Assembly: GCF_024296685.1 (NCBI RefSeq) | Contig: NZ_CP100763.1 | Span: forward strand, 558,001 to 622,000 | From: Natrinema marinum | Lineage (GTDB): Archaea; Halobacteriota; Halobacteria; Halobacteriales; Natrialbaceae | DNA: 64,000 bases | Reading direction: 5' to 3' | Shown: positions 1 through 64,000 of the stretch, piece after piece | Layout of the letters: every line of letters begins with the position of its first letter | Numbering within the stretch: position 1 is the stretch's first letter | The notes under the pieces: generated by a model | What the model saw: only the letters and a program-made list of their open reading frames with translations | What the model was told of the DNA's origin: nothing | The model's database searches: none | Program-made: the position numbers and the translations under genes

Positions 1-1154
1 CGACCGCCCGCGCCGTCGACTTGTTCGGCGGCGCGGTCGACCGACGAGACGACGGCACCCTCGAGATCGACGGCTTCGACGGCCGCCCCGACGTGCCGGC
101 GGACGTGATCGACTGCGCGAACAGCGGGACGACGATGCGTCTCGTCACCGCCGCGGCGGCACTCGCCGACGGCACCTCGGTGCTGACCGGCGACGAGTCG
201 CTGCGCTCGCGACCCCAGGGGCCGCTGCTCGAGGCCCTGACCGACCTCGGCGCCGAGGCGTACAGCACCCGCGCCAACGGACAGGCGCCGCTGGTGGTCA
301 CCGGTCCGCTCTCGGGCGGCGAGGTGTCGATCCCCGGCGACGTCTCCTCGCAGTACATCACTGCCTTACTGCTGGCCGGCGCGGTCACCGACGAGGGGCT
401 CGCGATCGACCTCGAGACGGCCCTCAAGTCCGCGCCCTACGTCGACATCACGCTCGAGGTTCTGGACGCCTTCGGCGTCGACGCACGGAAAACGGACTGC
501 GGATTCGAGGTCGACGGTGGGCAATCATACGCGCCCGCGGGTGGTGAGTACGCGGTCCCCGGCGACTTCTCGTCGATCTCGTACCCGCTGGCTGCGGGCG
601 CGATCGCCGGCGACGCGGACCAGGGCGTCCGCATCGAGGGCGCGAACCCGAGCGCGCAGGGCGATACCGCCATCGTCGAGATCGTCGAGCGGATGGGCGC
701 GGACGTGGACTGGGACCGCGACGCAGGGACGATCGACGTGTCGGCGGCCTCGCTCTCGGGGATCGAGGTCGGCGTCGAGGACACGCCCGACCTCCTGCCG
801 ACGATCGCGACACTGGGGGCGGTCGCCGACGGCGACACGACGATTACGAACGCCGAGCACGTCCGCTACAAGGAGACCGACCGCGTGAGCGCGATGGCCG
901 AAGAACTGGGCAAGATGGGCGTCGAGACGACCGAGGAGCGCGACTCGCTGACGATCCACGGCGGCGAGTCGACGCTCGAGGGCGCGACCGTCTCCGGCCG
1001 CGACGACCACCGGATCATCATGGCGCTCGCGCTGGCCGGCCTGGTCGCCGACGGCGAGACGACTATCGAGGGCGCCGACCACGTCGACGTCTCGTTCCCC
1101 GGCTTCTTCGAGTTGCTCGAGGAGTTGGGCGTCGAACTCGAGCGCCGACGCTGA
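1..1154 (+). CDS. aroA: 3-phosphoshikimate 1-carboxyvinyltransferase (EPSP synthase), 5' truncated by window edge
   Basis: Transfers the enolpyruvyl group of PEP to shikimate-3-phosphate, sixth step of the shikimate pathway in the cytoplasm. The reading frame is open from base 3 ([10 protein letters not shown]...), so the gene begins upstream. About 380 residues are present, against about 430 for the family, so roughly the first 50 residues are missing. Visible family motifs are NSGTTMRL (phosphate/PEP binding), [18 protein letters not shown] and [13 protein letters not shown] near the C-terminus, the last two being parts of the conserved active-site region. It ends in a plain TGA. Chorismate synthase, the next enzyme in the pathway, lies 4.5 kb downstream on the same strand with unrelated genes in between. 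Identification is firm. Confidence 0.95.
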
Positions 1155-1244
1155 CGGCCGACCGGTCAGGGCCTGCGGGGGTCCGGGCGAGTAGCTCGAG
1201 GGACGGCGACGTGGCGAGCCGGCGAAACATGTGTCCGAGCGCGA

Positions 1245-1253
1245 TTTTATATC
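1245..1253 (+). promoter_or_regulatory. TATA box of the 1278 membrane protein gene (leaderless)
   Basis: TTTTATATC lies 25-33 nt before the ATG at 1278, the spacing expected when a haloarchaeal transcript starts at or next to the start codon. It is an AT patch in otherwise GC-rich DNA. Confidence 0.5.
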
Positions 1254-1277
1254 CGAGCGACAGCATACGTCGAATCG

Positions 1278-1775
1278 ATGGGGGACGGCGACGACGAGTC
1301 CGAAATGGGAGAACTGGAGTTCCTGCTGACGCGATACCAGCAGCTCATCGACCACCAGATGGGGAACAACAATATCATCCACACGACGTTCTACCTGAGT
1401 TTCGTCTTCTTCGGTGTCCTGCTCGGCGTCGTGCCTCGAACCGAACTGCGGCTCGCGCGGGCGGCGCTGTACGTCTTCGCGGCGGCCATCTTCGTCTCGA
1501 TGTTCATGTGGACGCGGACGTACATCAACGACAGAGACGTAACGGAGGCAAAGCGGAACGCGATCCTTCGCGAACTGAACGAGGGCAGTTACTCGTGTGG
1601 CGATCTCGAGTCGGTCGAGCGGTTCTTTCCCGACCCGGGATTTCAGCGCCGCGAACGATGGTCGAAAGGCCGCCGAAAGGAACTCCTGTTACAGGCATAC
1701 TATCTCGCGCTCGCCGCGCTCTCGGTGGCACTCCTCCTCGTCGAGTATCTGCTGATTCCGTCTCTCGCGCTCTGA
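1278..1775 (+). CDS. Small three-helix membrane protein, unknown function
   Basis: 165 residues. I do not recognise the family. The N-terminus is acidic and soluble (GELEFLLTRYQQLIDHQMG), followed by hydrophobic segments at about residues 36-52, 62-78 and 139-161. Between the second and third lies a charged 60-residue loop with one Cys (residue 107). The length and the pattern of a paired N-terminal hairpin plus a C-terminal helix are consistent with an integral membrane protein. A TATA-like box 25-33 nt upstream supports the ATG at 1278. The thiolase gene follows about 100 bp later with its own promoter, so this is probably a single-gene transcript. Function unknown. Confidence 0.75.
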   Translation: MGDGDDESEMGELEFLLTRYQQLIDHQMGNNNIIHTTFYLSFVFFGVLLGVVPRTELRLARAALYVFAAAIFVSMFMWTRTYINDRDVTEAKRNAILRELNEGSYSCGDLESVERFFPDPGFQRRERWSKGRRKELLLQAYYLALAALSVALLLVEYLLIPSLAL

Positions 1776-1840
1776 TCTGGATTACTCTCGCGCGAACGGC
1801 CGGTAACGACTCTCGTCTGTGCTTTTCCGAAAAAGGTAGG

Positions 1841-1848
1841 TATTTATG
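1841..1848 (+). promoter_or_regulatory. TATA box of the thiolase gene
   Basis: TATTTATG at 24-31 nt upstream of the ATG at 1872 has leaderless spacing and supports that start codon. Confidence 0.5.
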
Positions 1849-1871
1849 TCCACGAAAGATGATGGCATACA

Positions 1872-3014
1872 ATGTCAGCCAACACGCCGGTAATCGTTAG
1901 CGCTGTTCGAACCGCTCAGGGTAGAGAAGACGGTGCGCTCGCGGACATCCGTAGCGAAGACCTCTCGATCCCGCTGGTCAACGAGATGCTCGCCGAAACG
2001 GGCGTCACGGGCGAGGATGTCGACGACCTGATGTGGGGCTGTGCACAGCAGCGAGCCGAGCAGCGAACGAACATCGCGCGCCAGATCGCGCTCTTCTCGG
2101 AACTCGGCGAGGGGGTCCCCGCCACGACGGTCGACCGCCAGTGTGCCTCCTCCGCGCAGGCGATCATCAGCGCCGCCGACTCGATCGCGGCCGGCCGCCA
2201 TCAGGCGGTCATCGCCGGCGGTGTCGAGAGCATGAGCCGCGTCAAGATGGGCGCGGCCGAAAGTGGCGAGGTGTATCCCGGCCTCGACGAGAAATATGGC
2301 ATGCGGAACCTCCAGATGGGGATGACCGCCGAGAAGGTCGCCGAGAAGTACGACATCAGCCGCGAGGAACAAGACGAGTACGGCGCACGCAGCCAGCAGC
2401 GCGCGGTCGAAGCGACGGAGGAAGGCAAGTTCGACGACGAGATCGTCCCGATCGAGACCGAGGACGGCGTCCACGACGAGGACGAGGGGCTGCGACCCGG
2501 TACCACCGCCGAGAAGCTCGCCGAACTCCCGACGGTGTTCAAAGAGGACGGCACGGTCACGCCCGGCAACGCCTCCCAGATCGCCGACGGCGCGGCCGGC
2601 GTCATGCTCACGAGCCGCGAATTTGCCGACGAGAACGACCTCGAGGTGCTCGCCGAGGTCGGCACCAGCTACGTCGCGGGCGTCGACCCGACGGTCATGG
2701 GCATCGGCCCGGTCCCGGCGACGGAGGGCCTCCTCGAGCGCGCCGGTCGCGACATCGACGACTACGGCCTCGTCGAGATCAACGAGGCCTTCGCCAGCCA
2801 GACGCTCTATTCCGCGCGCGAACTGGGGATTCCGATGGACCGACTCAACGTCAACGGCGGCGCAATCTCCATCGGCCACCCGCTTGGCTGCTCCGGCGCG
2901 CGCCTGCCGGTGACGCTCGTCCACGAGATGAATCGGGAGGGCGTCGAGCGCGGTATCGCGACCGAGTGCGTCGGCTTCGGTCAGGGTGCGGCGATCGAGT
3001 TCGAACTCCCCTGA
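1872..3014 (+). CDS. Thiolase family protein (acetyl-CoA C-acyltransferase)
   Basis: Cytoplasmic thiolase of 380 residues, normal for the family. It condenses or cleaves acyl-CoA thioesters. Catalytic residues are visible: the acyl-accepting Cys91 in VDRQCASS, His336 in SIGHPLGCSG, and Cys366 in ECVGFGQG, where most thiolases have CIGGGQG, so the last loop is slightly divergent. NEAFASQ of the family is also present. Whether it works in beta-oxidation, acetoacetyl-CoA synthesis or polyhydroxyalkanoate precursor supply cannot be read from the sequence, and no partner dehydrogenase or hydratase is adjacent. Its last 35 bases and the sequence after the stop are duplicated just downstream (see repeat at 2980-3184). 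Confidence 0.93.
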   Translation: MSANTPVIVSAVRTAQGREDGALADIRSEDLSIPLVNEMLAETGVTGEDVDDLMWGCAQQRAEQRTNIARQIALFSELGEGVPATTVDRQCASSAQAIISAADSIAAGRHQAVIAGGVESMSRVKMGAAESGEVYPGLDEKYGMRNLQMGMTAEKVAEKYDISREEQDEYGARSQQRAVEATEEGKFDDEIVPIETEDGVHDEDEGLRPGTTAEKLAELPTVFKEDGTVTPGNASQIADGAAGVMLTSREFADENDLEVLAEVGTSYVAGVDPTVMGIGPVPATEGLLERAGRDIDDYGLVEINEAFASQTLYSARELGIPMDRLNVNGGAISIGHPLGCSGARLPVTLVHEMNREGVERGIATECVGFGQGAAIEFELP

Positions 3015-3184
3015 GACGCTCGAGTTAGCGGTTTTGGTCCAGATTTTGCGAGGCCGGTCGCGAGCGAAGCGAGCGACCCGGCCGAGACAAAAGGTGGTCG
3101 CGTCAGGCTGGGGCGATCAAGTTCGAACTCCCCTGAGACGCTCGAGTTAGCGGTTTTTGGTCCAGATTTTGCGAGGCCGGTCGC
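2980..3184 (+). repeat. Tandem direct duplication of the thiolase 3' end and its downstream sequence
   Basis: Bases 2980-3061 reappear at 3102-3184, a period of 122, nearly unchanged. The copy includes the last codons of the thiolase, its TGA, and the following gctcgagttagcggttttgg tract, with one extra T and a few substitutions near the left edge. Between the copies lies an imperfect inverted repeat (ggccggtcgc...gcgacccggcc, about 3053-3083). The second copy keeps the stop codon but has no gene attached. It abuts the DICT gene, whose stop codon is at 3189. It looks like a recent slip or unequal recombination product. A duplicated termination region is possible. Confidence 0.8.
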
Positions 3185-3188
3185 TCGG

Positions 3189-3926
3189 TTACGCGATCTG
3201 GTACGTGGTCTCGAGATACGAAACGAGTTCTCCGACCAGTCCCGAATCGTACGTCCAGAACCCGTAGAACGCTCCGTCCCGTCGCTCTTCGGCGAGCAAC
3301 GCGCAGGCCTCCAATGCGTTGCGACCGCCGTCGAATACGACGAACCAGTACTCGCCGAGTTCGCCGTCCGATCCGGAGACGGCCGTGACGCCGTCGGGAA
3401 TCGTCGCGTCCCACGCGTCCGCGAGAAAGAGCGCGATCGTGAGGCGACTGTGACTTGCCAGCCGTTCGTACACGTCGGCCTGTGGGGCGAGCGCCGCCGG
3501 TCGCTCGAAGCCGACGTATAGCTTCCCGGTGCCGATGCGCCACGCCCGCTCTTCGATCTCGCGGGCCGCTGCCAGCATCTGGCGGCGGTCGTAGGACGTA
3601 AACAGCGTGTTCTCGAGGAAATCAAAGAGCTCGGAGCGGTCCTGATCGGTCTCGCCGAGTTTCCACGGCGGGTGAATCGTCGGCGAGAGGATCGCCCGAA
3701 ACTGGTCGACCCCGACTGCGCCGCGGAACGCGCCGTCGCCGCCTCGAACGATGACGAATCCCGTATCGCCGAGTGCGCCGAGCGACCGATGGGTCACGTC
3801 GACGTTTCGCGTGTCGAACTGCCGGCGGAGTTCCTCGACGATGGCGTCGTCGTCGGTGTACACCTCGAGGGTCTTCCGTCGCCGTTCGATCGCTTGGATG
3901 AACTCGGCGAGGGCGTTCGCGGTCAC
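3189..3926 (-). CDS. DICT sensory domain protein
   Basis: 245 residues, soluble. The sequence resembles haloarchaeal proteins annotated with a DICT domain, a predicted sensory fold found with diguanylate cyclases and two-component systems. Recognisable stretches are LEVYTDDDAIVEELRRQF, GDTGFVIVRGGDGAFRGAVG, and RREILAAAREIEERAWRIG-like text (here RRQMLAAAREIEERAWRIG) followed by KLYVGFERP. Its ATG overlaps the stop of the upstream DUF7344 gene by 4 bp, so the two are translationally coupled and probably work together as a regulator and sensor. No enzymatic motif is visible. The family assignment is from memory of motifs, and the ligand is unknown. Confidence 0.8.
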   Translation of the reverse strand: MTANALAEFIQAIERRRKTLEVYTDDDAIVEELRRQFDTRNVDVTHRSLGALGDTGFVIVRGGDGAFRGAVGVDQFRAILSPTIHPPWKLGETDQDRSELFDFLENTLFTSYDRRQMLAAAREIEERAWRIGTGKLYVGFERPAALAPQADVYERLASHSRLTIALFLADAWDATIPDGVTAVSGSDGELGEYWFVVFDGGRNALEACALLAEERRDGAFYGFWTYDSGLVGELVSYLETTYQIA

Positions 3927-4288
3927 GACTCGGTCACCCCCAGGGCGTCGGTGACCGCGGTCGGAATCTCGGCGTCGGTGACCGCGTTAGCCTCGGCGTC
4001 GAACGCGACGAACCCCAGCGCCTCGAGTCTGGGAAGGATTACGTGATAGAGCTGCGTTCGAATCGGGTCTCGGTCGGACGGCTCGGCGATCGACCCCCGG
4101 ACGCTGGCGTCCGTAGCGACGACGACATCGGCCAGTTCCTCGAGCGTCACCGTCGGGTGGTCGTGGAGATAGACGATCGCGTACCGCGCGTAGCGATCGG
4201 TGAGCAGCCGAAGCACGTCGTCGACGGGGAGTTCACCCGCCGCTGCGCGCAGCACGAACGGATCGGGGTCGAACCGTTCACCGCTCAT
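3923..4288 (-). CDS. DUF7344 winged-helix-like regulator
   Basis: 121 residues from the ATG at 4288 (SGERFDPDPF...). A CTATTTGAG box at 4311-4319 lies 23-31 nt before that start and supports it over the longer in-frame start upstream. The body (VDDVLRLLTDRYARYAIVYLHDHPTVTLEELADVV...IRTQLYHVILPRLEALGFVAFD) is the haloarchaeal DUF7344 pattern: a helix-turn-helix-like fold similar to the HTH domains of halo bat-type regulators. It sits upstream of, and overlaps, the DICT gene. It probably binds DNA with DICT as its signal input; that is inference. Confidence 0.82.
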   Translation of the reverse strand: MSGERFDPDPFVLRAAAGELPVDDVLRLLTDRYARYAIVYLHDHPTVTLEELADVVVATDASVRGSIAEPSDRDPIRTQLYHVILPRLEALGFVAFDAEANAVTDAEIPTAVTDALGVTES

Positions 4289-4417
4289 GTGCGATCGTAT
4301 GCTATCCAGTCTCAAATAGCTATACGCGGCGTCGGCTCCGCTCGAGCGCGGCTGGCTAATCGAGGGTCGACTCACCGAACCCTCCCACTACTGCTGCCAT
4401 CGACCGTTCGACTCCGG

Positions 4418-5554
4418 TTACGGCCACTCGACCGTTTCGTTCGAACCGGCGACGATCGAGACGGTGCCGCTGTCGACGGGAATGCCGTTCTGGTTGTACA
4501 CCTCGACGGTCACGTCGTACGTATCGCCGTTGACGCCACCCTGCCGTCGGCCCGCCGCCGGATAGACGGCGGTGCCGGTCGGAGCAGCGTCGTTCGATTT
4601 CGTCGCGTCGGACCAGTCGTTTGTCGTGTTGTCGAAGCTGACGTCGACCCGCTCGAAGTCCTCGCGCGGGTCGACCTCGTAGTCGACGGTGAACCGGTTG
4701 TTCGTCCACTGCTCGTCGTTGGTGACGGTAAAGCCGACGAGCGTCGGATCGTTTTCGTCGCCGAGGTCGTCGCCCGGCGGGTCCGATCCGGTGGCGGTGG
4801 TCGTGATCTCCGTGTAGAGGTCGGTCACTTCGCCCGACTCGTCGTAGACGCGAAACCGGAACTCGTAGGTGTCTCCCCCGGCCCCGCCGTCGCTGCCGCC
4901 GCCTGACGGATACGAGATCGTCGCCTCCGTCGTCTCCTCGACGTAGGTCGTTTGCCCGATGTAGCCGGCGTCGACGTTCTCGACCTCGAGTTCGACCCGG
5001 TCGAAGTTCGGAACCCGAGTCACGCGGTAGGAGATCGTAAACGCCGCGTTGCCGTTTCGCGTGTCGTCCCGAATCCGCTGTTTGAGCGACGGCCCGGCGG
5101 TGACGGCCACGCGTCGCTCGAGCGAGAGCCCCATCGCGTCCCGCGATGCGCCGATATCGAACGCCAGCGCATCAGGGCCGGTCGGGCTAGCCGAATCCAC
5201 GGACACGAGGACCGAACGAGTCACGCCGCTGTCGATCGAGAGGTCGGACGCCGAGAGGGCTCCCTGGGCCGGGGTTTGCAGTGCGAGCGATACGTCGAGC
5301 GGGGTACCGGTGTTGTTCGTGAGATCGACCAGTTGCTGGTCGTCCCGGCCGGCCTGCACCGACGACGCGAGCTCGAGTCCGAGCAGGGCGTCGCCGTCGT
5401 CGGCGGACGCCACGGAGATCGGTCGATCGGCGTCGACCGCCGAGAACGCCCCCGTTTCGCCGAGCAACAGGAGTCCACCGCTGACGACGGACCCTTTCGC
5501 GAGCAACCGGCGTCTCGTCGTGCTCCCTCGCGTTCGCTTCCGACGACGCCCCAT
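4418..5554 (-). CDS. Exported protein with two Ig-like repeats
   Basis: 378 residues. The N-terminus reads RRRLLAKGSVVSGGLLLLGETGAFS, a twin-arginine-like or Sec signal with a basic start and hydrophobic core at about 14-38. After that come a beta-rich region (40-160) and two similar modules of about 85 residues (about 165-250 and 270-370), each with the pattern F-x-I/V-x-Y-x-V...F-x-R-V-x-V/L...YPsgG..G..GDTYxxxxxVYxxxG. These look like surface Ig/fibronectin-type beta sandwiches. It is highly acidic with Ser/Thr stretches, as in halophilic surface proteins. No C-terminal anchor is visible, so it may be released or held by partners. Function unknown. Confidence 0.75.
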   Translation of the reverse strand: MGRRRKRTRGSTTRRRLLAKGSVVSGGLLLLGETGAFSAVDADRPISVASADDGDALLGLELASSVQAGRDDQQLVDLTNNTGTPLDVSLALQTPAQGALSASDLSIDSGVTRSVLVSVDSASPTGPDALAFDIGASRDAMGLSLERRVAVTAGPSLKQRIRDDTRNGNAAFTISYRVTRVPNFDRVELEVENVDAGYIGQTTYVEETTEATISYPSGGGSDGGAGGDTYEFRFRVYDESGEVTDLYTEITTTATGSDPPGDDLGDENDPTLVGFTVTNDEQWTNNRFTVDYEVDPREDFERVDVSFDNTTNDWSDATKSNDAAPTGTAVYPAAGRRQGGVNGDTYDVTVEVYNQNGIPVDSGTVSIVAGSNETVEWP

Positions 5555-5707
5555 GTAGATATCAGTACAACTTACTGTCTCCGGCTGGATGAAGTTGTCG
5601 GCCCGTCGAGTCTCGATGGTTCGACGGTCGGTCGACGGTGACGGACCGGTCTGCGTTCGTCCGCGAATCCTGCAGGGCTAAGTGGCCCCGCCTCCGAGGA
5701 CGTGGTA

Positions 5708-6859
5708 ATGAACGGCAACCGCTTCGGTCGCCTCTTTCAGGTGACCACGTTCGGCGAGAGCCACGGGGAGGCGATGGGCTGTACCGTCTCGGGCTGTCCG
5801 GCCGGCCTCGAACTCTCCGAGGAGGACATTCAGGCGGATCTCGACCGCCGGAAACCGGGCCAATCGATGATCACGACCAGCCGCGGCGAACCCGACGACG
5901 TCTCGATCAAATCCGGCATTCAGGACGGCTACACGACCGGGACGCCGATCGGGATGGTCATCCAGAACAAGGACGCCCGCTCGGGCAAGTACGAGCCCTT
6001 TATTACCGCACCCCGGCCGAGCCACGGCGATTTCACTTACTCGGCGAAGTTCGGCACACGAAACTGGGGCGGCGGCGGCCGTTCGTCGGCCCGCGAGACC
6101 GTCAACTGGGTCGCAGCCGGCGCAATCGCGAAAAAGCTCCTCGAGCGTGAGGGGATCGAACTCAAGGCACACGTCAACCAGATCGGCGATATCGAAGCGC
6201 CCGAGGTGAGCTTCGAGGAACTGCTCGAGCACTCCGAGGAGAACGACGTGCGTTGTGCCCACCCAGAGACCGCCGCGGAGATGCAGGACCTGATCGAGGA
6301 GTATCAGGAGGAAGGCGACTCGATCGGCGGCAGCATCTATTTCGAGGCGCAGGGCGTCCCGGTCGGCCTCGGCGCGCCGCGGTTCGACTCCCTCTCCGCG
6401 CGGCTCGGACAGGCCATGATGGCGGTGCCGGCGACGACCGCCTTCGAGTTCGGCCTCGGCCGGGAGGCCCGCGAGTGGACCGGCAAGGAGCGCAACGACG
6501 ATTGGGAGTTCGACGACGAAGGGAATCCGACACCCGTCGAGAACGACCACGGCGGCATTCAGGGCGGTATTTCGTCGGGTGAACCGATCTACGGCGAGGT
6601 CACGCTCCACGCGCCCACGTCGATCCCCAAGAGCCAGCAGACCGCCGACTGGGAGACCGGCGAGATCAAAGAGGAGAAAGTCATCGGCCGCCACGATCCC
6701 GTCCTCCCGCCGCGGGGCGTCCCCGTCGTCGAAGCGATGTTGGCGCTGACGCTGGTCGACTTCATGCTGCTGTCGGGCCACATCAACCCCGACCGCGTCG
6801 ACGATCAACCCGGCGAGTACGATACGGACTACCACCCGAGCAACCCGCGAAACGAGTAA
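5708..6859 (+). CDS. aroC: Chorismate synthase
   Basis: 383 residues. Converts EPSP to chorismate with reduced FMN, last step of the common aromatic pathway. The family signatures are clear: GNRFGRLFQVTTFGESHGEA at the start, RRKPGQS, SGIQDGYTTGTPIG, RPSHGDFTYSAKFGTRNWGGGGRSSARET, and the C-terminal GGIQGGISSGEP. The ATG at 5708 is chosen because the conserved N-terminus begins there; the in-frame GTG two codons earlier is not needed. A GGCTAAG box sits about 25-32 nt upstream. aroA lies on the same strand 4.5 kb upstream, but five other genes separate them. Confidence 0.97.
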   Translation: MNGNRFGRLFQVTTFGESHGEAMGCTVSGCPAGLELSEEDIQADLDRRKPGQSMITTSRGEPDDVSIKSGIQDGYTTGTPIGMVIQNKDARSGKYEPFITAPRPSHGDFTYSAKFGTRNWGGGGRSSARETVNWVAAGAIAKKLLEREGIELKAHVNQIGDIEAPEVSFEELLEHSEENDVRCAHPETAAEMQDLIEEYQEEGDSIGGSIYFEAQGVPVGLGAPRFDSLSARLGQAMMAVPATTAFEFGLGREAREWTGKERNDDWEFDDEGNPTPVENDHGGIQGGISSGEPIYGEVTLHAPTSIPKSQQTADWETGEIKEEKVIGRHDPVLPPRGVPVVEAMLALTLVDFMLLSGHINPDRVDDQPGEYDTDYHPSNPRNE

Positions 6860-6945
6860 CTCGAGCGCCGCCGATCGTCGTCGCCGGAACTGAATCGCGG
6901 ATATGGAGGCGTAACACCTAATCCGTCGCCCGTGGGCAACGATGT

Positions 6946-7731
6946 ATGCGGGATTTTCACGTCCACTCGAACTACTCGGACGGCAACTTCCTCCGGTCGA
7001 TGGTCCGCGCCGCCGAGTCGGCCGGCCTCGAGGGGGTGGGGTTCGCCGATCACTGCAACGTGGCCTCGCGCGACCGCCACGAGTCGATGCGCAGCGTCTA
7101 CGGCTTCAACCTGGATCTCACCTACGAGCGCCGGCGGCAGGGGATCGAGCGGTTGCGTCGCGACTTCGAGATCGACATCTACGACGCGGTCGAGATGGAC
7201 TACGACCGGCGCGACGAGGACGCTATCGACGCCTTCCTCTCGGAAGCGGGGTTCGACTACGCGGTGGGGAGCGTCCACGACGTGGACGGCAAGAACGTGC
7301 AAATCGCGTCGCACTTCGCGGAGATGACCGACCGCGAACGCGACGCGATCGTCGACCAGTACTTCGACAAACTGGTCGCGCTCGTCGAGTCGGAACTGTT
7401 CGATATCGCGGCCCATCTCGACCTGCTCGAGCGAACGGAGCCGCTGCGAGGCCGAGCAACCGAAGAGCATTACCGGCGCGTCGCACGGTCGCTGGCGGAT
7501 TCGCGGACGGTCCCCGAGATCAACGCCGGTCGGGCGCTGACCGACGCCGAGGTCGTCCACCCCTCCGAGACGTTCCTGTCGGTCCTACGTGAGCACGACG
7601 TGGGCGTCACCGTCGGCACCGACTCGCATCACCCGACCGAGATCGGCGACCGCGCCGACTTCCTCGCCGAGTTCGTCGACGAGGTCGGTCTCAGACCGGT
7701 CGCGCCCGAAGGTCTCGGTCGAGATTTCTGA
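6946..7731 (+). CDS. PHP domain phosphoesterase (histidinol-phosphatase-like)
   Basis: 261 residues with the trinuclear-metal PHP motifs: DFHVHSNYSDG at residues 3-13 (HxH), ADHCN near 38-42, a central SVHDVDG and AHLDLLERT, and the C-terminal TDSHHPTEIG. Such proteins hydrolyse phosphate esters. In archaea this type is often annotated as HisK-like histidinol phosphatase, which would serve histidine synthesis, but no other his gene is in view. It follows aroC by 86 bp on the same strand. The ATG at 6946 gives the tightly conserved MRDFHVHS start. The enzymatic class is secure; the substrate is not. Confidence 0.87.
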   Translation: MRDFHVHSNYSDGNFLRSMVRAAESAGLEGVGFADHCNVASRDRHESMRSVYGFNLDLTYERRRQGIERLRRDFEIDIYDAVEMDYDRRDEDAIDAFLSEAGFDYAVGSVHDVDGKNVQIASHFAEMTDRERDAIVDQYFDKLVALVESELFDIAAHLDLLERTEPLRGRATEEHYRRVARSLADSRTVPEINAGRALTDAEVVHPSETFLSVLREHDVGVTVGTDSHHPTEIGDRADFLAEFVDEVGLRPVAPEGLGRDF

Positions 7732-7955
7732 ACCGATCTCTCCCGTCGCCGGAGTGAACGCAGCGAAACCGACCAATAGTTCCCGACGAATGTACCGATT
7801 GGTGGTCGATCACTCGGCCATTATAATGGTCTTTAACACATATTCTTAAGTGTACGTCCATTCTTCACGAAAGATCCTTGGTAATCTATAGCAAAGGCTT
7901 TAGGTTCGGTAGTGCGAAAATCCGCATACGGTCGGCCCATCGGCCACTGATCACT
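7732..7955. other. Intergenic region upstream of korA, AT-rich, no gene seen
   Basis: Contains a short inverted repeat (accaat at 7772-7777, attggt at 7798-7803) just after the PHP gene. After that comes an AT-rich stretch (cattataatggtctttaacacatattcttaag, about 7819-7850) and a further ctatag box near 7887. These suggest a terminator zone followed by a regulated promoter for korAB. No small open frame with haloarchaeal codon use is visible. Confidence 0.45.
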
Positions 7956-9860
7956 ATGACTAGCGACGAACTCATCTGGCGAATCGCGGGCGGTTCCGGC
8001 GACGGGATCGACTCGACGAGCCAGAACTTCGCGAAGGCGCTGATGCGCTCGGGGCTCGACGTGTTCACCCACCGTCACTACCCGTCACGGATCCGGGGCG
8101 GTCACACCTACGTCGAGATACGAGCCGCGGACCACGAGGTACAGTCACGCGGCGACGGCTACAACTTCCTGCTCGCGCTGGGCGACTCGTTCGCCCGAAA
8201 CCCGAAGGAAGAGGCCTACTACGGCAACGAGGAGCTCAAACCGCTCTCGGAGAACTTAGACGATCTCCGCGAGGGCGGGATCATCGTCTACGACGAGGGG
8301 CTCATCGACGACGAAGAGGTCGCCGATATCGATCTCGAGGCCCGTGCCGAGGAGAACGATTGGCACGTCTTCCCGATGGACCTCCGGGCGCTGGCCCGCG
8401 AACACGGCCGCGAGGTCATGCGAAACACCGCCGGCGTCGGCGTCACCGCGGCGCTGTTGGAGATGGACCTCGGGCACATCGAGGACCTGATGGAAGACGC
8501 CATGGGCGGGGACATCCTCGAGGCGAACCTCGAGATCCTCCACGAGGCCTACGACACGATCAACGAGGAGTACGACTTCGAGCACGAGCTGCGCGCGCCG
8601 GAGGGCTCTCACGACACCGAGCAGGCGCTGCTGTCGGGCTCGAACGCGATCGCCTACGGCGCGATCGACGCGGGCTGTCGGTTCATCGCCGGCTACCCGA
8701 TGACGCCGTGGACGGACGTGTTCACCATCCTCACCCAGAACTTCCCCGACATGGGTGGTATCTCCGAACAGGTCGAAGACGAGATCGCCGCCGCGGCGCT
8801 GGCACTTGGCGCGAGCCACGCCGGCGCGAAGGCCATGTCCGGCTCCTCTGGCGGCGGCTTCGCGCTGATGAGCGAACCGCTCGGGCTCGCCGAGATGACC
8901 GAGACGCCGCTGGTCCTCGTCGAGTCGATGCGCGCTGGCCCCTCGACCGGGATGCCGACGAAACCAGAACAGGGCGACCTCGAGTTCGTCCTCTACACCA
9001 GTCAGGGCGACTCCTCGCGGGTCGTCTTCGCCCCCGGCAACATCGAGGAGGCCTACGAGCAGACCCGACTCGCCTTCGAGATCGCGTGGGACTACCAGCT
9101 CCCGTCGATCATCATCTACGACCAGAAGCTCTCGGGGGAGAACACCAACGTCGACGTCGAGTTCTTCGACCGCGATCCCTCGCCGGATCTGGGTGCGACG
9201 CTGACCGAGGAGGAACTGAAAGAGGCAGCCCACGACGCGAGCGGGAAGTTCAAGCGGTTCAACTACGACGAGGCCGAGAACAACGTCTCCCCGCGGTCGC
9301 TGCCCGGTCAGCAGGGCGGGCGCTACCTCGCGACCGGCAACGAGCACTCGCCCGTCGGTCACATCAGCGAGGACCCCGACAACCGCGTCGCACAGATGAC
9401 CCGCCGCATCGAGAAACTCGAGTCCATTCGCGAGGACCTCGACGAGGAACACGCGTCGAACCAGACGTACTTCGGCGACGAGACGGCCGAATACGGCATC
9501 ATCACGTGGGGGTCCTCGCAGGGTGCCGTCGCGGAGGCCGTCGAACGGCTCAACGAGAACGGTTACCCCGTCAAGGGGCTCGGCGTCTCCGATATGATGC
9601 CGTTCCCCGAGCGAGAGGTCACCGACTTCCTCGAGAGCGTCGACGAGGCGATGGTCGTCGAGATGAACGCCACCGCGCAGTTCCGCGGGCTGATCCAGAA
9701 GGAACTGGGCCGGTTCGGCGACAAACTGACCAGCCTCCTGAAATACAACGGCAACCCCTTCGAGCCCGCCGAGATCGTCGAGGGCTACGAGGTCAACCTC
9801 GAGGGAGAGGATCGCCAACCGACCGCACAGGTGCGAATCGAACCCGCTGCAGGTGACTGA
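7956..9860 (+). CDS. korA: 2-oxoacid:ferredoxin oxidoreductase, alpha subunit (probably 2-oxoglutarate)
   Basis: 634 residues from the ATG at 7956 (TSDELIWRIAGGSGDGIDST). Fused gamma-alpha subunit of the CoA-acylating 2-oxoacid:ferredoxin oxidoreductase that replaces the 2-oxoacid dehydrogenase complex in haloarchaea. The N-terminal gamma domain (about 1-190) has GGSGDGIDSTSQNFAKAL and SRIRGGHTYVEIR. The alpha (pyrimidine-binding) domain starts around 215 with GSNAIAYGAIDAGCRFIAGYPMTPWTD. A longer frame is open upstream, but the conserved start is here. The N-terminus resembles KorA rather than PorA of haloarchaea. korB follows 3 bp later, so the two form one operon. Confidence 0.93.
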   Translation: MTSDELIWRIAGGSGDGIDSTSQNFAKALMRSGLDVFTHRHYPSRIRGGHTYVEIRAADHEVQSRGDGYNFLLALGDSFARNPKEEAYYGNEELKPLSENLDDLREGGIIVYDEGLIDDEEVADIDLEARAEENDWHVFPMDLRALAREHGREVMRNTAGVGVTAALLEMDLGHIEDLMEDAMGGDILEANLEILHEAYDTINEEYDFEHELRAPEGSHDTEQALLSGSNAIAYGAIDAGCRFIAGYPMTPWTDVFTILTQNFPDMGGISEQVEDEIAAAALALGASHAGAKAMSGSSGGGFALMSEPLGLAEMTETPLVLVESMRAGPSTGMPTKPEQGDLEFVLYTSQGDSSRVVFAPGNIEEAYEQTRLAFEIAWDYQLPSIIIYDQKLSGENTNVDVEFFDRDPSPDLGATLTEEELKEAAHDASGKFKRFNYDEAENNVSPRSLPGQQGGRYLATGNEHSPVGHISEDPDNRVAQMTRRIEKLESIREDLDEEHASNQTYFGDETAEYGIITWGSSQGAVAEAVERLNENGYPVKGLGVSDMMPFPEREVTDFLESVDEAMVVEMNATAQFRGLIQKELGRFGDKLTSLLKYNGNPFEPAEIVEGYEVNLEGEDRQPTAQVRIEPAAGD

Positions 9861-9863
9861 ACA

Positions 9864-10799
9864 ATGAGTGCATTCAACGCAATCGGTGAGGAACGGGAGA
9901 TCGACCGGGACGAGTTCACGCCCGGCGTCGAACCGCAGCCGACCTGGTGTCCGGGCTGTGGCGACTTCGGCGTCCTGAAGGCGCTGAAACAGGCCCTGCC
10001 GGAGGTCGGCAAGAACCCTGAAGAGGTGCTGACCGTCACCGGGATCGGTTGTTCCGGCAAGCTGAACAGCTACCTGGACACCTACGGCTTCCACACGATC
10101 CACGGCCGGTCGCTGCCCGTGGCTCGCGCCGCGAAACTCGCGAACCCCGAACTCGAGGTCATCGCCGCCGGCGGCGACGGCGACGGCTACGGGATCGGCG
10201 GCAACCACTTCATCCACACGGCCCGGGAGAACCACGATATGACCTACATCGTGTTCAACAACGAGATCTTCGGCCTGACGAAAGGCCAGACCTCGCCGAC
10301 CAGCCCGAAGGGCCACAAATCCAAGACCCAGCCCTCGGGCAGCGCGAAGACGCCGCTGCGGCCGCTGTCGCTCTCGCTGAACGCCGGCGCGAGCTACATC
10401 GCCCGGACCGCCGCCGTCAATCCGAATCAGGCCAAGGAGATCATCAAAGAGGCCATCGAACACGACGGCTTCGCCCACATCGACTTCCTGACGCAGTGTC
10501 CGACGTGGAACAAGGACGCCCGCCAGTACGTGCCCTACATCGACGTCCAGGAGTCCGATGACTACGACTTCGACGTGACCGACCGGCGCGAGGCCGCCGA
10601 GATGATGCACGAGACCGAGGACGTGCTCAACGAGGGTACGGTCCTGACCGGCCGCTACTACGTCGACGAGGATCGGCCCTCCTACTCCGAGGAGAAACAC
10701 GCCGTCGGCGAGATGCCCGACCAACCGCTGGCGGAGCGCTACTTCGACGACGACGCCGAGTGGGAGCGCAGCTACGACCTGCTGGACCGACACACCTGA
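9864..10799 (+). CDS. korB: 2-oxoacid:ferredoxin oxidoreductase, beta subunit
   Basis: 311 residues. TPP- and 4Fe-4S-binding beta subunit that partners KorA. Candidate cluster ligands are Cys29 and Cys32 (WCPGCGDFG), Cys63 (GIGCSGK) and Cys212 (LTQCPTW), the usual spacing for this family. The TPP motif is GGDGDGYGIGGNHF...NNEIFGLTKGQTSPT at about 103-147. It begins 3 bp after korA ends, so stoichiometric co-expression is expected. Together they oxidise a 2-oxoacid, most likely 2-oxoglutarate in the TCA cycle, and reduce ferredoxin. Confidence 0.94.
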   Translation: MSAFNAIGEEREIDRDEFTPGVEPQPTWCPGCGDFGVLKALKQALPEVGKNPEEVLTVTGIGCSGKLNSYLDTYGFHTIHGRSLPVARAAKLANPELEVIAAGGDGDGYGIGGNHFIHTARENHDMTYIVFNNEIFGLTKGQTSPTSPKGHKSKTQPSGSAKTPLRPLSLSLNAGASYIARTAAVNPNQAKEIIKEAIEHDGFAHIDFLTQCPTWNKDARQYVPYIDVQESDDYDFDVTDRREAAEMMHETEDVLNEGTVLTGRYYVDEDRPSYSEEKHAVGEMPDQPLAERYFDDDAEWERSYDLLDRHT

Positions 10800-10874
10800 G
10801 CCGGCCGTACCCGCACACGGTCGATCGGCCCCGTATCGGCCGTTGACCGCCGCGTCACGTACGATATCCGTCGT

Positions 10875-10897
10875 TTTCGTATACAAAAGATATTTTT
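10875..10897 (+). promoter_or_regulatory. Lrp promoter: TATA box and adjoining near-palindrome
   Basis: A TATTTTT box at 10891-10897 sits 24-30 nt before the ATG at 10921. Just upstream is the near-palindrome TTTcGTATACaAAA (10875-10888), with one mismatched pair around a perfect GTATAC core. Lrp proteins bind such AT-rich palindromes as dimers and commonly regulate their own genes, so autoregulation is the likeliest meaning. Confidence 0.5.
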
Positions 10898-10920
10898 CCG
10901 CCGGAGCAAAACATACTCCC

Positions 10921-11349
10921 ATGAGCACTCAGGCGACGGAAGATCGTATCCTCGAAGTTCTCGAGGAGGACGCGCAGGCGTCCTACGCCGAAATCGCCGA
11001 CCGGGCGAACGTCTCGAAGCCCACGGTGAGAAAGTACATCAACCAACTCGAGGAGGAGGGGGTCATCGTCGGCTACTCGGCCGACATCGACCCGAAGAAG
11101 CTCTCGAGCCAGACGATCGCGTTGGTCGGACTCGACGTGGCGAGCGAGCGCTACGTCGAGGCAACGCAGGCGATCAAAGCCCTGGACGAGGTCGAGGCGT
11201 TGTACAGTTCCAGCGGCGACCACATGCTGATGGCCGAAGTCCGTGCCGAGGACGGCGACGCACTCGGCGAGATCATCTCCGAGGAACTGCTCGAGATCGA
11301 GGGCGTCACCGCGGCCCATCCGTCTTTCCTGCAGGAGCGGCTGAAGTAA
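10921..11349 (+). CDS. lrp: Lrp/AsnC family transcriptional regulator
   Basis: 142 residues: N-terminal winged helix (about 5-55, ILEVLEEDAQASYAEIADRANVSKPTVRKYINQLEEEGVI) and a C-terminal RAM effector-binding domain (about 65-140, IALVGLDVASERYVEATQAI...YSSSGDHMLMAEV). Full length and intact. The ATG at 10921 is fixed by a leaderless TATA box and the conserved start; the frame is open further upstream but runs through the promoter. It resembles Halobacterium LrpA1 as I remember it, which controls an aminotransferase gene and its own promoter. It follows korAB by about 120 bp with its own promoter, so it may sense amino or oxo acids linked to that enzyme. Confidence 0.9.
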   Translation: MSTQATEDRILEVLEEDAQASYAEIADRANVSKPTVRKYINQLEEEGVIVGYSADIDPKKLSSQTIALVGLDVASERYVEATQAIKALDEVEALYSSSGDHMLMAEVRAEDGDALGEIISEELLEIEGVTAAHPSFLQERLK

Positions 11350-11415
11350 CATCCGGATCCGTCGTCAGCGATCGTCGGGGCCTACGTCTTCCCGCTGGCC
11401 GCCGTAGAGGGAGCC

Positions 11416-11895
11416 ATGCCGACGTACCAACGCGAGACGACCGTCGACTCCCCGTTCGAAGACGTCTGGGCGTTTCACTCACGCGTCTCCGGCCTCGAAG
11501 GGGTGACGCCCGACTGGCTGGGCCTGCGCGTCGAACGCGTCATCGGGCCGGACGGCGAGGCGAACCCGCACGTCCTCGAGCCGGGCGCGGAGGTGGCGCT
11601 GTCGATCCGTCCGTTCGGGGTGGGGCCGCGCCAGCACTGGACCTCCGTCATCACGGACCGCGAACGGAACGCGGGCTCGGCGTACTTCCGCGACGAGATG
11701 GTTTACGGACCGTTCGACCGGTGGGAGCACACGCACTCTTTCCACGCCGACGGCGACCGGACGATCCTTCGAGACCGCGTCGAGTACGAACTCCCGCTGG
11801 GCGGGCTCGGCGACGCGATCGAGCCCGTCTCGAAGCCCGGCTTCGAGGCCATGTTCCGCGCACGCCACCGGCTGGCGAAAGCGCGACTCGAATGA
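11416..11895 (+). CDS. SRPBCC (START-like) domain protein
   Basis: 159 residues. The start MPTYQRETTVDSPFEDVWAFHSRVSGLEGVTP and the later FRDEMVYGPFDRWEHTHSFHADGDRTILRDRVEYELPLG are typical of the polyketide-cyclase/SRPBCC fold: a beta-sheet groove closed by a long C-terminal helix (FEAMFRARHRLAKARLE). Such proteins bind small hydrophobic ligands, and the ligand here cannot be told. It is close to the NosL-like gene on the same strand, 78 bp apart, but separate transcription is as likely. Another SRPBCC protein lies at 40729-41163, not closely similar. Confidence 0.85.
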   Translation: MPTYQRETTVDSPFEDVWAFHSRVSGLEGVTPDWLGLRVERVIGPDGEANPHVLEPGAEVALSIRPFGVGPRQHWTSVITDRERNAGSAYFRDEMVYGPFDRWEHTHSFHADGDRTILRDRVEYELPLGGLGDAIEPVSKPGFEAMFRARHRLAKARLE

Positions 11896-11973
11896 GGACA
11901 GACGGCCCCTCGGAGCGGCGCATTCGATAGCCGGACCAAACCGGCTTTGATCGCCGAGCGGGTAGTCGCGAGT

Positions 11974-12576
11974 ATGACTGAACGCGGGGGACTCGAGCGG
12001 CGACGACTGCTCGGCGCGCTCGGAGCGGGGGCGGCCGTCGGGATCGCGGGCTGTCTCGGCGGGTCCGGGGACGACACCGATGACTCCGGCACCGACGACG
12101 AGCGGGCGCAAGTGTACGAACCGACCCACGAGGGCGTCGACGAGGGACCGATCGAGTTCACCGAGAACCAGCGCTGTGCGGTCTGTGGCATGACGCCGAC
12201 CGACTACTTCGGGAAGGGCCAACTCGTCCACGAAAACGGACTCGCGGCGGTCTTCGACTCCCCGGGCTGTCTGTTCGCCTACAAGGTTTCGTCGACGCCC
12301 GACTCACCGGTCGCCGACGCGTGGACGACTGACTACGAAACCGGTGACCTCATCGACGCGACCGCGGCGTACTTCGTGCTGATCACCGACGAGCAGGCCG
12401 CCGAGGACCCGATGGGGATCGATCCGCGCCCGTTCGCTGCGCGCGAGGACGCGACGGCCTTCCTCGAGGAGTGGACCGCCGAGGACCTGACCGAGGACGA
12501 TATCATCGTCGGGCTCGAGTCCGTCGACATGGATATCGCGGCGATCTACCGCGGTAGTCGGCTGCCGATCGAGTAG
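11974..12576 (+). CDS. NosL-like lipoprotein (copper-binding family)
   Basis: 200 residues from the ATG at 11974. The N-terminus ERRRLLGALGAGAAVGIAGCLGG contains a twin-arginine-like stretch and a lipobox with Cys27, followed by an Asp/Thr-rich linker, so it is an exported lipoprotein. The core ENQRCAVCGMTPTDYFGKGQLVHENG has the CxxCGM motif of NosL, a Cu(I) chaperone for nitrous oxide reductase. No nosZ/D/F/Y is in the window, so here it could serve another copper protein, conceivably the cupredoxin 1 kb downstream; that link is only proximity. The family call is good. Confidence 0.82.
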   Translation: MTERGGLERRRLLGALGAGAAVGIAGCLGGSGDDTDDSGTDDERAQVYEPTHEGVDEGPIEFTENQRCAVCGMTPTDYFGKGQLVHENGLAAVFDSPGCLFAYKVSSTPDSPVADAWTTDYETGDLIDATAAYFVLITDEQAAEDPMGIDPRPFAAREDATAFLEEWTAEDLTEDDIIVGLESVDMDIAAIYRGSRLPIE

Positions 12577-12639
12577 CGAGCGGGCGCGTCGACGCCCAGC
12601 CCGAACGCGGTTCCGGAACCCGTTTGATCCTCCGAGCGA

Positions 12640-13536
12640 GTGCGATACGACGTGACCACCGACCGCGAGACGACGCCGCTGATTGCGCTCGCCGTCGCCG
12701 TGTTCGCGACGAGCACCAGCGCAATCTTGGTCCGCTGGAGCGCGGCGCCGAGTTCCGTCGCCGCCTTCTACCGGGTGCTCTTTACGACGGCGCTGGTCGC
12801 GCCGATCGCCGTCGGCAGACACCGCGGTGCGTTCACGCAGCTCTCGAGACGCGATCTCGGGGGCGCGGTCGTCGCCGGCGCGGCGCTGGCGGTCCACTTT
12901 GCGGCCTGGTTCGAGAGCCTCGCGCACACGACCGTCGCCGCGAGCGTCACGCTGGTCCAGAGCCAGCCGATCTTCGTCGCGATCGGCGCGGGGCTCTTCC
13001 TCGGCGAGCGGATCGGCCCGAAAACGGTGCTGGGCGTCCTCGTTGCCATCGTCGGCGCGGCCGTCATGTCGGTCGGCGATGCCGGGTTCGCGGGCCTCTC
13101 CGACGCGACGCTGTACGGCAACGCGCTCGCGGCCCTCGGTGCGGTGACCGTCGCCGGCTACGTGCTGGCCGGCCGCTCGATCCGCCAGCGCGTGACGCTT
13201 TTCCCCTACGTGACCGTCGTCTACGGCGTCTGTGCGGTCGCGCTGTTCCTCCTCGTCGGCGTGCAGGGTCACGCGTACGTCGGCTATCCCGCTCGGGAGT
13301 GGCTGCTCTTTCTCGCACTCGCCGTCGGCCCCGGTATCATCGGCCACACGGTGAGCAACTGGGTGCTCGAGCACCTCGAGTCGGTCGTCGTTAGCGTCGC
13401 CTGGCTCGGCGAGCCCCTGGGCGCGACCCTGCTCGCGGCCGTCTTGCTCGGCGAGTATCCGAGCGCCGTCGCGGCCCTCGGTGCAGTCGTCGTGATCGCC
13501 GGAATAGCCCTCGTGACGCTCGAGCGGGCGCGATAG
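12640..13536 (+). CDS. EamA/DMT family transporter
   Basis: 298 residues with about ten hydrophobic helices in two similar halves, as in drug/metabolite transporters (LIALAVAVFATSTSAILVRWS... and a second half from LYGNALAALGAVTVAGYVLAGRSIRQ). Conserved EamA features include SAPSSVAAFYRVLF-like text (AAPSSVAAFYRVLF) in helix 2, the SVTLVQSQPIFVAIGAGLFLGERIG block and its second-half counterpart (VVSVAWLGEPLGATLLAAVLLGEYPS). Two GTG starts are possible (12640 and 12652); I give the longer. The substrate is unknown. It converges on the cupredoxin gene with a 54 bp gap. Confidence 0.88.
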   Translation: MRYDVTTDRETTPLIALAVAVFATSTSAILVRWSAAPSSVAAFYRVLFTTALVAPIAVGRHRGAFTQLSRRDLGGAVVAGAALAVHFAAWFESLAHTTVAASVTLVQSQPIFVAIGAGLFLGERIGPKTVLGVLVAIVGAAVMSVGDAGFAGLSDATLYGNALAALGAVTVAGYVLAGRSIRQRVTLFPYVTVVYGVCAVALFLLVGVQGHAYVGYPAREWLLFLALAVGPGIIGHTVSNWVLEHLESVVVSVAWLGEPLGATLLAAVLLGEYPSAVAALGAVVVIAGIALVTLERAR

Positions 13537-13590
13537 CGCGTTCTCCTCTCGACGGAAGACGGGCTCCAGGCGAAAAAATCGATGCGCGGG

Positions 13591-14727
13591 CTACTGGACG
13601 TTTATTTCGCCGATGGCGTCGAGCTGTGCCTGGTCGAGATAGACGCCCATCTCCTCTCTGGCGACGAACTCGACGGTCTGTTCCCCGCCCGCCTGATTCA
13701 AGAAGTCGGACCGGACGTAGGTGGTCAACTCGTTGGTATCGCCGCCGCTGGCGATCACGAGGTTGTGGCCGGGCAGCGGCTGGTAGTGTCGATTCTCGCC
13801 GGACGGCTGCGCGCGCCCGATCGTGTTCTCCCACTCGATCGCGTAGGTCTCGCCGGCCTCGAGTTCCAGCGTCGGGTTCGCCTGATCGGCGATGCTATCG
13901 GGCGAGACGCCGACCCACTGACCGTCCTCGAGGCGCATCCCGAAGGTGGTCGTCGGTTCGCCGGGTTCGATCTGCGGCAGCGTGACGGTCACTTCCTGAT
14001 CGCCGCCGTCGATCGTCACCGTCTCGGAGACCTGTTCGTAGCCGTACGTCCAGGCCTGGAGTTCGTACTCGCCGTTTCCGAGTAAGTCGAACCGGGCCAG
14101 CGCCTGCTGGTCTTCGGCCTGCTCGGCTGGATCCGGTCGCGCGGCGACGTTCGAGAACGAGTGCCTGTCGTCGAGGGTGACCTCGGCGCCGAGGGGGTCG
14201 CCGCCCTCGGTCTCGACGTGGACCACCAGCTCGTGGGACTCGTCGGGGCTAATCAGTTCGATCGGGCCGCGCATTTGGGCCGGATGGGGCGCACAGAAGT
14301 ACTCCGACATCTCCTCGGAGGCTGTGAACTCGAGGGCGACGGTTTCTCCCTGTTCGGACACCGTCTCCGTGGACTCGAGGATCTCGCCCTGATCGCCGAC
14401 CGCGCTGCCGCTGGTGATGTTGAAGTTGTGCGTCGCGCCGTCGCCGTTCGTCCAGATGACCCGGTGCTGTTCGCCTTCGATCAGTCGCAGCGGCGGGTTC
14501 GAGACGGCGTCGATCTCGTGGGGGGCGACCCCCATCCAGCCGCCGACGATACCGAGCAGTGAGAACGTCCGCCCCTCGCCGTCGTTCTGTACGGCCGGGA
14601 GCGTGACGTCGACCGCGTCGCGGTACGCGCCTGCGGTGCCGGCGGCCGCGGCCGTTCCTGTCAGCGCCGCCGTCCCCTTCAGCACGCCGCGACGCGAAAC
14701 GTCGCGTGAACGTTGATCGTTCGTCAT
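13591..14727 (-). CDS. Tat-exported cupredoxin with duplicated blue-copper domain
   Basis: 378 residues from the ATG at 14727. A twin-arginine signal (SRRGVLKGTAALTGTAAAAG, residues 11-30) predicts folded export. Domain 1 (about 54-160) is a plastocyanin-like fold with a complete type 1 copper site: His100 (THNF), Cys145, His148 and Met152 (CAPHPAQM). A carboxypeptidase-regulatory-like beta domain follows (165-250). Domain 3 (255-378) repeats domain 1, sharing WxGVxPxxI, NPxLxLxxGE and HNxxIASG/ITSG, but the Cys/His/Met loop is gone (YLDQAQLDAIGEI), so it should not bind copper this way. It is last in the operon with the PQQ dehydrogenase and is a natural electron acceptor for it. A longer in-frame reading upstream runs through the dehydrogenase gene and is not real. 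Confidence 0.88.
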   Translation of the reverse strand: MTNDQRSRDVSRRGVLKGTAALTGTAAAAGTAGAYRDAVDVTLPAVQNDGEGRTFSLLGIVGGWMGVAPHEIDAVSNPPLRLIEGEQHRVIWTNGDGATHNFNITSGSAVGDQGEILESTETVSEQGETVALEFTASEEMSEYFCAPHPAQMRGPIELISPDESHELVVHVETEGGDPLGAEVTLDDRHSFSNVAARPDPAEQAEDQQALARFDLLGNGEYELQAWTYGYEQVSETVTIDGGDQEVTVTLPQIEPGEPTTTFGMRLEDGQWVGVSPDSIADQANPTLELEAGETYAIEWENTIGRAQPSGENRHYQPLPGHNLVIASGGDTNELTTYVRSDFLNQAGGEQTVEFVAREEMGVYLDQAQLDAIGEINVQ

Positions 14728-14756
14728 GGTTTGTGTGTCAATCGTGTTGGTGTCTG

Positions 14757-16466
14757 TTAGCCGCTCATCGAGAACACGGCGAGCGTGTCGCCGCGCGGTC
14801 CCTGGCGGAGCCAGCCGCTGCCGCCGACCTGGACGGCGACGTACTGTCTCTCCGTGCCGGGGTCGTACCAGCTCATCGGCGAGGCGCTGATCGGCACGTC
14901 GAAGCCGTACTGCCAGAGCCGTTCGCCGGTCTCGCCGTCGTACGCGATGAGGTTCCCGTTCTGGGTCCCGTTGAACACGAGTCCCGTCGCCGTCGACAGC
15001 GAGCCGCCCCACATGTACCGTCGCTCCTCGCTCTCGATCCAGTCGCGCCAGACGCGCTCGCCCGTCGCGGGATCGACCGCTGCGAACGCGGTCATGTTCC
15101 CGTTCCACTCGTCGGGCATCTCGGAGGCCGGATCGTCCAGCCCGCCGCCCCAGTACGGATCGCCCTCGGAGAACTCCTCGTACCGCCAGTAGAGGTCCTG
15201 CGGGAAGTTCTGGTGGATGACGTACACCAACTCCGTCGCCGGGTTGTACGACGGCGGCTGCCAGTCGTTGCCCCCGGGCGCGCCGGGAACGAACGGGACC
15301 CGCTCGTCCTCGCTGATGTGAGGGATCATCCGCCACATGTTGATGTGCTGGCAGATCTCCTGGCTGCGCTCGCGGAGCCGTCCCGAGTCGGCGTCGAGCA
15401 GGAACACCCAGCCGGCCTTGTCGGAGCCGACGACGATGTCGCGCTGGCCGTCCGCGCCGGTCACGTCGCGGAGTAACACCCGCGGTGCGATGGCGTCGTA
15501 GTCCCAGACGTCGTGGGGGCTGCCCTGGTACCCCCACTGCATCTCACCGTTCTCGAGATCCATCGCGATCGTCCCGCAGGTGGGGAAGTTCGGTCCCGGT
15601 CGGACCGTCCCGTCGAAGTCCGGCCCGGGGTTCGCGACCGCCGTGTAGAGCACGTCTCGCTCCTCGTCGATCGTCGGCGTCATCCAGGTCGTGCCACAGC
15701 CGTGTTCTCGGCTCGCGCCGATCCACTCGTCCTCGGGGAGCGTCTCGCTCTGCCACTGGATCTCGCCGCTTTCGGCGTCTACGGCGGCCATGAATCCGAC
15801 GACGCCGTACTCGCCGCCGGCGCTGCCCGTGTAGATCGTCCCGTCGCGGATCACCGGCGCCCACGTCGCGGAGTAGCCCTCCTCGTGGTCGGCGGTGGAC
15901 GTGTACCAGACCTCCTCGCCGGAGTAGCGGTCCAGCGCGACGACGCCCGAGTCGAGCGTCGTCATGTACACCTTGTCGCCGTAGACGGCGGCCCCGCGGT
16001 TGTTATCGTCACAGCAGAGTTCGACCCCGATCGGCGGCGCGTAGGTGTAGCTCCAGAGGACCTCGCCCGCGCGGGGGTCGATCGCCTTGATGTGGTTCGG
16101 CCCGTTCGTCTGGTACATGATCGGCGGGTCGCCCGGTACCACGATGGGCGTTCCCTCCATGCTCGAGCCGGTCCCGACCGACAGCTCGTACTCGAGCTCG
16201 AGGTCGCCGACGTTCTCGGGCGTGATGACGTCGGCGGTGGTGGCCCGGTGCTGTTCGTAGTTCCCGCCGTACATGAGCCACGCCTCTGGGTCGTCCCCCG
16301 AGTTGCTCAGCATCTCCTGCGTGACGTCGTCGTTCTGAATGCGACCGATGTCGTGCTGTTCGGTCACCGAGTCTTCGGGGCCGCCGACCAGCGTATAGCC
16401 GTCCTCGATCTCTTTCAGTTCGATGTCGCGTGCGGCCTGTACCGCCCTGTCGTTGCGTAGTGCCAT
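14757..16466 (-). CDS. PQQ-dependent (quinoprotein) alcohol dehydrogenase, lanthanide-type site
   Basis: 569 residues, an eight-bladed quinoprotein propeller. Tryptophan-docking repeats (AxDxxxGxxxW) are visible at 128, 177, 228, 301, 463 and 508. Active-site features are the adjacent cysteines Cys151-Cys152 that form the disulfide ring over PQQ, Glu219 (GGEYGV), Asn279 (VANPGP), catalytic Asp322 and a second Asp324 (HDVWDYD). Calcium enzymes of this family have Ala or Ser at the last position; lanthanide enzymes (XoxF, PedH) have Asp. It would oxidise primary alcohols. No signal peptide is seen (starts MALRNDRAVQAARDIELKE), which is odd for a family that is periplasmic in bacteria. No C-terminal cytochrome domain. 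A strong ribosome site lies upstream, inside the end of the preceding gene. Substrate unknown. Confidence 0.9.
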   Translation of the reverse strand: MALRNDRAVQAARDIELKEIEDGYTLVGGPEDSVTEQHDIGRIQNDDVTQEMLSNSGDDPEAWLMYGGNYEQHRATTADVITPENVGDLELEYELSVGTGSSMEGTPIVVPGDPPIMYQTNGPNHIKAIDPRAGEVLWSYTYAPPIGVELCCDDNNRGAAVYGDKVYMTTLDSGVVALDRYSGEEVWYTSTADHEEGYSATWAPVIRDGTIYTGSAGGEYGVVGFMAAVDAESGEIQWQSETLPEDEWIGASREHGCGTTWMTPTIDEERDVLYTAVANPGPDFDGTVRPGPNFPTCGTIAMDLENGEMQWGYQGSPHDVWDYDAIAPRVLLRDVTGADGQRDIVVGSDKAGWVFLLDADSGRLRERSQEICQHINMWRMIPHISEDERVPFVPGAPGGNDWQPPSYNPATELVYVIHQNFPQDLYWRYEEFSEGDPYWGGGLDDPASEMPDEWNGNMTAFAAVDPATGERVWRDWIESEERRYMWGGSLSTATGLVFNGTQNGNLIAYDGETGERLWQYGFDVPISASPMSWYDPGTERQYVAVQVGGSGWLRQGPRGDTLAVFSMSG

Positions 16467-16470
16467 GCGT

Positions 16471-16479
16471 GATCACCTC
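16471..16479 (-). promoter_or_regulatory. Strong Shine-Dalgarno site of the PQQ dehydrogenase
   Basis: On the minus strand GAGGTGATC precedes the ATG at 16466 by 4 nt. It matches the anti-Shine-Dalgarno end of archaeal 16S rRNA over nine bases. The stop codon of the upstream gene (TGA, 16473-16475) lies within this site, so translation of the two genes is probably coupled. Confidence 0.75.
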
Positions 16480-17375
16480 AGTTCGCTCGGCGCGCGCACG
16501 TCGTCCGTGATGTAGAAGACGTCGTGCAGGATGTCTTCCTGGCTGACGATCTGTACCGCCGTCCCCGCGGTGAGCGCGGCCGTCAACTGTTCGTCCGTGA
16601 ACCGGCCGTCCGCGGCCAGATCGCGGGCCGCCGTCGCCGACACGAACAGCCCGCCCAGCATCGCCTTCACGTCCCTGACCGCGTCGTCGAGGATCGTGTC
16701 GGTGACCATTACCTCGTTCTGCCAGAGGTGCCTGTCGAGCCCGCGGATCCAGAGCAAGGCCCCGCCCATCGCGCGGCGGTGCAGCGGCGGGACGTTCTCG
16801 GTGTCGAACTCGACGCCCCCCGGGATCTGGTTCGATGGAACCCAGCGCGCCAGCCGTTCGTCGTTGTTCGCGACGGCGATCAGCAGCGCCGTTTTCTCCG
16901 CCTCGTCGAAGCCGACGTCGTCGAGCGCCGACGACAGCGGCTCCGCCAGAACCAGTTCGCGCGCCGTCTCCTCGATGTGGTCGGCCGTGAATCGGGGCAG
17001 GTTCCCGTCGAGGCTCTCGAAGAAGCCCACGTCGACCAGGTGGTCGTAGAGGCGCCAGCCCGGCTCAGCGACCGCCGTATACAGTCCCTGTGGCTCGTCC
17101 GGTACCCCCTCGGCTCGCACGTCCGGTAACCGTCTGATCTGCTCCGCGACGTTCTCCCGTTCCCGCTCGAGCAACTCGGGATCGAGTCGTTTCTCGAGGG
17201 CGGCCCGAATCGCCTCGCCCCGGGAGGCGAACGACGAGTCGGACCGCGGTTCGATCTGTCCCGCCAGCCGCGTCCACGTCACGTCCCCGTCTCCCGGCGT
17301 CTCGACGCCGAGTGTCGTCGCCAGATCGCGTCGTTCCGCGGCCGTCGTGTCTACTGCAGTTGATATGTGTGGCAT
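16473..17375 (-). CDS. Unassigned protein, first gene of the PQQ dehydrogenase operon
   Basis: 300 residues from the ATG at 17375; an ATG five codons earlier (17390, giving MCCGIMPHIS) is also possible. I do not recognise the family. It is soluble, mostly helical in appearance, Asp/Glu/Arg-rich, with no signal peptide, no Cys or CxxC motif beyond the alternative start, and no nucleotide-binding motif. Distinctive stretches are SRGEAIRAALEKRLDPELLERERENVAEQIRRLPDV (cut here for length), PLHRRAMGGALLWIRGLD, and a helical C-terminus ILHDVFYITDD. It ends inside the ribosome site of the PQQ dehydrogenase, so the products are likely made together. Plausible roles are a maturation or assembly factor, an accessory subunit or a membrane-docking partner. 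These are guesses from context. Confidence 0.78.
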   Translation of the reverse strand: MPHISTAVDTTAAERRDLATTLGVETPGDGDVTWTRLAGQIEPRSDSSFASRGEAIRAALEKRLDPELLERERENVAEQIRRLPDVRAEGVPDEPQGLYTAVAEPGWRLYDHLVDVGFFESLDGNLPRFTADHIEETARELVLAEPLSSALDDVGFDEAEKTALLIAVANNDERLARWVPSNQIPGGVEFDTENVPPLHRRAMGGALLWIRGLDRHLWQNEVMVTDTILDDAVRDVKAMLGGLFVSATAARDLAADGRFTDEQLTAALTAGTAVQIVSQEDILHDVFYITDDVRAPSELR

Positions 17376-17427
17376 GATACCACAACACATAAAACGCCAC
17401 CGGGACTTCTGTTAATGCTTATCAATG

Positions 17428-17449
17428 TATTCCGGTCGGATACGGAATA
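17428..17449. promoter_or_regulatory. Inverted repeat upstream of the PQQ operon
   Basis: Perfect 7-bp arms TATTCCG (17428-17434) and CGGAATA (17443-17449) around an 8-base spacer, in an AT-rich region 53-75 bp before the first gene of the minus-strand operon. A TTAA-containing box on the minus strand (about 17410-17417) lies between it and the gene and would place transcription start near 17387. The repeat therefore sits just upstream of the promoter, suiting an activator or repressor dimer. Confidence 0.5.
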
Positions 17450-17641
17450 TCTAAATGAACGTCCGAGAACGGAAGTAAGATCTCGTTAACAGGTCCATAG
17501 ATAGAAACGAGATTCACAGCGGATAACCGCCGTGAACCGGACCCGGCGTCCGCTCGCGATGCGTGCCACCGCTTCGAGTCGCTCGCCGCGGCGGTCGCGA
17601 TTTTTCACCGTCCGACGCGTACCGATCGATAGTGGTTCCCG

Positions 17642-18499
17642 GTGATCGATCTCCGCGATACGCTCGCGCGACTCGAGCGGCCCGAGTACATCGGTGAGAA
17701 CCGGTGTACCCCGTGTACCGCGGTAAACGTCGTGCTCTCGTTCGCCCTCGCGGCCGCGATCGGCGCAGCAGCGTCGCCGTTCGCCGGCGCGCTCGCGCTC
17801 GGCGTCTCGCTGGTGCTGGTCCGACTCCGGGGGTATCTGATCCCGGGGACGCCGACGCTTACCCGGCGATATCTTCCCGAGCCCGTCCTCGAGCGCTTCG
17901 GGAAATCGCCCGCGAGCGCGCCGACGGTCGAGACGGTGACGCCCGCCGAACTCGCGTCCGTCCTGACCGCCGCCGATGTCGCGACCGACGGGACGGACGA
18001 GCTTCGGCTAACCCCGTCGTTTCGCGCCCGGTGGGACGACCGGCTCTCGAGCGACGGCGCGACGACTCCGGGGAGGGACGCGGTGCGGTCGGCCCTCGGC
18101 GTCGACGACGTCGATCGACTCGGCGATGCGTCGTTCGAACTCGAGGGCCGGCAGCGCGTCGGATGGGTGTCGCCCGCGGCGCTCGCGGCCGACGCCGCCG
18201 CGGCGGCCGAACTCGAGGATCGGATCGACGGCTGGGACCGCCTCGAGGCCGACGAGCGTCGCGACCTCCTGACGGGGCTGCGACTGCTACGAGATCGCTG
18301 TCCGGCCTGCAGCGGCCCGGTGGTCGCGACGACCGAGCGCCTCGAGCACTGCTGTCGGCGACCCCGAATCGCCGTCCGGGCTGCCTGCGACGCGTGCGAC
18401 CGGCCGCTGGTCGATCTCGTCGTCGCCGAGTCGATGGCGGCGACGTGGCTCGAGCTGGCGGGAGTGGGGACTGCGGACGGCTCGAGCGCTGCCGGCTGA
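17642..18499 (+). CDS. Membrane protein with Cys-pair (zinc-ribbon-like) motifs, unknown function
   Basis: 285 residues from a GTG at 17642. I do not recognise the family beyond its being haloarchaeal-looking. The start has CTPC (Cys22, Cys25) directly before two hydrophobic segments (about 27-60). The middle is soluble, with helical and acidic stretches, and the end has CPAC, a CC pair and CDAC within about 45 residues, together a possible four-Cys metal-binding module. This suggests a membrane-tethered protein whose soluble part binds zinc or an iron-sulfur cluster. It lies between the PQQ operon (divergent) and the formate-dehydrogenase-like gene (convergent, 15 bp apart). Function unknown. 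Confidence 0.72.
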   Translation: MIDLRDTLARLERPEYIGENRCTPCTAVNVVLSFALAAAIGAAASPFAGALALGVSLVLVRLRGYLIPGTPTLTRRYLPEPVLERFGKSPASAPTVETVTPAELASVLTAADVATDGTDELRLTPSFRARWDDRLSSDGATTPGRDAVRSALGVDDVDRLGDASFELEGRQRVGWVSPAALAADAAAAAELEDRIDGWDRLEADERRDLLTGLRLLRDRCPACSGPVVATTERLEHCCRRPRIAVRAACDACDRPLVDLVVAESMAATWLELAGVGTADGSSAAG

Positions 18500-18514
18500 G
18501 CACCGGGCCGTAAC

Positions 18515-20641
18515 TCAGTCGTCAGCGCTCGCGTCGGCGGGTTCGATCCCGACGTCGATCTCCGCGGCGGCGGCCTTGTACTCGGGGATCTTCGCTCGCT
18601 CGTCGAGGACGTGGTTCGTGAGTCGGTTGGCCGAGGCGGCCGCGAAGTGCGGCGTCGTCCAGACGACGCCCTCCTTGGTGTCCTCGGTGACGTGGGCCTC
18701 GAGCGTGATCTCGCCGCGCCGCGAGCGCAGCCGGACCGTCTCGCCGTCTTCGATGCCGTAGCGCTCGGCGTCGGCGGGGTGGACATCGACGAAGTTCTCC
18801 GGGTGCTGGCGGTTGAGCGTCGGCGACCGCGTGCTCATCGTTCCGGTGTTGTAGTGCTCCTCGAGCCGCGCGGTGGTGAGGATCAGCGGATACTCGTCAT
18901 CGGGCGTCTCGGCCGGCGGCTGGTGTTCGACGCCCTCGATGTGGCCCAGCCCGCTCTCGGTGTCGAACGACTCCTCGTAGAGGAAGGGGTCGCCCTCGTC
19001 GCCGGGCTCGTAGCAGGGCCAGTGGAGCCCCTCCTCGCCCAGCAGGTCGTAGGTCATCCCGTGGTAGCTCGGACAGACCTGCCGGAGCTCCTCGAAGACG
19101 TCTTCGGGATCGTCGAAGTCGAAACCCGAATCGAACAGCCGCCGCCCGACCTCGCTCACGATCTCGAGGTCGTGTTTCGTGTTCTCGTGGACTTTCTCGA
19201 CGCCGCGCATGCGCTGGACGCGCCGGTCGGTGTTGGTGACGGTGCCCCCGCGCTCGGCCCAGGTCGTCGCCGGCAAGAGCACGTCGGCGAACTCGGCGGT
19301 CTCGGTCGGGAAGATATCCTGCACGACCACGAACTCTAACTCCGCGAGCCGCTCGGCGACGCTGTTGGCGTCGGGTTCGCTCATCACGGGGTTCTCGCCC
19401 ATGACGTACAGCCCCTTGATCGAGTCGCCGGCCTCGTAGGAGATCTCGACGTTCGTCAGGCCCGGCTCGTCGGGGATTTCGAAGCCCCAGACCTCCTCGA
19501 CCGATTCGCGGGCCTCGTCGTCGTCGACCAGCTGGTAGCCCGGCAGGACGTTCGGCATCGCGCCGACGTCACAGGTCCCCTGAACGTTGTTCTGCCCGCG
19601 CAGCGGGTTGACCCCGGTTCCGGGCCGCCCGAGGTTGCCCGTGATCAGCGCCAGATTGATCTCGTTTTGCACGTTGTCGACGCCGCAGGCGTGCTGGCTC
19701 ATTCCCATCCCGGTGAAGATGGCGGCGTTGTCCGCCGTGGCGTACTTTTCGGCGGCCAACTCGATCGCCTCGAGCGCGACGCCACACTCCTCGGCCGCCG
19801 CTTCCGTATCGAAGTCCTCGAGCGTCTCCTTCAGGTCCTCGAAGCCCTCGGTGCGTTCCGCGACGAACTCTTCGTCGACCCAGCCGTCTTCGGGGTTCTC
19901 CTCGTGGTGCTCGAGAATCGTCTTCAGGACGATATTGAGCAGCGGGATGTCGGTCCCGGGGTTCAACTGGAGGTGCTGGTGGCGCTCGGTGTCGTCGATC
20001 TGGAACGACCGGGTCGTCTTGTTCGCATGCGGGTCGACCTGAACGACGGTCGCGCCCTCGAGGACGGCCTGCCGGAAGTACTGGCTGTTGGCGATCGGGT
20101 GCTGTTCGCCCGGATTCGCCCCCTGGATCCAGAAGAGGTCGGCCTCCTCGCGGAGGTCGCGCATGCTGTTGGTCATCGCCCCCGCACCGAGGCTGGTCCG
20201 CAGCGCCCAGACGGTCGAGGCGTGGCACATCCGCGTGCAGTTGTCGACGTTGTTGGTGCCGTACCGGCGGGCCAGCTTCTGGAGGAGGTAGTTCTCCTCG
20301 TTCATCGTCTTCGAAGAGCCGAAAAAGCCCATCGCGTCCGGGCCGTACGCCTCGCGGATGCGCTCTAGTTCGCCGACGACGTACTCGTAGGCCTCCTCCC
20401 AGGTGGCCTCGCGGAACTCACCGTCCTCCCTGATCTGGGGCTCGGTGAGCCGGTCCTCGTGGTCGACGACCTCCGTCGCCGCGCCGCCTTTGATGCAGAT
20501 GCGGCCCTCGTTGACCGGCGCGTCGCCCCACGGCATGAATCGGACATCGCCCGGTTCCTCGCCCTGCTGTACCTTGATGCCGCAGCCGACGCCGCAGTAC
20601 GGACAGATCGTCTTGACTGGCTCTTGCTGGTCACTTGACAT
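18515..20641 (-). CDS. fdhF: Formate dehydrogenase-like molybdopterin oxidoreductase, catalytic subunit
   Basis: 708 residues, close to the single-subunit FdhF/FdhA length. N-terminal 4Fe-4S ligands are Cys13, Cys16, Cys20 and Cys49 (CPYCGVGC...ICIKG). The Mo/W ligand position is Cys139 followed by His140 in CTRMCHAS, so this is the cysteine form and not selenocysteine. Conserved NPLRGQNNVQG, the TMSTRSPTLN stretch and the C-terminal molydopterin-dinucleotide-binding domain (about 590-700) are present. No beta/gamma subunit or FdhD is adjacent, and mobA and yqeC lie 1-2 kb away. It would oxidise formate and pass electrons to an unlinked partner, but related enzymes reduce other substrates, so formate specificity is likely but not certain. 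No signal peptide; cytoplasmic. Confidence 0.88.
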   Translation of the reverse strand: MSSDQQEPVKTICPYCGVGCGIKVQQGEEPGDVRFMPWGDAPVNEGRICIKGGAATEVVDHEDRLTEPQIREDGEFREATWEEAYEYVVGELERIREAYGPDAMGFFGSSKTMNEENYLLQKLARRYGTNNVDNCTRMCHASTVWALRTSLGAGAMTNSMRDLREEADLFWIQGANPGEQHPIANSQYFRQAVLEGATVVQVDPHANKTTRSFQIDDTERHQHLQLNPGTDIPLLNIVLKTILEHHEENPEDGWVDEEFVAERTEGFEDLKETLEDFDTEAAAEECGVALEAIELAAEKYATADNAAIFTGMGMSQHACGVDNVQNEINLALITGNLGRPGTGVNPLRGQNNVQGTCDVGAMPNVLPGYQLVDDDEARESVEEVWGFEIPDEPGLTNVEISYEAGDSIKGLYVMGENPVMSEPDANSVAERLAELEFVVVQDIFPTETAEFADVLLPATTWAERGGTVTNTDRRVQRMRGVEKVHENTKHDLEIVSEVGRRLFDSGFDFDDPEDVFEELRQVCPSYHGMTYDLLGEEGLHWPCYEPGDEGDPFLYEESFDTESGLGHIEGVEHQPPAETPDDEYPLILTTARLEEHYNTGTMSTRSPTLNRQHPENFVDVHPADAERYGIEDGETVRLRSRRGEITLEAHVTEDTKEGVVWTTPHFAAASANRLTNHVLDERAKIPEYKAAAAEIDVGIEPADASADD

Positions 20642-20823
20642 TGGTTTCGCGTCTCACCCGTTACCTCGAACCCACCACCCGGCTGTGCATGAGGTTTTCT
20701 AACACGCGAGTAGTATGTGGGCGCGAGCGACGGATCGGCGATCCGTGGTCGGATACCGCGTCGAAGGCGAATCACCGGTGACGGGCCGGACCCCACCGAC
20801 GGGAAACGCTGACGGTCCACCGT

Positions 20824-20838
20824 GTGAAATGGTTTCAC
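20824..20838. promoter_or_regulatory. Perfect inverted repeat abutting the start of the 20840 gene
   Basis: GTGAAA-TGG-TTTCAC (20824-20838), a perfect 6-bp-arm palindrome with a 3-base centre ending one base before the ATG at 20840. As DNA it could be an operator; as RNA it could be a hairpin just before the start codon, if the transcript begins upstream. It lies in the 198-bp divergent gap between this gene and the formate-dehydrogenase-like gene. Confidence 0.4.
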
Positions 20839-20839
20839 G

Positions 20840-21394
20840 ATGGAGCTCACCCGTTCGCTCGTCGAGTCCGAGGCCCGCGATTACCGGGAGCGAGAACCCC
20901 TCTACGCCGTCGAGCGGGAGAACCTCGAGACGCTGCCGACGGCGTTCGCGTCGGGCGAGTACGGCCGGCGGGACGCGGCCTGGGTCGTCAGGTGGTACTA
21001 CCGGCGGTTCCTCGGCGATTTCCCCGACGCCGAGCGACGGACTGCGGAGGAGGCGTTTTGGGACACCGACTTCGAAGCCGTCCGGAGCGCCATCGCCGAC
21101 GCCGTCGACGCGGACGGCGCCGCCACGGGCCTCGAGTCGCTGACCGACCTCGAGGCCGTCGACGTGTCCGTCGCCTCGGGCTTTCTCATGTTCGTCGATC
21201 CCGACGCGTACGTCGTCGTCGGTCCGCGCGAGTGGGCGACGCTCTGCGAGGCGGGCGAACTCGCCGAACCGTATCCGGACCTGCCGACGATCGGCGAGTA
21301 CGAGACCTACCTCGAGCGGTGTCGCGCGCTCGTCGATCGGTTCGACTGCGACCTCTGGACGCTGTACCGGGCGCTCTGGCGGCTATCGAAGTGA
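20840..21394 (+). CDS. Hypothetical protein, helical, acidic
   Basis: 184 residues from the ATG at 20840. I do not recognise it. It is soluble, with a helical pattern (SLVESEARDYREREPLYAVERENLETLPTAF, quoted in part) and a recurring acidic-aromatic style (WVVRWYYRRFLGDFP, FWDTDFEAVRSAI, VSVASGFLMFVDPDAYVVVG). No Cys metal motif, no nucleotide loop. Codon use is normal for the window. It is divergent from the formate-dehydrogenase-like gene and followed at a distance of 74 bp by mobA, so it sits inside a cofactor/molybdoenzyme neighbourhood, but that alone does not assign a role. Confidence 0.75.
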   Translation: MELTRSLVESEARDYREREPLYAVERENLETLPTAFASGEYGRRDAAWVVRWYYRRFLGDFPDAERRTAEEAFWDTDFEAVRSAIADAVDADGAATGLESLTDLEAVDVSVASGFLMFVDPDAYVVVGPREWATLCEAGELAEPYPDLPTIGEYETYLERCRALVDRFDCDLWTLYRALWRLSK

Positions 21395-21439
21395 GAATCG
21401 ATTGCCGACCGTGCTCGGAGCGAGGAGACGACCGGACGC

Positions 21440-21445
21440 TTTTAC
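21440..21445 (+). promoter_or_regulatory. TATA box of mobA
   Basis: TTTTAC at 24-29 nt before the ATG at 21469, leaderless spacing. It separates mobA transcription from the upstream hypothetical gene and supports that start codon. Confidence 0.5.
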
Positions 21446-21468
21446 TCGCGCTGGACGAACGGTCGACC

Positions 21469-22107
21469 ATGTCACCCGATCCCGACCGGAACGAGCGCAC
21501 GGGGCTCATCGTCGCCGGCGGGCACTCGACTCGTTTCGGCGAGGTCGACAAGGCCGTCGCCGACCTCGGCGGCACGCCGATGATCCGCCGCGTCGTCGAC
21601 CGGCTCGAGCCCGTCGTCGACGCGTTCGTGATCAACTGCCGCGAGGAGCAGGTGCCGGCGATCCGCGAGGCACTCGCGGGCGGTCCCGACGCCTCGTTCG
21701 CGGTCGATCCGGTCCCCGACCGCGGCCCGATGGCCGGGATCATGACGGGACTGCGCGCGACTGAGACGCCCTACGCCGCCGTCGTCGCCTGCGATATGCC
21801 GTTCGTCGACCCGGCGCTCGTCGCCCACCTCTTCGAGCGGGCTGCCGGCCGCGAGGCCGCGGTGGCGCAACTCGAGGACGGGTGGTTCCAGACGACGCAG
21901 GCGGTCTACCGCGCCGAACCGATGATCGAAGCCTGCGAGCGCGCCATCGCGCGCGACGAGCGGCGGGTCGTCGATCCCCTGCTCGAGCTCGACTACGCCG
22001 TCGTCGACGAGGACGAGGTCCGCGAATACGCCCCACTCGAGACCTTCGAGAACGTCAACACCCGCGAGGAGTTCGCGGCGGCCGAAGCCCGTCTCGAGGG
22101 CGAGTGA
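21469..22107 (+). CDS. mobA: Molybdenum cofactor guanylyltransferase
   Basis: 212 residues from the ATG at 21469. A nucleotidyltransferase that attaches GMP to molybdopterin to make the MGD used by DMSO-reductase-family enzymes such as the formate-dehydrogenase-like protein nearby. Motifs are LIVAGGHSTRFGEVDKAVADLGG (GTP loop and Lys) and DRGPMAGIMTGL with ACDMPFVDP (metal-binding Asp), then a C-terminal FENVNTREE typical of MobA. Length is normal. A TATA-like box gives leaderless spacing. The neighbouring yqeC is convergent, ending 9 bp away. Confidence 0.92.
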   Translation: MSPDPDRNERTGLIVAGGHSTRFGEVDKAVADLGGTPMIRRVVDRLEPVVDAFVINCREEQVPAIREALAGGPDASFAVDPVPDRGPMAGIMTGLRATETPYAAVVACDMPFVDPALVAHLFERAAGREAAVAQLEDGWFQTTQAVYRAEPMIEACERAIARDERRVVDPLLELDYAVVDEDEVREYAPLETFENVNTREEFAAAEARLEGE

Positions 22108-22116
22108 GCCGTCGCG

Positions 22117-22863
22117 CTACCCCTCGCGGATGGCGACGACCGGTTCGTCGTCGATCATCCGCGCCAGCACGACGCGCTCGACGGGAGGCGCTCGCTCGAG
22201 CAGTTCCATCGCGATCTCCTCGGCGATGGCCCGCCGCTCGGCGTCGTCGACCTTGTTGAGCAGTGGGATGACCGTCGCGCCGTCTGGCACCCCCTTCAGC
22301 CCGCCGCGGTCGCTCGCGAGCACGCGAGCCACGTCGACGGCTCGGATCGCGTCGCCCCGATCGCGTCCGGTGATCGCTGCCACCCGCTCCGGCCGGTGGA
22401 CGTGCTCGCTCGAGAGGGGGTTGCCGACGACTTCGACGCTCGCGATCGGGATCACCGTGTCGGCGCTTTCCGGAAGCTGGGGCTCGCGGTCGTTCGGGGC
22501 CTTGAACTCCCGCGTCCGCGCGCCGTCGGCTTTGACGAGCACGAGATCCGCGGCGTCGGCCGCCGCGAGGCCGTCGATTACGTCGGGGTCGTAGCCCAGA
22601 TACCGATCCCCTTCGCGCTCCGGGACGACGCCGACGGGCCACGCGTCCGTGCGCTCACAGGCCGCGACCGGGTCGTCGGTCACGGTCACCGATTCGACCT
22701 CCCGATCGAAGATGGGAATTCGGACCGTCGCCGTCACGACCGCCCGTCGGGAGCGCTCGGCGGCGGCGCGCGCGGCCAGTGCGTACAGTGTGGTCTTCTT
22801 GCCGCCCGCACCGACGACGGCGACGACGCCCGAGTCGGCCCGGAGCGCCTCGAGGACATCCAT
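22117..22863 (-). CDS. yqeC: YqeC-like selenium-dependent molybdenum hydroxylase accessory protein
   Basis: 248 residues. P-loop-like start VVAVVGAGGKKTTLYALA, then ATVRIPIFDREVESV, LVLVKADGARTREFKAPNDREPQLP (the YqeC signature ADGARxRxxKAPxxxEPxxP) and VIPIASVEVVGNPLSSEHVHRPE. These match the YqeC family associated in bacteria and some haloarchaea with labile-selenium molybdenum hydroxylases, next to SelD, YqeB and XdhC genes. No selD or xanthine-dehydrogenase genes are in the window. It converges on mobA, consistent with a Mo-cofactor role. The exact reaction is not known. Confidence 0.85.
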   Translation of the reverse strand: MDVLEALRADSGVVAVVGAGGKKTTLYALAARAAAERSRRAVVTATVRIPIFDREVESVTVTDDPVAACERTDAWPVGVVPEREGDRYLGYDPDVIDGLAAADAADLVLVKADGARTREFKAPNDREPQLPESADTVIPIASVEVVGNPLSSEHVHRPERVAAITGRDRGDAIRAVDVARVLASDRGGLKGVPDGATVIPLLNKVDDAERRAIAEEIAMELLERAPPVERVVLARMIDDEPVVAIREG

Positions 22864-22938
22864 ACCGGCGCTTCCACCGGGAGGGGCTAACCGTTTGGGT
22901 CCGGCCGGGTTCGGAGTCGGTCGCGGCTCGAAGCCTCC

Positions 22939-23781
22939 TCACAGCCCGAGTATCTCCCGCGCCTGCGCCGGGTCCGCGACCTCGCGGCCGAGTTCATCGG
23001 CGACGCGGACGACGCGCTCGACGAGTTGCGCGTTGCTTTCGGCGAGTTCCCCCTGCCGGTAGTAGACGTTGTCCTCGAGTCCCACCCGGACGTGGCCGCC
23101 GAAGAGCAGTCCCATCGTCGCGAACGGCAGCTGGTGGCGGCCAAAGCCGAGCGTGTTGAACAGCGCCCCCTCGGGCAGGTTGTCGATCGCGTTCAGGAAG
23201 TTCCGCGGCCGCGGCGGGGTCAGCGTACCGGGGCCGAAGATCAGCGTCGCGTAGACGGGCTCGGTGAGGTCGCGGCGCTCGAGCAGCCCGTGGGTCTCGT
23301 TCAGATGCCCGTCGTTGAACACCTCGAGTTCGGGCTTGATACCGCGGTCGACCATCTCCGCGTGGAGCGAGTCGACCAGCCCGCGGGTGTTCTCGCTGGT
23401 GAGGTGGTCGTAGCGGTTCAGCGGTCCCATGTCGAGTGAGGCCATCTCCGGCGCGGGATCGGTCCGCAGCGGGAGGTGGCGATCCGCATCGGGCGCGCCC
23501 GTCCCGCCGGTCGAGTGCTGGATGATCACGTCGTCGGCGTAGCGGCGGATCGCGTCGTCGATCTCCTGGAAGCGCTCGGTCGCGAACGTGCGCTCGCCGT
23601 TGGGCTGGCGCGCGTGGACGTGAACGACCGACGCGCCGGCGGCCTCCGCTTTCGCCGCCGCTTTGCCGATCTCCTCGGGGGTCTCCGGGAGGTGTGGCGT
23701 CGTTTCCTTGCCCTGCACGCCGCCGGTCAGCGCCGCCGTGACGATGACCGGCTCGCCGGCGAGGAAGTCCTGGTAGGTCAC
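22939..23781 (-). CDS. BKACE family enzyme (beta-keto acid cleavage, 3-keto-5-aminohexanoate cleavage-like)
   Basis: 280 residues from a GTG at 23781, whose first bases overlap the stop of the upstream mini-gene (GTGA). The family uses acetyl-CoA and a beta-keto acid to give acetoacetate and a new CoA ester, with a zinc in a TIM barrel. Motifs: PVIVTAALTGG, LPETPEEIGKAAAKAEAAGASVVHVHARQPNG (HxH zinc ligands, quoted in parts), IIQHSTGGTG, FNDGHLNETHGL-region, and HVRVGLEDNVYY (catalytic-loop Glu). BKACE substrates vary widely, so lysine fermentation cannot be assumed. The neighbouring 4-Cys mini-gene is in the same operon. Confidence 0.88.
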   Translation of the reverse strand: MTYQDFLAGEPVIVTAALTGGVQGKETTPHLPETPEEIGKAAAKAEAAGASVVHVHARQPNGERTFATERFQEIDDAIRRYADDVIIQHSTGGTGAPDADRHLPLRTDPAPEMASLDMGPLNRYDHLTSENTRGLVDSLHAEMVDRGIKPELEVFNDGHLNETHGLLERRDLTEPVYATLIFGPGTLTPPRPRNFLNAIDNLPEGALFNTLGFGRHQLPFATMGLLFGGHVRVGLEDNVYYRQGELAESNAQLVERVVRVADELGREVADPAQAREILGL

Positions 23782-24014
23782 GCGTCGTCACCCCCGGCCG
23801 TGCGGTTGCCGCCCGCGTTCTCCCCGTCGTCCGCGTGTGCGCGGTAAATCTCGCAGTCGCGGTCGTGGACGAGGTCGTAGCGATCGTTACAGATATCGGC
23901 CCGCATCGGCTGGACGAACCGATCGGCCGCCGTGCAGTAGGCCCGCGGTTCGTCGAACGGCTCCCGGTCGGGATCGTCCGATCCATCGCGGTACTCGAGA
24001 TATGGACAGCCCAT
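23778..24014 (-). CDS. Four-cysteine mini-protein, co-translated with the BKACE gene
   Basis: 78 residues from the ATG at 24014 (GCPYLEYRDGSDDPDREPF...). A GTTAACATCC box at 24035-24044 lies 21-30 nt upstream, supporting this leaderless start. Four cysteines (Cys3, 27, 42 and 54) in an acidic background suggest a small metal or iron-sulfur site. It overlaps the BKACE start by 4 bp, so the pair are coupled. I do not recognise a named family. Possible roles are an electron carrier or a regulatory partner of BKACE, both guesses. Confidence 0.7.
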   Translation of the reverse strand: MGCPYLEYRDGSDDPDREPFDEPRAYCTAADRFVQPMRADICNDRYDLVHDRDCEIYRAHADDGENAGGNRTAGGDDA

Positions 24015-24160
24015 GCCACCCCGTTCTATCTGCTGGATGTTAACGATCGTTGCCGCTGCGCTGTCAGGCGAGGTTTGGATCGGACCGATCGCTCCGGTAA
24101 CACCCGCGTCCCCTGGTGACGCGGACGCGAGCAAACGATTCAAGCGCCGGCTCCCTAGAA

Positions 24161-25126
24161 ATGGCAATGTCACCGGACACGCCCGGACTTCACCACGTGA
24201 CGGCGATCGCCGGCGACCCGCAGGACAACGCCGACTTTTACGTCGGCACGCTCGGCCTGCGGTTGGTCAAGCGGACCGTCAATCACGACGACACCGGCAC
24301 CTACCACTTCTACTTCGGCGACGGGGAAGGTACCCCCGGCACGAACATCACGTTCTTCCCGTGGACCGATCGGGGCCGAGACGGGCGGTTCGGAGCCGGC
24401 CAGACGAAGACGACCGCCTACGCGATCCCCACCGACTCGGTCGACTACTGGCGCGGCCGCCTCGAGTCCGGGGGCATCGATGTCGAGGCGGCAACCCGAT
24501 TCGACGAGACCGTCCTCCGGTTTTCGGATCCGGACGGGATCGAACTCGAACTGGTAGCGACCGAGGCAGAAACCGCTGGCACTCCCTGGGAGGATAGTTC
24601 GGTCCCTGCCAAACACCAGCTTCGCGGCTTCTATGCCGTGACCCTGGCAGTCGACGGCTTCGGTCCGACCGAGACGATTCTGACCGACGTGCTCGGCTAC
24701 GAACTCGAGAGCGAGGCCGACGGTCGTCGTCGCTACCGCAGCGCGACCGGCGGTCCCGGCTCGATCGTCGACCTGGTCGAGACCGACCCCGGTCGCGGGC
24801 AGATGGGCGTCGGCACGGTCCATCACGTCGCGTTCGCGGCCGAGAGCGTCGAAGAGCAAGCGCGCTGGCGAAAGGCCTTCGCCGACGCGGGGCTGTCGCC
24901 CTCGGAGGTGATCGACCGGAAGTACTTCCAGTCGATCTACGTCCGTGAGCCGGGCGGCGTCCTCTTCGAGATGGCGACGACGGGCCCCGGTTTCACCGAA
25001 GACGAGGCCCTCGACGAACTGGGCGAGCGGCTGACCCTGCCCGAGTGGCTCGAGGACGAGCGCGAACAGATCGAAGCGCAGTTGCCCGACTTCGACGGGC
25101 CGACCGTCGGCTCGGACGGGGACTGA
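24161..25126 (+). CDS. Ring-cleaving dioxygenase, vicinal oxygen chelate (glyoxalase) family
   Basis: 321 residues with two pairs of VOC modules. It starts PGLHHVTAIAGDPQDNADFYVGTLGLRLVKRTVNHDD, and the second half begins LRGFYAVTLAVDGFGPTETILTDVLGYE. Expected metal ligands are His in LHHVT, His in VHHVAFAA and Glu in LFEMATTGPG. This is the MhqO/YdfO-type extradiol dioxygenase group, often linked to quinone or hydroxyquinone detoxification. ATGs at 24161 and 24167 are both possible; I give the first. It diverges from the BKACE operon across a short gap. The substrate is uncertain. Confidence 0.88.
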   Translation: MAMSPDTPGLHHVTAIAGDPQDNADFYVGTLGLRLVKRTVNHDDTGTYHFYFGDGEGTPGTNITFFPWTDRGRDGRFGAGQTKTTAYAIPTDSVDYWRGRLESGGIDVEAATRFDETVLRFSDPDGIELELVATEAETAGTPWEDSSVPAKHQLRGFYAVTLAVDGFGPTETILTDVLGYELESEADGRRRYRSATGGPGSIVDLVETDPGRGQMGVGTVHHVAFAAESVEEQARWRKAFADAGLSPSEVIDRKYFQSIYVREPGGVLFEMATTGPGFTEDEALDELGERLTLPEWLEDEREQIEAQLPDFDGPTVGSDGD

Positions 25127-25249
25127 CTCGGGCCGCGACTCGCTGGCCACCCACCGTCTGCCGCGCGACGTGTCGATTCCGACGGATACGCCGTGCTGAC
25201 CGCTCGAGCGGTGCCGTCATCGCTTCGTTGCGCTTCCGACCGCCGAGCG

Positions 25250-25255
25250 TTTTAT
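25250..25255 (+). promoter_or_regulatory. TATA box of the PAS histidine kinase gene
   Basis: TTTTAT at 26-31 nt before the ATG at 25281, leaderless spacing, within cgttttatccccttc. Confidence 0.5.
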
Positions 25256-25280
25256 CCCCTTCAACGGCTACCACCAGAGC

Positions 25281-28200
25281 ATGAGTACACGATCGAACGC
25301 CACCGGCGAGGTGTTCTGGGGGGATACCGATGACGAGGTGGCGCTCGAACGCTATCGGACGCTCGTCGAGACGATCGACGACGGCATCTTTCAACTGGGC
25401 CCCGACGGAACCTTCGTCGCGCTCAACGAGAAAATCGCCGAGATGACGGGCTATTCCCGAAGCGAACTCCGCGACGAACACGTCTCTCTCCTTCTCGAGG
25501 CCGCCGACGTCGAGTCGATCGAACGGGAACTCCGCGAGTATCTCTCGGCCGAGATCGACGAGATCCCGACCTTCGAATTCGCCGTTCGAACCGCCGACGG
25601 GGAGACGATCCCCTGCGAACTGCGGCTCTCTACACTCACCGACGGCGACGAGTTTCGGGGAACAATCGGCGTCGCGCGAGCCCGGACCGAGACGACGCAA
25701 CCGACCACGCTCGAGTCGGTGCGGCCGTCCTACGAGTCGATCGCCGACGTGCTCGACGAGGCGAACATCGGCGTCATCGTCCTCGGCGAGCGCCTCGACA
25801 TCAGGTGGATCGACGAGACGATCGAGGAGTACCTCGGGCTCGACCGTGAGACGGTCGTCGGACGGAACAAGCGGGCGGTGATCGACGAGCACCTTCGGGG
25901 GACGTACGCCGAACCGGACTCGTTCGCCGACACGGTCCTGTCGGCGTACGATGCCGGCGAGTACATCGATCGCCTCGAGTGTCGCATCGCCGACGACCAC
26001 GACGGAGACGGCGAGGGGCGGTGGCTCGAGTATCAGAGCAAACCGATCAGATCGGGACGCTACGCCGGCGGTCGGATCGAACTCTACTACGATATCACCG
26101 ACCGAAAGCAGTCGGAAGACGCCTTACACGAGAGACAGGAGGCGTTCCAGTCGCTGGTCGACGCCGTCGAAGAGTACGCCATCTTCCGGCTGGCCCCCGA
26201 CGGGCGCGTCATCAGCTGGAACGAGGGTGCGAAGCGAATCAAGGGCTACGACCGCGAGGAGATCGTCGGCGAGCACTTCTCGACGTTCTACACCGACGAG
26301 GACCGAGCGGCGAACGTTCCCGAGCGAAACCTCGCGGTCGCGACCGAGCACGGTTCGGTCGAGGACGAGGGGTGGCGACTCCGGAAGGACGGGACCCGGT
26401 TCTGGGCGAACGTCACCATCACGTCGATCCGCGACGACGACGGCACGAACCGCGGCTATCTGAAGGTAACTCGCGATATGACCGACCGGCGCAAGCGCGA
26501 ACGGGAACTCGAGACCGAACTCCAGCGCATCCTCGGGCGGATCTCCGACGCGTTCTACGCGGTCGACGACGAGTTCCGGTTCACGCACGTCAACGAGCGC
26601 GCCGCGGAACTCCTCCAGCACTCCGAGGCGGAACTGCTCGGAGAGACGCTTTGGGACGTGTTCCCCTCCGCAGCAGCAGTCGACGAGGTCTGGGAGGCCT
26701 TCCACACGGCCCTGGAAACTCAGGAACCGACCAGCTACGAACTGTACTACGACACGCTCAACTTCCGGGTCGAGGCGAACCTCTATCCCTCCGAGACCGG
26801 CATCTCGGTGTACTTTCGGGACGTGACCGAGCGCCGAGAGCGCGAACGGGAACTCGAGCGGACCGAGCGGCGGTTCGAGGCGATCTTCGAGGACCCGAAC
26901 ATCCTCGTCGGCCTGCTCGAGCCCGACGGGACGGTCCTCGACATCAACGGGACGGCGATGGAGTACATCGACGCCGACCTCGCGGCGGTGACCGGCGAGC
27001 CGTTCTGGGAGACGCCGTGGTGGGGTGAGGGCGAGGAGATCCGCGCCGATGTCAGGGAGTGGATCGAGCGCGCGGCGGCCGGCGAGTACGTCGACTTCGA
27101 AGCCGATCTCGTCCAGCCGGACGGCGAACAGTACACGGTCAACGGCGTCTTCAGGCCGGTCACGGACGACGACGGCGAGGTGGTCTCGATCGTCGTCTCG
27201 GATCGCGACATCACCGAGCGCAAGAAACGCGAGCGCGAACTCGAGGAGTCCGAACAGCGATACCGGACCATCGCGGAGTACTTCCCGAACGGGCTCGTCA
27301 CGTTGTTCGACCACGACCTCGAGTACACGCTGGCGGCCGGCCAGGGCTTCGACCGGATCCCGGTCGAGCCCGCCGACCTCGAGGGACGTGCGTTCGACGA
27401 TGTCTGGCCCGACGAGACCGCCGACGAGCTCCGGCCAGCCTTCCAGGCTGCGTTGAACGGGGAGCAACGCTCGGTCGAACTCGAGTACGCCGACCACGAG
27501 TGGGTCCTCCACGCCGTCCCCGTCGCCGACAGCCGGGGCGACGTCTTCGCCGGCGTGACGATGGCGCAGGACATCACCCAGCGCAAAGCGAACCGGCGCA
27601 AACTCGAGGAGACGATCGCCCAACTCGAGGAGTCTAACGAACGGCTCGAACAGTTCGCCTACGCGGCCTCCCACGACCTGCAGGAGCCGCTCCGGATGGT
27701 CTCGAGCTACCTCCAGTTGCTCGAGAAGCGCTACGGCGACGACCTCGGGCCCGAGGCAGAGGAGTTCCTCGACTACGCCGTCGACGGGGCCGAGCGGATG
27801 CGCGAGATGATCGACGCCCTCCTCGAGTACTCCCGGGTCGAAACCCGAGGCGATCCGCTCGAGCCGGTCGCCCTCGACGCCGTCCTCGGGGACGTAATCG
27901 AGGACCTGCAGCTCCAGATTCAGGAGACGAACGCCGAGATCACGACCGACGAGCTTCCGCGCGTCGAAGGGGACGCCAATCAGCTCCGGCGGGTCCTGCA
28001 GAACCTGTTGAGCAACGCGCTCGAGTACAGCGGCGACGGGCCCCCGCGCGTCCATGTCACCGCCGACCGCCGCGACGGCAAGTACGTGATCTCGGTCGAC
28101 GACGAGGGGATCGGCATCGACCCAGCGAATCAGGACAGCGTCTTCGAGGTGTTCCAGCGCCTCCACAGCCGCGGCGAGTACGACGGCACCGGCATCGGCC

Positions 28201-28316
28201 TCGCGCTCTGTGAACGCATCGTCGAACGCCACGGCGGCGAGATCTGGGTCGACTCCGAACTCGGTGCGGGATCGACGTTCTCGTTTACGCTTTCCCCTGC
28301 CGATTCCGACGAGTGA
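25281..28316 (+). CDS. Six-PAS histidine kinase
   Basis: 1011 residues, cytosolic, no membrane segment. Six PAS/PAC units in tandem occupy about residues 20-780 (starts near 28, 150, 285, 410, 530 and 650), each ending in a charged helical linker (DxTDRKxxE, DVTERRERERELER, DRDITERKKRERELEE, DITQRKANRRKLEE). The kinase core follows: H-box with His798 in AASHDLQEPLRM, N-box LLSNALEYSG, and G-boxes VDDEGIGID and DGTGIGLALCERIVERHGGEIW. No receiver domain is fused, so it must act on a separate response regulator or effector. No partner regulator is adjacent. The six stacked PAS units suggest several inputs (redox, gas or light); no heme- or flavin-binding motif can be assigned by eye. Confidence 0.92.
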   Translation: MSTRSNATGEVFWGDTDDEVALERYRTLVETIDDGIFQLGPDGTFVALNEKIAEMTGYSRSELRDEHVSLLLEAADVESIERELREYLSAEIDEIPTFEFAVRTADGETIPCELRLSTLTDGDEFRGTIGVARARTETTQPTTLESVRPSYESIADVLDEANIGVIVLGERLDIRWIDETIEEYLGLDRETVVGRNKRAVIDEHLRGTYAEPDSFADTVLSAYDAGEYIDRLECRIADDHDGDGEGRWLEYQSKPIRSGRYAGGRIELYYDITDRKQSEDALHERQEAFQSLVDAVEEYAIFRLAPDGRVISWNEGAKRIKGYDREEIVGEHFSTFYTDEDRAANVPERNLAVATEHGSVEDEGWRLRKDGTRFWANVTITSIRDDDGTNRGYLKVTRDMTDRRKRERELETELQRILGRISDAFYAVDDEFRFTHVNERAAELLQHSEAELLGETLWDVFPSAAAVDEVWEAFHTALETQEPTSYELYYDTLNFRVEANLYPSETGISVYFRDVTERRERERELERTERRFEAIFEDPNILVGLLEPDGTVLDINGTAMEYIDADLAAVTGEPFWETPWWGEGEEIRADVREWIERAAAGEYVDFEADLVQPDGEQYTVNGVFRPVTDDDGEVVSIVVSDRDITERKKRERELEESEQRYRTIAEYFPNGLVTLFDHDLEYTLAAGQGFDRIPVEPADLEGRAFDDVWPDETADELRPAFQAALNGEQRSVELEYADHEWVLHAVPVADSRGDVFAGVTMAQDITQRKANRRKLEETIAQLEESNERLEQFAYAASHDLQEPLRMVSSYLQLLEKRYGDDLGPEAEEFLDYAVDGAERMREMIDALLEYSRVETRGDPLEPVALDAVLGDVIEDLQLQIQETNAEITTDELPRVEGDANQLRRVLQNLLSNALEYSGDGPPRVHVTADRRDGKYVISVDDEGIGIDPANQDSVFEVFQRLHSRGEYDGTGIGLALCERIVERHGGEIWVDSELGAGSTFSFTLSPADSDE

Positions 28317-28408
28317 CTCGGGTCAGAGGCGATCGAACGGGCCAGCCACGGGCTCCTCGGCTCGAGGGGCCGAGCGGCGAAGCCCACCCCAGCCAACCGC
28401 GACTCTCG

Positions 28409-28416
28409 CTTTTAAC
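28409..28416 (+). promoter_or_regulatory. TATA box of the iron alcohol dehydrogenase gene
   Basis: CTTTTAAC at 25-32 nt before the ATG at 28441, leaderless spacing. Confidence 0.5.
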
Positions 28417-28440
28417 AGCGGTCCGGGCGTACGGGTCTCT

Positions 28441-29667
28441 ATGACACGATCCCGCACGGAAGAGCGCGACGCCGCGTTCCGGTTCGAGTATCTTCCTCCG
28501 ACGATCCGATTCGGTCAGAACTGCGTCGACGATCTCGAGCGGGAACTCGAGCGCCGGGAGCTCGAGCGCGCGCTGATCGTCTGCGGGTCGACCGTGGGGG
28601 ACACGCCCGGCGTGATCGATCCGGTCAGAGAGGGACTTGGCGACCGACTGGCCGGCGTCTTCGACGAGACGACGCCGAAAAAACGGCTCGCGACGGCGGT
28701 CGATGGCCGGGAGGCGCTCGAGGACGCCGACGCCGACGTTCTCGTGACTCTCGGCGGCGGCAGCAGCCTCGACGTCGCGACCGTGATCAGCGTCCTCGCG
28801 GCGGGCGACCGCTCCCACGAGGACGTGGCTGCGGAGTTCGCCGACCGCGGCACGATTTCGGTCCCCGACGAGGGCCTGCTACCGATCGTGACGATCCCCA
28901 CCACGCTGGCCGGGGCCGACCTCTCGATGGTCGCGGGCGTCACCGCCGCACCCGACTCGAGCCCGGTCGACGCGGAACTCGGGGGCGGGATCTCCGATCC
29001 GGGGCTGATGCCCGCGGCCGCGTTCTACGATCCGGATCTGGTCGCGACCACGCCCGAGTCGATCCTCGCGGGGTCGGCGATGAACGGCTTCGACAAGGGC
29101 GTCGAGACGCTCTACGCGGCCAACGCGACGCCGATCACCGACGCGACGGCCCGCCACGGCATCGAGAACCTCGCGGACGGCTTCCGCGCGTTCGGCGACG
29201 GGGACCGCGACACCGAGACGTTCGAGACGATCCTCGAGGGGCTCGTCCTCGTCCAGTACGGGATGTCTCGACCCGGCGAGACGACGGTGTCGATCGTCCA
29301 CGCCTTCGGCCACGGGCTGACGCGGACCGGAGACCTCCAACAGGGGATCGCCCACGCCATCGTCGTCCCTCACGTGCTCGAGTACCTGTTCGAAGCGGAT
29401 GGGGTGGACGCTCGCGCGGGGACGCTCGCGTCCGCGCTCGGCGTCGGCGAGGCCGCGGACCGGCCGGCCGCGGTCGTCGAAGCCGTCGCGGAGATCCGGG
29501 ACGCGCTCGGGCTCCCCTCGCGGCTCCGAGACGTCGACGGCCCCGAGCGAAGCGAGTTCACCGCCGTCGCGCAGGCGGTCCTCGACGACGCGTTCATGGC
29601 CAACGCGCCGCCGGGGCTTGACCCGACCGTCGCGGAACTCGAGGGCGTGCTCGAGGCGGCGTGGTGA
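28441..29667 (+). CDS. Iron-containing (group III) alcohol dehydrogenase
   Basis: 408 residues. NAD(P)-binding GGGSSLDVA at about 103 follows an N-terminal Rossmann-like half. The metal site is in the C-terminal half: Asp in GFDKGVETL (about 220), and His residues in SIVHAFGHGLTRTG and GIAHAIVVPHV (about 285-312), the DHHH set of the group III family. It would interconvert alcohols and aldehydes or ketones. Which one is unknown; maleylacetate reductase and glycerol dehydrogenase relatives also share this fold. It stands alone, with a good leaderless promoter. Confidence 0.9.
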   Translation: MTRSRTEERDAAFRFEYLPPTIRFGQNCVDDLERELERRELERALIVCGSTVGDTPGVIDPVREGLGDRLAGVFDETTPKKRLATAVDGREALEDADADVLVTLGGGSSLDVATVISVLAAGDRSHEDVAAEFADRGTISVPDEGLLPIVTIPTTLAGADLSMVAGVTAAPDSSPVDAELGGGISDPGLMPAAAFYDPDLVATTPESILAGSAMNGFDKGVETLYAANATPITDATARHGIENLADGFRAFGDGDRDTETFETILEGLVLVQYGMSRPGETTVSIVHAFGHGLTRTGDLQQGIAHAIVVPHVLEYLFEADGVDARAGTLASALGVGEAADRPAAVVEAVAEIRDALGLPSRLRDVDGPERSEFTAVAQAVLDDAFMANAPPGLDPTVAELEGVLEAAW

Positions 29668-29809
29668 AGGCGGGCCGATAGCCGGCAGAGGACCCGGTTC
29701 TCGGCCACCGTTTCACTCGGCGAACTGATCGCTCTCTCGCGTTTTCGGGTCGGGACGGTATTATCGACTCGATAGTAACGGTGATCGACGGCGATCGGTC
29801 GACACGAGC

Positions 29810-31180
29810 ATGAGCAGGTACGCGAGACGGAACCTACTGCGGGCAGCCGGACTCACGGTCGCGATCGGGACGGGTGCGGTGACCGGGTCGGGAGCGGCCG
29901 CCGAACGCACGGCCGCGGAAGCGGCGACGACGAACGGGACCGGCGGCTGGTCGTCGACCCGCGGCGATCCGGGAAACACGGGTTTCAATCCGGACGCGAC
30001 CGGCCCGGCGTCGCCGGTCGCTACTGCCTGGTCGCACGACCACGCTGGTCGGTTCGCGGTCGCCGACGGGACGGTGTACCTCGCGACCGACGACGGGCCG
30101 GTACACGCGATCGACGCGACGGACGGGACGCTCGCGTGGGAGACCGAGATCACGACTGCGGATGACGGGGAGGCGGTCGAGGCCACCGGCTCTCCGGCGG
30201 TGGCCCACGAGACGGTGTACGTCACCGCGAGGGAGCCGGATCCGGATCTGGTCGCGTTCGACGCCGCGACCGGGGACCTCCGCTGGCGGGCCAACGATCT
30301 CGGTTACGAGACGAATCAGGCACCCGTCGTCGCGAACGAGCTCGTGTTCGTCGTCGCCGACCAGATCCTGTACGCGCTCGACGCGAACAGCGGTGAGCGC
30401 CGGTGGGAGTTCGATCCGGAGCCGATGCCGACCGACGGCGGGGGGACTCGAGGAGACCCCCTGCAGCGCGAACCCGTGGCCGTCGCGAACGGGACCGTCT
30501 TCGCCGTGAGCAACAATCGACTGTTCGCCCGAGCCGTCGACACGGGGGCCGAACGGTGGACGGATACGGTCGACGACTGGCGCTCGAGCACGTTCTCCGG
30601 CCGTCCGATCGCTGCCGACGGCGTCGTCGCCGTCCTCAAAAACGATACCGTGACGATCTACGACGCCGACACCGGTGCGCGCCGCTCGACGGTTCCCGAC
30701 AGCTCGCTCGATATCCTCGCCGACGACCGCGTGTACGCCGTGACCGAGAGCGGTGACGCCGACCGATCGACCGTCATCGGCTACGAGCCGACCGGCGCCC
30801 CCGTCTGGCAGCCGTCGGACGACCTCGAGCCGATCGCGTCCGCGGTCGCGGGCTCCAAAGCCGTCTACGCCGGACTCGAGGAAGCCGGCGGAGCGGCCGG
30901 CGTAGTCGCTCTCGACCGAACCGACGGGAGTCGCGAGTGGCGCGTCGACACCGACGCGACGCCGCGGCAGCTCGCCGTCGTCGACGACACCGTCTACGCG
31001 AGCGGCGACTCCCTCGTCGCGATTCGGACCGAAGGCGACGACCGAGGCGACGACGGCAGTAGCGGTGACAGCGAGACGACGCCCGGGTTCACCGCCGGGA
31101 CCGGCGTGGCGAGCGGGGCACTCCTGCTCGAGTGGCTCCGCCGACGAACGGCCACCGACGGTGAGCGACGCGTCGAGTGA
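29810..31180 (+). CDS. Exported beta-propeller protein with PGF-CTERM-like tail
   Basis: 456 residues. Twin-arginine-like signal (ARRNLLRAAGLTVAIGTG, residues 5-22), then a PQQ-like/WD-type propeller with repeats such as VHAIDATDGTLAWE, LVAFDAATGDLRWR, LYALDANSGERRWEF and VALDRTDGSREWR. There are no PQQ-site residues (no CC, no WDxD), so it is a scaffold rather than an enzyme. The C-terminus reads TTPGFTAGTGVASGALLLEWLRRR, a PGF motif, hydrophobic stretch and arginines that resemble the archaeosortase A sorting signal. It is therefore probably processed and lipid-attached at the cell surface. It ends 19 bp from a convergent membrane protein gene. Confidence 0.85.
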   Translation: MSRYARRNLLRAAGLTVAIGTGAVTGSGAAAERTAAEAATTNGTGGWSSTRGDPGNTGFNPDATGPASPVATAWSHDHAGRFAVADGTVYLATDDGPVHAIDATDGTLAWETEITTADDGEAVEATGSPAVAHETVYVTAREPDPDLVAFDAATGDLRWRANDLGYETNQAPVVANELVFVVADQILYALDANSGERRWEFDPEPMPTDGGGTRGDPLQREPVAVANGTVFAVSNNRLFARAVDTGAERWTDTVDDWRSSTFSGRPIAADGVVAVLKNDTVTIYDADTGARRSTVPDSSLDILADDRVYAVTESGDADRSTVIGYEPTGAPVWQPSDDLEPIASAVAGSKAVYAGLEEAGGAAGVVALDRTDGSREWRVDTDATPRQLAVVDDTVYASGDSLVAIRTEGDDRGDDGSSGDSETTPGFTAGTGVASGALLLEWLRRRTATDGERRVE

Positions 31181-31199
31181 GCCGTCCCGAACGGTGTCG

Positions 31200-31682
31200 T
31201 CACCGGCTACCGTTCGCGTCCGTCGACGACCCCGTCTCGGCTGACCCGATCGCCGGTGGCGGATCCGCGCCGCGGCGTGGCGGCTCGAGCCCCCTGTGAA
31301 TCGGTGAACAGAGCCGGACCGCGTAGAGACAGAGGATCGTACCGGTGGCGGCGAAGACGAACAGGATGGTCGGATCGGCGAGGTGGACGAGTTTCAGGAT
31401 GTCGAGCCCGAGGCTGCCGAGGAGCAGCGAGAGGAGTTGCCCGCCGTCGGCCCAGTCCGGCACCCGGTCGGCGATGGCGTCTCGATAGTACGTCGCGTAC
31501 AGGAAGCCACAGCACGCGCCGAGGAGTACCAGCGAGGGGTGGTCGATCGGTCGGGGCAGTCCCGTATCGGCGTGGACGAGCCACCCGTAAATCGGTAGCG
31601 CGACGAGCAGGGCCACGAACTCACCGCGACGCCGGTCCGGAAACCGCCAGCTACCGTCCTCGTCTCGAAACCAGTGTCGCAT
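31200..31682 (-). CDS. Four-helix membrane protein, unknown function
   Basis: 160 residues from the ATG at 31682 (RHWFRDEDGSWRFPDRRRG). Hydrophobic segments at about 21-38, 51-66, 82-100 and 106-124, then an Arg/Pro-rich soluble tail. I do not recognise the family. The soluble start WRFPDRRRGEFVALL and the spaced motif PIDHPSLVLLGACCG are distinctive. It follows the queC stop by 47 bp on the same strand, so it may be at the end of the queDEC transcript, although it has no obvious link to deazapurines. Confidence 0.72.
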   Translation of the reverse strand: MRHWFRDEDGSWRFPDRRRGEFVALLVALPIYGWLVHADTGLPRPIDHPSLVLLGACCGFLYATYYRDAIADRVPDWADGGQLLSLLLGSLGLDILKLVHLADPTILFVFAATGTILCLYAVRLCSPIHRGLEPPRRGADPPPAIGSAETGSSTDANGSR

Positions 31683-31729
31683 CGGGAGGGCACCGTCGCT
31701 TCGTTCGACGTGTCGGCTTGTGAAGGTTT

Positions 31730-32464
31730 CTACGACTCGCCGTCGGCGTACGATGGCCGCTCCGCGTACTCGATCGGGTCGCGGACGCCGACGTTCTGGA
31801 ACGCCTGCAGTCGGAATGCACAGGCGTCGCAGGTGCCACAGGCGGGTTCGTTCTCGCGGTAGCAACTCCAGGTGTGCTCGTAGGGGACTTCGAGGTCGAC
31901 GCCGCGCTCGGCGATGTCCGTTTTCGACCACTCGACGAACGGCGCTTCGATCGAGATCTCGGTCTCGGTTTTCGTCCCCACGTCGACGACGGTCTCGAAA
32001 GCCTCGAAGAAGGCGGGCCGGCAGTCGGGATAGCCCGAGAAGTCCTCGCTGTGTGCCCCGATGAAGACCGCCTCGCAGTCGTTCGCTTCGGCGTAGGAGA
32101 CCGCCATCGCGAGCAGGTTCGCGTTCCGGAACGGGACGTAGGAGGTCGGAATCTCGTCGCTCTCGAGATCGGCGTCCGCGACGGCCATCTCGTCGTCCGT
32201 GAGACTCGAGGCCCCGATCGCCGCGAGGTGCCCGGTCTCGATCCGCAGGAAGTCGGCCGCGTCGAACTCGTCGGCGAGTCGGCGGGCGCACTCGAGTTCG
32301 CGGTCCTCGGTGCGCTGGCCGTAGGAGGTGTGCAAGGCGTAAATCTCGTAGCCCCGCTCGCGGGCCTCGGCGGCGGCGGTGGCGCTGTCCATCCCACCGG
32401 AGAGGAGGACGACGGCGCGTTTCTCGGTCTGTTCGTCGGTCGCGGAATCGGCAGGCTCAGTCAT
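31730..32464 (-). CDS. queC: 7-cyano-7-deazaguanine (preQ0) synthase
   Basis: 244 residues from the ATG at 32464. ATP-dependent conversion of 7-carboxy-7-deazaguanine to preQ0. ATP PP-motif LLSGGMDSATAAAEA at the start, central FIGAHSEDFSGYPDCRP, and the zinc cysteines in TWSCYRENEPACGTCDACAFR. Length is normal. In archaea preQ0 is inserted into tRNA position 15 and finished as archaeosine. It is the last gene of queD-queE-queC with 7 bp after queE. A longer in-frame extension overlaps queE and is not real. Confidence 0.94.
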   Translation of the reverse strand: MTEPADSATDEQTEKRAVVLLSGGMDSATAAAEARERGYEIYALHTSYGQRTEDRELECARRLADEFDAADFLRIETGHLAAIGASSLTDDEMAVADADLESDEIPTSYVPFRNANLLAMAVSYAEANDCEAVFIGAHSEDFSGYPDCRPAFFEAFETVVDVGTKTETEISIEAPFVEWSKTDIAERGVDLEVPYEHTWSCYRENEPACGTCDACAFRLQAFQNVGVRDPIEYAERPSYADGES

Positions 32465-32471
32465 ATTTGTA

Positions 32472-33254
32472 TCAGGTCTCGGGCGCGTCGTTCCAGAGGT
32501 CGACGTGCAGTCGCGGCGTGTACCGGAAGCCGTACTCCATCGCGAGGTCGGCGACCCGCGTTCGGGTCTCGGCAAGCCGTTCGCGGGTCGCTCCCTCGGG
32601 CATCAGGAGGACGTCGCCGTCGCGGATCGGCGCGTCGGCGGCCGCTCGCAGGTCCGCGAGCAACTCGAGAATCTCGGGCATATCGTCGGCATCGGTGACG
32701 ACGAACTTCAGTTGGCAGTCGTAGTTCTCGACCAACCGAGAGAGCGTCCTGAGGTCGATGCGGTCGTTCTCGTGGCGCTCGGCCCACTCGCCGTCCCCCT
32801 TGGGATCGCGCTCGGGCGTCGGCGTACTGCTCTCGAGCTTGGGACTCACGGAGGCGAGATCGATCGGCGCATCCCGATAGATCGTCCCGTTGGTCTCGAC
32901 GGTGGTGTGGTAGCCCCGATCGTCGAGTGCCTCGAGCAAGGCGACGCTCTCCTCGTGGATCAGCGGTTCGCCGCCGGTGAGGACGACGTGGTCGGCGTCG
33001 TAGGATTCGATCTCGGCGACGATCTCCTCGAGTCCGAGCCACGCGTGGGTTGGCTCCCAGGAGGTGTGATACGAGTCGCAGAACCAACAGCGGAGGTTGC
33101 AGCCGCTCGTGCGGACGAACACGGACGGCACACCGGCCAGCGTCCCCTCGCCCTGCAGCGAGTAGAACAGTTCGTTGATCGGCAGGCCGTCGGGCGCGTC
33201 CTCGCCCCCGGCCTCGCTCTCCGACTCGAGGTCGACGGAATCGGAAACCGGCAT
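32472..33254 (-). CDS. queE: 7-carboxy-7-deazaguanine synthase, radical SAM
   Basis: 260 residues. Rearranges 6-carboxytetrahydropterin to 7-carboxy-7-deazaguanine. Radical SAM cysteines Cys52, Cys56 and Cys59 (GCNLRCWFC) follow the family's NELFYSLQGEG. SAM-binding VLTGGEPLIH and ETNGT motifs are present. The N-terminal 20 residues are acidic and unconserved. It begins one base after queD ends, so all three que genes are one tightly packed operon. Confidence 0.94.
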   Translation of the reverse strand: MPVSDSVDLESESEAGGEDAPDGLPINELFYSLQGEGTLAGVPSVFVRTSGCNLRCWFCDSYHTSWEPTHAWLGLEEIVAEIESYDADHVVLTGGEPLIHEESVALLEALDDRGYHTTVETNGTIYRDAPIDLASVSPKLESSTPTPERDPKGDGEWAERHENDRIDLRTLSRLVENYDCQLKFVVTDADDMPEILELLADLRAAADAPIRDGDVLLMPEGATRERLAETRTRVADLAMEYGFRYTPRLHVDLWNDAPET

Positions 33255-33255
33255 C

Positions 33256-33744
33256 TCAGATCTCGCTGCCCCCGCAGAGTTCGCTCGTCTCGTTGACCTG
33301 CACGGACACGTCGGTGACCGTCTCGGGGAGCGCCGACGCGAGTTTCCGCTCGAGGACGACGCTCATCACCTCGGCCGTCGGGGGGTGCTCGAGGACGACG
33401 ACCGCGTCGGCGTCGCCGGCCGCTTCGAAGGCCTCGATCAGGGGGTCCCCGGCCTCGAGCAGGAACATGTGATCCCACTCGTCTATGACCGCAGTAATAT
33501 CGCCCTTGTCGGCGATCCACCCTTCTTCGGTCAGGCGGCCCGTGACGGAGACGGCGACCTCGTAGTTGTGGCCGTGGGGTCGCGAACACTTCCCGTCGTG
33601 GTGTTGTATCCGGTGGCCCGAACTGATTCTGATCGGACGGTCTCGTCCGACGTGGAGAGTGCGCTGGGCGCCGACGACCGACTCCTTGCGGAGCGCCTCG
33701 TCGGTTTCCTCCCTGGCCGGCCGGTTCTCTATGCTCTCAGTCAC
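33256..33744 (-). CDS. queD: 6-carboxytetrahydropterin synthase
   Basis: 162 residues from a GTG at 33744. Converts dihydroneopterin triphosphate to 6-carboxytetrahydropterin. Zinc His44 (SSGHRI), His57 and His59 (PHGHNY), and the catalytic Cys53 (GKCSRP) are four residues before the second His, as in QueD. WDHMFLLEAGDP and EHPPTAEVMS are also conserved. An N-terminal extension of about 25 acidic residues precedes the core. First gene of the que operon; its promoter carries a perfect inverted repeat. Confidence 0.93.
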   Translation of the reverse strand: MTESIENRPAREETDEALRKESVVGAQRTLHVGRDRPIRISSGHRIQHHDGKCSRPHGHNYEVAVSVTGRLTEEGWIADKGDITAVIDEWDHMFLLEAGDPLIEAFEAAGDADAVVVLEHPPTAEVMSVVLERKLASALPETVTDVSVQVNETSELCGGSEI

Positions 33745-33750
33745 ACCCTG

Positions 33751-33773
33751 GTATTCTCTTGAGAATACTTAAG
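33751..33773 (-). promoter_or_regulatory. Operator-like palindrome and promoter of queDEC
   Basis: GTATTCTC (33751-33758) and GAGAATAC (33761-33768) form perfect 8-bp arms with a 2-base centre. A CTTAAGTATT box (minus strand, 33764-33773) lies 20-29 nt before the GTG of queD and overlaps the right arm, so binding of a dimeric repressor would block transcription. The gap to the start codon is 6 bp. Confidence 0.7.
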
Positions 33774-33921
33774 TCTGGAGGATCGTCGCTCCTCGGACTC
33801 GAGCGCAACGTCGGGTACTCTCGGTCGTCGACGCTGTGCTCGAGTGAACCGCTCACCTGCCGACACCTAGACGATTCGAGCGATCTCCGGTGCTCTTGGG
33901 TCGGAAGCGCCAACGGACGCT

Positions 33922-34821
33922 ATGTGGAACTTCGAAGACGGTGCGGACGAACCGCTCGCGTGGACGACCGCCGACGCGCCCGTTTCGGGGACCGTCTACG
34001 ACGTGACCGAGACGGCGAACGGCCCCTGTGCCGTTGGCGACGGCGGGACCGTCCTCGGCCGTGCTGGCGACGGCACCTGGGGCGTCATCGTTTCGGACGG
34101 TCCCGGAGCGCGCGGCGAGACGCTCCGTGCGGTCGCGGCGACCGACGACGGCCGTCGGATCTGGGTGTCCGGGACCGGCGGTGCAGTGGGCTACTACGAC
34201 CTCGAGCGCGGCGACCGGGTTGACTGCTCGCAGCCCGACGGGATAGACGTGACGTTTCACGCCCTGACAGTCTCGGGCGCTCGCGGTTCGGAGAAACTCC
34301 TACTGGCCGACGGCAACGGCGTCGTCCTCCCCGGCACCGTCGACGGTGAGAATCCGACGTGGGACCGGCGGACGACTCCCGCCGACGGCACCGCGATAAC
34401 CGCGCTCGCGGCTGACGAGGCAGGATACGGCTACGGGGTCGATGGCAACGGAACCGTCTGGCAGACGACGCCAGCGGGCTGGGAGCGGATCGGCATCGCC
34501 GACGCGGAAGACAGCCTCTACGCGGCCGTCGCGTCTGGGTCGACGCTCGTCGTCGGCGGCGGAAACGGCCGTCTCTACGACCGCAACGAGGCCGGCGGCT
34601 GGACTCCCCACTCGCTCGGTGACGCCGGGATCGAGTGTCTGGACGCGGACGGAGCGACGCGACTGGCCGGCGGTGAGGGCGGCCTCCTTCGGGTCCGCGA
34701 AAACGAGACGTGGCACGAAACGGACTGGGACGGCGACGCGACGGTTCACGGCGTGCTCGCCGGTCCGCCGCACATCGCCGTCGGCGAAAACGGGCTCGTC
34801 CTCGAGTCGACAGACGAGTAA
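33922..34821 (+). CDS. Beta-propeller protein, paralogue of the convergent gene at 34834-35994
   Basis: 299 residues from the ATG at 33922 (WNFEDGADEPLAWTT). Propeller-type repeats GTVYDVTETANGPCAVGDGG, GRRIWVSGTGGAVGYYDLE, GYGYGVDGNGTVWQTTP, HIAVGENGLVLES. These match, in order, the neighbour's DLFEVVSTVAGPYAIGDGG, GRRIWFAGSSGAIGCYDIE, GYGYAVDTSGNAFKTT and DIAVGKSGLVIE. No signal peptide or membrane anchor is seen, so it is likely cytoplasmic. Function unknown. Confidence 0.8.
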   Translation: MWNFEDGADEPLAWTTADAPVSGTVYDVTETANGPCAVGDGGTVLGRAGDGTWGVIVSDGPGARGETLRAVAATDDGRRIWVSGTGGAVGYYDLERGDRVDCSQPDGIDVTFHALTVSGARGSEKLLLADGNGVVLPGTVDGENPTWDRRTTPADGTAITALAADEAGYGYGVDGNGTVWQTTPAGWERIGIADAEDSLYAAVASGSTLVVGGGNGRLYDRNEAGGWTPHSLGDAGIECLDADGATRLAGGEGGLLRVRENETWHETDWDGDATVHGVLAGPPHIAVGENGLVLESTDE

Positions 34822-34833
34822 TTCGGCTCGCGG

Positions 34834-35994
34834 TTACGCGTTCTTCGAGTCGCTCGAGTCGGGATCCGACGAGGAACTGCTCGAACCGCTATCGGACCCG
34901 GAGTCGCTCGACCCGTCGGGAGATCCGGAACTCGAGTCGTCGGTCGACTGCGTCTCTTCGCCGCCGGTTTCGGCATCGGTCGATTCGTTCCCGGAACCGT
35001 CGGTACCGGCGTCGCTCGGATCGTAGCTCTCGCCGCGGCCGTCGAAGTTGTCGCCGTCGGCGCTCGATCGCGCGTCGCGGGGCTTGCCGCGGGGGCGTTC
35101 GATGACGAGTCCACTCTTGCCGACGGCGATGTCCGGGCGATCCAGTGCGACGTCGTTGAGCACGCTCTCGGTCGGCGTATGCCGTTTCTCCCAGCGCTCG
35201 CCGCCGTCGATGCGCTGGTAGAAGGCGCCGGCGTCGCCGAGGGCCACGAGCTGCTCGTCGTACTTGTCGAACGCGCGGAGGGACTTCTCGCCGACGCGGA
35301 TCGGGGTCCAGCCCCGGTAGGAGTCGTCGTACCGGTAGACGCGACCGTCGCCGGCGGCGACGTAGACGCGTTCGTCCTCGCCCGCCCAGATGTCGTAGAA
35401 CTTTACCTGCGAGTTGACGATACCGATATCCTCCCAGCCGTCGTCTGCCGTCGTTTTGAACGCATTGCCGCTCGTGTCGACGGCGTAGCCGTAGCCGTTG
35501 GGCGAGGCCGCGAGCGCGGCGACTTTCGATCCCTGATCGTTGGGCTTGCTGGTGACGCCCCAGTTCACGTCGAAACCGTGGATCGTGACCGGGAGGATCT
35601 CGCCGGAACCGTTCGCGACGAGGAGCTTCTCGTCGCCGGTCTCGCCCGAGACGGCGAGTCCCTCCCACGTGCTCGTCATCTCCTTGGGATAGGAGTAGTC
35701 GAACTTCCGGCGCGTCTCGATGTCGTAGCAGCCGATCGCACCGCTCGAGCCGGCGAACCAGATCCGGCGGCCGTCGTCGGTGACGTCCAGCCCGCGGAGC
35801 TGGTTGCTCCTGACGTTCGGGCCGTCTTCGATGATCACTTCCCAGCCGTCGCCGCGGTCGGCGACGATGACGCCGCCGTCACCGATCGCGTAGGGGCCGG
35901 CGACGGTGCTCACGACTTCGAACAGATCGGTCTCGAAGGGCGTTTCGACAGCCTGCCACTCGGGGTCATCCGCATCGGGACCAAGTTCCCACAT
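34834..35994 (-). CDS. Beta-propeller protein with Ser/Asp-rich tail, paralogue of 33922-34821
   Basis: 386 residues. Residues 1-310 are a propeller aligned with the opposite-strand neighbour throughout. From about 310 to the end there is a low-complexity tail (Ser, Asp, Gly; SSSDPDSSDSKNA at the end) that the neighbour lacks. No signal peptide. The two genes end 12 bp apart, convergent, so they may be an old inverted duplication whose copies diverged. The tail could be a flexible, highly charged arm for protein contact in high salt. Function unknown. Confidence 0.82.
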   Translation of the reverse strand: MWELGPDADDPEWQAVETPFETDLFEVVSTVAGPYAIGDGGVIVADRGDGWEVIIEDGPNVRSNQLRGLDVTDDGRRIWFAGSSGAIGCYDIETRRKFDYSYPKEMTSTWEGLAVSGETGDEKLLVANGSGEILPVTIHGFDVNWGVTSKPNDQGSKVAALAASPNGYGYAVDTSGNAFKTTADDGWEDIGIVNSQVKFYDIWAGEDERVYVAAGDGRVYRYDDSYRGWTPIRVGEKSLRAFDKYDEQLVALGDAGAFYQRIDGGERWEKRHTPTESVLNDVALDRPDIAVGKSGLVIERPRGKPRDARSSADGDNFDGRGESYDPSDAGTDGSGNESTDAETGGEETQSTDDSSSGSPDGSSDSGSDSGSSSSSSDPDSSDSKNA

Positions 35995-36117
35995 GCAGCC
36001 GACCGAAACGGCTCGGCAGGGATAAGTAGTGTAGACGCTCTAATATGTTGGAGCGAACCGTTCGGGTCGCGACTCGCGGTCCCACCGGGCGCGGCGTCGC
36101 GCGCCGACGACGGTCGA

Positions 36118-36474
36118 TCAGTCCTCGAGCTGGTCTTGCAGCCGGTTTTTCGCCTCGGTACGGCGCTTCCGTGAGAACTCGGGCGCGTCGTCCGAGAAGT
36201 CTATCTCGATCTCGTCGAGCGTTCGTCGGTAGATGTTCGTTCGACGCCCCTCCTCCGAGAGCTGTCGCCCCTCGCAGGTCAACAGCCCCGCGTCGACGAG
36301 TTCTTCGATCCGGCGGTAACACGTCGCGATCGGTATCTCGATCGCTTCGCTCAGTGCCTGGGCCGATTTCGGCGTCCCCGCTGCACAGAGGATTTCCGCG
36401 CTGTATTTGCTCCCCAGCGCGGAGAGTACTGCAGCCGAATTCGCATCGTCTTCTTGTGTCCGACTCCGAGACAT
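36118..36474 (-). CDS. Winged-helix (ArsR-like) transcriptional regulator
   Basis: 118 residues from the ATG at 36474 (SRSRTQEDDANSAAVLSALG). The fold is helix-turn-helix with a wing: LSALGSKYSAEILCAAGTPKSAQALSEAIEIPIATCYRRIEELVDAGLLTCEGRQLSEEGRRTNIYRR, quoted in pieces here, with the recognition helix around IPIATCYRRIEEL. A C-terminal basic segment (RKRRTEAKNRL) may add contacts. It has an inverted repeat over its own promoter (36489-36503). The upstream gap is AT-rich. Targets unknown; the gene just downstream on the same strand (propeller at 34834) is a candidate. Confidence 0.83.
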   Translation of the reverse strand: MSRSRTQEDDANSAAVLSALGSKYSAEILCAAGTPKSAQALSEAIEIPIATCYRRIEELVDAGLLTCEGRQLSEEGRRTNIYRRTLDEIEIDFSDDAPEFSRKRRTEAKNRLQDQLED

Positions 36475-36488
36475 AGTTCCCTCGTTAC

Positions 36489-36503
36489 CAATTATCAAAA
36501 TTG
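36489..36503. promoter_or_regulatory. Inverted repeat over the winged-helix regulator promoter
   Basis: CAATT (36489-36493) and AATTG (36499-36503), perfect 5-bp arms with a 5-base centre. It lies 15-29 nt before the ATG at 36474, where the TATA element would be. It fits autoregulation but the arms are short. Confidence 0.35.
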
Positions 36504-36637
36504 AATCTTATGGTTATCGTGAGTCTTCCATTATATGGTATCCCGTAGCATAATCTGACGACCGGCAGAACGGAGCGACCGAGCGCGGCGGCGAGGCGAG
36601 CGAGACGCATTTGAGGTCCCGGCTCGAACGGCGCGGT

Positions 36638-37333
36638 ATGAACGTCGCGGTCGTGACGGTCGGCGACGAACTGCTCGCCGGACGAACGACGGATACGAAC
36701 GCAACGTGGCTCTGCGAGCGCCTCGCCGATCGCGGCGTCGGCGTCGAGCGCGTCACGACGGTCCCCGACCGGATCGGCGATATCGCTCGCGTCGTCAACG
36801 AGTACCGGGCCGAGTACGACGCCGTCATCGTCACCGGCGGGCTCGGCCCGACCCACGACGATCTCACCATGGAGGGCGTCGCGGCCGCGCTCGGGCGCTC
36901 GGTCGAGGAACACGACGCCGCGCTCGCCTGGCTCGAGGAAAACGGCTACGCGCGCGCCGATCTCGCCTCGGGAACGACGGAGCTCCCGGCGGGCGCGCGA
37001 GCGCTACACAATGAGGCGGGCGTCGCCCCCGGCGCGGTCCTCGAGGGCGTCTACGTGCTTCCCGGCGTGCCCGAGGAAATGAAGGCGATGTTCGAGACGA
37101 TCGCCGACGAGTTTTCGGGGACGCCGACCTATCGGGAGACGGTCGTCGCCGACGAGCCCGAAAGCGCGCTGCTCGATCGGATCGCCGACGTGCGCGAGCG
37201 GTTCGACATCACCGTCGGGAGCTATCCGGGCGAGTCGGTCCGGCTCGAGCTCACGGGGACGAACGAGGAGACGGTCGAAGAAGCGGCCGCGTGGCTCCGC
37301 GAGCGAGTCGAATCGCCGGACGGCGAGAGTTAA
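36638..37333 (+). CDS. cinA: CinA-type molybdopterin-binding-fold protein
   Basis: 231 residues, the archaeal stand-alone N-terminal module of CinA (COG1058). The fold resembles MoaB/MogA: VAVVTVGDELLAGRTTDTNATWLCERLADRGV, VIVTGGLGPTHDDLTMEGVAAALGR (quoted in part), and VYVLPGVPEEMKAMFE. The bacterial form hydrolyses nucleotides such as ADP-ribose and pyridine nucleotides. The ATG at 36638 is where the conserved start begins. Its TAA stop overlaps the stop of the small membrane protein on the other strand. Function in archaea is not settled. Confidence 0.88.
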   Translation: MNVAVVTVGDELLAGRTTDTNATWLCERLADRGVGVERVTTVPDRIGDIARVVNEYRAEYDAVIVTGGLGPTHDDLTMEGVAAALGRSVEEHDAALAWLEENGYARADLASGTTELPAGARALHNEAGVAPGAVLEGVYVLPGVPEEMKAMFETIADEFSGTPTYRETVVADEPESALLDRIADVRERFDITVGSYPGESVRLELTGTNEETVEEAAAWLRERVESPDGES

Positions 37334-37461
37334 CGGTACAGATACGCGACCCAGACGATCGTTACCAGCAGGCCGAGGGCGAGCGCGCCCCAGCCGACCG
37401 CGGCCATCGGCAGTTGGGGATCCGTTTCCGTCGCGAGAACGGCGGCGTGCAGTGCGTTCAT
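37330..37461 (-). CDS. 43-residue single-helix membrane protein
   Basis: 43 residues (MNALHAAVLATETDPQLPMA then AVGWGALALGLLVTIVWVAY, then LYR). One hydrophobic helix at about 21-40, flanked by a short soluble start and basic end. A CTTAATC box (minus strand GATTAAG, 37486-37492) lies 25-31 nt before the ATG, so a leaderless transcript is likely, which makes a real gene more plausible. The stop codon overlaps the cinA stop on the opposite strand by two bases. Function unknown; it is short for routine gene callers. Confidence 0.6.
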   Translation of the reverse strand: MNALHAAVLATETDPQLPMAAVGWGALALGLLVTIVWVAYLYR

Positions 37462-37652
37462 GGTCGGCGATCGGTCCCCGGTCCCCTTAATCTTTCAGAA
37501 ATCGCGTCAGTCCCCGTTCGCTCGTCGGACTCGCGGCTCGAGCGGCCGACGAGCAGCGGTGGCCGCGGCCTCGTCTGTGAGCCGCAAGCCCGACGAAATC
37601 CCGCCCGAACGGACACGACACGGCTTTCCGGCTGGCGCGCCCACTGATCGGC

Positions 37653-38816
37653 ATGGAGTCCATCGGCGTCGTCGTCAACCCGATCGCGGGGATGGGCGGT
37701 CGGGTGGGGCTGAAGGGGACCGACGGGAAACTCGAGGAGGCGCGCCGCCGGGGCGCCGAGCCGCGAGCGCCGGAGCGGGCCCGCGAGGCGCTGCGATCGC
37801 TGCACCGGCGCGCTCCCGATCTCTCCGTCTACACGGCCGCGGGCGTGATGGGCGAGCGCGCGGCGCGAGACGCCGGCTACGAGCCGACGGTCGTCTACGA
37901 TCCGGCGGCCGGGACGGAGGACACTGCCGATGGGTCGGCAGGCGGCAGCGATCCGGCGACCGCGGAGACGACGGCGGCCGACACCCGCGCGGCCGTCCGG
38001 GCACTGCTCGAGCGGGGCGTCGATCTCGTCCTGTTCGTCGGCGGCGACGGCACCGCCGTCGACGTCGCGAGCGTGCTCGAGGCCGACGCCGATGGCGAGA
38101 CGCCGATGCTCGGCGTGCCGGCGGGCGTCAAGATCTACTCGTCGGTGTTCGGCGTGACGCCGGCCGACGCGGGCCGGATCGCCGCCGAATTCGACCGCGT
38201 CGAGGCCCGCGAGGTCAACGATATCGACGAGGACGCCTACCGCGAGGGCGAGGTACGGACCGAACTGCGGGCCATCGTCCCCGTTCCCGTCGCGCCAGAC
38301 GTGCAATCGGGCAAGCAGGTCTCGAGCGGGAGCGTCGACGCGCTGGCGTCCGGCTTCGCTCGCGAGGTCGAACCGGGCCGAACCTACCTCTTCGGTCCCG
38401 GCAGCACCGTCGGCGCGATCGAGCGGGAACTGGGCATCGAGCCGTCGCCGCTGGGCGTCGATGTCTGGCGGGCGTCCGAGGCCGGTGGGGGTGACGAGCC
38501 GACCGGTCGGGCCGGCGAGGTCCTCGCCCGCGACGCCTCGGAGGCGGCGATCCTCGAGGTCCTCGCCGAGCCGATCACGGTCGTCGTCTCGCCGATCGGC
38601 GGGCAGGGCTTTATCTTCGGCCGGGGGAACCACCAGCTCTCACCGTCGGTGCTCGAGCGGGCCGACGAAATCGCGGTCATCGCGTCGGGGGAGAAACTGG
38701 ACGGAATCGACTCGCTGCGCGTCGACACCGACGACGCCGAACTCGACGACCGGCTTCGCGGCTGGACGCAGGTGCGTACGGGCCGATTTACGACCCGGCT
38801 GGTGAAAGTCGTCTGA
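37653..38816 (+). CDS. ATP-NAD kinase-like protein (COG3199 type)
   Basis: 387 residues. It has the diacylglycerol/NAD-kinase fold features IGVVVNPIAGMGGRVGLKG (start) and LVLFVGGDGTAVDVASVL at about 126-143 (GGDGT), then MLGVPAGVKIYSSVFGV. A low-complexity insert of Ala/Thr/Asp lies at 85-110. C-terminal SPIGGQGFIFGRGNHQLSP is family-specific. Predicted as a polyphosphate/ATP-NAD kinase-type enzyme; bona fide NAD kinase activity is not shown for this subgroup. Stand-alone gene. Confidence 0.85.
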   Translation: MESIGVVVNPIAGMGGRVGLKGTDGKLEEARRRGAEPRAPERAREALRSLHRRAPDLSVYTAAGVMGERAARDAGYEPTVVYDPAAGTEDTADGSAGGSDPATAETTAADTRAAVRALLERGVDLVLFVGGDGTAVDVASVLEADADGETPMLGVPAGVKIYSSVFGVTPADAGRIAAEFDRVEAREVNDIDEDAYREGEVRTELRAIVPVPVAPDVQSGKQVSSGSVDALASGFAREVEPGRTYLFGPGSTVGAIERELGIEPSPLGVDVWRASEAGGGDEPTGRAGEVLARDASEAAILEVLAEPITVVVSPIGGQGFIFGRGNHQLSPSVLERADEIAVIASGEKLDGIDSLRVDTDDAELDDRLRGWTQVRTGRFTTRLVKVV

Positions 38817-38874
38817 GCGCGTCCGCGGTCGGCCGAGTTGTTTAAGGAGGTGCGCGAGGTGGGCAGATAACTCA

Positions 38875-38911
38875 ACCATATAACGATTCGGCGATATATA
38901 ATGACCATATA
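38875..38911. promoter_or_regulatory. Direct ACCATATA repeats and TATA box upstream of the AbrB-PhoU gene
   Basis: ACCATATA occurs at 38875-38882 and again at 38904-38911, 29 bp apart, with a gatatata box at 38893-38900 between them. The second copy is inside TGACcATATaGTCA, an inverted repeat with one mismatch. They flank the likely promoter and could bind a phosphate-responsive factor or the AbrB-type product itself. Confidence 0.4.
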
Positions 38912-38947
38912 GTCAAGATTAAGGTGAAGTCGATCATAGAGGGGGGC

Positions 38948-39979
38948 ATGGAAACGCGGAAAGTGCAACGACTCGGTCCGTCGACGCTCGCGATGACCCT
39001 CCCAGCGGAGTGGGCCTCCGAGCACGGCGTCGAGAAGGGCGACGAGGTGTCGTTACGGACGAGCGGCAAGGGCACGCTGACCGTGATGCCCGAGTCCGCG
39101 AATACGGAGGAGACGGAAGCCATTATCCACACCGACGATCTCGACGCCGACGCCGTCGAGCGCGCGATCGTCGCGCAGTACGTCCTCGGACGGCGCATCA
39201 TTCGCATCGAACGCGAGGACGGCGCTCTCGAGTCGGCCCACATCAACGCCGTCTACCAGGCCGAGACGCAGTTGATGGGACTGGGCGTCATCGAGGAGAC
39301 CCCAGAGAGCATCTCGATCCGCTGTTCGGTCGATCCCGAGGACTTCACGCTCGACAACCTGCTCGAGCGCCTCGAGCGGACCGGCCAGACGATGCGCGGT
39401 GAAGGGATCAAGGCGCTGGCCCACGGGAACCCCGATCTGGCCCAGCGCGCGCTGAACCGGGAGCGGCAGGCGAACAAGATCTTCGTCCTCCTGTTGCGCC
39501 TGATCTTCACGGCCTACCAGAACCCGAACCTCGCGCGCGCCGTCGGCTTGAACAGCGGCTTCCCGCTGATCGGCTACCGCTCGATCGCGAAGAACCTCGA
39601 GTTGACCGCCGACAACGCCGAGGACATCGCCGAGATCGTCATCGAGACCGAGGGACACAGCCTGAACGTCGATAGCTCGGTGATGCGTGACATCCGAGAG
39701 CTGAACGACCTCGTCGACGAGATCACCTCGAGAGCCGTCGAGGCGGCCGTCGAGCGCGACTACAACAAGTCCAACGAGGTCCGATCGCTGTTTCACGAGG
39801 TCTCCGACCTCGAGCAGGAGATCCTCGCCGAACTGCCGGAGATGGACAACGAGGACCTGTTGCGCATCCGCGAGGTGCTCGTCAGCCTCCAGCAGACCGC
39901 CCAGTACGCGATGCGAAACGCCGAGATCGCGGCCAACCTCGCGCTCAACGAGGAGTCCGAGCACACGACGATCAAGTGA
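38948..39979 (+). CDS. AbrB-type DNA-binding / PhoU phosphate regulator
   Basis: 343 residues from the ATG at 38948 (ETRKVQRLGPSTLAMTLP), with a gggggg tract directly before it. A GTG at 38924 (KSIIEGG) is in frame and matches a leaderless start by TATA spacing, so either start is possible. Residues 1-50 are a SpoVT/AbrB-like DNA-binding swapped hairpin (LPAEWASEHGVEKGDEVSLR). The rest is two PhoU-like three-helix bundles (from about 110 and 220), each rich in Asp/Glu/Arg at metal-ligand positions. No pst transport genes are adjacent in this window. It likely represses phosphate uptake when phosphate is plentiful. Confidence 0.87.
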   Translation: METRKVQRLGPSTLAMTLPAEWASEHGVEKGDEVSLRTSGKGTLTVMPESANTEETEAIIHTDDLDADAVERAIVAQYVLGRRIIRIEREDGALESAHINAVYQAETQLMGLGVIEETPESISIRCSVDPEDFTLDNLLERLERTGQTMRGEGIKALAHGNPDLAQRALNRERQANKIFVLLLRLIFTAYQNPNLARAVGLNSGFPLIGYRSIAKNLELTADNAEDIAEIVIETEGHSLNVDSSVMRDIRELNDLVDEITSRAVEAAVERDYNKSNEVRSLFHEVSDLEQEILAELPEMDNEDLLRIREVLVSLQQTAQYAMRNAEIAANLALNEESEHTTIK

Positions 39980-40023
39980 CCGCTCGCGCACCGTTTCGGC
40001 GAATCGCTCAGGAATGAGTGAAG

Positions 40024-40029
40024 TTAAGA
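40024..40029 (+). promoter_or_regulatory. TATA-like box of the 40053 small membrane protein
   Basis: TTAAGA at 24-29 nt before the ATG at 40053, leaderless spacing. Similar TTAAGA motifs occur as a pair before the next gene (40336-40341 and 40343-40348). Confidence 0.5.
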
Positions 40030-40052
40030 GACCCCACACACAACGCCCGAAC

Positions 40053-40238
40053 ATGGCTACGCAATCCGAATCGACGGACAAAGGCGTTGGACTGGCGCTC
40101 GCGCTGGGCGCACTCGCGGTGATCGGCGCGCTGTTGATGCTGACCGGCGCACCCGAGATCACGGCTGCATGGGGCTTTGCCGCCGCCGTTCTCTTTAGCT
40201 CGCTGGCGGTCGTCGGCATCCACCTCTACTGGGACTGA
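40053..40238 (+). CDS. Small two-helix membrane protein
   Basis: 61 residues from the ATG at 40053 (ATQSESTDKG then GVGLALALGALAVIGALLML and a second helix ITAAWGFAAAVLFSSLAVVGIHLYW). The TATA-like box gives leaderless spacing, and the longer open frame upstream overlaps the promoter. Such short two-helix proteins are common in haloarchaea and mostly unstudied. It lies between the AbrB-PhoU gene and a small winged-helix gene, all on the same strand, each with its own promoter. Confidence 0.75.
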   Translation: MATQSESTDKGVGLALALGALAVIGALLMLTGAPEITAAWGFAAAVLFSSLAVVGIHLYWD

Positions 40239-40377
40239 CTCGACGCGACTCGAGCGGGCGGCGTCCCAGTCCGGTTCGGCGCCGTCGTCTTCGGATCCGC
40301 GGGCGCGAGCACCGGTGGACCCGGACTGGTAGCCGTTAAGAGTTAAGAGCGACGCTGCCCTACGTCCAGTACGGACG

Positions 40378-40602
40378 ATGACCGACTACTCCGACGAAGA
40401 GCGACAGATCCTCTCGCACCTCCGTGAGAGCGCCGCCCGCGGCGAGCAGTACTTCCGGGCGAAAAACATCGCGGACGCGATCGGACTCTCGTCGAAACAG
40501 GTCGGCGCTCGCCTGCCACTCCTCGCGGAGAAAGCAGACGAGGTCGACATCGAGAAGTGGGGCCGCGCTCGGTCGACGACCTGGCGAGTAACGATCAGTT
40601 GA
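40378..40602 (+). CDS. Small winged-helix-like protein (DUF7123 type)
   Basis: 74 residues. Entirely a helix-turn-helix-sized module: SDEERQILSHLRESAARGEQYFRAKNIADAIGLSSKQVGARLPLLAEKADEVDIEKWGRARSTTWRV (partly quoted), with the recognition helix at SSKQVGARLPLL and a wing at KWGRARSTTW. Short haloarchaeal proteins of this kind are annotated DUF7123. It may bind DNA as a dimer or modify another regulator. TTAAGA box pairs lie 30-42 nt upstream. Targets are unknown. Confidence 0.82.
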   Translation: MTDYSDEERQILSHLRESAARGEQYFRAKNIADAIGLSSKQVGARLPLLAEKADEVDIEKWGRARSTTWRVTIS

Positions 40603-40699
40603 CCGCCCTCACCGCGTCGGCCGCTTCCTCCACCGTCGAACGCCACCCCCGATCCGGTCGGTACCGCTCGAGCCGGCATCGCCCGCCGGTCCACGGCAT

Positions 40700-40705
40700 T
40701 TTTAT
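40700..40705 (+). promoter_or_regulatory. TATA box of the 40729 SRPBCC gene
   Basis: TTTTAT at 24-29 nt before the ATG at 40729 within atttttatccg, leaderless spacing. Confidence 0.5.
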
Positions 40706-40728
40706 CCGACAATCGCCCACCTACGGGC

Positions 40729-41163
40729 ATGACTGTACGCGTCGACCGGTCGTTCGAAGTAGCCGCGTCGCCGGAACGAGTCTGGGAGTTCATCGCCGAC
40801 CCGTCGAACCGGGCCCAGGCCATCAGCGTCGTCGAAGAGTACTCCGTGGACGATCCCGCCGGCCGGCGGGCCACCTGGCACGTCGAACTCCCCATCCCGC
40901 TCGTGCGCAAGACGGTCAGCGTCGACACCGAAGACGTCACCCGGACGCCGCCTGAGTACGTCAAATTCGTCGGCCGATCGAAAGTGCTGAAAGTCACCGG
41001 TGAACACGAGATCGTCGAGACCGACGAGGGCGCACGCCTCGAGAACCGTTTCGTCGTCGACGGCAAACTACCGGGCGTCGAGAAGTTCTTCAAGCGGAAT
41101 CTCGACTCGGAACTCGAGAACCTCCAGCGGGCGCTCGAGCGCGACCTCCGGACGACACAGTAA
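40729..41163 (+). CDS. SRPBCC family protein
   Basis: 144 residues, MTVRVDRSFEVAASPERVWEFIADPSNRAQAISVVEEYSVDD at the start, with LPIPLVRKTVSVDTEDVTRTPPEYVKFVG and a C-terminal helix VEKFFKRNLDSELENLQRALERDL. This is a hydrophobic-ligand pocket of the START/CoxG-like type. It precedes the nitrilase-like gene by 27 bp, so the two are probably co-transcribed. Ligand unknown. Confidence 0.86.
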   Translation: MTVRVDRSFEVAASPERVWEFIADPSNRAQAISVVEEYSVDDPAGRRATWHVELPIPLVRKTVSVDTEDVTRTPPEYVKFVGRSKVLKVTGEHEIVETDEGARLENRFVVDGKLPGVEKFFKRNLDSELENLQRALERDLRTTQ

Positions 41164-41190
41164 CGGTGGTGGAGCGGCCACTGTCGGCAC

Positions 41191-42051
41191 ATGATCCTCG
41201 CGACCGACGGCGGAGACGGCGACGACGGGAGCGCTGACGGCGACGCGCTGACGCTCGCGCTCGCACAGATCCGCGTCGAAGCTGGTGAGGTCGAGGCAAA
41301 TGTCGAGCGAGCGCTGTCGGCGGTCGCGCGGGCCGCCGAGCGCGGCGCGGACCTCGTCGCGCTCCCCGAACTGTTCAACGTGGGTTATTTCGCGTTCGAC
41401 CTCTACGCGCGCAACGCCGAACCGTTCGGCGGCGAGACCTTCACCCGACTCCGTGAGGCCGCGTCCGAACACGGAATCGCCGTCCTCGCGGGCAGCATCG
41501 TCGAGGACCTGGCGGCGACCGAGGCCGTCGACACGCCAGCCGACGAAGGGCTGGCCAACACCGCCGCGCTGTTCGACGCCGCCGGCGACCTGCGACTCGT
41601 CTACCGGAAACACCACCTGTTCGGCTACGAGTCGGCCGAGTCGGAACTGCTCGTCCCCGGCGAGCGCCTCGAGACGGCGACGATCGGCGGCCTCACCGTC
41701 GGCGTGACGACCTGTTACGACCTGCGGTTCCCGGAACTCTACCGACAACTCGTCGACGACGGCGTCGAACTACTTCTCGTCCCGAGCGCGTGGCCCTACC
41801 CCCGCATCGAGCACTGGAAGACCCTCTCGCGGGCTCGCGCGATCGAGAACCAGGCCTACGTCGCGACGATCAACGGTTCTGGCGCGTTCGAGGATGCCAC
41901 GCTGCTCGGGCGCTCGAGCATCTACGATCCGTGGGGCGTCTCGCTGGCCTCGAGCGGCGATGAACCGGCGCTGGTGACGACCGAGGTCGATCCGGCGACG
42001 GTCGCGGCGGTCCGCGCGGAGTTTCCGGCGCTGCGGGATCGTCGACTGTAA
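41191..42051 (+). CDS. Carbon-nitrogen hydrolase (nitrilase superfamily)
   Basis: 286 residues. The Glu-Lys-Cys triad is visible: PELFNVGYF (Glu), YRKHHLFGYE (Lys) and TTCYDLRFPELYR (Cys). The N-terminal 18 residues (ILATDGGDGDDGSADGD) are acidic and not part of the fold, so the true start may lie a little further in. The pattern around the Cys is closest to omega-amidase/Nit2-type or amidohydrolases acting on small amides. Co-transcribed with the SRPBCC gene. Substrate undetermined. Confidence 0.87.
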   Translation: MILATDGGDGDDGSADGDALTLALAQIRVEAGEVEANVERALSAVARAAERGADLVALPELFNVGYFAFDLYARNAEPFGGETFTRLREAASEHGIAVLAGSIVEDLAATEAVDTPADEGLANTAALFDAAGDLRLVYRKHHLFGYESAESELLVPGERLETATIGGLTVGVTTCYDLRFPELYRQLVDDGVELLLVPSAWPYPRIEHWKTLSRARAIENQAYVATINGSGAFEDATLLGRSSIYDPWGVSLASSGDEPALVTTEVDPATVAAVRAEFPALRDRRL

Positions 42052-42177
42052 CGGTTGCTCGTCGCCGCTGTGCAGAGCAGCCCGCAGGTTGTTGTGACGA
42101 TCACGTTTTAGTCTACCGGTCGCTCAAACGTTCGTTTCACCAAAAATGGCTTGTATCCTTTCACCGTCTCGAACGAT

Positions 42178-42732
42178 ATGAAACGCCGCGGCTACGTGGC
42201 TGCGCTCGGTGCGAGCGTCGCGTCGCTCGCGGGACTCACAGCGTTCGCGAAGCCAGACCTCCTGTTGACGCTGGGGAAAGGAACGCGAGGAACCGGTGAC
42301 GACGTTTCGGTCACGAAGTCGATCGACGGGGAGGAGGTTTCGTACCTCGAGGAAACGAACGAGGTCCGGTATCCGACCGCCTACGCCGGGGGAGAACCGC
42401 AGCGATACGCTACGGAGGATTTCCGGACGTGGGCGAAACGCAGGTCCGCACCCGTCGGTTCGACGGCGGTGCTGTCGACTATCGAGGACCGGTTGGCCGT
42501 CCCCGTCGACGGAGTCGGAAAGAGTGTGGGGAGGCGGGTACTCAGCACGGTGATATTCGTCGAGTATCTCCTCCCGCGCGAGGAAAACGGCTACCCGCCG
42601 GACTTGTCGTTTCAGAAGGTGGCTTCGGCGACGCCCCGCACGGTCCACGCTACGGTGGTGCTGGAAGGGAAACAGTACACCAGGGCAGTTCCGGTGATCG
42701 CGCGACGGAGCAATCAGGGGCAACCGAATTGA
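42178..42732 (+). CDS. Exported protein of unknown function
   Basis: 184 residues from the ATG at 42178 (KRRGYVAALGASVASLAGLTAFAKP), a signal peptide with a basic start and hydrophobic core (about 6-23). The mature part is beta-rich and contains EVRYPTAYAGGEPQRYATEDFRTWAKR and ATPRTVHATVVLEGKQYTRAV. No metal or catalytic motif recognised. A TTG in frame upstream is a less likely start. Codon use is slightly less GC-biased than neighbours. Downstream, a T-tract (42792-42796) may be a terminator. Confidence 0.7.
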   Translation: MKRRGYVAALGASVASLAGLTAFAKPDLLLTLGKGTRGTGDDVSVTKSIDGEEVSYLEETNEVRYPTAYAGGEPQRYATEDFRTWAKRRSAPVGSTAVLSTIEDRLAVPVDGVGKSVGRRVLSTVIFVEYLLPREENGYPPDLSFQKVASATPRTVHATVVLEGKQYTRAVPVIARRSNQGQPN

Positions 42733-43032
42733 CTGCCCGACTCGAGCGGCGACCGTTCGGTGCCGACCGGGTCGGCCATCGACCGCTGACTTTTTATTTC
42801 GGCGCGCCTTTACTCCGGATGCCGGCAACAGGCGCTTTTCACGTCTACACCGGCACTGCGCGTCGCTCCGGCCCGTCGCACGCGCTCGGCTCCCGGGACC
42901 GAGCGCAACGCCCGCATCCGTCACCTCGCCTCGTCCCACCTTTCGCCCCTTTCGCTTTCGGACAGCTCGAGCGAGAGCGATGTCACGCGGAAACAGTTCT
43001 AGTTGCCGTGTTTACAGATCGCCGGGCGGATA
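42733..43032. other. 300-bp gap with no supported gene
   Basis: Holds a T-rich patch (ctttttattt, 42791-42800) about 60 bp after the exported protein gene, which could be its terminator. Several short overlapping open frames are present but have arginine/proline-rich shadow-like composition. I see no promoter with good spacing, no RNA fold and no repeat of note. Confidence 0.4.
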
Positions 43033-43791
43033 TCAGAACGGGAAGCCGCCGTAGCGCAGGTAGACCATATCGAGGACCAAGAGCAGCTGGAAGAAGCCCT
43101 GTACGCCGCCGAGCATGGCGTTTTGCTGGCCGATCGCGGCGATGACCGACGGGTCGGGGTTGGCAGAGCGCATCTCCCGGTACATCCGGAGTTCGCCAGG
43201 CAGCAGGAAGCCAAAGCCCTGGACCGAGAGGATCGTGACGATGCCGAGCGCGACGGCGATCGCCGGCTCGGTCATCGCGAACTGGCCGCTAGTGAGCGCG
43301 ACCCAGGCCAGCGAACCGACCGTCACGATGGCGAACGGGAGCTGCCAGCGCCGGTCATCCCAGGCGTTCAGTCGCCAGCCGAGCAACAACAGGATCGGGA
43401 TCAGGTTCACCGCGGTAAACAGCGCCAGCCACGGCTCGGCGTGGGGAAACATCCCGATGCGCTGGGCCAGCGTGATGCCGCCGGCGATCGTGACGAACGC
43501 CAGCGACGGCAACAGAAACGCCGTCTTGGGCGTGAGCCGCTGGAACACGGCCGAACTCTGCTCGTCGTCGAGGCCGCCGATCACCGGGCCGAGCACGGTT
43601 CCGATGAAGATGTCGAACCCCGTCCAGAGCACCCCCGCCATCACGTGGACGTAGGTGTGTTGCTGGACCGTCCCCATCGTCACCGCGTAGCCGAGCGCGG
43701 CCAGCGGCACCGCGATGACGGCCACCGCGAAGGCCGGATTCGCTCGCACCCCCAATCCCTTGATCGTACCGCGAACCGTCGACGTCGACAT
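43033..43791 (-). CDS. Multi-helix membrane protein (CopD/DUF2269-like appearance)
   Basis: 252 residues from the ATG at 43791 (a TTG three codons earlier is also in frame). Seven or so hydrophobic helices from about 18 to 248. The early stretch TYVHVMAGVLWTGFDIFIGTVLGPVI resembles the His-containing first helix of CopD and DUF2269 proteins (HxxAAxxWxG pattern), which are involved in copper or heme-linked membrane functions. That resemblance is loose. C-terminal VQGFFQLLLVLDMVYLRYGG is distinctive. It lies between a convergent gap and the nucleotidyltransferase gene. Function unknown. Confidence 0.75.
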   Translation of the reverse strand: MSTSTVRGTIKGLGVRANPAFAVAVIAVPLAALGYAVTMGTVQQHTYVHVMAGVLWTGFDIFIGTVLGPVIGGLDDEQSSAVFQRLTPKTAFLLPSLAFVTIAGGITLAQRIGMFPHAEPWLALFTAVNLIPILLLLGWRLNAWDDRRWQLPFAIVTVGSLAWVALTSGQFAMTEPAIAVALGIVTILSVQGFGFLLPGELRMYREMRSANPDPSVIAAIGQQNAMLGGVQGFFQLLLVLDMVYLRYGGFPF

Positions 43792-43892
43792 ACGCGCCAA
43801 CTCCTACCACAACTCCTTAAATGATGTCGCTCGAGCAACTGCTTCCGAAATATTTCGGTCGGTAACGGAGCCGAGACCGGCGTCTCGCTCCT

Positions 43893-45089
43893 TTATCGGT
43901 CCCGATCGACGGTCTCGCCAGGTCTCGTCGTCGCGCCCGTGTCGAGTTTCAGTCCGGGCGAGAGACTCGAGTTGATCCCCGTCTTGACGCCGTCGCCGGC
44001 GACGACGCCGAACTTGCGTCGGCCCGTCGACACCCGATCGCCTTTGACAGTAAACCGGATATCGGCGTCGTCGTGGCGCAGGTTCGCGACGTTCGTTCCC
44101 GCACCGAAGTTGACGTTCTGACCCAGTACGCTGTCGCCGACGTACGAGAGGTGACTCACCGAGGTTCCCCGCGAGATAACGCTATTCTTTACTTCGACGG
44201 CGTGACCGATCTCGGCGTCCGGCCCGATCAGCGTCGCGCCACGCACGTAGGCGTTCGGTCCGATTTCGGCCCCCTCGCGGATCAGTGCGGGTCCCTCGAT
44301 CACGACGCCGGGCTCGACGGTCGCGCCGTCCTCGACCACGACGTCGCCCTCGAGCCGTGCGTCCTCGCTCACGTCGCCGTCGATCCGGCGCTCGAGGGCG
44401 GCGAGTTTCCACTCGTTGGCCTCGAGCAGTTCCCACGGCCGGCCCACGTCGAGCCACCGCTCGAGCGTGACGGGCGTGACCGCGAACTCGTCGATGACGT
44501 GGGCGAGAACGTCCGTAATCTCGTGTTCGCCGCGTTCGCTTTCGGGCACCTCGAGCCACTCGCGGGCCTCGGCGGGAAAGGCGTACGCGCCGGCGTTGGC
44601 GAGGTTCGTCGGCGGGTCGGCCGGTTTCTCGACGATCTCCGTCACCCGGTCGGCCTCGCCGTCCGCGCCGGCGGTGCTGAGCACGCCGTAGTTGCTCGGT
44701 TCCGCGACCTCGATCGCGCAGACGGCCGGACAGGCGTCGAACAACCGATCGATCGCGGCGGGATCGTAGAGGTTGTCCCCGTTCAGGACGGCGAATGGGC
44801 CCTCGAGGTGGTCGGAGGCCGCGTTGACCGCGTCGGCCGTTCCGGCCTGGTCCTCCTGGACGGCGTAGGAGATCGGCACGCCGCGGTACGCGGCGCCGAA
44901 GTAGTCTCGAACCGTCTCGGCCTCGTAGCCGATCACGAGGACGATCTCGTCCGCACCAGCGTCGACGGCCGCGTCGACCGTGTGCGCGGCGAGCGGTCGA
45001 TCGGCGACCGGGAGCATCGGCTTCGGTACCGATTCCGACAGCGGTCGCATTCGAGTACCCTGGCCCGCCGCGAGAACGACAGCCTTCAT
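43893..45089 (-). CDS. Sugar-phosphate nucleotidyltransferase with left-handed beta-helix (GlmU-like)
   Basis: 398 residues from the ATG at 45089. The N-terminal nucleotidyltransferase domain (1-230) begins KAVVLAAGQGTRMRPLSESVPKPMLPVADRPL, with LNGDNLYDP and IVEKPADPP. The C-terminal half (about 250-390) is a hexapeptide left-handed beta helix (GDVSEDARLEGDVVVEDGATVEPG, ALIREGAEIGPNAYVRGATLIG), as in bifunctional GlmU or other UTP-glucose-1-P types. It may make UDP-GlcNAc or dTDP-glucose-type precursors for surface glycans. The exact sugar cannot be told. It has its own promoter with a perfect 9-bp inverted repeat over it. Confidence 0.9.
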   Translation of the reverse strand: MKAVVLAAGQGTRMRPLSESVPKPMLPVADRPLAAHTVDAAVDAGADEIVLVIGYEAETVRDYFGAAYRGVPISYAVQEDQAGTADAVNAASDHLEGPFAVLNGDNLYDPAAIDRLFDACPAVCAIEVAEPSNYGVLSTAGADGEADRVTEIVEKPADPPTNLANAGAYAFPAEAREWLEVPESERGEHEITDVLAHVIDEFAVTPVTLERWLDVGRPWELLEANEWKLAALERRIDGDVSEDARLEGDVVVEDGATVEPGVVIEGPALIREGAEIGPNAYVRGATLIGPDAEIGHAVEVKNSVISRGTSVSHLSYVGDSVLGQNVNFGAGTNVANLRHDDADIRFTVKGDRVSTGRRKFGVVAGDGVKTGINSSLSPGLKLDTGATTRPGETVDRDR

Positions 45090-45104
45090 GTGTCCGCCCC
45101 TTCC

Positions 45105-45129
45105 ACGAATCGCCGGATAAGCGATTCGT
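45105..45129 (-). promoter_or_regulatory. Operator-like inverted repeat over the nucleotidyltransferase promoter
   Basis: Perfect 9-bp arms ACGAATCGC (45105-45113) and GCGATTCGT (45121-45129) with a 7-base centre CGGATAA. On the minus strand the centre and right arm read CTTATCC, a TATA-like box 26-32 nt before the ATG at 45089. A dimeric factor here would sit on the TATA box. Confidence 0.65.
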
Positions 45130-45216
45130 TCGCTCGCGATCGTCGTCCGACGCTGGGTGGCGGACATTGACCGCCCCACTGACCCCCTGATGGACCGGAG
45201 CGTGCCCGCAGCGTCG

Positions 45217-48200
45217 TCAAGGCGACCCGCTTCCGAAGCGCGTGAACAGCCCCGAAATCGAGTCCGTCCACGACGACGCGTCCCCGATCGCCGCGAGTCC
45301 GCCCGAGCCGCCGAGACAGAGCCGCCCGTTCGCGACTGCAATCGCCGTCGGCCGGTCGACGGCGGTCGGCTCGAGGGTCCACTGCTCCGACCCGTCGGCG
45401 GCCGAGAGCGCGCGGACGCGGCCGTCGGCGGTGCCGAGACAGACGGCGTCGCCGACGACCACCGGATCGGTCGTCGCCTCGCCGACGACGACCCGCCAGC
45501 GCTCGGCGGCCGTCGTCCCGTCGATCGCGTAGCAGCTCCCGTCCGCGCTGACGGCGTAGACCACGCCGTCCGCGACGGCCGGCGACGCCGCGATCCGGCC
45601 GCCGGTATCGAATCGGAATCGGCGCGAGCCGTCGGCGGCCGACAGTGCGCAGAGTGCATCGCCACAGCCGACGTAGACACGCTCGTCCGCGACCGCGGGC
45701 GGTGTCCGAATCTCGCCGTCAGCCTCGAGCACGGTCTCCCAGCGCCGTCGTCCGTCGGCGGCTGCGAGTGCGAGTACCCGATCCGCGCAGGCGGCGTAGA
45801 CGACGCCGTCGTCGACGGCGATTCCGACCGCTGGTCCCTCGAGCGGAGCCGTCCAGACCGACCGTCCGGACTCGGCATCGACCGCGTGGAGGGCGTCGCC
45901 GGCGACGTAGACGGTCCCGTCGGCGACGAGCGGCGGCGTTCGGACGGCAGCGTCAGCCCGGTAGCGCCAGGCTCGCTCGCCCGTGTCGGCCGCGAGCGCG
46001 TCGACTCCCTTCTCGGTGGCGACGAAGACGGTGCCATCGACCGCGGCGGGAGTCGTCTCGACTCCCGTCTCCGTCTCGACGCTCCAGCGCTCACTCCCGT
46101 CCTCGAGGGCCAGCGCGGCGACGCGGCCGTCCTCGCTCGCGACGAAGACGGTGTCGCCGACCAGCGCCGGCGGGGTCGCGATCGCCCCGATCGCCTCGGT
46201 CCGCCACTGCGTCGTCGCTCGTCCGCCGGGTGGGTCGCCGTCGGCGACGTGACCGGTCCGCGCCGGATTCGCGCCCGCCATGGGCCAATCGCGCCGGGAA
46301 GTCCCGTCGCGGTCGCGGACGTGCTCGAGGCGCTCCGTCGCGGTCGTCGCCGCGCCCGAAACCGGCGGGACAGGATCGTCGACCAGCGGCCGAACCGCGG
46401 GCAGCGCGTCGACGGCCTCGATTGCCGTCAGCGTCCGAACGGCGGCCGCTCGGACCCGTGCGTCGGGGTCCGAGAGACACGGCCGCAGGTCGGCCGCGAC
46501 GGCGTCGGGAACGGCCTCGAGACCTTCCACTTCGGCGACTTCGGCCAGCGCGGTTCCGGCGGTCGCCCGAACGTCGGCGTCCGGATCGGACAGCGCCGCG
46601 CGCAGGTCGTCGGTCACCGCGTCGAATCCGCTCGGATCGTCGTCGGCCATCGTCGCGAGCGTCCGTCCCGCGGTGGCTCGGACGACCGCGCTCTCGGCGG
46701 AGAGCCCGGCCGCGAGTTTCGAGAGACCGGTCGGCCGCAGGCGCTCGGACCGGTCGGCCAGCACCGAGAGCGCGAGCGTGGCCATCCCGGCGGCCCACGG
46801 CTCGTCGGGATCGGCATCCGCGAGGCGCTGTCCCAGCCCGGTGAGTCGGCTGTTGATCCCGTCGACATCGCTGGGCGTCTCGCCGCCGGCGACGATCGAC
46901 GCGGCGTCGAGCGACCGATCGTCGACGGCCTCGAGTCGCTCATCCAGCGCGGAGCCGTCGTCTCGGCCCGTTATCGCGAGGGTGCCGAGCGCAAGGGCCG
47001 CGTGCCCGCGGACGACCTCGTCCTCGCCCTCCACAAGCAGGCCGGCCAGCTGGTCCCGGGCCGCGGCCGCGTCGTCCGGATCAGCGGCCGCCAGTCGAGC
47101 GATCTCGCCCGCCGTCGACTGGCGGTCGGCCGCGTCGAGTTCACCCGATTCGAGTCCGTTACAGCGTCGCCCGGTGACCGAGTCGCGATCAGTCCCCCCG
47201 ACGGCGGTCGCCAGCGCCCGTGCGAGCGCTCGCCGTTCGGTCCTCTCGGCTGCTTGGAGCCGATCGAGCAGTGCCGGTTCGGCGTCTGCGATCAGCGTCG
47301 GGTTCGTCCTGGCGACATCTGCCAGCGCCGCGGCTACCGCCGCCGCCCGCTCGTCGCCGGCCGTCAGGACCTCCTCGAGGACCGCGAACGGCGTCGGTTT
47401 CGTCCCGGCGTCGGCCGCGAGCAGCGTCTCGAGCGCGTCCAGCGCCGCCGCGCGGACCGCCGGGGTCGGCTCGACGAGCGCGTCACAGAGGGCCGCGACG
47501 GCGGACCGAGTTTCGCCGCCGGTCTCGAGCCCGAGGACGGCCAGCGCCTCGCAGGCCGCGACGCGGATCGCCTCCTCGTCGGCGCCGGTCTCGGCCGCGG
47601 CCAGCGCGACCACCGGCCCGCGGTCGTCCGGCGCGTCGGGGGCGACCGCGACCAGCGTTTCGCGGACCGTTCCGCGGACGCTCCGATCCGGATCGTCGAG
47701 CGCGTCGAAGAGTCCCGGAAGCGCCGGTCGGACCTCGGCCGGTGTGCTTGCGGCGATCCGCTCGAGCGCGAGCGCCGCGTCGTTGCGCACGCTCGCGTCG
47801 TCGTCCGCCAGCCGGTCGCCGAGCGCCGGCACGACGTCGCGGACGGCCCGCGGCGTCTCGTCGGCGATCGGGATCAGATCGCGGGCGGCCGCCCGCCGCA
47901 CCGCGGCGCTCTCGGCCTCGAGTCGCCGGCCCAGCGCCTCGATCGCCGGGAATGCGTCCGCCGTCCGCGATTCCGCGGTGGCGGCCAGCCTGCGGGCCGC
48001 GTCCCCGCGGAGCCACTCGTCGTCGCCCTCGAGGCGATCGACCAGCGCGGAAACGGTCTCCCCGTCATCCGGTTCCTCGAGCGCGAGCGAGCCCAGCGCG
48101 TCGGCGACGCGGTGACGGACCGGCTCGTGGGGATCGTCGAGCCGGTCGGCGACCCGCGAGACGACCGGTCGGACCGCCGCCGGCTCGGCCGCCGCGACGG

Positions 48201-49440
48201 CTGCGATGGCGCCGGCAGCCTCGATCCGGACGCGGTCGTCCTCGTCGTCGAGGACGCCAGCGAGGTCGGCGATGACGGGCGCGACGGTCTCGGGTGTGGC
48301 GTCCGCGACGGCCGCGATGGCGACGACGGCACGGCTCCGAACCACGGGCTCGTCGCGACCCAGCCGACGAGCGAGCGGTTCGACGGCCGAGCCGACCGCG
48401 TCGGGACGGGCCGCTGCTAGCGTCGCGAGCGTCTCGGTCGCGCGAACACGGACGGTCTCGAGCGGGTCCTCGAGCCGCTCGACGAGCGCGTCGACGGCCG
48501 GAACGGCAGCGTTGGGATCGACCTCGGCGCAGTCGCGGAGCGCGCGGACGGACTCGGTTCGAATCTCGGGTCCGTCTGCGAGGCTCGCGGCCAGCGCGTC
48601 GACGACGCCGCTGACGGCGTCCGGCTCGACCGTTGCGACGGCCGACAGCGCCGCTGCCGCGTCGGCCCGCACGGCGTCGCGGTCGTCGGCCAGCGCCGCC
48701 GCGATCGGATCGACCGACGGCGCGACCGCCGACGGACGCTCGGACGCGACGGCTCGGATCGTCAGCGCAGCGTGTTCCCTGACGGCCGGTTCGTCCTCGA
48801 GTCGAGTCACGAGCACTGGGAGGGCGTCGACGACGGCGTCGGGATCCGATGCGGCGACAGCCGCGAGGATCGCCGTCGCGTTCTCCCGGACCGTGACGAT
48901 CTCGTCATCGGTCGCCGCCGCGACCTCGTCGGCGACCGGAACGACCCGCTCGGGCGCGGCGTCGGCGATCGACGCCAGCGCGTCCGTCGTCCGGGTTCGG
49001 ACTTGCCCCTCGTCGTCGGTCACGTAGTTCGCGAGGGCCGTCGCCGAGTCGGCGACGGCGGTCGGTTCGTCGGCGGCGATCGACGCCAGCGCGTCGGCCG
49101 CGTCGACCCGCACCGCGGTCGACCCCTCGAGCCGATCGGTCAGCGACGGGACGCCGTCCCGCGCCGATTCGGGGTAGACGGTCGCGATAGCCGACAACGC
49201 CGCGACCGCGTGCGATCGGATCGCCGGCTCGTCCTCGAGTCGGTCGGTCAACGACGGGACGGCCGAGCGCACGTCGGCCGGCCTGTTCGCGGCCTCGTCG
49301 GCCAGCGTCTCGGCCGCGTACTCCCTGACCGTGGGGTCGTCGGCCGTCAGAAACTCCTCGAGTCGGTCGATCCCGACGGTGACCTCGAGTCCGTCGTGTC
49401 CGTCACCCGGTCCGTCCGTGATCTCGTTCGTACCTGACAT
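45217..49440 (-). CDS. Giant HEAT-repeat plus beta-propeller fusion protein
   Basis: 1407 residues from the ATG at 49440 (SGTNEITDGPG). Residues about 30-1040 are about 25 HEAT-type helical repeats, each with a VR-x-A-A-x-x-A/TL-A pattern (for example DPTVREYAAETLADEA, DPDARVRAAAVRTLTAI). From about 1050 to the end is a PQQ-like/WD-type propeller (RRDWPMAGANPARTG, then DGRVAALALEDGSERWSVETE and DTGERAWRYRA), with no CC pair or WDxD motif, so no quinone site. No signal peptide, so cytoplasmic. It looks like a scaffold that uses an arc-shaped helical arm and a propeller to gather partners. Function unknown. It stands alone, but topA starts just upstream on the same strand. Confidence 0.85.
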   Translation of the reverse strand: MSGTNEITDGPGDGHDGLEVTVGIDRLEEFLTADDPTVREYAAETLADEAANRPADVRSAVPSLTDRLEDEPAIRSHAVAALSAIATVYPESARDGVPSLTDRLEGSTAVRVDAADALASIAADEPTAVADSATALANYVTDDEGQVRTRTTDALASIADAAPERVVPVADEVAAATDDEIVTVRENATAILAAVAASDPDAVVDALPVLVTRLEDEPAVREHAALTIRAVASERPSAVAPSVDPIAAALADDRDAVRADAAAALSAVATVEPDAVSGVVDALAASLADGPEIRTESVRALRDCAEVDPNAAVPAVDALVERLEDPLETVRVRATETLATLAAARPDAVGSAVEPLARRLGRDEPVVRSRAVVAIAAVADATPETVAPVIADLAGVLDDEDDRVRIEAAGAIAAVAAAEPAAVRPVVSRVADRLDDPHEPVRHRVADALGSLALEEPDDGETVSALVDRLEGDDEWLRGDAARRLAATAESRTADAFPAIEALGRRLEAESAAVRRAAARDLIPIADETPRAVRDVVPALGDRLADDDASVRNDAALALERIAASTPAEVRPALPGLFDALDDPDRSVRGTVRETLVAVAPDAPDDRGPVVALAAAETGADEEAIRVAACEALAVLGLETGGETRSAVAALCDALVEPTPAVRAAALDALETLLAADAGTKPTPFAVLEEVLTAGDERAAAVAAALADVARTNPTLIADAEPALLDRLQAAERTERRALARALATAVGGTDRDSVTGRRCNGLESGELDAADRQSTAGEIARLAAADPDDAAAARDQLAGLLVEGEDEVVRGHAALALGTLAITGRDDGSALDERLEAVDDRSLDAASIVAGGETPSDVDGINSRLTGLGQRLADADPDEPWAAGMATLALSVLADRSERLRPTGLSKLAAGLSAESAVVRATAGRTLATMADDDPSGFDAVTDDLRAALSDPDADVRATAGTALAEVAEVEGLEAVPDAVAADLRPCLSDPDARVRAAAVRTLTAIEAVDALPAVRPLVDDPVPPVSGAATTATERLEHVRDRDGTSRRDWPMAGANPARTGHVADGDPPGGRATTQWRTEAIGAIATPPALVGDTVFVASEDGRVAALALEDGSERWSVETETGVETTPAAVDGTVFVATEKGVDALAADTGERAWRYRADAAVRTPPLVADGTVYVAGDALHAVDAESGRSVWTAPLEGPAVGIAVDDGVVYAACADRVLALAAADGRRRWETVLEADGEIRTPPAVADERVYVGCGDALCALSAADGSRRFRFDTGGRIAASPAVADGVVYAVSADGSCYAIDGTTAAERWRVVVGEATTDPVVVGDAVCLGTADGRVRALSAADGSEQWTLEPTAVDRPTAIAVANGRLCLGGSGGLAAIGDASSWTDSISGLFTRFGSGSP

Positions 49441-49644
49441 GGTATCCCAGAACGCGTGCTCGCGATGCACGCCGTCGTACTGATAACTGCACCTCCAGAT
49501 ACAGTCAGTTAATCCTACGCCCGGCAAGGTCAGATCACGGAAGAGACGCGCCAGAACGGACGAATAGCCGCCGTTAGTATCGAAGCAGTGGGAAAATCGG
49601 TCCGTCGGTGAGGCCGTGTTCGAGTGACGGGGCCGAAACTCGGT

Positions 49645-52176
49645 CTACGCCTTCGCCTGCCAGCTCCGGACGCGATCGGCGCTGATACCGTCGACATCGT
49701 CCGCGACCGCGTCGGGATCGGCCTCGGTCAGATCCTCGAGGTCCTCGATCCCCGCCTTGGCGAGCTTCTCGACGGTCTTGGCCCCGACGCCGTCGAGTGC
49801 CTCGAGGTCCGAGCCCGATTCGCTCTCGCGGGCTTGGAACTCCTGATAGTTGCAGATCGGGCAGCCGAGTTCCCAGGGGTCGTCGCCGCTGTGGACGACG
49901 AGCTCGGGCAGGTCGTGTTCGTCGCAGTACTCGTCGGTGACTTCGATGTCGCCCCGGCGGGGCAGCGGCAGCGAGTACTCGCAGTCGGGATAGCGCGTAC
50001 AGCCGACGAGTCGGGAGCCGCTCTGGAGCGTTTTCACGGCGAGTTCGCCGCCGTGTTCGTCCCCGCAGTCGGGGCAGTCGCCGATGACCGGCCCCTCACC
50101 GGCGTCTTCTGCCTTACAGAGCGGACAGCCGTGGACGAACGTCTGCCGGCCCGCGAGCATCTTGACCTCGTTCAAGCCGTGGTCCTCGCACTCGTCCTCG
50201 AGGATCAGCGGCTTACCGGTCGAGGGCAGCGGCAGGGTGTACTCGCAGTCGGGATAGCCGTCACAGCCGATGAAATAGGAACCGTGGCGGCTCCGGCGCA
50301 CGAGCAGGTCCTCGCCGCACTCGGGACACGGTCCGAGTCGCTTGTCGTCTTTCAGCGACTTGCGGAGGTGATCGCCGATCTCCTCGCGCGAGTCGGCGAG
50401 GCTCGCGAAGATCTCCTCTAACATCTCGCGGGACTCGTCGGTCACGTCCGAGAGGTCGGCCTCGCCGCTGGCGATGGCGTCCATGTCGGCCTCGAGTTGG
50501 GCCGTCATCTCCTCGCTGACGACGCGATCGGCGTAGTTCTCGGCCGCGTCGACGACGGCCATCGCGAGCTTCGTCGGGCGCGGCGGATCGCTCTCGATGT
50601 AGCCCCGGTCGTAGAGCTTCTCTAGGGTGTTGTGTCGGGTCGACTTCGTGCCGATCCCCATCTCCTCCATGGTCTCGATGAGCCGGGACTGGCCGTATCT
50701 GCGCGGCGGCTGGGTCTGCTTGGCCTCGAGTTCGACGTCCGAAAGCGTCAGTTCCTCGCCCTCGTCGACGTCGGGAACGTAGTTCTCCGTCGTGGAGAAG
50801 TACGGGTAGACGTCGTGGTAGCCGGGCTCGACGAGGCGTTTCCCGTTGGCCTTGAGTCGGTAATCGTCGACCTCGGCGACGACCTTGAGGTGTTCCCACT
50901 TCGCGGCGTCGGCGACGGTCGCGTAGAACCGGCGGACGACGAGTTCGAACACGTCCCACTCGTCGTCGCTCACGTCGCCGCGGGAGGGGATCTCGCCGGT
51001 CGGGTGGATCGGCGGGTGGTCGGTCGTCTCCTCGTCGCCCTCGGTGGGGACGATCTCGTCGGCCTCGAGCAACGATTCGGCCGATTCGCCGAGCGTGGTG
51101 TGGCCGACGAAGTCATCGAGCAGTTCCTCGGGATCGAGGTCGTCGGGGTAGACGGTGTTGTCGGTCCGCGGGTAGGTGATGTAGCCGGCCGTGTAGAGGT
51201 CCTCGGCGATCGACATCGCTCGTTTGGCGGAGTAGCCGATCGCGCTGGCCGCGCGGATGAACTGGGTCGTGTTGAACGGGGTCGGCGGCGTATCGGTGCG
51301 CGTTCGCCGGTTAACGTCGACGACGGTCGCACTGTCGCGCTCGGCGAGCGTCTCGTAGACCTCCTCGGCGACCGCTTCCTCCCAGACCCGCTCGGCTTCG
51401 TTGTCGTCCTCGTCGCGGTAGAAGTACTGGGCCTCGAAGGGAGTGGAATCGTCTCGCGGTTGGTCACCGCTCGACGTTTCCGAGGCGCGTCGCGCCTCGC
51501 TCTTCGCGAGGTCCGCGAACAGCTCCCAGTAGTCTTCGGGATCGAAGGCCTCGATCTCGCGCTCGCGGTCGACGATGAGCTTCAGCGTCGGCGATTGCAC
51601 CCGGCCGACGGAGATGAAGTCGTTGCCCAGTTGGCCCGCGGACAGCGAGAGGAAGCGCGTGAGCGCGGCCCCCCAGACGAGGTCGATGATCTGGCGCGCT
51701 TCGCCCGCCGCCGCGAGGTCGAAGTCAAGGTCGTCGGGCTCGTCGAACGCGTTCTGGACCTCGTTTTCCGTGATCGAGGAAAAGCGCACGCGCCGAATGG
51801 GAACGTCTTCGTCGACCTCGCGGACGATGTCGTGGGCCTCCTTGCCGATCAGTTCGCCCTCGCGGTCGTAGTCCGTCGCGATCGTGACCCGTTCGGCGCG
51901 ACGCGCCAGCAGCCGCAGCGTCGCGACGATGTTCTCCTGGGTCGCCGTCTTCTCGACGCTCGCGTCGATCAACTCGACCGGCTCGACGTCGCGCCAGTCG
52001 GAGTACTCCGAGGGGAAGTCGACGCCGACGACGTGGCCCGACAGCCCCACGCAGCGCTTGCCGCCCCACTCGTAGACGTTGACGCCGTTCTCGCGGCTCG
52101 AGTCGTACGTGCCGCCGCTCAGGATATCGGCGATCCGGCGGGCCGCGTTGTCCTTCTCGGTGATTATCAGCTCCAC
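49645..52176 (-). CDS. topA: DNA topoisomerase I (type IA)
   Basis: 843 residues from a GTG at 52176, preceded by a strong ribosome site. Relaxes negative supercoils by single-strand passage. TOPRIM metal site at ATDYDREGE (Asp102, Asp104, Glu106), catalytic Tyr335 (AGYITYPRTDN). The C-terminal third has several zinc-ribbon modules: CPECGEDLLV...CDGYPDCEY, CPLCK...CPDCGDEHGG...CTRYPDCEYS, and CDEHD...CPICNY. These are followed by a helix-hairpin-helix pair (LEALDGVGAKTVEKLAKAGIEDLEDL). Length and order match archaeal TopA. It is in line with the HEAT/propeller gene downstream (204 bp apart). Confidence 0.95.
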   Translation of the reverse strand: MELIITEKDNAARRIADILSGGTYDSSRENGVNVYEWGGKRCVGLSGHVVGVDFPSEYSDWRDVEPVELIDASVEKTATQENIVATLRLLARRAERVTIATDYDREGELIGKEAHDIVREVDEDVPIRRVRFSSITENEVQNAFDEPDDLDFDLAAAGEARQIIDLVWGAALTRFLSLSAGQLGNDFISVGRVQSPTLKLIVDREREIEAFDPEDYWELFADLAKSEARRASETSSGDQPRDDSTPFEAQYFYRDEDDNEAERVWEEAVAEEVYETLAERDSATVVDVNRRTRTDTPPTPFNTTQFIRAASAIGYSAKRAMSIAEDLYTAGYITYPRTDNTVYPDDLDPEELLDDFVGHTTLGESAESLLEADEIVPTEGDEETTDHPPIHPTGEIPSRGDVSDDEWDVFELVVRRFYATVADAAKWEHLKVVAEVDDYRLKANGKRLVEPGYHDVYPYFSTTENYVPDVDEGEELTLSDVELEAKQTQPPRRYGQSRLIETMEEMGIGTKSTRHNTLEKLYDRGYIESDPPRPTKLAMAVVDAAENYADRVVSEEMTAQLEADMDAIASGEADLSDVTDESREMLEEIFASLADSREEIGDHLRKSLKDDKRLGPCPECGEDLLVRRSRHGSYFIGCDGYPDCEYTLPLPSTGKPLILEDECEDHGLNEVKMLAGRQTFVHGCPLCKAEDAGEGPVIGDCPDCGDEHGGELAVKTLQSGSRLVGCTRYPDCEYSLPLPRRGDIEVTDEYCDEHDLPELVVHSGDDPWELGCPICNYQEFQARESESGSDLEALDGVGAKTVEKLAKAGIEDLEDLTEADPDAVADDVDGISADRVRSWQAKA

Positions 52177-52182
52177 CGCGGT

Positions 52183-52190
52183 TCACCTCC
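52183..52190 (-). promoter_or_regulatory. Shine-Dalgarno site of topA
   Basis: GGAGGTGA on the minus strand, 6 nt before the GTG at 52176, an almost full match to the 16S anti-Shine-Dalgarno end. Few genes in this window have such a site; most look leaderless. It favours GTG as the start. Confidence 0.7.
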
Positions 52191-52411
52191 GGGTCTCGGC
52201 GCGCCCGGCCGCCGTCGCGGACGAGTATCGTTCATCGTCGCCCGGTACGATTGAGCATCTGATAACGCTTTCGCCAAAACCGGCCGACAGCGCGGGTGTG
52301 CGTGCGGTCGGGCGACGCGCGAGCGCGTGCGAGCGAAGCAGTTGTTGTCGTCCCCGGACCGACGACTGGCGACGGGGCCGGAACCGGCAACGGGCCCCGC
52401 GAGCCCATCCC

Positions 52412-52417
52412 TTTTAC
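52412..52417 (+). promoter_or_regulatory. TATA box of the MATE transporter gene
   Basis: TTTTAC within ccttttactg, 33-38 nt before the GTG at 52450. It would give a leader of about 9 nt and favours that start over the ATG at 52486. Confidence 0.4.
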
Positions 52418-52449
52418 TGTGTCTGCCTGAGATTCTCACACGATATTCC

Positions 52450-53946
52450 GTGGCAGCGACGGACCCCGAACGCAAGCGCGTCGACATGACGACGGGGGCG
52501 ATCTCCCCGAACCTCCTCCGCCTCGCGTGGCCGCTGGTCCTGGGAAACCTCCTCCAGACCGTCTACAACCTGGCCGATATGTTCTGGGTCGGGCGCGTGG
52601 GCAGCGACGCCGTCGCCGCCGTCTCGCTGATGTTCCCCCTCTCGTGGCTGTTCGTCTCGACGGCGATGGGAATCACCGCCGCCACCATCGCGCTTGTCTC
52701 CCAGCACGTCGGCGCGGGTGACGACCGGACCGCCGACCGCGTCGTCGCGCAGACGATCCTGCTCACGCTCGCCGTCTCGAGCGCCCTCGCAGTCCTCGGG
52801 TTCGCCGCTCGCCGACCGCTGCTCACGTTGATCGGTGCGCGCGGGCCCGTGTTCGTCGAGGCGTTGGCCTACATCGAGGTGATCTTCCTCGCGCTGCCGT
52901 TCACGTTCCTCTTTTTCGCCTTTCGGGCCTCGCTGCAGGGCGCGGGCGATACGAAGACGGCGATGTGGCTCGTGTTCGTCTCGGCCGGCCTCAACGTCGT
53001 CTTCGATCCCTTCCTCGTCCTCGGCTGGGGGCCGTTTCCCGCGATGGGAACCCGCGGGGCGGCGATCGCCACGTTCCTCTCGCGCGGGCTGGCCACCGCG
53101 GCGGGGATCGCCATCCTGCTGGACGGCCGCTTCGGCGTGCGGCTCCGGGTGGGCGACCTGACGCCCGATCTCGACGTGCAGCGCCGGTTGCTCGAGATCG
53201 GCACGCCCGCCACGCTCGACGGCTGGGCGCGCAGCTTCGCGGCGGTCGCGATGGCCGGCTTCGTCGCGCGATTCGGTGCCGCGCCCACCGCGGCGTTCGG
53301 GATCGGCGTCCGGCTGATGTCGGTGACGTGGGCCGTCGCGGGCGCCGTCGGCCAGGCGACCGCGACCGGCGTCGGCCAGAACCTCGGCGCGGCGACGCCC
53401 GATCGGGCCGCCGCCGTCGCGCGAACGGCCACCGCGGCGACGATGGCCCTCATCTTCGTCGTCGCGGCGGTCCTGTTCGCGTTTCCGGCGGCCGCGATCC
53501 GGATCTTCGTCGCCGACCCCGCCGTGATCGCCGAGGGCGTCGTCTTCCTGCGGATCACGACTCTCTTCTGGGCACCCTTCGCCGGCGTCATGGTCATTCA
53601 GGGCGCGTTCCGCGGGGCCGGCAACACGCGCGAGGCGATGGTGCTCTCGATCCTCTCGCGGTGGGTGTTCCGGTTCCCGCTCGTGGTCGTGCTGGCCTTC
53701 TCCTGGTCCGCGACGATCCCCGTGCTCGGTGTGACCGTCGCCGGCCTCGGCTGGGGCGTCGAGGGGATCTGGTGGGCGCTCGTCTTCGGTATGGTCGCCT
53801 CGTTCGTCGTCGCGATCGCGTGGTTCCGCCTCGGCACCTGGACCGACGTGGTTATCGACGACGAGGGCGCGGCCGACCGCGGAGACCTCGCCCACGGCGA
53901 TCAGCCGGCCAGCAGTGACGGCGACCGGGAGTTCGTCGACGACTGA
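52450..53946 (+). CDS. MATE family efflux transporter
   Basis: 498 residues from the GTG at 52450 (VAATDPERKRVDMTTGAISPNLL), chosen because haloarchaeal MATE proteins usually carry this soluble lead-in and because of the TATA spacing; an ATG at 52486 is the alternative. Twelve hydrophobic helices are visible in two halves, with WPLVLGNLLQTVYNLADMFWVGRVG at the first helix and a related stretch (GTPATLDGWARSFAAVAMAGFVARFGA) opening the second half. Drug/sodium or proton antiport is likely; the substrate is unknown. Alone in its transcript. Confidence 0.9.
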   Translation: MAATDPERKRVDMTTGAISPNLLRLAWPLVLGNLLQTVYNLADMFWVGRVGSDAVAAVSLMFPLSWLFVSTAMGITAATIALVSQHVGAGDDRTADRVVAQTILLTLAVSSALAVLGFAARRPLLTLIGARGPVFVEALAYIEVIFLALPFTFLFFAFRASLQGAGDTKTAMWLVFVSAGLNVVFDPFLVLGWGPFPAMGTRGAAIATFLSRGLATAAGIAILLDGRFGVRLRVGDLTPDLDVQRRLLEIGTPATLDGWARSFAAVAMAGFVARFGAAPTAAFGIGVRLMSVTWAVAGAVGQATATGVGQNLGAATPDRAAAVARTATAATMALIFVVAAVLFAFPAAAIRIFVADPAVIAEGVVFLRITTLFWAPFAGVMVIQGAFRGAGNTREAMVLSILSRWVFRFPLVVVLAFSWSATIPVLGVTVAGLGWGVEGIWWALVFGMVASFVVAIAWFRLGTWTDVVIDDEGAADRGDLAHGDQPASSDGDREFVDD

Positions 53947-54085
53947 CCATTTCGGTCGGAGCTTTGGAGACGGCTCGAGCCGTCGCCGTCCCTCGAGAAC
54001 CCGGTGAGTATCCATCGGCCACCGGCTCCCGAAGCCTATCGTGTCACTCGAGCCAGCGGCCGCGTTCGCTGATGCAAAACGCCGT

Positions 54086-54137
54086 GATGACCTTCACGAA
54101 CGTTGATAACCGTCATCTCAGACCGCAACAGACTTAA
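54086..54137 (+). promoter_or_regulatory. Promoter region of thi4 with inverted repeat
   Basis: GATGAC (54086-54091) and GTCATC (54112-54117) form an inverted repeat with a 20-base centre. A CTTAAC box (54132-54137) lies 28-33 nt before the ATG at 54165. ThiR, encoded 4 kb away, regulates thiamine genes in haloarchaea and could bind here. The arms are short, so this is a candidate only. Confidence 0.35.
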
Positions 54138-54164
54138 CACTACCCGGTGCTACCACCTAGTTGT

Positions 54165-55094
54165 ATGAGCGACTTCGAGCAGTTCAGTCAGGTCGGTGAG
54201 GCAGACGTCACTCGAGCGATCGGACAGGAGTGGACCGAGGAGTTCATGGACTTCTCGGACTCGGACGTGATCATCGTCGGCGGCGGCCCCTCGGGGCTGA
54301 CCGCGGCGAAGGAACTCTCCGAGCGCGGCGTCAAGACGATGGTCGTCGAGAAGAACAACTACCTCGGCGGCGGGTTCTGGCTCGGCGGGTTCCTGATGAA
54401 CAAGGTCACCGTCCGCGACCCCGCCCAGCAAGTTCTCGACGAACTCGACGTATCGTACAAACAGTCCCAGGACAGCGAAGGGCTCTACATCGCGAACGGC
54501 CCCGAAGCCTGTTCCGGGCTGATCAAGGCTGCCTGTGACGCGGGCGCGAAGATGCAGAACATGACCGAGTTCACGGACATCGTTATCCGCGAGGACCACA
54601 AGGTCTCGGGGATCGTGATGAACTGGACGCCGGTCCACGCGCTGCCCCGCGAGATCACCTGCGTCGACCCGATCGCGGTCGAGGCCGATCTGGTCATCGA
54701 CGCCACCGGACACGACGCGATGGCGGTCAAGAAACTCGACGAGCGCGGCGTGCTCGACGCTCCGGGCATCGCTGACGCCGAGGAATCCGCGACGGGGATG
54801 GACCAGACCGGCGACGACAGCTACGGCGCGCCGGGTCACGACTCGCCGGGCCACGACTCGATGTGGGTCGGCAAAAGCGAGGACGCGGTCGTCGAACACA
54901 CAGGGCTGGTCCACGACGGCCTCATCGCCACCGGGATGGCGACCGCGACGACCTACGGCCTCCCGCGGATGGGGCCGACGTTCGGTGCCATGCTCGTCTC
55001 CGGCAAGCGCGCCGCCCAGGTCGCACTCGACGAACTCGAGGTCGACGCCGACCCCGTCGAGTTGACCTCGCGTGCCGCACCGGCTGACGACTGA
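54165..55094 (+). CDS. thi4: Thiamine thiazole synthase (suicide-type)
   Basis: 309 residues. Makes the thiazole moiety of thiamine from NAD, glycine and a sulfur. FAD/NAD loop [17 protein letters not shown] (35-51), [16 protein letters not shown], and [21 protein letters not shown] near the end. Cys166 in REITCVDPI sits at the position of the sulfur-donor cysteine of yeast Thi4 and of the haloarchaeal enzyme, where methanogen homologues have His; so this is likely the single-turnover, cysteine-consuming type. The ATG at 54165 has a TATA-like box upstream. The likely regulator ThiR is encoded 4 kb downstream. Confidence 0.93.
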
Positions 55095-55162
55095 CCGGCC
55101 CGCAGTCATCCCCGCTTCTGACCACTCACATCCCAGTCGCACCGGGCCGTCGCCGTCGGCGG

Positions 55163-56719
55163 TTACTCGCCGATCGGCGAGTCGGCGGCCCGTTGCCGAA
55201 GGTCCCTCGCGTCACGCGGAAGCAGGTGGCCGCGCGTGACAGCCGCCACACTCGCCGATCTGATCGCCGTGACGTAGGCGTCGTGGGACGGGTAGAGCCG
55301 ATCGAGCGTCGCCGCGTCGAAGCGGTCGGTCCGGCCGGTCAGGTCGCAGCTCGCGGCGTCGTAGGTCGCCACCGGCACGTCCAGCGGTGGGAGTCGGAGG
55401 CCGCCCTCAGCGTTACCAAAGTAGTCGCGCTCGAGGGTCACGCTCCCGTCCTCGATAGTGCGCTCGATGCGGTCGGCGCGGGGCGGCCGGTCGCCGCGCG
55501 TGACCCACTCCCGGAGCTGTTCGAGGGCGGCCCGCCAGGCGTACCGCGCCGGGAAGTAGTTGTAGCCACACTCGCCGTAGGTGCCGTCTGGCTGCTGGCC
55601 GTAGTCGCCGGCTGCCTCGGGGTCCCAGTTCGGCTCGAGGCCCCGGAAGTCCCGCCGGCGGACTGCCTCGGTCCACCGCCTGAGCCAGTTGTTCACGTGC
55701 GAAGCCCCCGCGACCTCCCAGAGCACGAAGTAGGCCTCGTCGTCGCGAGGCCCGATGGATATCTCGTCGAGGCGGAGCCCCGATGTCGGGATGTCGATCT
55801 CCGGCGTATCGCCGTCCTGTGGGATATCCCCGAAGCCGCCGGCCTCGTCCTCGCTGTTGAACCACAGGATCGGAGCCTGATCGGTCCGGGCCGTCGTGAG
55901 CGGGCTCCCTGCGGGCAGGAACCCGTCAACGACGCCGTACGCCGGCGCGGCCAGATTGATGTACCGCAGCAGGAAGAATGCCGACTGTGAGTGGCCGGTC
56001 GCCAGAGCGTGTTCGGGCCGGAGCGGTCCCATCGGATCGGTCTCGGTGCTCCAGCGATCCCAGCCGCGGGGCTTGAGCGCAGTGATCGCTTGGGCGAAGA
56101 TGTCGAGCGCGTATTGATCCCCGGGGTGGTGGAGGCTCCCATACCGTTCGGGGTCCCAGCTCACCAGGTCTCGATCGGTCTGGGAGTCGTCGACGCCGAC
56201 TTTCTGAGCCGAGACGAGCGCGACGGCGGTCCCGTTGCGCATCAGCGAGTCGTAGGCGTTCGGCCAAGCGACGGGCGCGTCCATCTGCGTGCTGACGTTC
56301 AGCCACTCGACGGTGACGGTGCCGTTGAAATCACTGCGACGTTTCGGTCGATAGACGAGGACGCGCGTCTTGTACTCGCTCGTCTTCCCCGCCTGTTCCC
56401 CGTCGGCGAAGGAGTCGTCGTGACGCGCTTCGCCCGAGATGAAGTACTCCTCTTCGACGTAGCCGTACGAGTCGAGGTCGTGGGGCGCCGCGAGCAGCGG
56501 TCCCCCGGTCTGACTCCCGCCGTCGATCGGCCCCTCGACGGTCGGACTCGAGACCGACGACGAGAGCGTGGCGCTCACCGCCGTACTCCCGACGCCCGTC
56601 GCCGCCAATCCCGTTACGCTTCCGAGAACGGCCCGCCTGGAAACTCCGCTTTCGGCGCTCCGCACGGTCGATCGGTCGCTCGAGGCGATTCGGTTGATAT
56701 CGTTCGTGTCGTCTGCCAT
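55163..56719 (-). CDS. Tat-exported alpha/beta hydrolase
   Basis: 518 residues from the ATG at 56719. The signal VSRRAVLGSVTGLAATGVGS (about 27-46) is twin-arginine type, preceded by 26 acidic residues. The body has the nucleophile elbow GHSQS at about 240-244 in HALATGHSQSAFFLLRYINLAAPAYGVVDG, quoted in part, plus ATGVGSTAVS-type linker. The pattern resembles the large alpha/beta hydrolase group sometimes called Abhydrolase_10. It may hydrolyse esters, polyesters or lactones outside the cell. A TATA-like box (AATATC, minus strand) lies about 28-33 nt upstream. Substrate unknown. Confidence 0.83.
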   Translation of the reverse strand: MADDTNDINRIASSDRSTVRSAESGVSRRAVLGSVTGLAATGVGSTAVSATLSSSVSSPTVEGPIDGGSQTGGPLLAAPHDLDSYGYVEEEYFISGEARHDDSFADGEQAGKTSEYKTRVLVYRPKRRSDFNGTVTVEWLNVSTQMDAPVAWPNAYDSLMRNGTAVALVSAQKVGVDDSQTDRDLVSWDPERYGSLHHPGDQYALDIFAQAITALKPRGWDRWSTETDPMGPLRPEHALATGHSQSAFFLLRYINLAAPAYGVVDGFLPAGSPLTTARTDQAPILWFNSEDEAGGFGDIPQDGDTPEIDIPTSGLRLDEISIGPRDDEAYFVLWEVAGASHVNNWLRRWTEAVRRRDFRGLEPNWDPEAAGDYGQQPDGTYGECGYNYFPARYAWRAALEQLREWVTRGDRPPRADRIERTIEDGSVTLERDYFGNAEGGLRLPPLDVPVATYDAASCDLTGRTDRFDAATLDRLYPSHDAYVTAIRSASVAAVTRGHLLPRDARDLRQRAADSPIGE

Positions 56720-57023
56720 GATTCGACCTGTCGTATCACGATCGGGGATATTGGCGTGTTGATTGTAGTCTAATTTGTAACTATCAAAAGTAATTTACAA
56801 AATGGATAATGATGTAAAGTATACTGGTGTGAACTGAGCATGTTTTTAATAGGGGCGCTGGTGAGCGGCCTCGTGTCCGTGGGAGGTCGGGCCAGCCAAC
56901 CGACGCCGTCCACTCCGGGTTCCTCGATCCGGGAGCCAATCGAATCGGGGGTTCGATTACCGCGGACCGTGCCCGGCAGCGGTGACCGTAAACGTTTCAC
57001 CCGGTGGTACCACGTCTTCGTAC
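56720..57023. other. 304-bp AT-rich gap with promoter elements, no gene
   Basis: Holds the minus-strand TATA-like box of the hydrolase (about 56747-56752), then an AT-rich stretch with an inverted repeat TTTGTAA (56774-56780) / TTACAAA (56795-56801). Further on, a GGTGA/TCACC inverted repeat (56981-57001, aaacgttt at the centre) lies 23-43 nt before the ATG at 57024. No open frame with normal composition is visible. Confidence 0.5.
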
Positions 57024-57797
57024 ATGGTCGAGCGAGTCATCTGCTACCGCGCGCCGTCGACCGTCGCCGAGATCGACGGGGTCGCCGACTGGCTGCGGGC
57101 GCGGGTCGACGCCAACGTGAGCGTTCGGGACCGGTTCCTCGAGGTCCATCGCACGGACAACCTCGCCGAGCGCTTCGCCGAGGCCCGCGTGCCGTCGCCC
57201 TACGAGCGCGAGACCGGCAACACGATGCTGGGCACGATCCGCTACGAGGAGCGCGCCCTCGAGCACCCCGAACGCGAGGGCGGCGTCCTCTACGACGGCG
57301 TGGCGGTCCAGCGCGCGCTCAACGCCGCGCTGCCCGACGAAGAACGGGACCTCGAGACGCTGCACGTGGCGATCCTCGATCGCGCGATCGGGACGTGGGG
57401 CGACCACGACGGCCGCTGGCACAAGCGCGTACACGTCCTCGGCCAGCCGGCACTGGTTTCGGTGCCCGGCCTCTACGAGGCTCCTGCGAAGCCCGAGGCG
57501 TACTACAAGGAAAAGCAACGCCACGCACTGGTGTCGGGCGACGCACCGCCGCGGGAAGTCCTCGAGAATCAGGTCGAGGGCGACTTTCTGGTCGCCGACG
57601 ATCCGCGGACCACCGACGCGCTGAAAGGGTACGCGCTGCAGGCCTACCACTACCTCGAGACCGGCGAACCCTTCTGCGATCGGGAGTGCTGTCGGCTCTT
57701 CAACGCCCACTACCACGAGGACCTGATCGACGCACAACTGCGCGAGCCGGCGTTCTGCAGCGAGCACGCGCCAGTATATAGTGGGTCTGACCGTTGA
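57024..57797 (+). CDS. Conserved archaeal protein, possible metallopeptidase-like, unassigned
   Basis: 257 residues from the ATG at 57024 (VERVICYRAPSTVAEIDGVADWL). It resembles a conserved haloarchaeal family I recall only vaguely as a DUF; I do not assign a function. Features: an N-terminal alpha/beta region, DDERDLETLHVAILDRAIGTWGDHDGRWHKRVH-like motif (here DEERDLETLHVAILDR and WHKRVHVLGQPALVSVPGLYEAPAKPEAYY, quoted in part), and a C-terminal CDRECCRLFNAHYHEDLIDAQLREP with Cys and His that could bind metal (Cys, CC, HxH). The Cys/His cluster suggests a zinc or iron site. Function unknown. Confidence 0.75.
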   Translation: MVERVICYRAPSTVAEIDGVADWLRARVDANVSVRDRFLEVHRTDNLAERFAEARVPSPYERETGNTMLGTIRYEERALEHPEREGGVLYDGVAVQRALNAALPDEERDLETLHVAILDRAIGTWGDHDGRWHKRVHVLGQPALVSVPGLYEAPAKPEAYYKEKQRHALVSGDAPPREVLENQVEGDFLVADDPRTTDALKGYALQAYHYLETGEPFCDRECCRLFNAHYHEDLIDAQLREPAFCSEHAPVYSGSDR

Positions 57798-57927
57798 CGC
57801 TCGGCACGGCCTCGAGAAGCGAGCGAATCGGCGTTCTCCTGCCTGCCTCGAGTGGTGTCCATCTCGAGGAGTGTATTCCAACGGAATCGGTGCGCACTTT
57901 TGTCCCAGCCGTCTTCGACAACGCACA

Positions 57928-58338
57928 ATGAGTGCCGAGTTTACCGTCGACGTGCCCGTTCGGTTTCGCGATCTAGATCCGATGAACCACGTCAACCACG
58001 CCGTCTACGCGAGCTACCTCGAGGCCGGCCGGACCGCCTACCTTCGCGACGTGGTCGGTCTCGAGCCCGAGGAGATCTCCTTCGTTATCGTCGACCTCCA
58101 CCTCTCCTACGAGCGGCCGATCACCCAGGGCGACGAGCCGACGGTCGCGCTCTCGGTGAGCCGGCTCGGCGACTCGAGTTGCACGATGGCCTACGAGATC
58201 CGCGCCGACGGCGACGTGGCGGCGACGGCCGAGACGACGATCGTCCACATCGACTCCGAGACGGAGCGGCCGAGCCCGATCCCCGACGCGATGGCCGAGC
58301 GAATCCGGGAGTACGAGGGGCTCGAGGCCGCTGCGTAG
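57928..58338 (+). CDS. 4HBT-family acyl-CoA thioesterase (YbgC-like)
   Basis: 136 residues from the ATG at 57928. The hotdog fold is clear: VDVPVRFRDLDPMNHVNHAVYASYLEAGRTAYLRDVVGL with catalytic Asp in RDLDPMNHVNH (His/Asp), and LSYERPITQGDE. Such proteins hydrolyse acyl-CoA or 4-hydroxybenzoyl-CoA-type thioesters in the cytoplasm. Substrate unknown. It follows the previous gene by 130 bp, with a TATA-like element (acttttgtcc) about 30 nt upstream. Confidence 0.9.
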   Translation: MSAEFTVDVPVRFRDLDPMNHVNHAVYASYLEAGRTAYLRDVVGLEPEEISFVIVDLHLSYERPITQGDEPTVALSVSRLGDSSCTMAYEIRADGDVAATAETTIVHIDSETERPSPIPDAMAERIREYEGLEAAA

Positions 58339-58633
58339 TCATTCTATGGGCACGGTCCGGTGGCGTTCGGTCCGTCTCCATCTCGAGGGCGTAATCGGTA
58401 GTTGATATACTGAACCACAGCGCTAAACGAGAGAAGAAGAGACAAAGCGTCCTGCTATCGTGGGCACGAGGGATCGCCGCCCCCTCCCCAGCCGATTCGC
58501 TCGTTCCCTTCGGTCACTCGCTCATCCCTCGCGCGTTGTCGAGCGGACGGTTCGCCGTCGGCGAACCGTCGCACAGCACACGCCACCGCGGGCAAAATAG
58601 TCGGGCTACCGCGAGACTGGGCCTCACGTAGCA
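58339..58633. other. 295-bp gap with a perfect long hairpin, no gene
   Basis: Includes a short AT-rich patch (about 58400-58425), then a stretch of gattcgctcgttcccttcgg-like sequence (the family of GAGCGA-type repeats common between haloarchaeal genes). At 58546-58570 there is a perfect inverted repeat with 11-base arms (GACGGTTCGCC and GGCGAACCGTC) around a 3-base loop. It may end transcription of both flanking genes, which converge here. The open frame across the gap has shadow-like composition. Confidence 0.5.
58546..58570. terminator. Perfect 11-bp inverted repeat between convergent genes
   Basis: Arms at 58546-58556 and 58560-58570 with a GTC loop. Convergent gene ends lie on either side (58338 and 58634). 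It is not followed by a T-tract, so it may be a bidirectional processing hairpin rather than a classical terminator. Confidence 0.4.
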
Positions 58634-59314
58634 CTATTCGAGTGCGCCACCGGTCACTCGAACGACGCCGAAGACGTGGCTCTCGTCCGCGACGGCGACC
58701 GCGCGCTCGCGGAGGCGGGCGTGGGCGGCGTCGATCTTCTCGTCGAGGCGGATGTGGGGCTCGTTCTCGTATCGAAGCTGCGTCGTCGGCGGTGTCGAGA
58801 GGACGACGATCGCCCGGAAGACGGCGTTGACCGGCGGGGCGTACCACGCGTCACTGCGCGCGGCGTTGGCCAGCACGACGGTGCCGTCGGGGCCGACGAG
58901 GTCGCACCAATCGTCGACCGCGCCGGCCGGATCGGCGAGCATCCCGACGACGAACGTCGCGAGGACGGCGTCGATTTCGTCGTCCTCGAGCGCGGCCCCC
59001 ACCGGTGGCTGCGTTGCGTCGCCCTGCACGACGTGGACGTTGTCGTACGCGGCGGTGGCCGCGCGGGCGCGCTCGAGCACGGGGCCGGTGAAATCGATCC
59101 CGATCACGGTTCCCTCGGGGCCGACCCGCTCGCGGAGGACGGGGAGGTTCGCACCGGTCCCACAGCCCATCTCGATGACGGTGTCGCCGGGCTCGAGGCG
59201 GCAGGCGGCGGCCGCTCGCCGGCGGAGGCGGGCGATACCGGGCGTTCTGCGCGCGATCAGGTCGTAGAGGCGGGCCCAGCGGCCGTAGAACTCCTGGGCG
59301 GATTCGTCGCTCAT
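58634..59314 (-). CDS. Class I SAM-dependent methyltransferase
   Basis: 226 residues. Motif I VIEMGCGTGANLPVL (46-60), then IGIDFTGPVLERARAAT (motif II), VHVVQGDATQPP (motif III area) and DAVLATFVVGMLADP. Such small Rossmann methyltransferases act on quinones, phospholipids or small molecules; the pattern SRWARLYDLIARRTPG-like start (here GRWARLYDLIARRTPG) is typical of UbiE/phosphatidyl-N-methyltransferase relatives. Substrate unknown. thiR ends 11 bp upstream on the same strand, so the two may share a transcript. Confidence 0.9.
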   Translation of the reverse strand: MSDESAQEFYGRWARLYDLIARRTPGIARLRRRAAAACRLEPGDTVIEMGCGTGANLPVLRERVGPEGTVIGIDFTGPVLERARAATAAYDNVHVVQGDATQPPVGAALEDDEIDAVLATFVVGMLADPAGAVDDWCDLVGPDGTVVLANAARSDAWYAPPVNAVFRAIVVLSTPPTTQLRYENEPHIRLDEKIDAAHARLRERAVAVADESHVFGVVRVTGGALE

Positions 59315-59325
59315 CCGTCTACGGG

Positions 59326-60225
59326 TCAGACGAGCGAGCGAATCGTGTCCGCGACCGACTGGGCGTCCCGGCCGAGGACGTAGATCAGCGGCTCGATTCC
59401 CATCCCGCCGGTCTGGTACAGCACGGTCGCCTCGGGTTCCTCCTCGATCGCCGCGCCGACGCTCGAGGCGACATCGCCCGATTCGTCGAATTCGGCGGCG
59501 ACGTGGCCCGCCTCGGCCAGTTCGTCGATCAGTTCCGAGTCGTACCGGACGTTGATCGCCGCGGAAACGTCGGCTCCGTGGCGGCGCGCGGCGAGTAACA
59601 CCCGCGCGACGTGTTCGGAGACGCCGAACTCGGGGGCCGCGGGGACCGTCGCCTGCCCTTTCACGTCGAAGATCCGGCCCGGCACGCCCGCGACGTCGTC
59701 GACGCTTTCGGCGTCCGGCGTGCAGGCGACCAGGTTCGAGCCGACCGCCGGGATCAGTCCCGAAAAGCCGCTCGCGGTCTCGAGGATGCTCAGCCCTTGC
59801 CGGAGCGACGAGAGGACGCGCTCGCTGGCCCGGAGTTCGCTCTCGGGATCGTGGACGCGGAACCCCGAGCCGTGGTCGGCGAGTTCCGGCACCGCTTCCT
59901 CGTGGAGTTGTGCGAGCAGGTCGCCGCCGGACTCGAGGTCGCGGATCAACACCTCGAGTTCGATCAGCGCTTGAATCGGCGAGGTGTCCCCGGCGGCCAG
60001 CCCGGTCCCGAGTTCGTCGACGAGATCGCGGACGCGGTCGTCGTCGGCGATGCGGTCGTTGACCGTCACGTCGCCGTGGGCGTACTTGGAGACGGCGCTC
60101 TGACTGATCCCGAGCACGTCGGCCACCTCGCTCTGTGTGAGTCCCCGGTCGCGTAAGTTGCTCGCGAGCAGTGACCGAACGGTCGGGAGGAACTCGTCCA
60201 CGACGATTTCTTCGACGAATTGCAT
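59326..60225 (-). CDS. thiR: ThiR thiamine-responsive regulator (HTH + ThiN domain)
   Basis: 299 residues. N-terminal helix-turn-helix (about 12-60; NLRDRGLTQSEVADVLGISQSAVSKYAHGD) and a C-terminal ThiN-like domain (about 110-299; VGSNLVACTPDAESVDDVAGVPGRI, VRYDSELIDELAEAGHVAAEFDESGDVA, VLYQTGGMGIEPLIYVLGRDA). This combination is the archaeal ThiR, which senses thiamine phosphate through its ThiN fold and represses genes such as thi4 and thiC. A thi4 gene is 4 kb away on the other strand. Its promoter may include the AAGTTATCC box about 60255-60264. Confidence 0.9.
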   Translation of the reverse strand: MQFVEEIVVDEFLPTVRSLLASNLRDRGLTQSEVADVLGISQSAVSKYAHGDVTVNDRIADDDRVRDLVDELGTGLAAGDTSPIQALIELEVLIRDLESGGDLLAQLHEEAVPELADHGSGFRVHDPESELRASERVLSSLRQGLSILETASGFSGLIPAVGSNLVACTPDAESVDDVAGVPGRIFDVKGQATVPAAPEFGVSEHVARVLLAARRHGADVSAAINVRYDSELIDELAEAGHVAAEFDESGDVASSVGAAIEEEPEATVLYQTGGMGIEPLIYVLGRDAQSVADTIRSLV

Positions 60226-60283
60226 TCGTTAGACGTGCGTACGAGCGGCCGGCGGGATAACTTGTCGGTACGTCCCTGCGGGG

Positions 60284-60886
60284 TTACACGATCGGGACGA
60301 GCATCGCCGCGAACTCGTAGCTGTAGACGTGGTTGAGCAACACGTAGGTGACGACGCCAAGAAACAGGCTGAGGATCCACGCAGCGGCGGCGATCCGACC
60401 GATGCGGGCGTGTGCCGTCCGCCGTAGTTCCGCGGGCGTGTGGGTTAGCCCGAGGATCAGCGCGTAGAGGACGACCGGCACCGAGACGATCGAGAGGATG
60501 ATGTGAACCGCGAGCATGATCAGGTAGGGGTAGTAGGCCAGATCGGGGCCGACGAATTCCTTGGTCCCGCCGCCGCCGACTTTGAGCAGGTAGACGACGA
60601 GGAAGCCGAGGATCAGGACGAACCCGGAAACCATCGCCAGCCGGTGTTTCTCGACCTCGCCGTTGCGGATCCAGTACCAGCCAAGCGTCAGCACGACCGT
60701 CGCGGTCGTGTTGATGACCGCGATAACGTGGGAGAACAGGTTGACCTGCGCGTTCGTGAGGTCGGGATAGATCGGTACGTCCAGCAGGAACGTCCCGAGC
60801 ACCAGCGCGTACCCGACGATCGACAGGAGGATCGTTACGCCCATCGGCCGCTCGCGGAGGCGCCGTCTCGCGTCAGCGGTTGCCAT
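60284..60886 (-). CDS. DUF420 membrane protein
   Basis: 200 residues from the ATG at 60886. Five or so hydrophobic helices (about 14-34, 47-66, 85-104, 115-140, 165-190). Conserved DUF420 features include HVIAVINTTATVVLTLGWYWIRNGEVEKHRLAM (His residues, quoted in part) and YPYLIMLAVHIILSIVSVPVVLYAL. In bacteria this family includes CtaM, required for some heme-copper oxidases, so a link to oxidase assembly is possible. No oxidase genes are in view. Confidence 0.87.
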   Translation of the reverse strand: MATADARRRLRERPMGVTILLSIVGYALVLGTFLLDVPIYPDLTNAQVNLFSHVIAVINTTATVVLTLGWYWIRNGEVEKHRLAMVSGFVLILGFLVVYLLKVGGGGTKEFVGPDLAYYPYLIMLAVHIILSIVSVPVVLYALILGLTHTPAELRRTAHARIGRIAAAAWILSLFLGVVTYVLLNHVYSYEFAAMLVPIV

Positions 60887-61030
60887 TACCGGACGTTAGG
60901 AGCACCGCCGTATCATGCTTGCTGTTCTGCCACGACTATCGATAAGACACCCTTGACTCACGACTCGGTCCGCCCGAATCGCGTTCGGTTTCGGACGCAC
61001 CCAGACGCGAGCGGAGAGAGCGCGACGCGT

Positions 61031-61780
61031 TCAGCGCCGCTTGAACGGGATCCGATTCAGGCGCTCGCGGACGAGCGGTTTTAGTTCGAAGAGGTAGCGC
61101 TCGGTGTCCGCGAGACCGTTCGAATCCTTGTCAGGGACGTGTTGGGTGTACATGACCTGATCGAGCGTGACGGCTTCCGGAATCTCCTGGGCGATGACCA
61201 CGCCGTCGACCGCCCGGTCGGGCTCGAGGTCGACGTCGGTTCCGGTCCATCGACGGGGAAGGTCGGTGGCGTGGGGGGCGACGATGCTCGAGCCCTCGTA
61301 GAGAAAGCCGTCGTCGCCGAAGAAGCTCGTGTTCGTCTTGCCCTGCCAGGAGAGGGTGCGCTCGCTCGTGTTGTGGACGCGGAAGAACGCGACCGTTCGC
61401 GTCGTCGCGGCGGTGACCGGACCGTCGACCAACGCTTCGAGGTCGACGCCGTGGACGAGGCCCGCCAGCGTCAGTGTGAGGTACTCCCCGCTGACCGTCA
61501 ATTCGTGGTCGCCGCCCTCGTCGCCGTTGGTCGGGTCATAGGTCGGTTGATACCGCTGTGTGTCGGCGGTTCCCTCCGTGATCGCACCGATGTCGGTCTC
61601 GCGCTCGCCGGGCGCTCGCTCGCCCAGAATCTCCTCGTAGGCCTCCTGAATCCGCAGAAACCGTTCTCGAGAGCCGCCCTGATCCGGATGGTGTTTTTTC
61701 AGCAAGCTCCGGTAGGCCCGCCGAACCGCCCGCTCGTCGGCGTCCGGAGATAGCCCGAGGGCCTCGTAGTGGCTCTCCAT
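61031..61780 (-). CDS. J-domain protein with C-terminal membrane-free extension
   Basis: 249 residues. Residues 1-60 are a J domain: SHYEALGLSPDADERAVRRAYRSLLKKHHPDQGGSRERFLRIQEAYEEIL, quoted in part, with the HPD motif at about 31-33, which stimulates Hsp70 ATPase. The rest (about 90-249) is beta-rich with no zinc fingers or G/F-linker of DnaJ, so it is not a canonical DnaJ. It could deliver specific clients to DnaK. No DnaK is nearby. The start ATG at 61780 gives the J domain directly. Confidence 0.88.
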   Translation of the reverse strand: MESHYEALGLSPDADERAVRRAYRSLLKKHHPDQGGSRERFLRIQEAYEEILGERAPGERETDIGAITEGTADTQRYQPTYDPTNGDEGGDHELTVSGEYLTLTLAGLVHGVDLEALVDGPVTAATTRTVAFFRVHNTSERTLSWQGKTNTSFFGDDGFLYEGSSIVAPHATDLPRRWTGTDVDLEPDRAVDGVVIAQEIPEAVTLDQVMYTQHVPDKDSNGLADTERYLFELKPLVRERLNRIPFKRR

Positions 61781-61836
61781 CCAGACTGCAATCGATGCTT
61801 CGACGAAAAGAGTCTTTCCGTGTTCGAGACCCGGCC

Positions 61837-62130
61837 TCAGTCGACGGACTCGGTCGGTTCCTCGAGCGCGACCGTACCGTCCCGATCGACGGTGACAGCG
61901 TACCCGCAGAAGGGAAACGAGACGGTCCCGTGCGGTCGCTTCGCCCCGTTCGATCGGTCCGCAAAGAGCGCGTCGAGCGCCGCCGGATCCACGACGGCGT
62001 GCAGCGGTTCGTACTCCGGCGGGGACAACGCCGCCGGCTCGATCCCCTCCGCTTTTGCGACCGCTTCGATCACCGCCTGACTCGGCGTTTGGCCGGACGA
62101 CGAACTGACGCTACCGCCACCCTCCACCAT
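61837..62130 (-). CDS. HalOD1 output domain protein
   Basis: 97 residues from the ATG at 62130 (VEGGGSVSSSSGQTPSQAVIEAVAKAEGIEP). A TTTTATTC box (minus strand, within 62157-62165) lies 27-35 nt upstream, which favours this ATG over one at 62178. The domain pattern is PSQAVIEAVAKAEG...LSPPEYEPLHAVVDPAALDALF...GTVSFPFCGYAVTVDRDGTVAL, the haloarchaeal output domain HalOD1, usually a stand-alone partner of signalling or regulatory systems. Exact role unknown. Confidence 0.88.
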   Translation of the reverse strand: MVEGGGSVSSSSGQTPSQAVIEAVAKAEGIEPAALSPPEYEPLHAVVDPAALDALFADRSNGAKRPHGTVSFPFCGYAVTVDRDGTVALEEPTESVD

Positions 62131-62156
62131 CGTGTGCGGTCCTTCCGAACCCGGTG

Positions 62157-62165
62157 GAATAAAAG
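62157..62165 (-). promoter_or_regulatory. TATA box of the HalOD1 gene
   Basis: TTTTATTC-type box on the minus strand, leaderless spacing to the ATG at 62130. It decides the start of the short gene. Confidence 0.5.
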
Positions 62166-62208
62166 TGTCCTTCCGCATCGCCGGGCCGGCGGCGAGCTGC
62201 CGCTGCCC

Positions 62209-64000
62209 TCAATTGATGTGGATCGCCGGTTTGCCGGGGCGGGCCTTCGCCGCTAACTCGTCGCCGTCGCTCGCGCGGCGAACGGTCACGTCCGCGCCGA
62301 ACTCGTCCGTCACGAGCCAGGTCGCACGCTCGAGCAGCTCGAACTCGCTGTCGGCCGACAGCGCCTGGTCGCCGTCCGCGCCGCCGTCGCGTCCCAGAAG
62401 GTCGCCGACGAACGCCGCGATGGTCCCGCGGTCGACCGCAAACTCGTCGCCCTCGAGGACTCGGTCGACGACCGACTCGACGTCGACGGCCCTGGTGTCG
62501 CCGTCGCCCGCGGCCTGACCGACCAGTTTTGCGGCCCGGTACTTCCACTCGCGGGCGACGACGAGTTCGATCCGCTCGGGTTCGTCGATGTCGGCGACGT
62601 CGACGATGTCGCGGACGTCCTCGAGGGTGCGATCGACCAGTCGGCGCTCGCGCTGGTAGTCCGAGATGTCGCGCTCGGGTTCGGGCCAGTCGGCCGCGAC
62701 GACTAGCCCCTCGCCGCGGAGCTTGTTCCACAGTTCCTCGCCGAGGTGGGGAGCCATCGGCGAGATCACCGCCGCGAGGGTCAGCAGGCCGCGCCGGTAG
62801 ACCTCGCCGTGGGGCCGGTCGTACTCGCGGTACCGGCGCAGCAGTCGCGCGAGTTCCTGAATCTCGGTCGCGGCGCGGTGGAAGCGGAACCGCTCGTACT
62901 CCGCCGTGACGGCGGCGATCGTGCGGTCGATCTCGCGGGCCAGATAGTCGTCGTGGGCCCGGCGCTCGAGTCGCGTCTCGCGTTCTTCGACGAAGTCGGT
63001 CGCCATCCCGTAGAGGGTCTGCTGGAGGTCGTAGGCGCCGCGGACGTTGTTTGCGGTCCACTCGAAGTCCTGTTCGGGGTGGGCCGCCGAGAGGACGAAC
63101 AGCCGGGTCGTCTCGGCGCCGTACTCCTGGGGCGCGACGACGTTGCCCTTCGAACTGGACATCTTCTCGCCGTCGTACAGCACCGTCCCCTGGCTTCGGA
63201 GTTCGGCGATCGGCTCGCGGCGCTCGAGCAGCCCCAGATCGGCCAGCGCCCGCGTGAAAAAGCGGGTATAGAGCAAGTGGAGGATGGCGTGTTCCTCGCC
63301 GCCGACGTAGACGTCGACGGGCAGCCACTCGTCGGCCAGCTCGCTGTCGAAGGGGGCGTCCTCGAGGTGTGGCGAGAGGAAGCGCAGGAAGTACCACGAG
63401 GAGTCGACGAAGGTGTCCATCGTGTCGGTCTCGCGCTCGGCCGGACCGCCACACTCCGGGCAGGTCGTTTCTTTCCACTCCTCGGCGGCGTCCAGCGGGT
63501 TCCCGGTCGTCTGGACGAACTCCGGCAGTTCGACCGGCAACTCCTCCGCAGGGACGAGGACGCGCCCGCAGTCGTCGCAGTGGACGACCGGGATCGGCGT
63601 CCCCCAGTAGCGCTGCCGGGAGATGAGCCAGTCGCGCAGCCGGTAGGTGACGTCTTCTGCGAGCGCCTCGTGGTCCGCGACGAGCCGCTCGCGAGCCCGT
63701 TCGCTGTCGAGACCGTCGTACTCGCCGCTGCTCTCGAGGACGCCTTCGCCGGTGTACGGAGTCGTTTCCGCGGTTTCGCCGTCGCTACCGTCGCGGCCGG
63801 CGTCGCCGTCGCTCCCCGCTGTGGCCTCGGGAACGATCACGCGCTCGATCGGGAGGTCGTGCTCGAGCGCGAAGGCGTGGTCGCGCTCGTTGTGGCCGGG
63901 AACGCCCATCACGGCCCCCGTCCCGACGTCCTCGAGGACGTAGCCGGCGACGTAGACCGGAAGTTCGTCGCCGGTCAGTGGGTGGACCGCGGTGGCGTCG
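62209..64000 (-). CDS. leuS: Leucyl-tRNA synthetase, 5' truncated by window edge
   Basis: C-terminal about 597 residues; translation stays open through base 64000 and the gene starts beyond the window. Charges tRNA-Leu. Visible parts: the end of the CP1 editing domain (ending in GAVMGVPGHNERDHAFA), a synthetase core with RQRYWGTPIPVVHCDDCGRVLV (Zn-ribbon-like insert continuing at CPECGGP), DTMDTFVDSSWYFLRF, and the KMSKS loop in the variant KMSSSKGN. Then the anticodon-binding helical domain and a C-terminal extension. It resembles bacterial-type LeuRS, as in other haloarchaea. Confidence 0.95.
   Translation of the reverse strand, partial: DATAVHPLTGDELPVYVAGYVLEDVGTGAVMGVPGHNERDHAFALEHDLPIERVIVPEATAGSDGDAGRDGSDGETAETTPYTGEGVLESSGEYDGLDSERARERLVADHEALAEDVTYRLRDWLISRQRYWGTPIPVVHCDDCGRVLVPAEELPVELPEFVQTTGNPLDAAEEWKETTCPECGGPAERETDTMDTFVDSSWYFLRFLSPHLEDAPFDSELADEWLPVDVYVGGEEHAILHLLYTRFFTRALADLGLLERREPIAELRSQGTVLYDGEKMSSSKGNVVAPQEYGAETTRLFVLSAAHPEQDFEWTANNVRGAYDLQQTLYGMATDFVEERETRLERRAHDDYLAREIDRTIAAVTAEYERFRFHRAATEIQELARLLRRYREYDRPHGEVYRRGLLTLAAVISPMAPHLGEELWNKLRGEGLVVAADWPEPERDISDYQRERRLVDRTLEDVRDIVDVADIDEPERIELVVAREWKYRAAKLVGQAAGDGDTRAVDVESVVDRVLEGDEFAVDRGTIAAFVGDLLGRDGGADGDQALSADSEFELLERATWLVTDEFGADVTVRRASDGDELAAKARPGKPAIHIN

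Follow-up and report, generated by a model that had tools for sequence, protein, structure and literature searches.

Gene organization of the locus

The analyzed DNA (hereafter called the window) is a stretch of 64,000 nucleotides of the genome of Natrinema marinum. On its minus strand, three open reading frames follow each other in the order P1, DH and CU, each of them residing where a previous inspection of the letters without database searches (the sequence-only reading) had placed it. P1 (17390-16473) codes for a predicted all-helical protein of 305 amino acids belonging to no known family, the partner of DH (16466-14757), a PQQ-type alcohol dehydrogenase of 569 amino acids without a Tat signal. 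CU (14727-13591) encodes a Tat-exported cupredoxin of 378 amino acids, which begins with the Tat start RRGVLKGTAALTG. The sequence comprising the P1 stop and the DH start, CGAACTGAGGTGATCACGCATGG, leaves an intergenic gap of 6 nt. Here, the near-perfect haloarchaeal ribosome-binding site GAGGTGATCA (16467..16481, minus strand) contains the P1 stop codon TGA, an overlap suggesting that P1 and DH are translationally coupled. DH and CU are separated by exactly 29 nt. Both the overlap and the short gap, on which the assumption of a single transcription unit had been based, were thus confirmed, and this assumption is supported. As most homologues of P1 use a start corresponding to position 17375 (MPHIS; 300 amino acids), this may also be the true start of the window gene rather than 17390. 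The closest named relative of the locus was found in Natrinema gelatinilyticum, whose P1 is 89% identical.

P1 and DH are a conserved gene pair

A profile search for P1 gave hits in 54 of the 125 family genomes and, at the level of the class Halobacteria, in 70 of 391. When DH was searched for separately (E <= 1e-25), 69 of the 391 genomes were found, the same ones as with P1 except for G065, where both genes had been truncated by one deletion that joined their remnants. Hence, P1 and DH are either both present or both absent throughout the 391 genomes (69 with both, one with decayed remnants), and the group is widespread among haloarchaea, occurring in about one in six sampled genomes. In 85 out of 85 loci with distinct DH sequences, P1 immediately preceded DH and had the same orientation, mostly at a distance of a few nucleotides, which in window-type loci was mostly 6 nt. 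Since these loci had been collected by means of P1, independent support for the pairing comes from the DH search, whose places adjoin those of the P1 search. The conservation of the pair far exceeds chance. When 84,980 species genomes were scanned with a single short pattern, P1 was detected in Halobacteria only; distant relatives could have been missed by such a pattern. The window genome itself contains a second, divergent P1-DH pair (C1:1326.7-1328.9 kb).

Among the loci are those of the window-type clade a (24 loci), its sister clade b (31 loci) and a paralogous clade c. The idea that all three genes are conserved together held for P1 and DH, whereas CU is absent from the 31 loci of clade b. 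Thus, the pair P1-DH is the fixed core, and CU is a clade-specific companion.

DH is a divergent quinoprotein alcohol dehydrogenase

DH matched PF01011 (PQQ-dependent alcohol dehydrogenase superfamily) with 166.5 bits, well over the gathering cut-off of 26.7. Together with a DYD motif of the lanthanide type, this match bore out the previous assignment of the second gene to the PQQ-type dehydrogenases. The score of 370.4 bits obtained with TIGR03075 (PQQ-dependent methanol/ethanol family) is below the curated cut-off of 480, and judged by these scores DH is a divergent relative of that family which we do not file as a member. A further match, to the acido-empty-quinoprotein group A (TIGR04528), reached 281 bits, also below its curated cut-off (650).

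The counterparts of the residues with which bacterial enzymes bind PQQ and metal were identified as Cys151-Cys152, Arg157, Glu219, Trp261, Asn279, the catalytic Asp322, Asp324 (the second Asp of DYD) and Lys350. All of them are kept in every aligned DH of the clades a and b, while clade c retained the metal ligands and lacks the Cys pair. The additional Asp, which in the window lies within HDVWDYD, is present in every aligned haloarchaeal DH. By sequence and fold, PedH and other alcohol dehydrogenases are the nearest solved structures; the best Foldseek match was PedH (6zcv, E 7e-35), 4mae and 1flg were also among the top ones, and XoxF likewise ranked among the top matches in both respects. 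The Asp of the DYD motif is possibly the sign of a lanthanide site. As the DxD motif also exists in membrane glucose dehydrogenases working with Ca or Mg (PMC11996626), it is not decisive for the metal on its own.

P1 is predicted to be a helical partner of DH

In agreement with the sequence-only reading, to which the first gene had looked like nothing known, P1 matched no Pfam or NCBIfam model. Its AlphaFold model (pLDDT 91) is one all-helical protein with 13 helices over about 300 residues. Attempts were made to assign this model to a known fold and were abandoned, as Foldseek gave no match with E <= 0.001 in the PDB and the VIA-align Z values of 8 or less are common for helical bundles. The P1 profile retrieved a single chance-level match (E 1.4) from the PDB sequences.

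Because the frames of P1 and DH are in register, the two proteins could be modeled as the read-through fusion P1-W-S-R-DH. The model, in which the two chains are tethered, was calculated with a shallow alignment lacking the row of L168 (a plasmid record) and judged on its pTM of 0.79 over 872 residues. Since DH makes up 65% of the fusion, we estimated that pTM would not exceed about 0.70 if DH alone were placed confidently. The model suggests that P1 docks onto DH, a notion which is supported by these values and not proven by them.

Tat signals are found on P1 and not on DH

With a simple pattern test, no Tat signal was detected on DH in any of the 85 distinct loci, a feature that had escaped the sequence-only reading. 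P1, by contrast, carries such a signal in 24 of these loci, all deep branches included (e.g., EDRREFLKALGVVAGGGVAG), and the Pfam model TAT_signal matched eight of 32 P1 members. In these loci, P1 therefore behaves like the subunit of a Tat hitchhiker system, for which the gamma subunit of FAD-glucose dehydrogenase is a precedent (PMC6719666). The function of P1, which the sequence-only reading had left blank, is best read as that of an all-helical Tat-escort subunit, and we regard this role as probable.

The window P1 has lost the Tat signal. Its N-terminus can be aligned with the signals of P1 relatives that possess one, yet the hydrophobic region is missing, and the twin arginines are not conserved in the clades a and b. 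An upstream in-frame start providing a Tat signal was ruled out by a stop codon nine codons before the ATG. On a DH tree with a bacterial root, two losses are the simplest account of the P1 signals: the ancestor of the clades a and b would have lost the signal once, and a subgroup of clade c a second time. The root is uncertain because of long branches and the quick method applied. With two losses on P1 and five switches between presence and absence of CU, the tree offers too few events for a statistical test of whether one signal was swapped for the other. In the window clade, CU is the only product of the unit with an export signal. As the window P1 has none, export of DH on the Tat signal of CU is a guess.

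CU is a candidate electron acceptor

CU matched PF00127 (plastocyanin/azurin-type cupredoxins) with 41.6 bits (cut-off 21.2). In this protein, the copper domain is followed by a linker domain in the middle and by a cupredoxin-like domain at the C-terminus (about 257-364). All ligands for type-1 copper (H100, C145, H148 and M152) reside in the N-terminal domain; where this domain reads YFCAPHPAQM, the C-terminal one shows YLDQAQLD, which provides neither the Cys nor the Met ligand. Thus, the second domain postulated for this cupredoxin does exist, whereas the protein has one copper site and not two.

Every one of the 24 distinct window-type loci had CU immediately after DH and in the same orientation. 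A cupredoxin gene was also located beside DH on the same strand in four of the six loci of that clade c subgroup which lost the P1 signal, and in clade c with Tat-bearing P1 there is a cupredoxin fused to a domain of the glucose/sorbosone dehydrogenase type (GSDH), which is convergent to DH. Nearly all of these DH-adjacent cupredoxins possess the His, Cys, His and Met ligands. A neighboring cytochrome c gene as in the XoxF, ExaF and PedH systems was not found; the cupredoxin occurs there instead. The proposal that a blue copper protein occupies the place of cytochrome c is therefore tenable for the window-type loci and does not extend to clade b, and CU is a plausible electron acceptor of DH.

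Some further observations concern copper proteins and their surroundings. At the paralogous locus L050 of the window genome (G000:C1:1321000-1334000), P1-DH lies beside a Tat-exported cupredoxin. In the related locus L167 (7921-9885), the cupredoxin forms one protein with a glucose/sorbosone dehydrogenase domain, so that a further enzyme of the quinoprotein type is joined there to a copper protein. The product of a NosL-domain gene near CU (11947-12576 in the window) has a start of the Tat type as well as a lipobox-like Cys and possibly handles copper. Finally, CU homologues (e.g., L097:10635-12023 and L099:10646-12157) end in tails of repeated GNET-type sequences; these may be N-glycosylation sites, which would be consistent with an extracellular place.

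PQQ synthesis genes were not recognized

The lack of PQQ synthesis genes in the window, already remarked upon by the sequence-only reading, was verified and extended to the whole genome and, for PqqC, to the 391 Halobacteria genomes. PqqC was not detected at the cut-off in these or in the 125 family genomes. PqqE gave only matches well below the cut-off in the 125 family genomes, as did PqqB (seven genomes). The same searches revealed strong matches for all three proteins on pSymB of S. meliloti, which served as positive control. One genome (G268) harbors a full-length match to a PqqB-like metallo-hydrolase (113.7 bits, sub-threshold), whose gene adjoins those of a propeller-repeat protein and of an exchanger-like protein (L176; G268:C3:221000-236000). 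We rejected this gene as evidence for PQQ synthesis because PqqC was not found in that genome. Either PQQ is taken up or its pathway is not recognizable; uptake from outside is probable.

Neighboring genes hint at substrate and metal supply

In the neighborhood of P1-DH-CU, the minus strand of the window contains a gene for a formate dehydrogenase alpha subunit (18515..20641; TIGR01591, 738 bits, over the cut-off). A homologue was found near DH in eight of the 24 window-type loci and in two of three loci of the next lineage; it might catalyze a downstream C1 step. Near DH, nine window-type loci encode a zinc enzyme related to formaldehyde dehydrogenase, which scored below the cut-off of that family, and 12 contain HbpS-like genes. 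The neighborhood suggests, and does not prove, small alcohols such as methanol as substrates. In 24 of the 85 loci, which belong to four clades, genes for Na/Ca exchangers (cluster c8) occur in several arrangements at no more than 6.5 kb from DH, while about 1.4% would be expected. Genomes of the family possessing P1 have about 1.5 more exchangers, a figure corrected for genome size and not for kinship. The exchangers possibly supply DH with metal. In the clades a and b, genes for NMT1-type ABC transporters are frequent near DH. Another gene, whose product belongs to no known family and shows the motif ENRCxPC and a hydrophobic segment (17642-18499 in the window; cluster c5), was observed in 19 of the 85 loci. 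In the clades a and b it often lies at 6.5 kb or less from P1-DH; it may simply be common in haloarchaea.

The sister clade may comprise cytoplasmic enzymes

None of the 31 loci of clade b (e.g., L168:4684-12911 and L175) contains a cupredoxin gene near DH or a Tat signal on P1 or DH. The neighbors are a [2Fe-2S] ferredoxin (Fer, 24 loci), a CDC48-type AAA ATPase (23 loci) and a protein of approximately 170 amino acids of no known family (22 loci). Since these dehydrogenases lack both cupredoxin and Tat signal and are encoded beside genes of the cytoplasmic type, they may act inside the cell, and P1-DH of clade b may be a candidate cytoplasmic quinoprotein.

Discussion

Most likely, DH is an extracellular, possibly lanthanide-using alcohol dehydrogenase which passes its electrons to a cupredoxin and obtains PQQ from outside. 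In this view, P1 and DH would be produced from one message and form a stable heterodimer, as the fusion model suggests. DH would belong to the methanol/ethanol dehydrogenase superfamily, depend on PQQ and metal, and possess a metal site of the lanthanide type. The ancestral P1 would have carried folded DH out through Tat by its twin-arginine signal, as does the gamma subunit of FAD-glucose dehydrogenase. In the window clade, where P1 lost the signal and the Tat-exported CU is encoded directly downstream of DH, a P1-DH-CU assembly would most likely leave the cell on the signal of CU. Outside, DH would reduce CU, which would substitute for cytochrome c in feeding the respiratory chain, and PQQ, not made by recognizable Pqq enzymes, would probably be taken up. 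Gene order, co-occurrence, the conserved active site, the distribution of Tat signals and the absence of PqqC at the cut-off are observations, while complex formation, the export route, electron transfer, metal, substrate and PQQ uptake are inferred from them and from the fusion model. We assign this explanation as a whole a probability of about 0.5. The alcohol-oxidation chain proposed by the sequence-only reading is accordingly plausible and in part supported.

P1 could also be a chaperone that folds DH or inserts its metal or PQQ without being a permanent subunit, the Tat signal then serving for proof-reading. The obligate pairing with DH, the likely translational coupling and the frequent proximity of genes for Na/Ca exchangers and, in clade b, for an AAA ATPase fit such a role. 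However, exported enzymes usually have chaperones that do not leave the cytoplasm, whereas many P1 relatives carry Tat signals, and we consider this role unlikely. Less easily dismissed, yet still rather doubtful, is a cytoplasmic location of the window-clade P1-DH as well, with the Tat signal lost on moving inside, PQQ imported, perhaps by the neighboring NMT1-type transporters, and CU linked to DH without contacting it. Such a location would agree with the missing signals and unconserved twin arginines of the clades a and b, with the neighbors of clade b and its lack of cupredoxin, and with the NMT1-type genes in both clades. It is disfavored by a Tat-bearing CU directly after DH in every window-type locus and by the retained vicinal Cys pair, which is typical of exported quinoproteins. 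Moreover, the PQQ enzymes known to date act outside the cytoplasm. A broader scenario, that P1-DH founded a cytoplasmic quinoprotein branch once the Tat signal of P1 was lost, appears improbable to us. These enzymes would use PQQ brought in from outside together with a lanthanide or calcium, in clade b possibly with help of the CDC48-type AAA ATPase and a link to the 2Fe-2S ferredoxin. If the scenario were true, this would be the first cytoplasmic PQQ alcohol dehydrogenase; to our knowledge, none has been known before.

The preferred reading of an exported alcohol dehydrogenase also has to be compared with other views of the catalytic site. DH might use calcium and oxidize sugars or other polyols instead of small alcohols with a lanthanide. 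The occurrence of DxD in Ca- or Mg-dependent membrane glucose dehydrogenases (PMC11996626) and the surplus of Na/Ca exchanger genes near DH (24 of 85 loci versus about 1.4% expected) speak for this, while the high rank of PedH and XoxF among the sequence and fold matches and the genes for the formaldehyde-dehydrogenase-like zinc enzyme and formate dehydrogenase near window-type DH speak against it; on balance we think it somewhat unlikely. Very improbable, finally, is an 'empty' quinoprotein with another role and no bound PQQ. Although PqqC did not exceed its cut-off in 391 genomes, PqqE and PqqB remained sub-threshold and a secondary match to TIGR04528 was obtained (281 of 650 bits), the tested residues contacting PQQ and metal are conserved throughout the clades a and b, and TIGR03075 gave the higher score (370 bits).

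Quinoprotein alcohol dehydrogenases have been described as rare in archaea, and most studies of the lanthanide-dependent ones concern bacteria. The haloarchaeal group combines a lanthanide motif with an obligate, so far undescribed partner family, a copper protein for cytochrome c and the lack of recognizable PQQ synthesis. New are the obligate P1 family and the history of its Tat signals, the failure to recognize PQQ synthesis and the signal-less, maybe cytoplasmic sister clade. If the preferred explanation is true, salt-loving archaea would gain a route to alcohols such as methanol, rare-earth biology would be extended to a new archaeal class, and the natural losses of Tat signals would offer a test bed for the export of signal-less enzymes.

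Comparison with known systems

A literature search in a library of openly accessible articles yielded no work on a PQQ alcohol dehydrogenase from haloarchaea. DH shares the propeller fold, the metal ligands Glu-Asn-Asp, the additional Asp (DYD or DFD) and the vicinal Cys pair with PedH, ExaF and XoxF of Pseudomonas and Methylobacterium. It differs from them by forming its own haloarchaeal clade with about 30-35% identity to the bacterial relatives, by its obligate partner P1, by the absence of an own Tat signal and of a cytochrome c neighbor, and by a score below the TIGR03075 cut-off. Marine heterotrophic Thaumarchaeota possess PQQ dehydrogenases (PMC7300363) which resemble DH in being archaeal, in the DYD motif of some members and in the lack of cytochrome c, and for which a blue copper acceptor has been proposed. 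They are unlike DH in that they have no Cys pair, bear signal peptides in most cases and come from genomes encoding a PQQ synthase; the passages considered make no mention of a P1-type partner.

P1 resembles the gamma subunit of the FAD-glucose dehydrogenase BcGDH (PMC6719666) and the small subunits of the Gluconate_2-dh3 and FAD-SLDH type as a small helical subunit encoded beside a signal-less catalytic subunit. A Tat signal as on BcGDH gamma is carried by 24 of the 85 P1 proteins and has been lost in the window clade. P1 is distinguished by its size (about 300 residues and 13 helices versus five helices) and by its partner, a quinoprotein. It did not match the hitchhiker families FAD-SLDH (PF12318) and Gluconate_2-dh3 (PF13618) over any cut-off; one of 32 P1 members reached FAD-SLDH at E 0.09, and the window P1 gave no match. 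CU, in turn, has the Tat export and the type-1 copper ligands in common with haloarchaeal halocyanins and plastocyanin-like proteins, and it differs from them by an additional cupredoxin-like domain devoid of copper ligands and by being tied to a quinoprotein operon.

Follow-up and report, generated by a model that had tools for sequence, protein, structure and literature searches.

The window analysed here, 64,000 nucleotides of Natrinema marinum DNA, carries on its minus strand (14757..16466) a gene for a 569-residue enzyme of the PQQ alcohol-dehydrogenase type that has no signal peptide. The locus raises the question of whether a haloarchaeal quinoprotein possesses a lanthanide-type metal site and, if it does, where in the cell and with which partners such an enzyme would operate.

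Fold, metal site and cofactor supply

To place the enzyme, we compared it with family models and known structures. It scores 166.5 bits against Pfam PF01011 (PQQ; cut-off 26.7) and 370.4 bits against NCBIfam TIGR03075 (methanol/ethanol PQQ dehydrogenase), below the cut-off of 480.05; its second-best NCBIfam model is TIGR04528 (acido-empty-quinoprotein group A), at 281.2 bits far under a cut-off of 650. The top PDB sequence matches found with phmmer were the PedH entries 6zcv (E 1.2e-61) and 6zcw (E 2.7e-61). An AlphaFold model (mean pLDDT 89) likewise has PedH as its closest fold (6zcw: Z 46.2, rmsd 1.9 Å, 505 residues aligned; also 6zcv), followed by XoxF 6dam (Z 44.3) and ExaA 1flg (Z 44.1) with a small gap between them, so that by its predicted structure the enzyme is an eight-bladed propeller with the PQQ alcohol-dehydrogenase fold. 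PedH/ExaF, a lanthanide ethanol dehydrogenase and the best match in both sequence and fold, shares the four metal-site residues and the Cys-Cys pair with the enzyme, but the two are ~30% identical, and the haloarchaeal protein differs in lacking a signal peptide, in being paired with an upstream protein (up305) and a cupredoxin, and in belonging to a genome in which PQQ synthesis genes were not found. XoxF has the WDYD motif and the fold (Z 42-44) in common with it. In a Methylocella record, genes for a substrate-binding protein and a c-type cytochrome come after that for the PQQ alcohol dehydrogenase; neither occurs at the window's locus. The N. marinum genome also encodes a second PQQ alcohol dehydrogenase, a ~41% identical paralogue (7605-9599 of locus record L041; C1:1327658-1329592) that is preceded by a Tat-type up305 and followed by genes of the Na+/Ca2+ exchanger family.

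An earlier note on this DNA had proposed a lanthanide-type active site from C151-C152, E219, N279 and W321-D322-Y-D324, and each of these residues lies at that number on the minus-strand frame (Cys pair, 16011-16016; E219, within GGE219, 15810-15812; N279, 15630-15632; D322, 15501-15503; D324, 15495-15497). The alignment to known structures that the note called for places the metal residues on the ligands of PedH and XoxF: in the phmmer PDB alignments E219, N279, D322 and D324 fall on PedH's E, N and WDFD. At the WDYD position XoxF 6dam also reads WDYD, while 1flg reads WDFS and 1kb0 WDYT, the latter two being calcium enzymes. Across 78 aligned rows of haloarchaeal homologues, a few of which are the same gene fetched twice, R157, W261, N279, D322, D324 and K350 are invariant; E219 is kept in 73 rows and the Cys pair in 60. 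This invariance indicates that the motif residues are not there by chance and that the additional Asp is a trait of the whole haloarchaeal family rather than of one protein. The PedH metal ligands are tabulated as Glu199, Asn281, Asp323 and Asp325 (table in PMC11845868). Alignment, fold and conservation together give good support to a metal site of the PedH/XoxF type in this haloarchaeal PQQ alcohol dehydrogenase, the part of the earlier proposal that stands; actual use of a lanthanide, as read from these residues, is plausible but unproven.

Archaeal quinoproteins with a DYD motif are already on record from heterotrophic marine Thaumarchaeota (PMC7300363; review PMC11845868). In PMC7300363, DYD occurs in 4 of 21 families; these proteins differ from the enzyme in that all lack Cys-Cys and that 15 of the 21 have signal peptides. 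Our search of the open-access literature found no recognised report of lanthanide use, or of the up305-enzyme pair, in haloarchaea.

How far the second Asp specifies the metal deserves caution. PMC11996626 treats D-x-D as a marker of lanthanide binding and describes the second Asp as required, yet notes the same D-x-D in most m-GDH sequences, the biochemically characterised one included, and on that ground calls m-GDH only facultatively Ln-dependent. The enzyme might accordingly depend on calcium, with D324 as a remnant or a secondary ligand, and we regard this as quite possible, if somewhat doubtful. Genes of the Na+/Ca2+-exchanger family (PF01699) lie near homologues at 14 of 63 loci, the own-genome paralogue included, and the Asn motif of the enzyme, NPGP, has Pro at +3 as do MxaF (PMC11845868) and PedH. 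The complete conservation of D324 speaks against calcium, as does the presence of an equivalent Asp in the structure-proven lanthanide enzymes covered there (PMC11845868).

A related doubt concerns the cofactor itself. A PqqC profile found no match over cut-off in any of 146 genomes of the order. As a control, the same model was run on six records or genomes and exceeded its cut-off in three (S. meliloti pSymB, a Methylocella plasmid and Ktedonosporobacter), but not in the N. marinum genome. PqqB was over cut-off in 0 of 31, matches to PqqE in the own genome were weak, sub-cut-off radical SAM hits, and no PQQ synthesis cluster adjoins the enzyme at the loci examined. Because PQQ synthesis genes were not found, PQQ would need to be taken up. 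Enzymes of the PedH and XoxF type usually occur with PQQ synthesis in the same genome, though not strictly so. The missing PqqC, together with TIGR04528 as the second-best model, could point to an "empty" quinoprotein that retains the fold and does not bind PQQ. This we consider improbable: R157, W261, N279, D322 and K350, which we take from MxaF and XoxF to line the PQQ pocket, are invariant, which would be difficult to account for if no cofactor were bound and sets the enzyme apart from the TIGR04528 group. Moreover, E. coli Gcd provides a precedent for an apo-quinoprotein filled with PQQ from outside.

A possible route of uptake comes from the neighbourhood of related enzymes. Ten genomes picked for having the enzyme encode 26 strong NMT1-family substrate-binding proteins (E < 1e-20). 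Of these, 21 are encoded no more than 10 kb from an enzyme gene, compared with 0.24 expected by position, and 14 of 19 enzyme loci have such a neighbour; since the loci are related, a binomial test overstates the significance of this clustering. The window's locus has no NMT1-family protein within 10 kb, and the own-genome paralogue has one nearby. The cargo of these NMT1-type importers may be PQQ, the substrate or the product.

An obligate upstream partner

Directly upstream of the enzyme and on the same strand lies up305 (16473..17390, minus strand), a 305-residue all-helical protein that belongs to no Pfam or NCBIfam family. A member of this family was present in 58 of 58 enzyme loci examined, on the same strand and directly upstream in every case except locus L072, where it is divergently oriented and weak (28%). 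These neighbourhood counts omit loci L001-L040, which have short flanks and mostly repeat later loci, and L058 (29%, Ktedonosporobacter), and several of the 58-63 loci used are the same place recorded twice (e.g., L057/L093, L062/L115 and L063/L116). We also searched 392 haloarchaeal genomes, which makes the result independent of the choice of loci. A profile detected up305 in 75 genomes and the enzyme was detected in 74 (E <= 1e-40), with all 74 shared; the extra up305 genome (G249) holds a 54-residue fragment only. The enzyme follows directly on the same strand at 114 of 120 up305 places (median 33 bases to the match), the six remaining places falling in G376 (two), G317, G133, G130 and G249. 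Conversely, 3 of 117 merged enzyme places have no paired up305 (one in G089, two in G133), and both assemblies are fragmented. When two up305 members were compared by tblastn with 72,556 plasmid records, the eight that matched were all haloarchaeal. In haloarchaea, up305 is therefore an obligate partner of the enzyme. We looked for a bacterial counterpart beside the Paraburkholderia homologue (35.6% identity, the best bacterial enzyme row among the plasmid matches listed) and found that the preceding annotated gene encodes an unrelated propeller-like protein; the N-terminus of that homologue reads as its own signal peptide.

The identity of up305 is less easily read. Eight members searched against Pfam at E <= 5 returned only weak TAT_signal matches and one chance-level viral match. 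The predicted model is all-helical (pLDDT 92), Foldseek found nothing at E <= 0.001 in PDB or BFVD, and the best VIA match (Z 8.1) is a designed bundle, a resemblance of little weight where helical proteins are concerned. We considered a PqqC- or TenA-like enzyme and dropped the idea, as it had no family or fold match in its support.

Three further genes of the window deserve mention. A 285-residue protein without a family assignment (17642..18499, plus strand), which has a membrane-like stretch and an ENRCTPCT motif, is also encoded close to the enzyme at 19 of 58 loci. The gene for a formate dehydrogenase alpha subunit (18515..20641, minus strand; TIGR01591 over cut-off) recurs, by neighbour clustering, in 8 of 58 loci, in several families and two arrangements; this neighbour hints at a C1 link, and its tie to the enzyme is uncertain. 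A YqeC-type selenium cofactor biosynthesis protein (22117-22863; TIGR03172, 180 bits, cut-off 73) lies near a molybdopterin oxidoreductase.

Export arrangement and probable electron acceptor

PedH and XoxF are periplasmic, and we asked whether a signal peptide had been overlooked on the haloarchaeal enzyme. In the window, an in-frame stop lies two codons upstream of the ATG, which rules out a wrong start that conceals a signal peptide. The open frame upstream of the start extends for at most two codons in 44 of 76 homologues and at most five in 49; in 17 it exceeds 30 codons, and in those inspected this stretch seems to be the preceding gene read out of frame. The N-termini are hydrophilic, and no Tat motif was found on any of the 76 enzymes by our own simplified rule (RR, a hydrophobic residue at +4 and a long uncharged run; L074, which has no start codon, was left out of the set).

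The motif appears instead on the partner. Deep-branch up305 proteins start with a twin-arginine motif, RRxFLK, and many outside the window's clade read DRRxFLKxLG followed by an uncharged run of small residues. Scanning the first RR only, 22 of 61 up305 pass the Tat rule, nine strictly and 13 with an uncharged run of only 12 residues, on the short side for Tat. When every RR position is tested, the deep-branch proteins pass except for one 5-row clade. Pfam TAT_signal matched 5 of 8 members, every score being below cut-off. On the enzyme tree (a quick method with SH-aLRT support; the changes were counted without L072, and L091 was entered as Tat-positive from the first-RR scan), two changes suffice to explain this distribution: the motif was lost once in the 30-row clade to which the window belongs (support 99) and once in the 5-row clade. 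The window's own up305 belongs with the losses. Its N-terminus, AERRDLATTLGVETPGDG, carries a decayed motif with only ERRDLATTLGVETPGDG and no hydrophobic run, leaving no usable Tat motif, and an escort role at this locus is thus suggested by its relatives.

A precedent for such an escort is bacterial FAD-glucose dehydrogenase, the small subunit of which is a Tat "hitch-hiker" needed for export of the catalytic subunit (PMC9727119). Deep-branch up305 resembles that subunit in bearing a Tat motif next to a catalytic protein that bears none, a likeness that the window's up305 does not share. The systems differ in that the FAD enzyme has another catalytic fold and up305 has no family match or convincing fold match; the FAD-GDH small subunit is not among the fold-library matches listed for up305, which excludes nothing. 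Against an escort function stand the lack of any known escort fold matching up305 and the reliance of the Tat calls on a simplified rule of our own.

Downstream of the enzyme lies a gene for a 378-residue cupredoxin (13591..14727, minus strand) with a Tat signal (SRRGVLKG...), a type-1 copper motif (CAPHPAQM) and a match to PF00127 (E 1.4e-10, scanned without the first 19 residues). A cupredoxin bearing both a Tat signal and the copper motif directly follows 23 of 61 enzyme genes and all 14 in the window's clade. At two loci (L078 and L092), the enzyme has a cupredoxin domain (CTVHPNSM/CTIHPNSM) fused at its N-terminus and no signal, and the adjoining up305 carries RRELLAAL or RREFLKAL. A signal-less cupredoxin-enzyme fusion next to a Tat-tagged up305 is the best evidence both for a copper acceptor and for piggy-back export. 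The cupredoxin is the probable electron acceptor of the enzyme. Because up305 in the window's lineage has lost its Tat motif, any export that persists there must rely on the Tat-tagged cupredoxin. The missing signal peptide, the obligate partner and the Tat cupredoxin were all absent from the earlier note.

The export model is challenged by 16 of 61 enzyme genes that lack a Tat up305 as well as a Tat cupredoxin and that form one clade, sister to the window's. (L069, in another clade, was also scored without both, yet a Tat-type gene with an unrecognised copper motif directly follows it.) A 2Fe-2S ferredoxin gene is found at the locus for 14 of these 16 genes, compared with 0 of 45 others. In examples from Halomarina and Natrinema salinisoli plasmids, genes for an AAA ATPase, an aldehyde ferredoxin oxidoreductase, ABC transporters and Na+/Ca2+ exchanger-family proteins lie nearby; in records L115, L116 and L103 of this lineage a CDC48-type AAA ATPase lies upstream of each up305-enzyme pair. 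An AAA ATPase beside the pair recalls MoxR of methanol dehydrogenase clusters. The loss of both Tat-tagged partners and the presence of ferredoxin suggest a cytoplasmic quinoprotein, that is, a relocation of the enzyme in the sister lineage.

One may ask whether the window's lineage moved with it. In such a scheme both lineages would be cytoplasmic, the loss of the Tat motif from up305 would mark the relocation, and up305 would be a chaperone or subunit. The scheme draws on the 30-row clade without a signal on enzyme or up305, on the ferredoxin pattern of the sister lineage and its want of a cupredoxin, and on the cytoplasmic kinds of protein (AAA ATPase, aldehyde ferredoxin oxidoreductase) encoded nearby in the plasmid records named above. 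We nevertheless consider it unlikely, though to be taken seriously. The Tat-tagged cupredoxin is retained directly downstream at every window-clade locus, the ferredoxin pattern amounts to one evolutionary event rather than many, and, judged by redox potentials, the transfer of electrons from PQQ to ferredoxin looks energetically uphill. Because of these potentials, the ferredoxin may instead serve the aldehyde oxidoreductase, and as an acceptor for the sister-lineage enzyme it is a lead only.

The proposed unit and its implications

We favor, with a probability of about 0.45, export of a quinoprotein with a PQQ- and lanthanide-type site that was ancestrally escorted by a Tat-bearing up305 and that passes electrons to a cupredoxin. 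In this model the propeller would bind PQQ and a metal through E219, N279, D322 and D324, the PQQ being scavenged rather than made. The ancestral enzyme would have been folded and loaded in the cytoplasm and then carried out by up305; it would oxidise an alcohol and hand the electrons to the adjoining type-1 copper protein. Besides the sister lineage and the doubts about up305 given above, the TIGR03075 score under cut-off and the PQQ synthesis genes that were not found count against the model. A wider scheme, in which haloarchaea evolved a lanthanide quinoprotein system of their own, the signal-less enzyme being loaded inside the cell with PQQ and metal that are scavenged and leaving it in folded form with a cupredoxin and with up305 as a new Tat escort family, while one lineage turned cytoplasmic with ferredoxin and aldehyde oxidoreductase and is fed by NMT1-type ABC importers (maybe for PQQ) and cation exchangers (maybe for metal), is speculative and on balance rather unlikely.

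What is new at this locus lies mainly in up305 as an obligate partner and in an export arrangement that shifts between lineages, both more surprising than the metal site. Tat-positive and Tat-negative up305-enzyme pairs occur in sequenced Natrinema, Natrialba, Natronococcus and Halomarina, providing for a clean test. If the model is true, a widespread and unannotated protein family would gain a function, and lanthanide enzymology would reach the halophilic archaea by another route of delivery, with PQQ and metal entering a folded enzyme in the cytoplasm.
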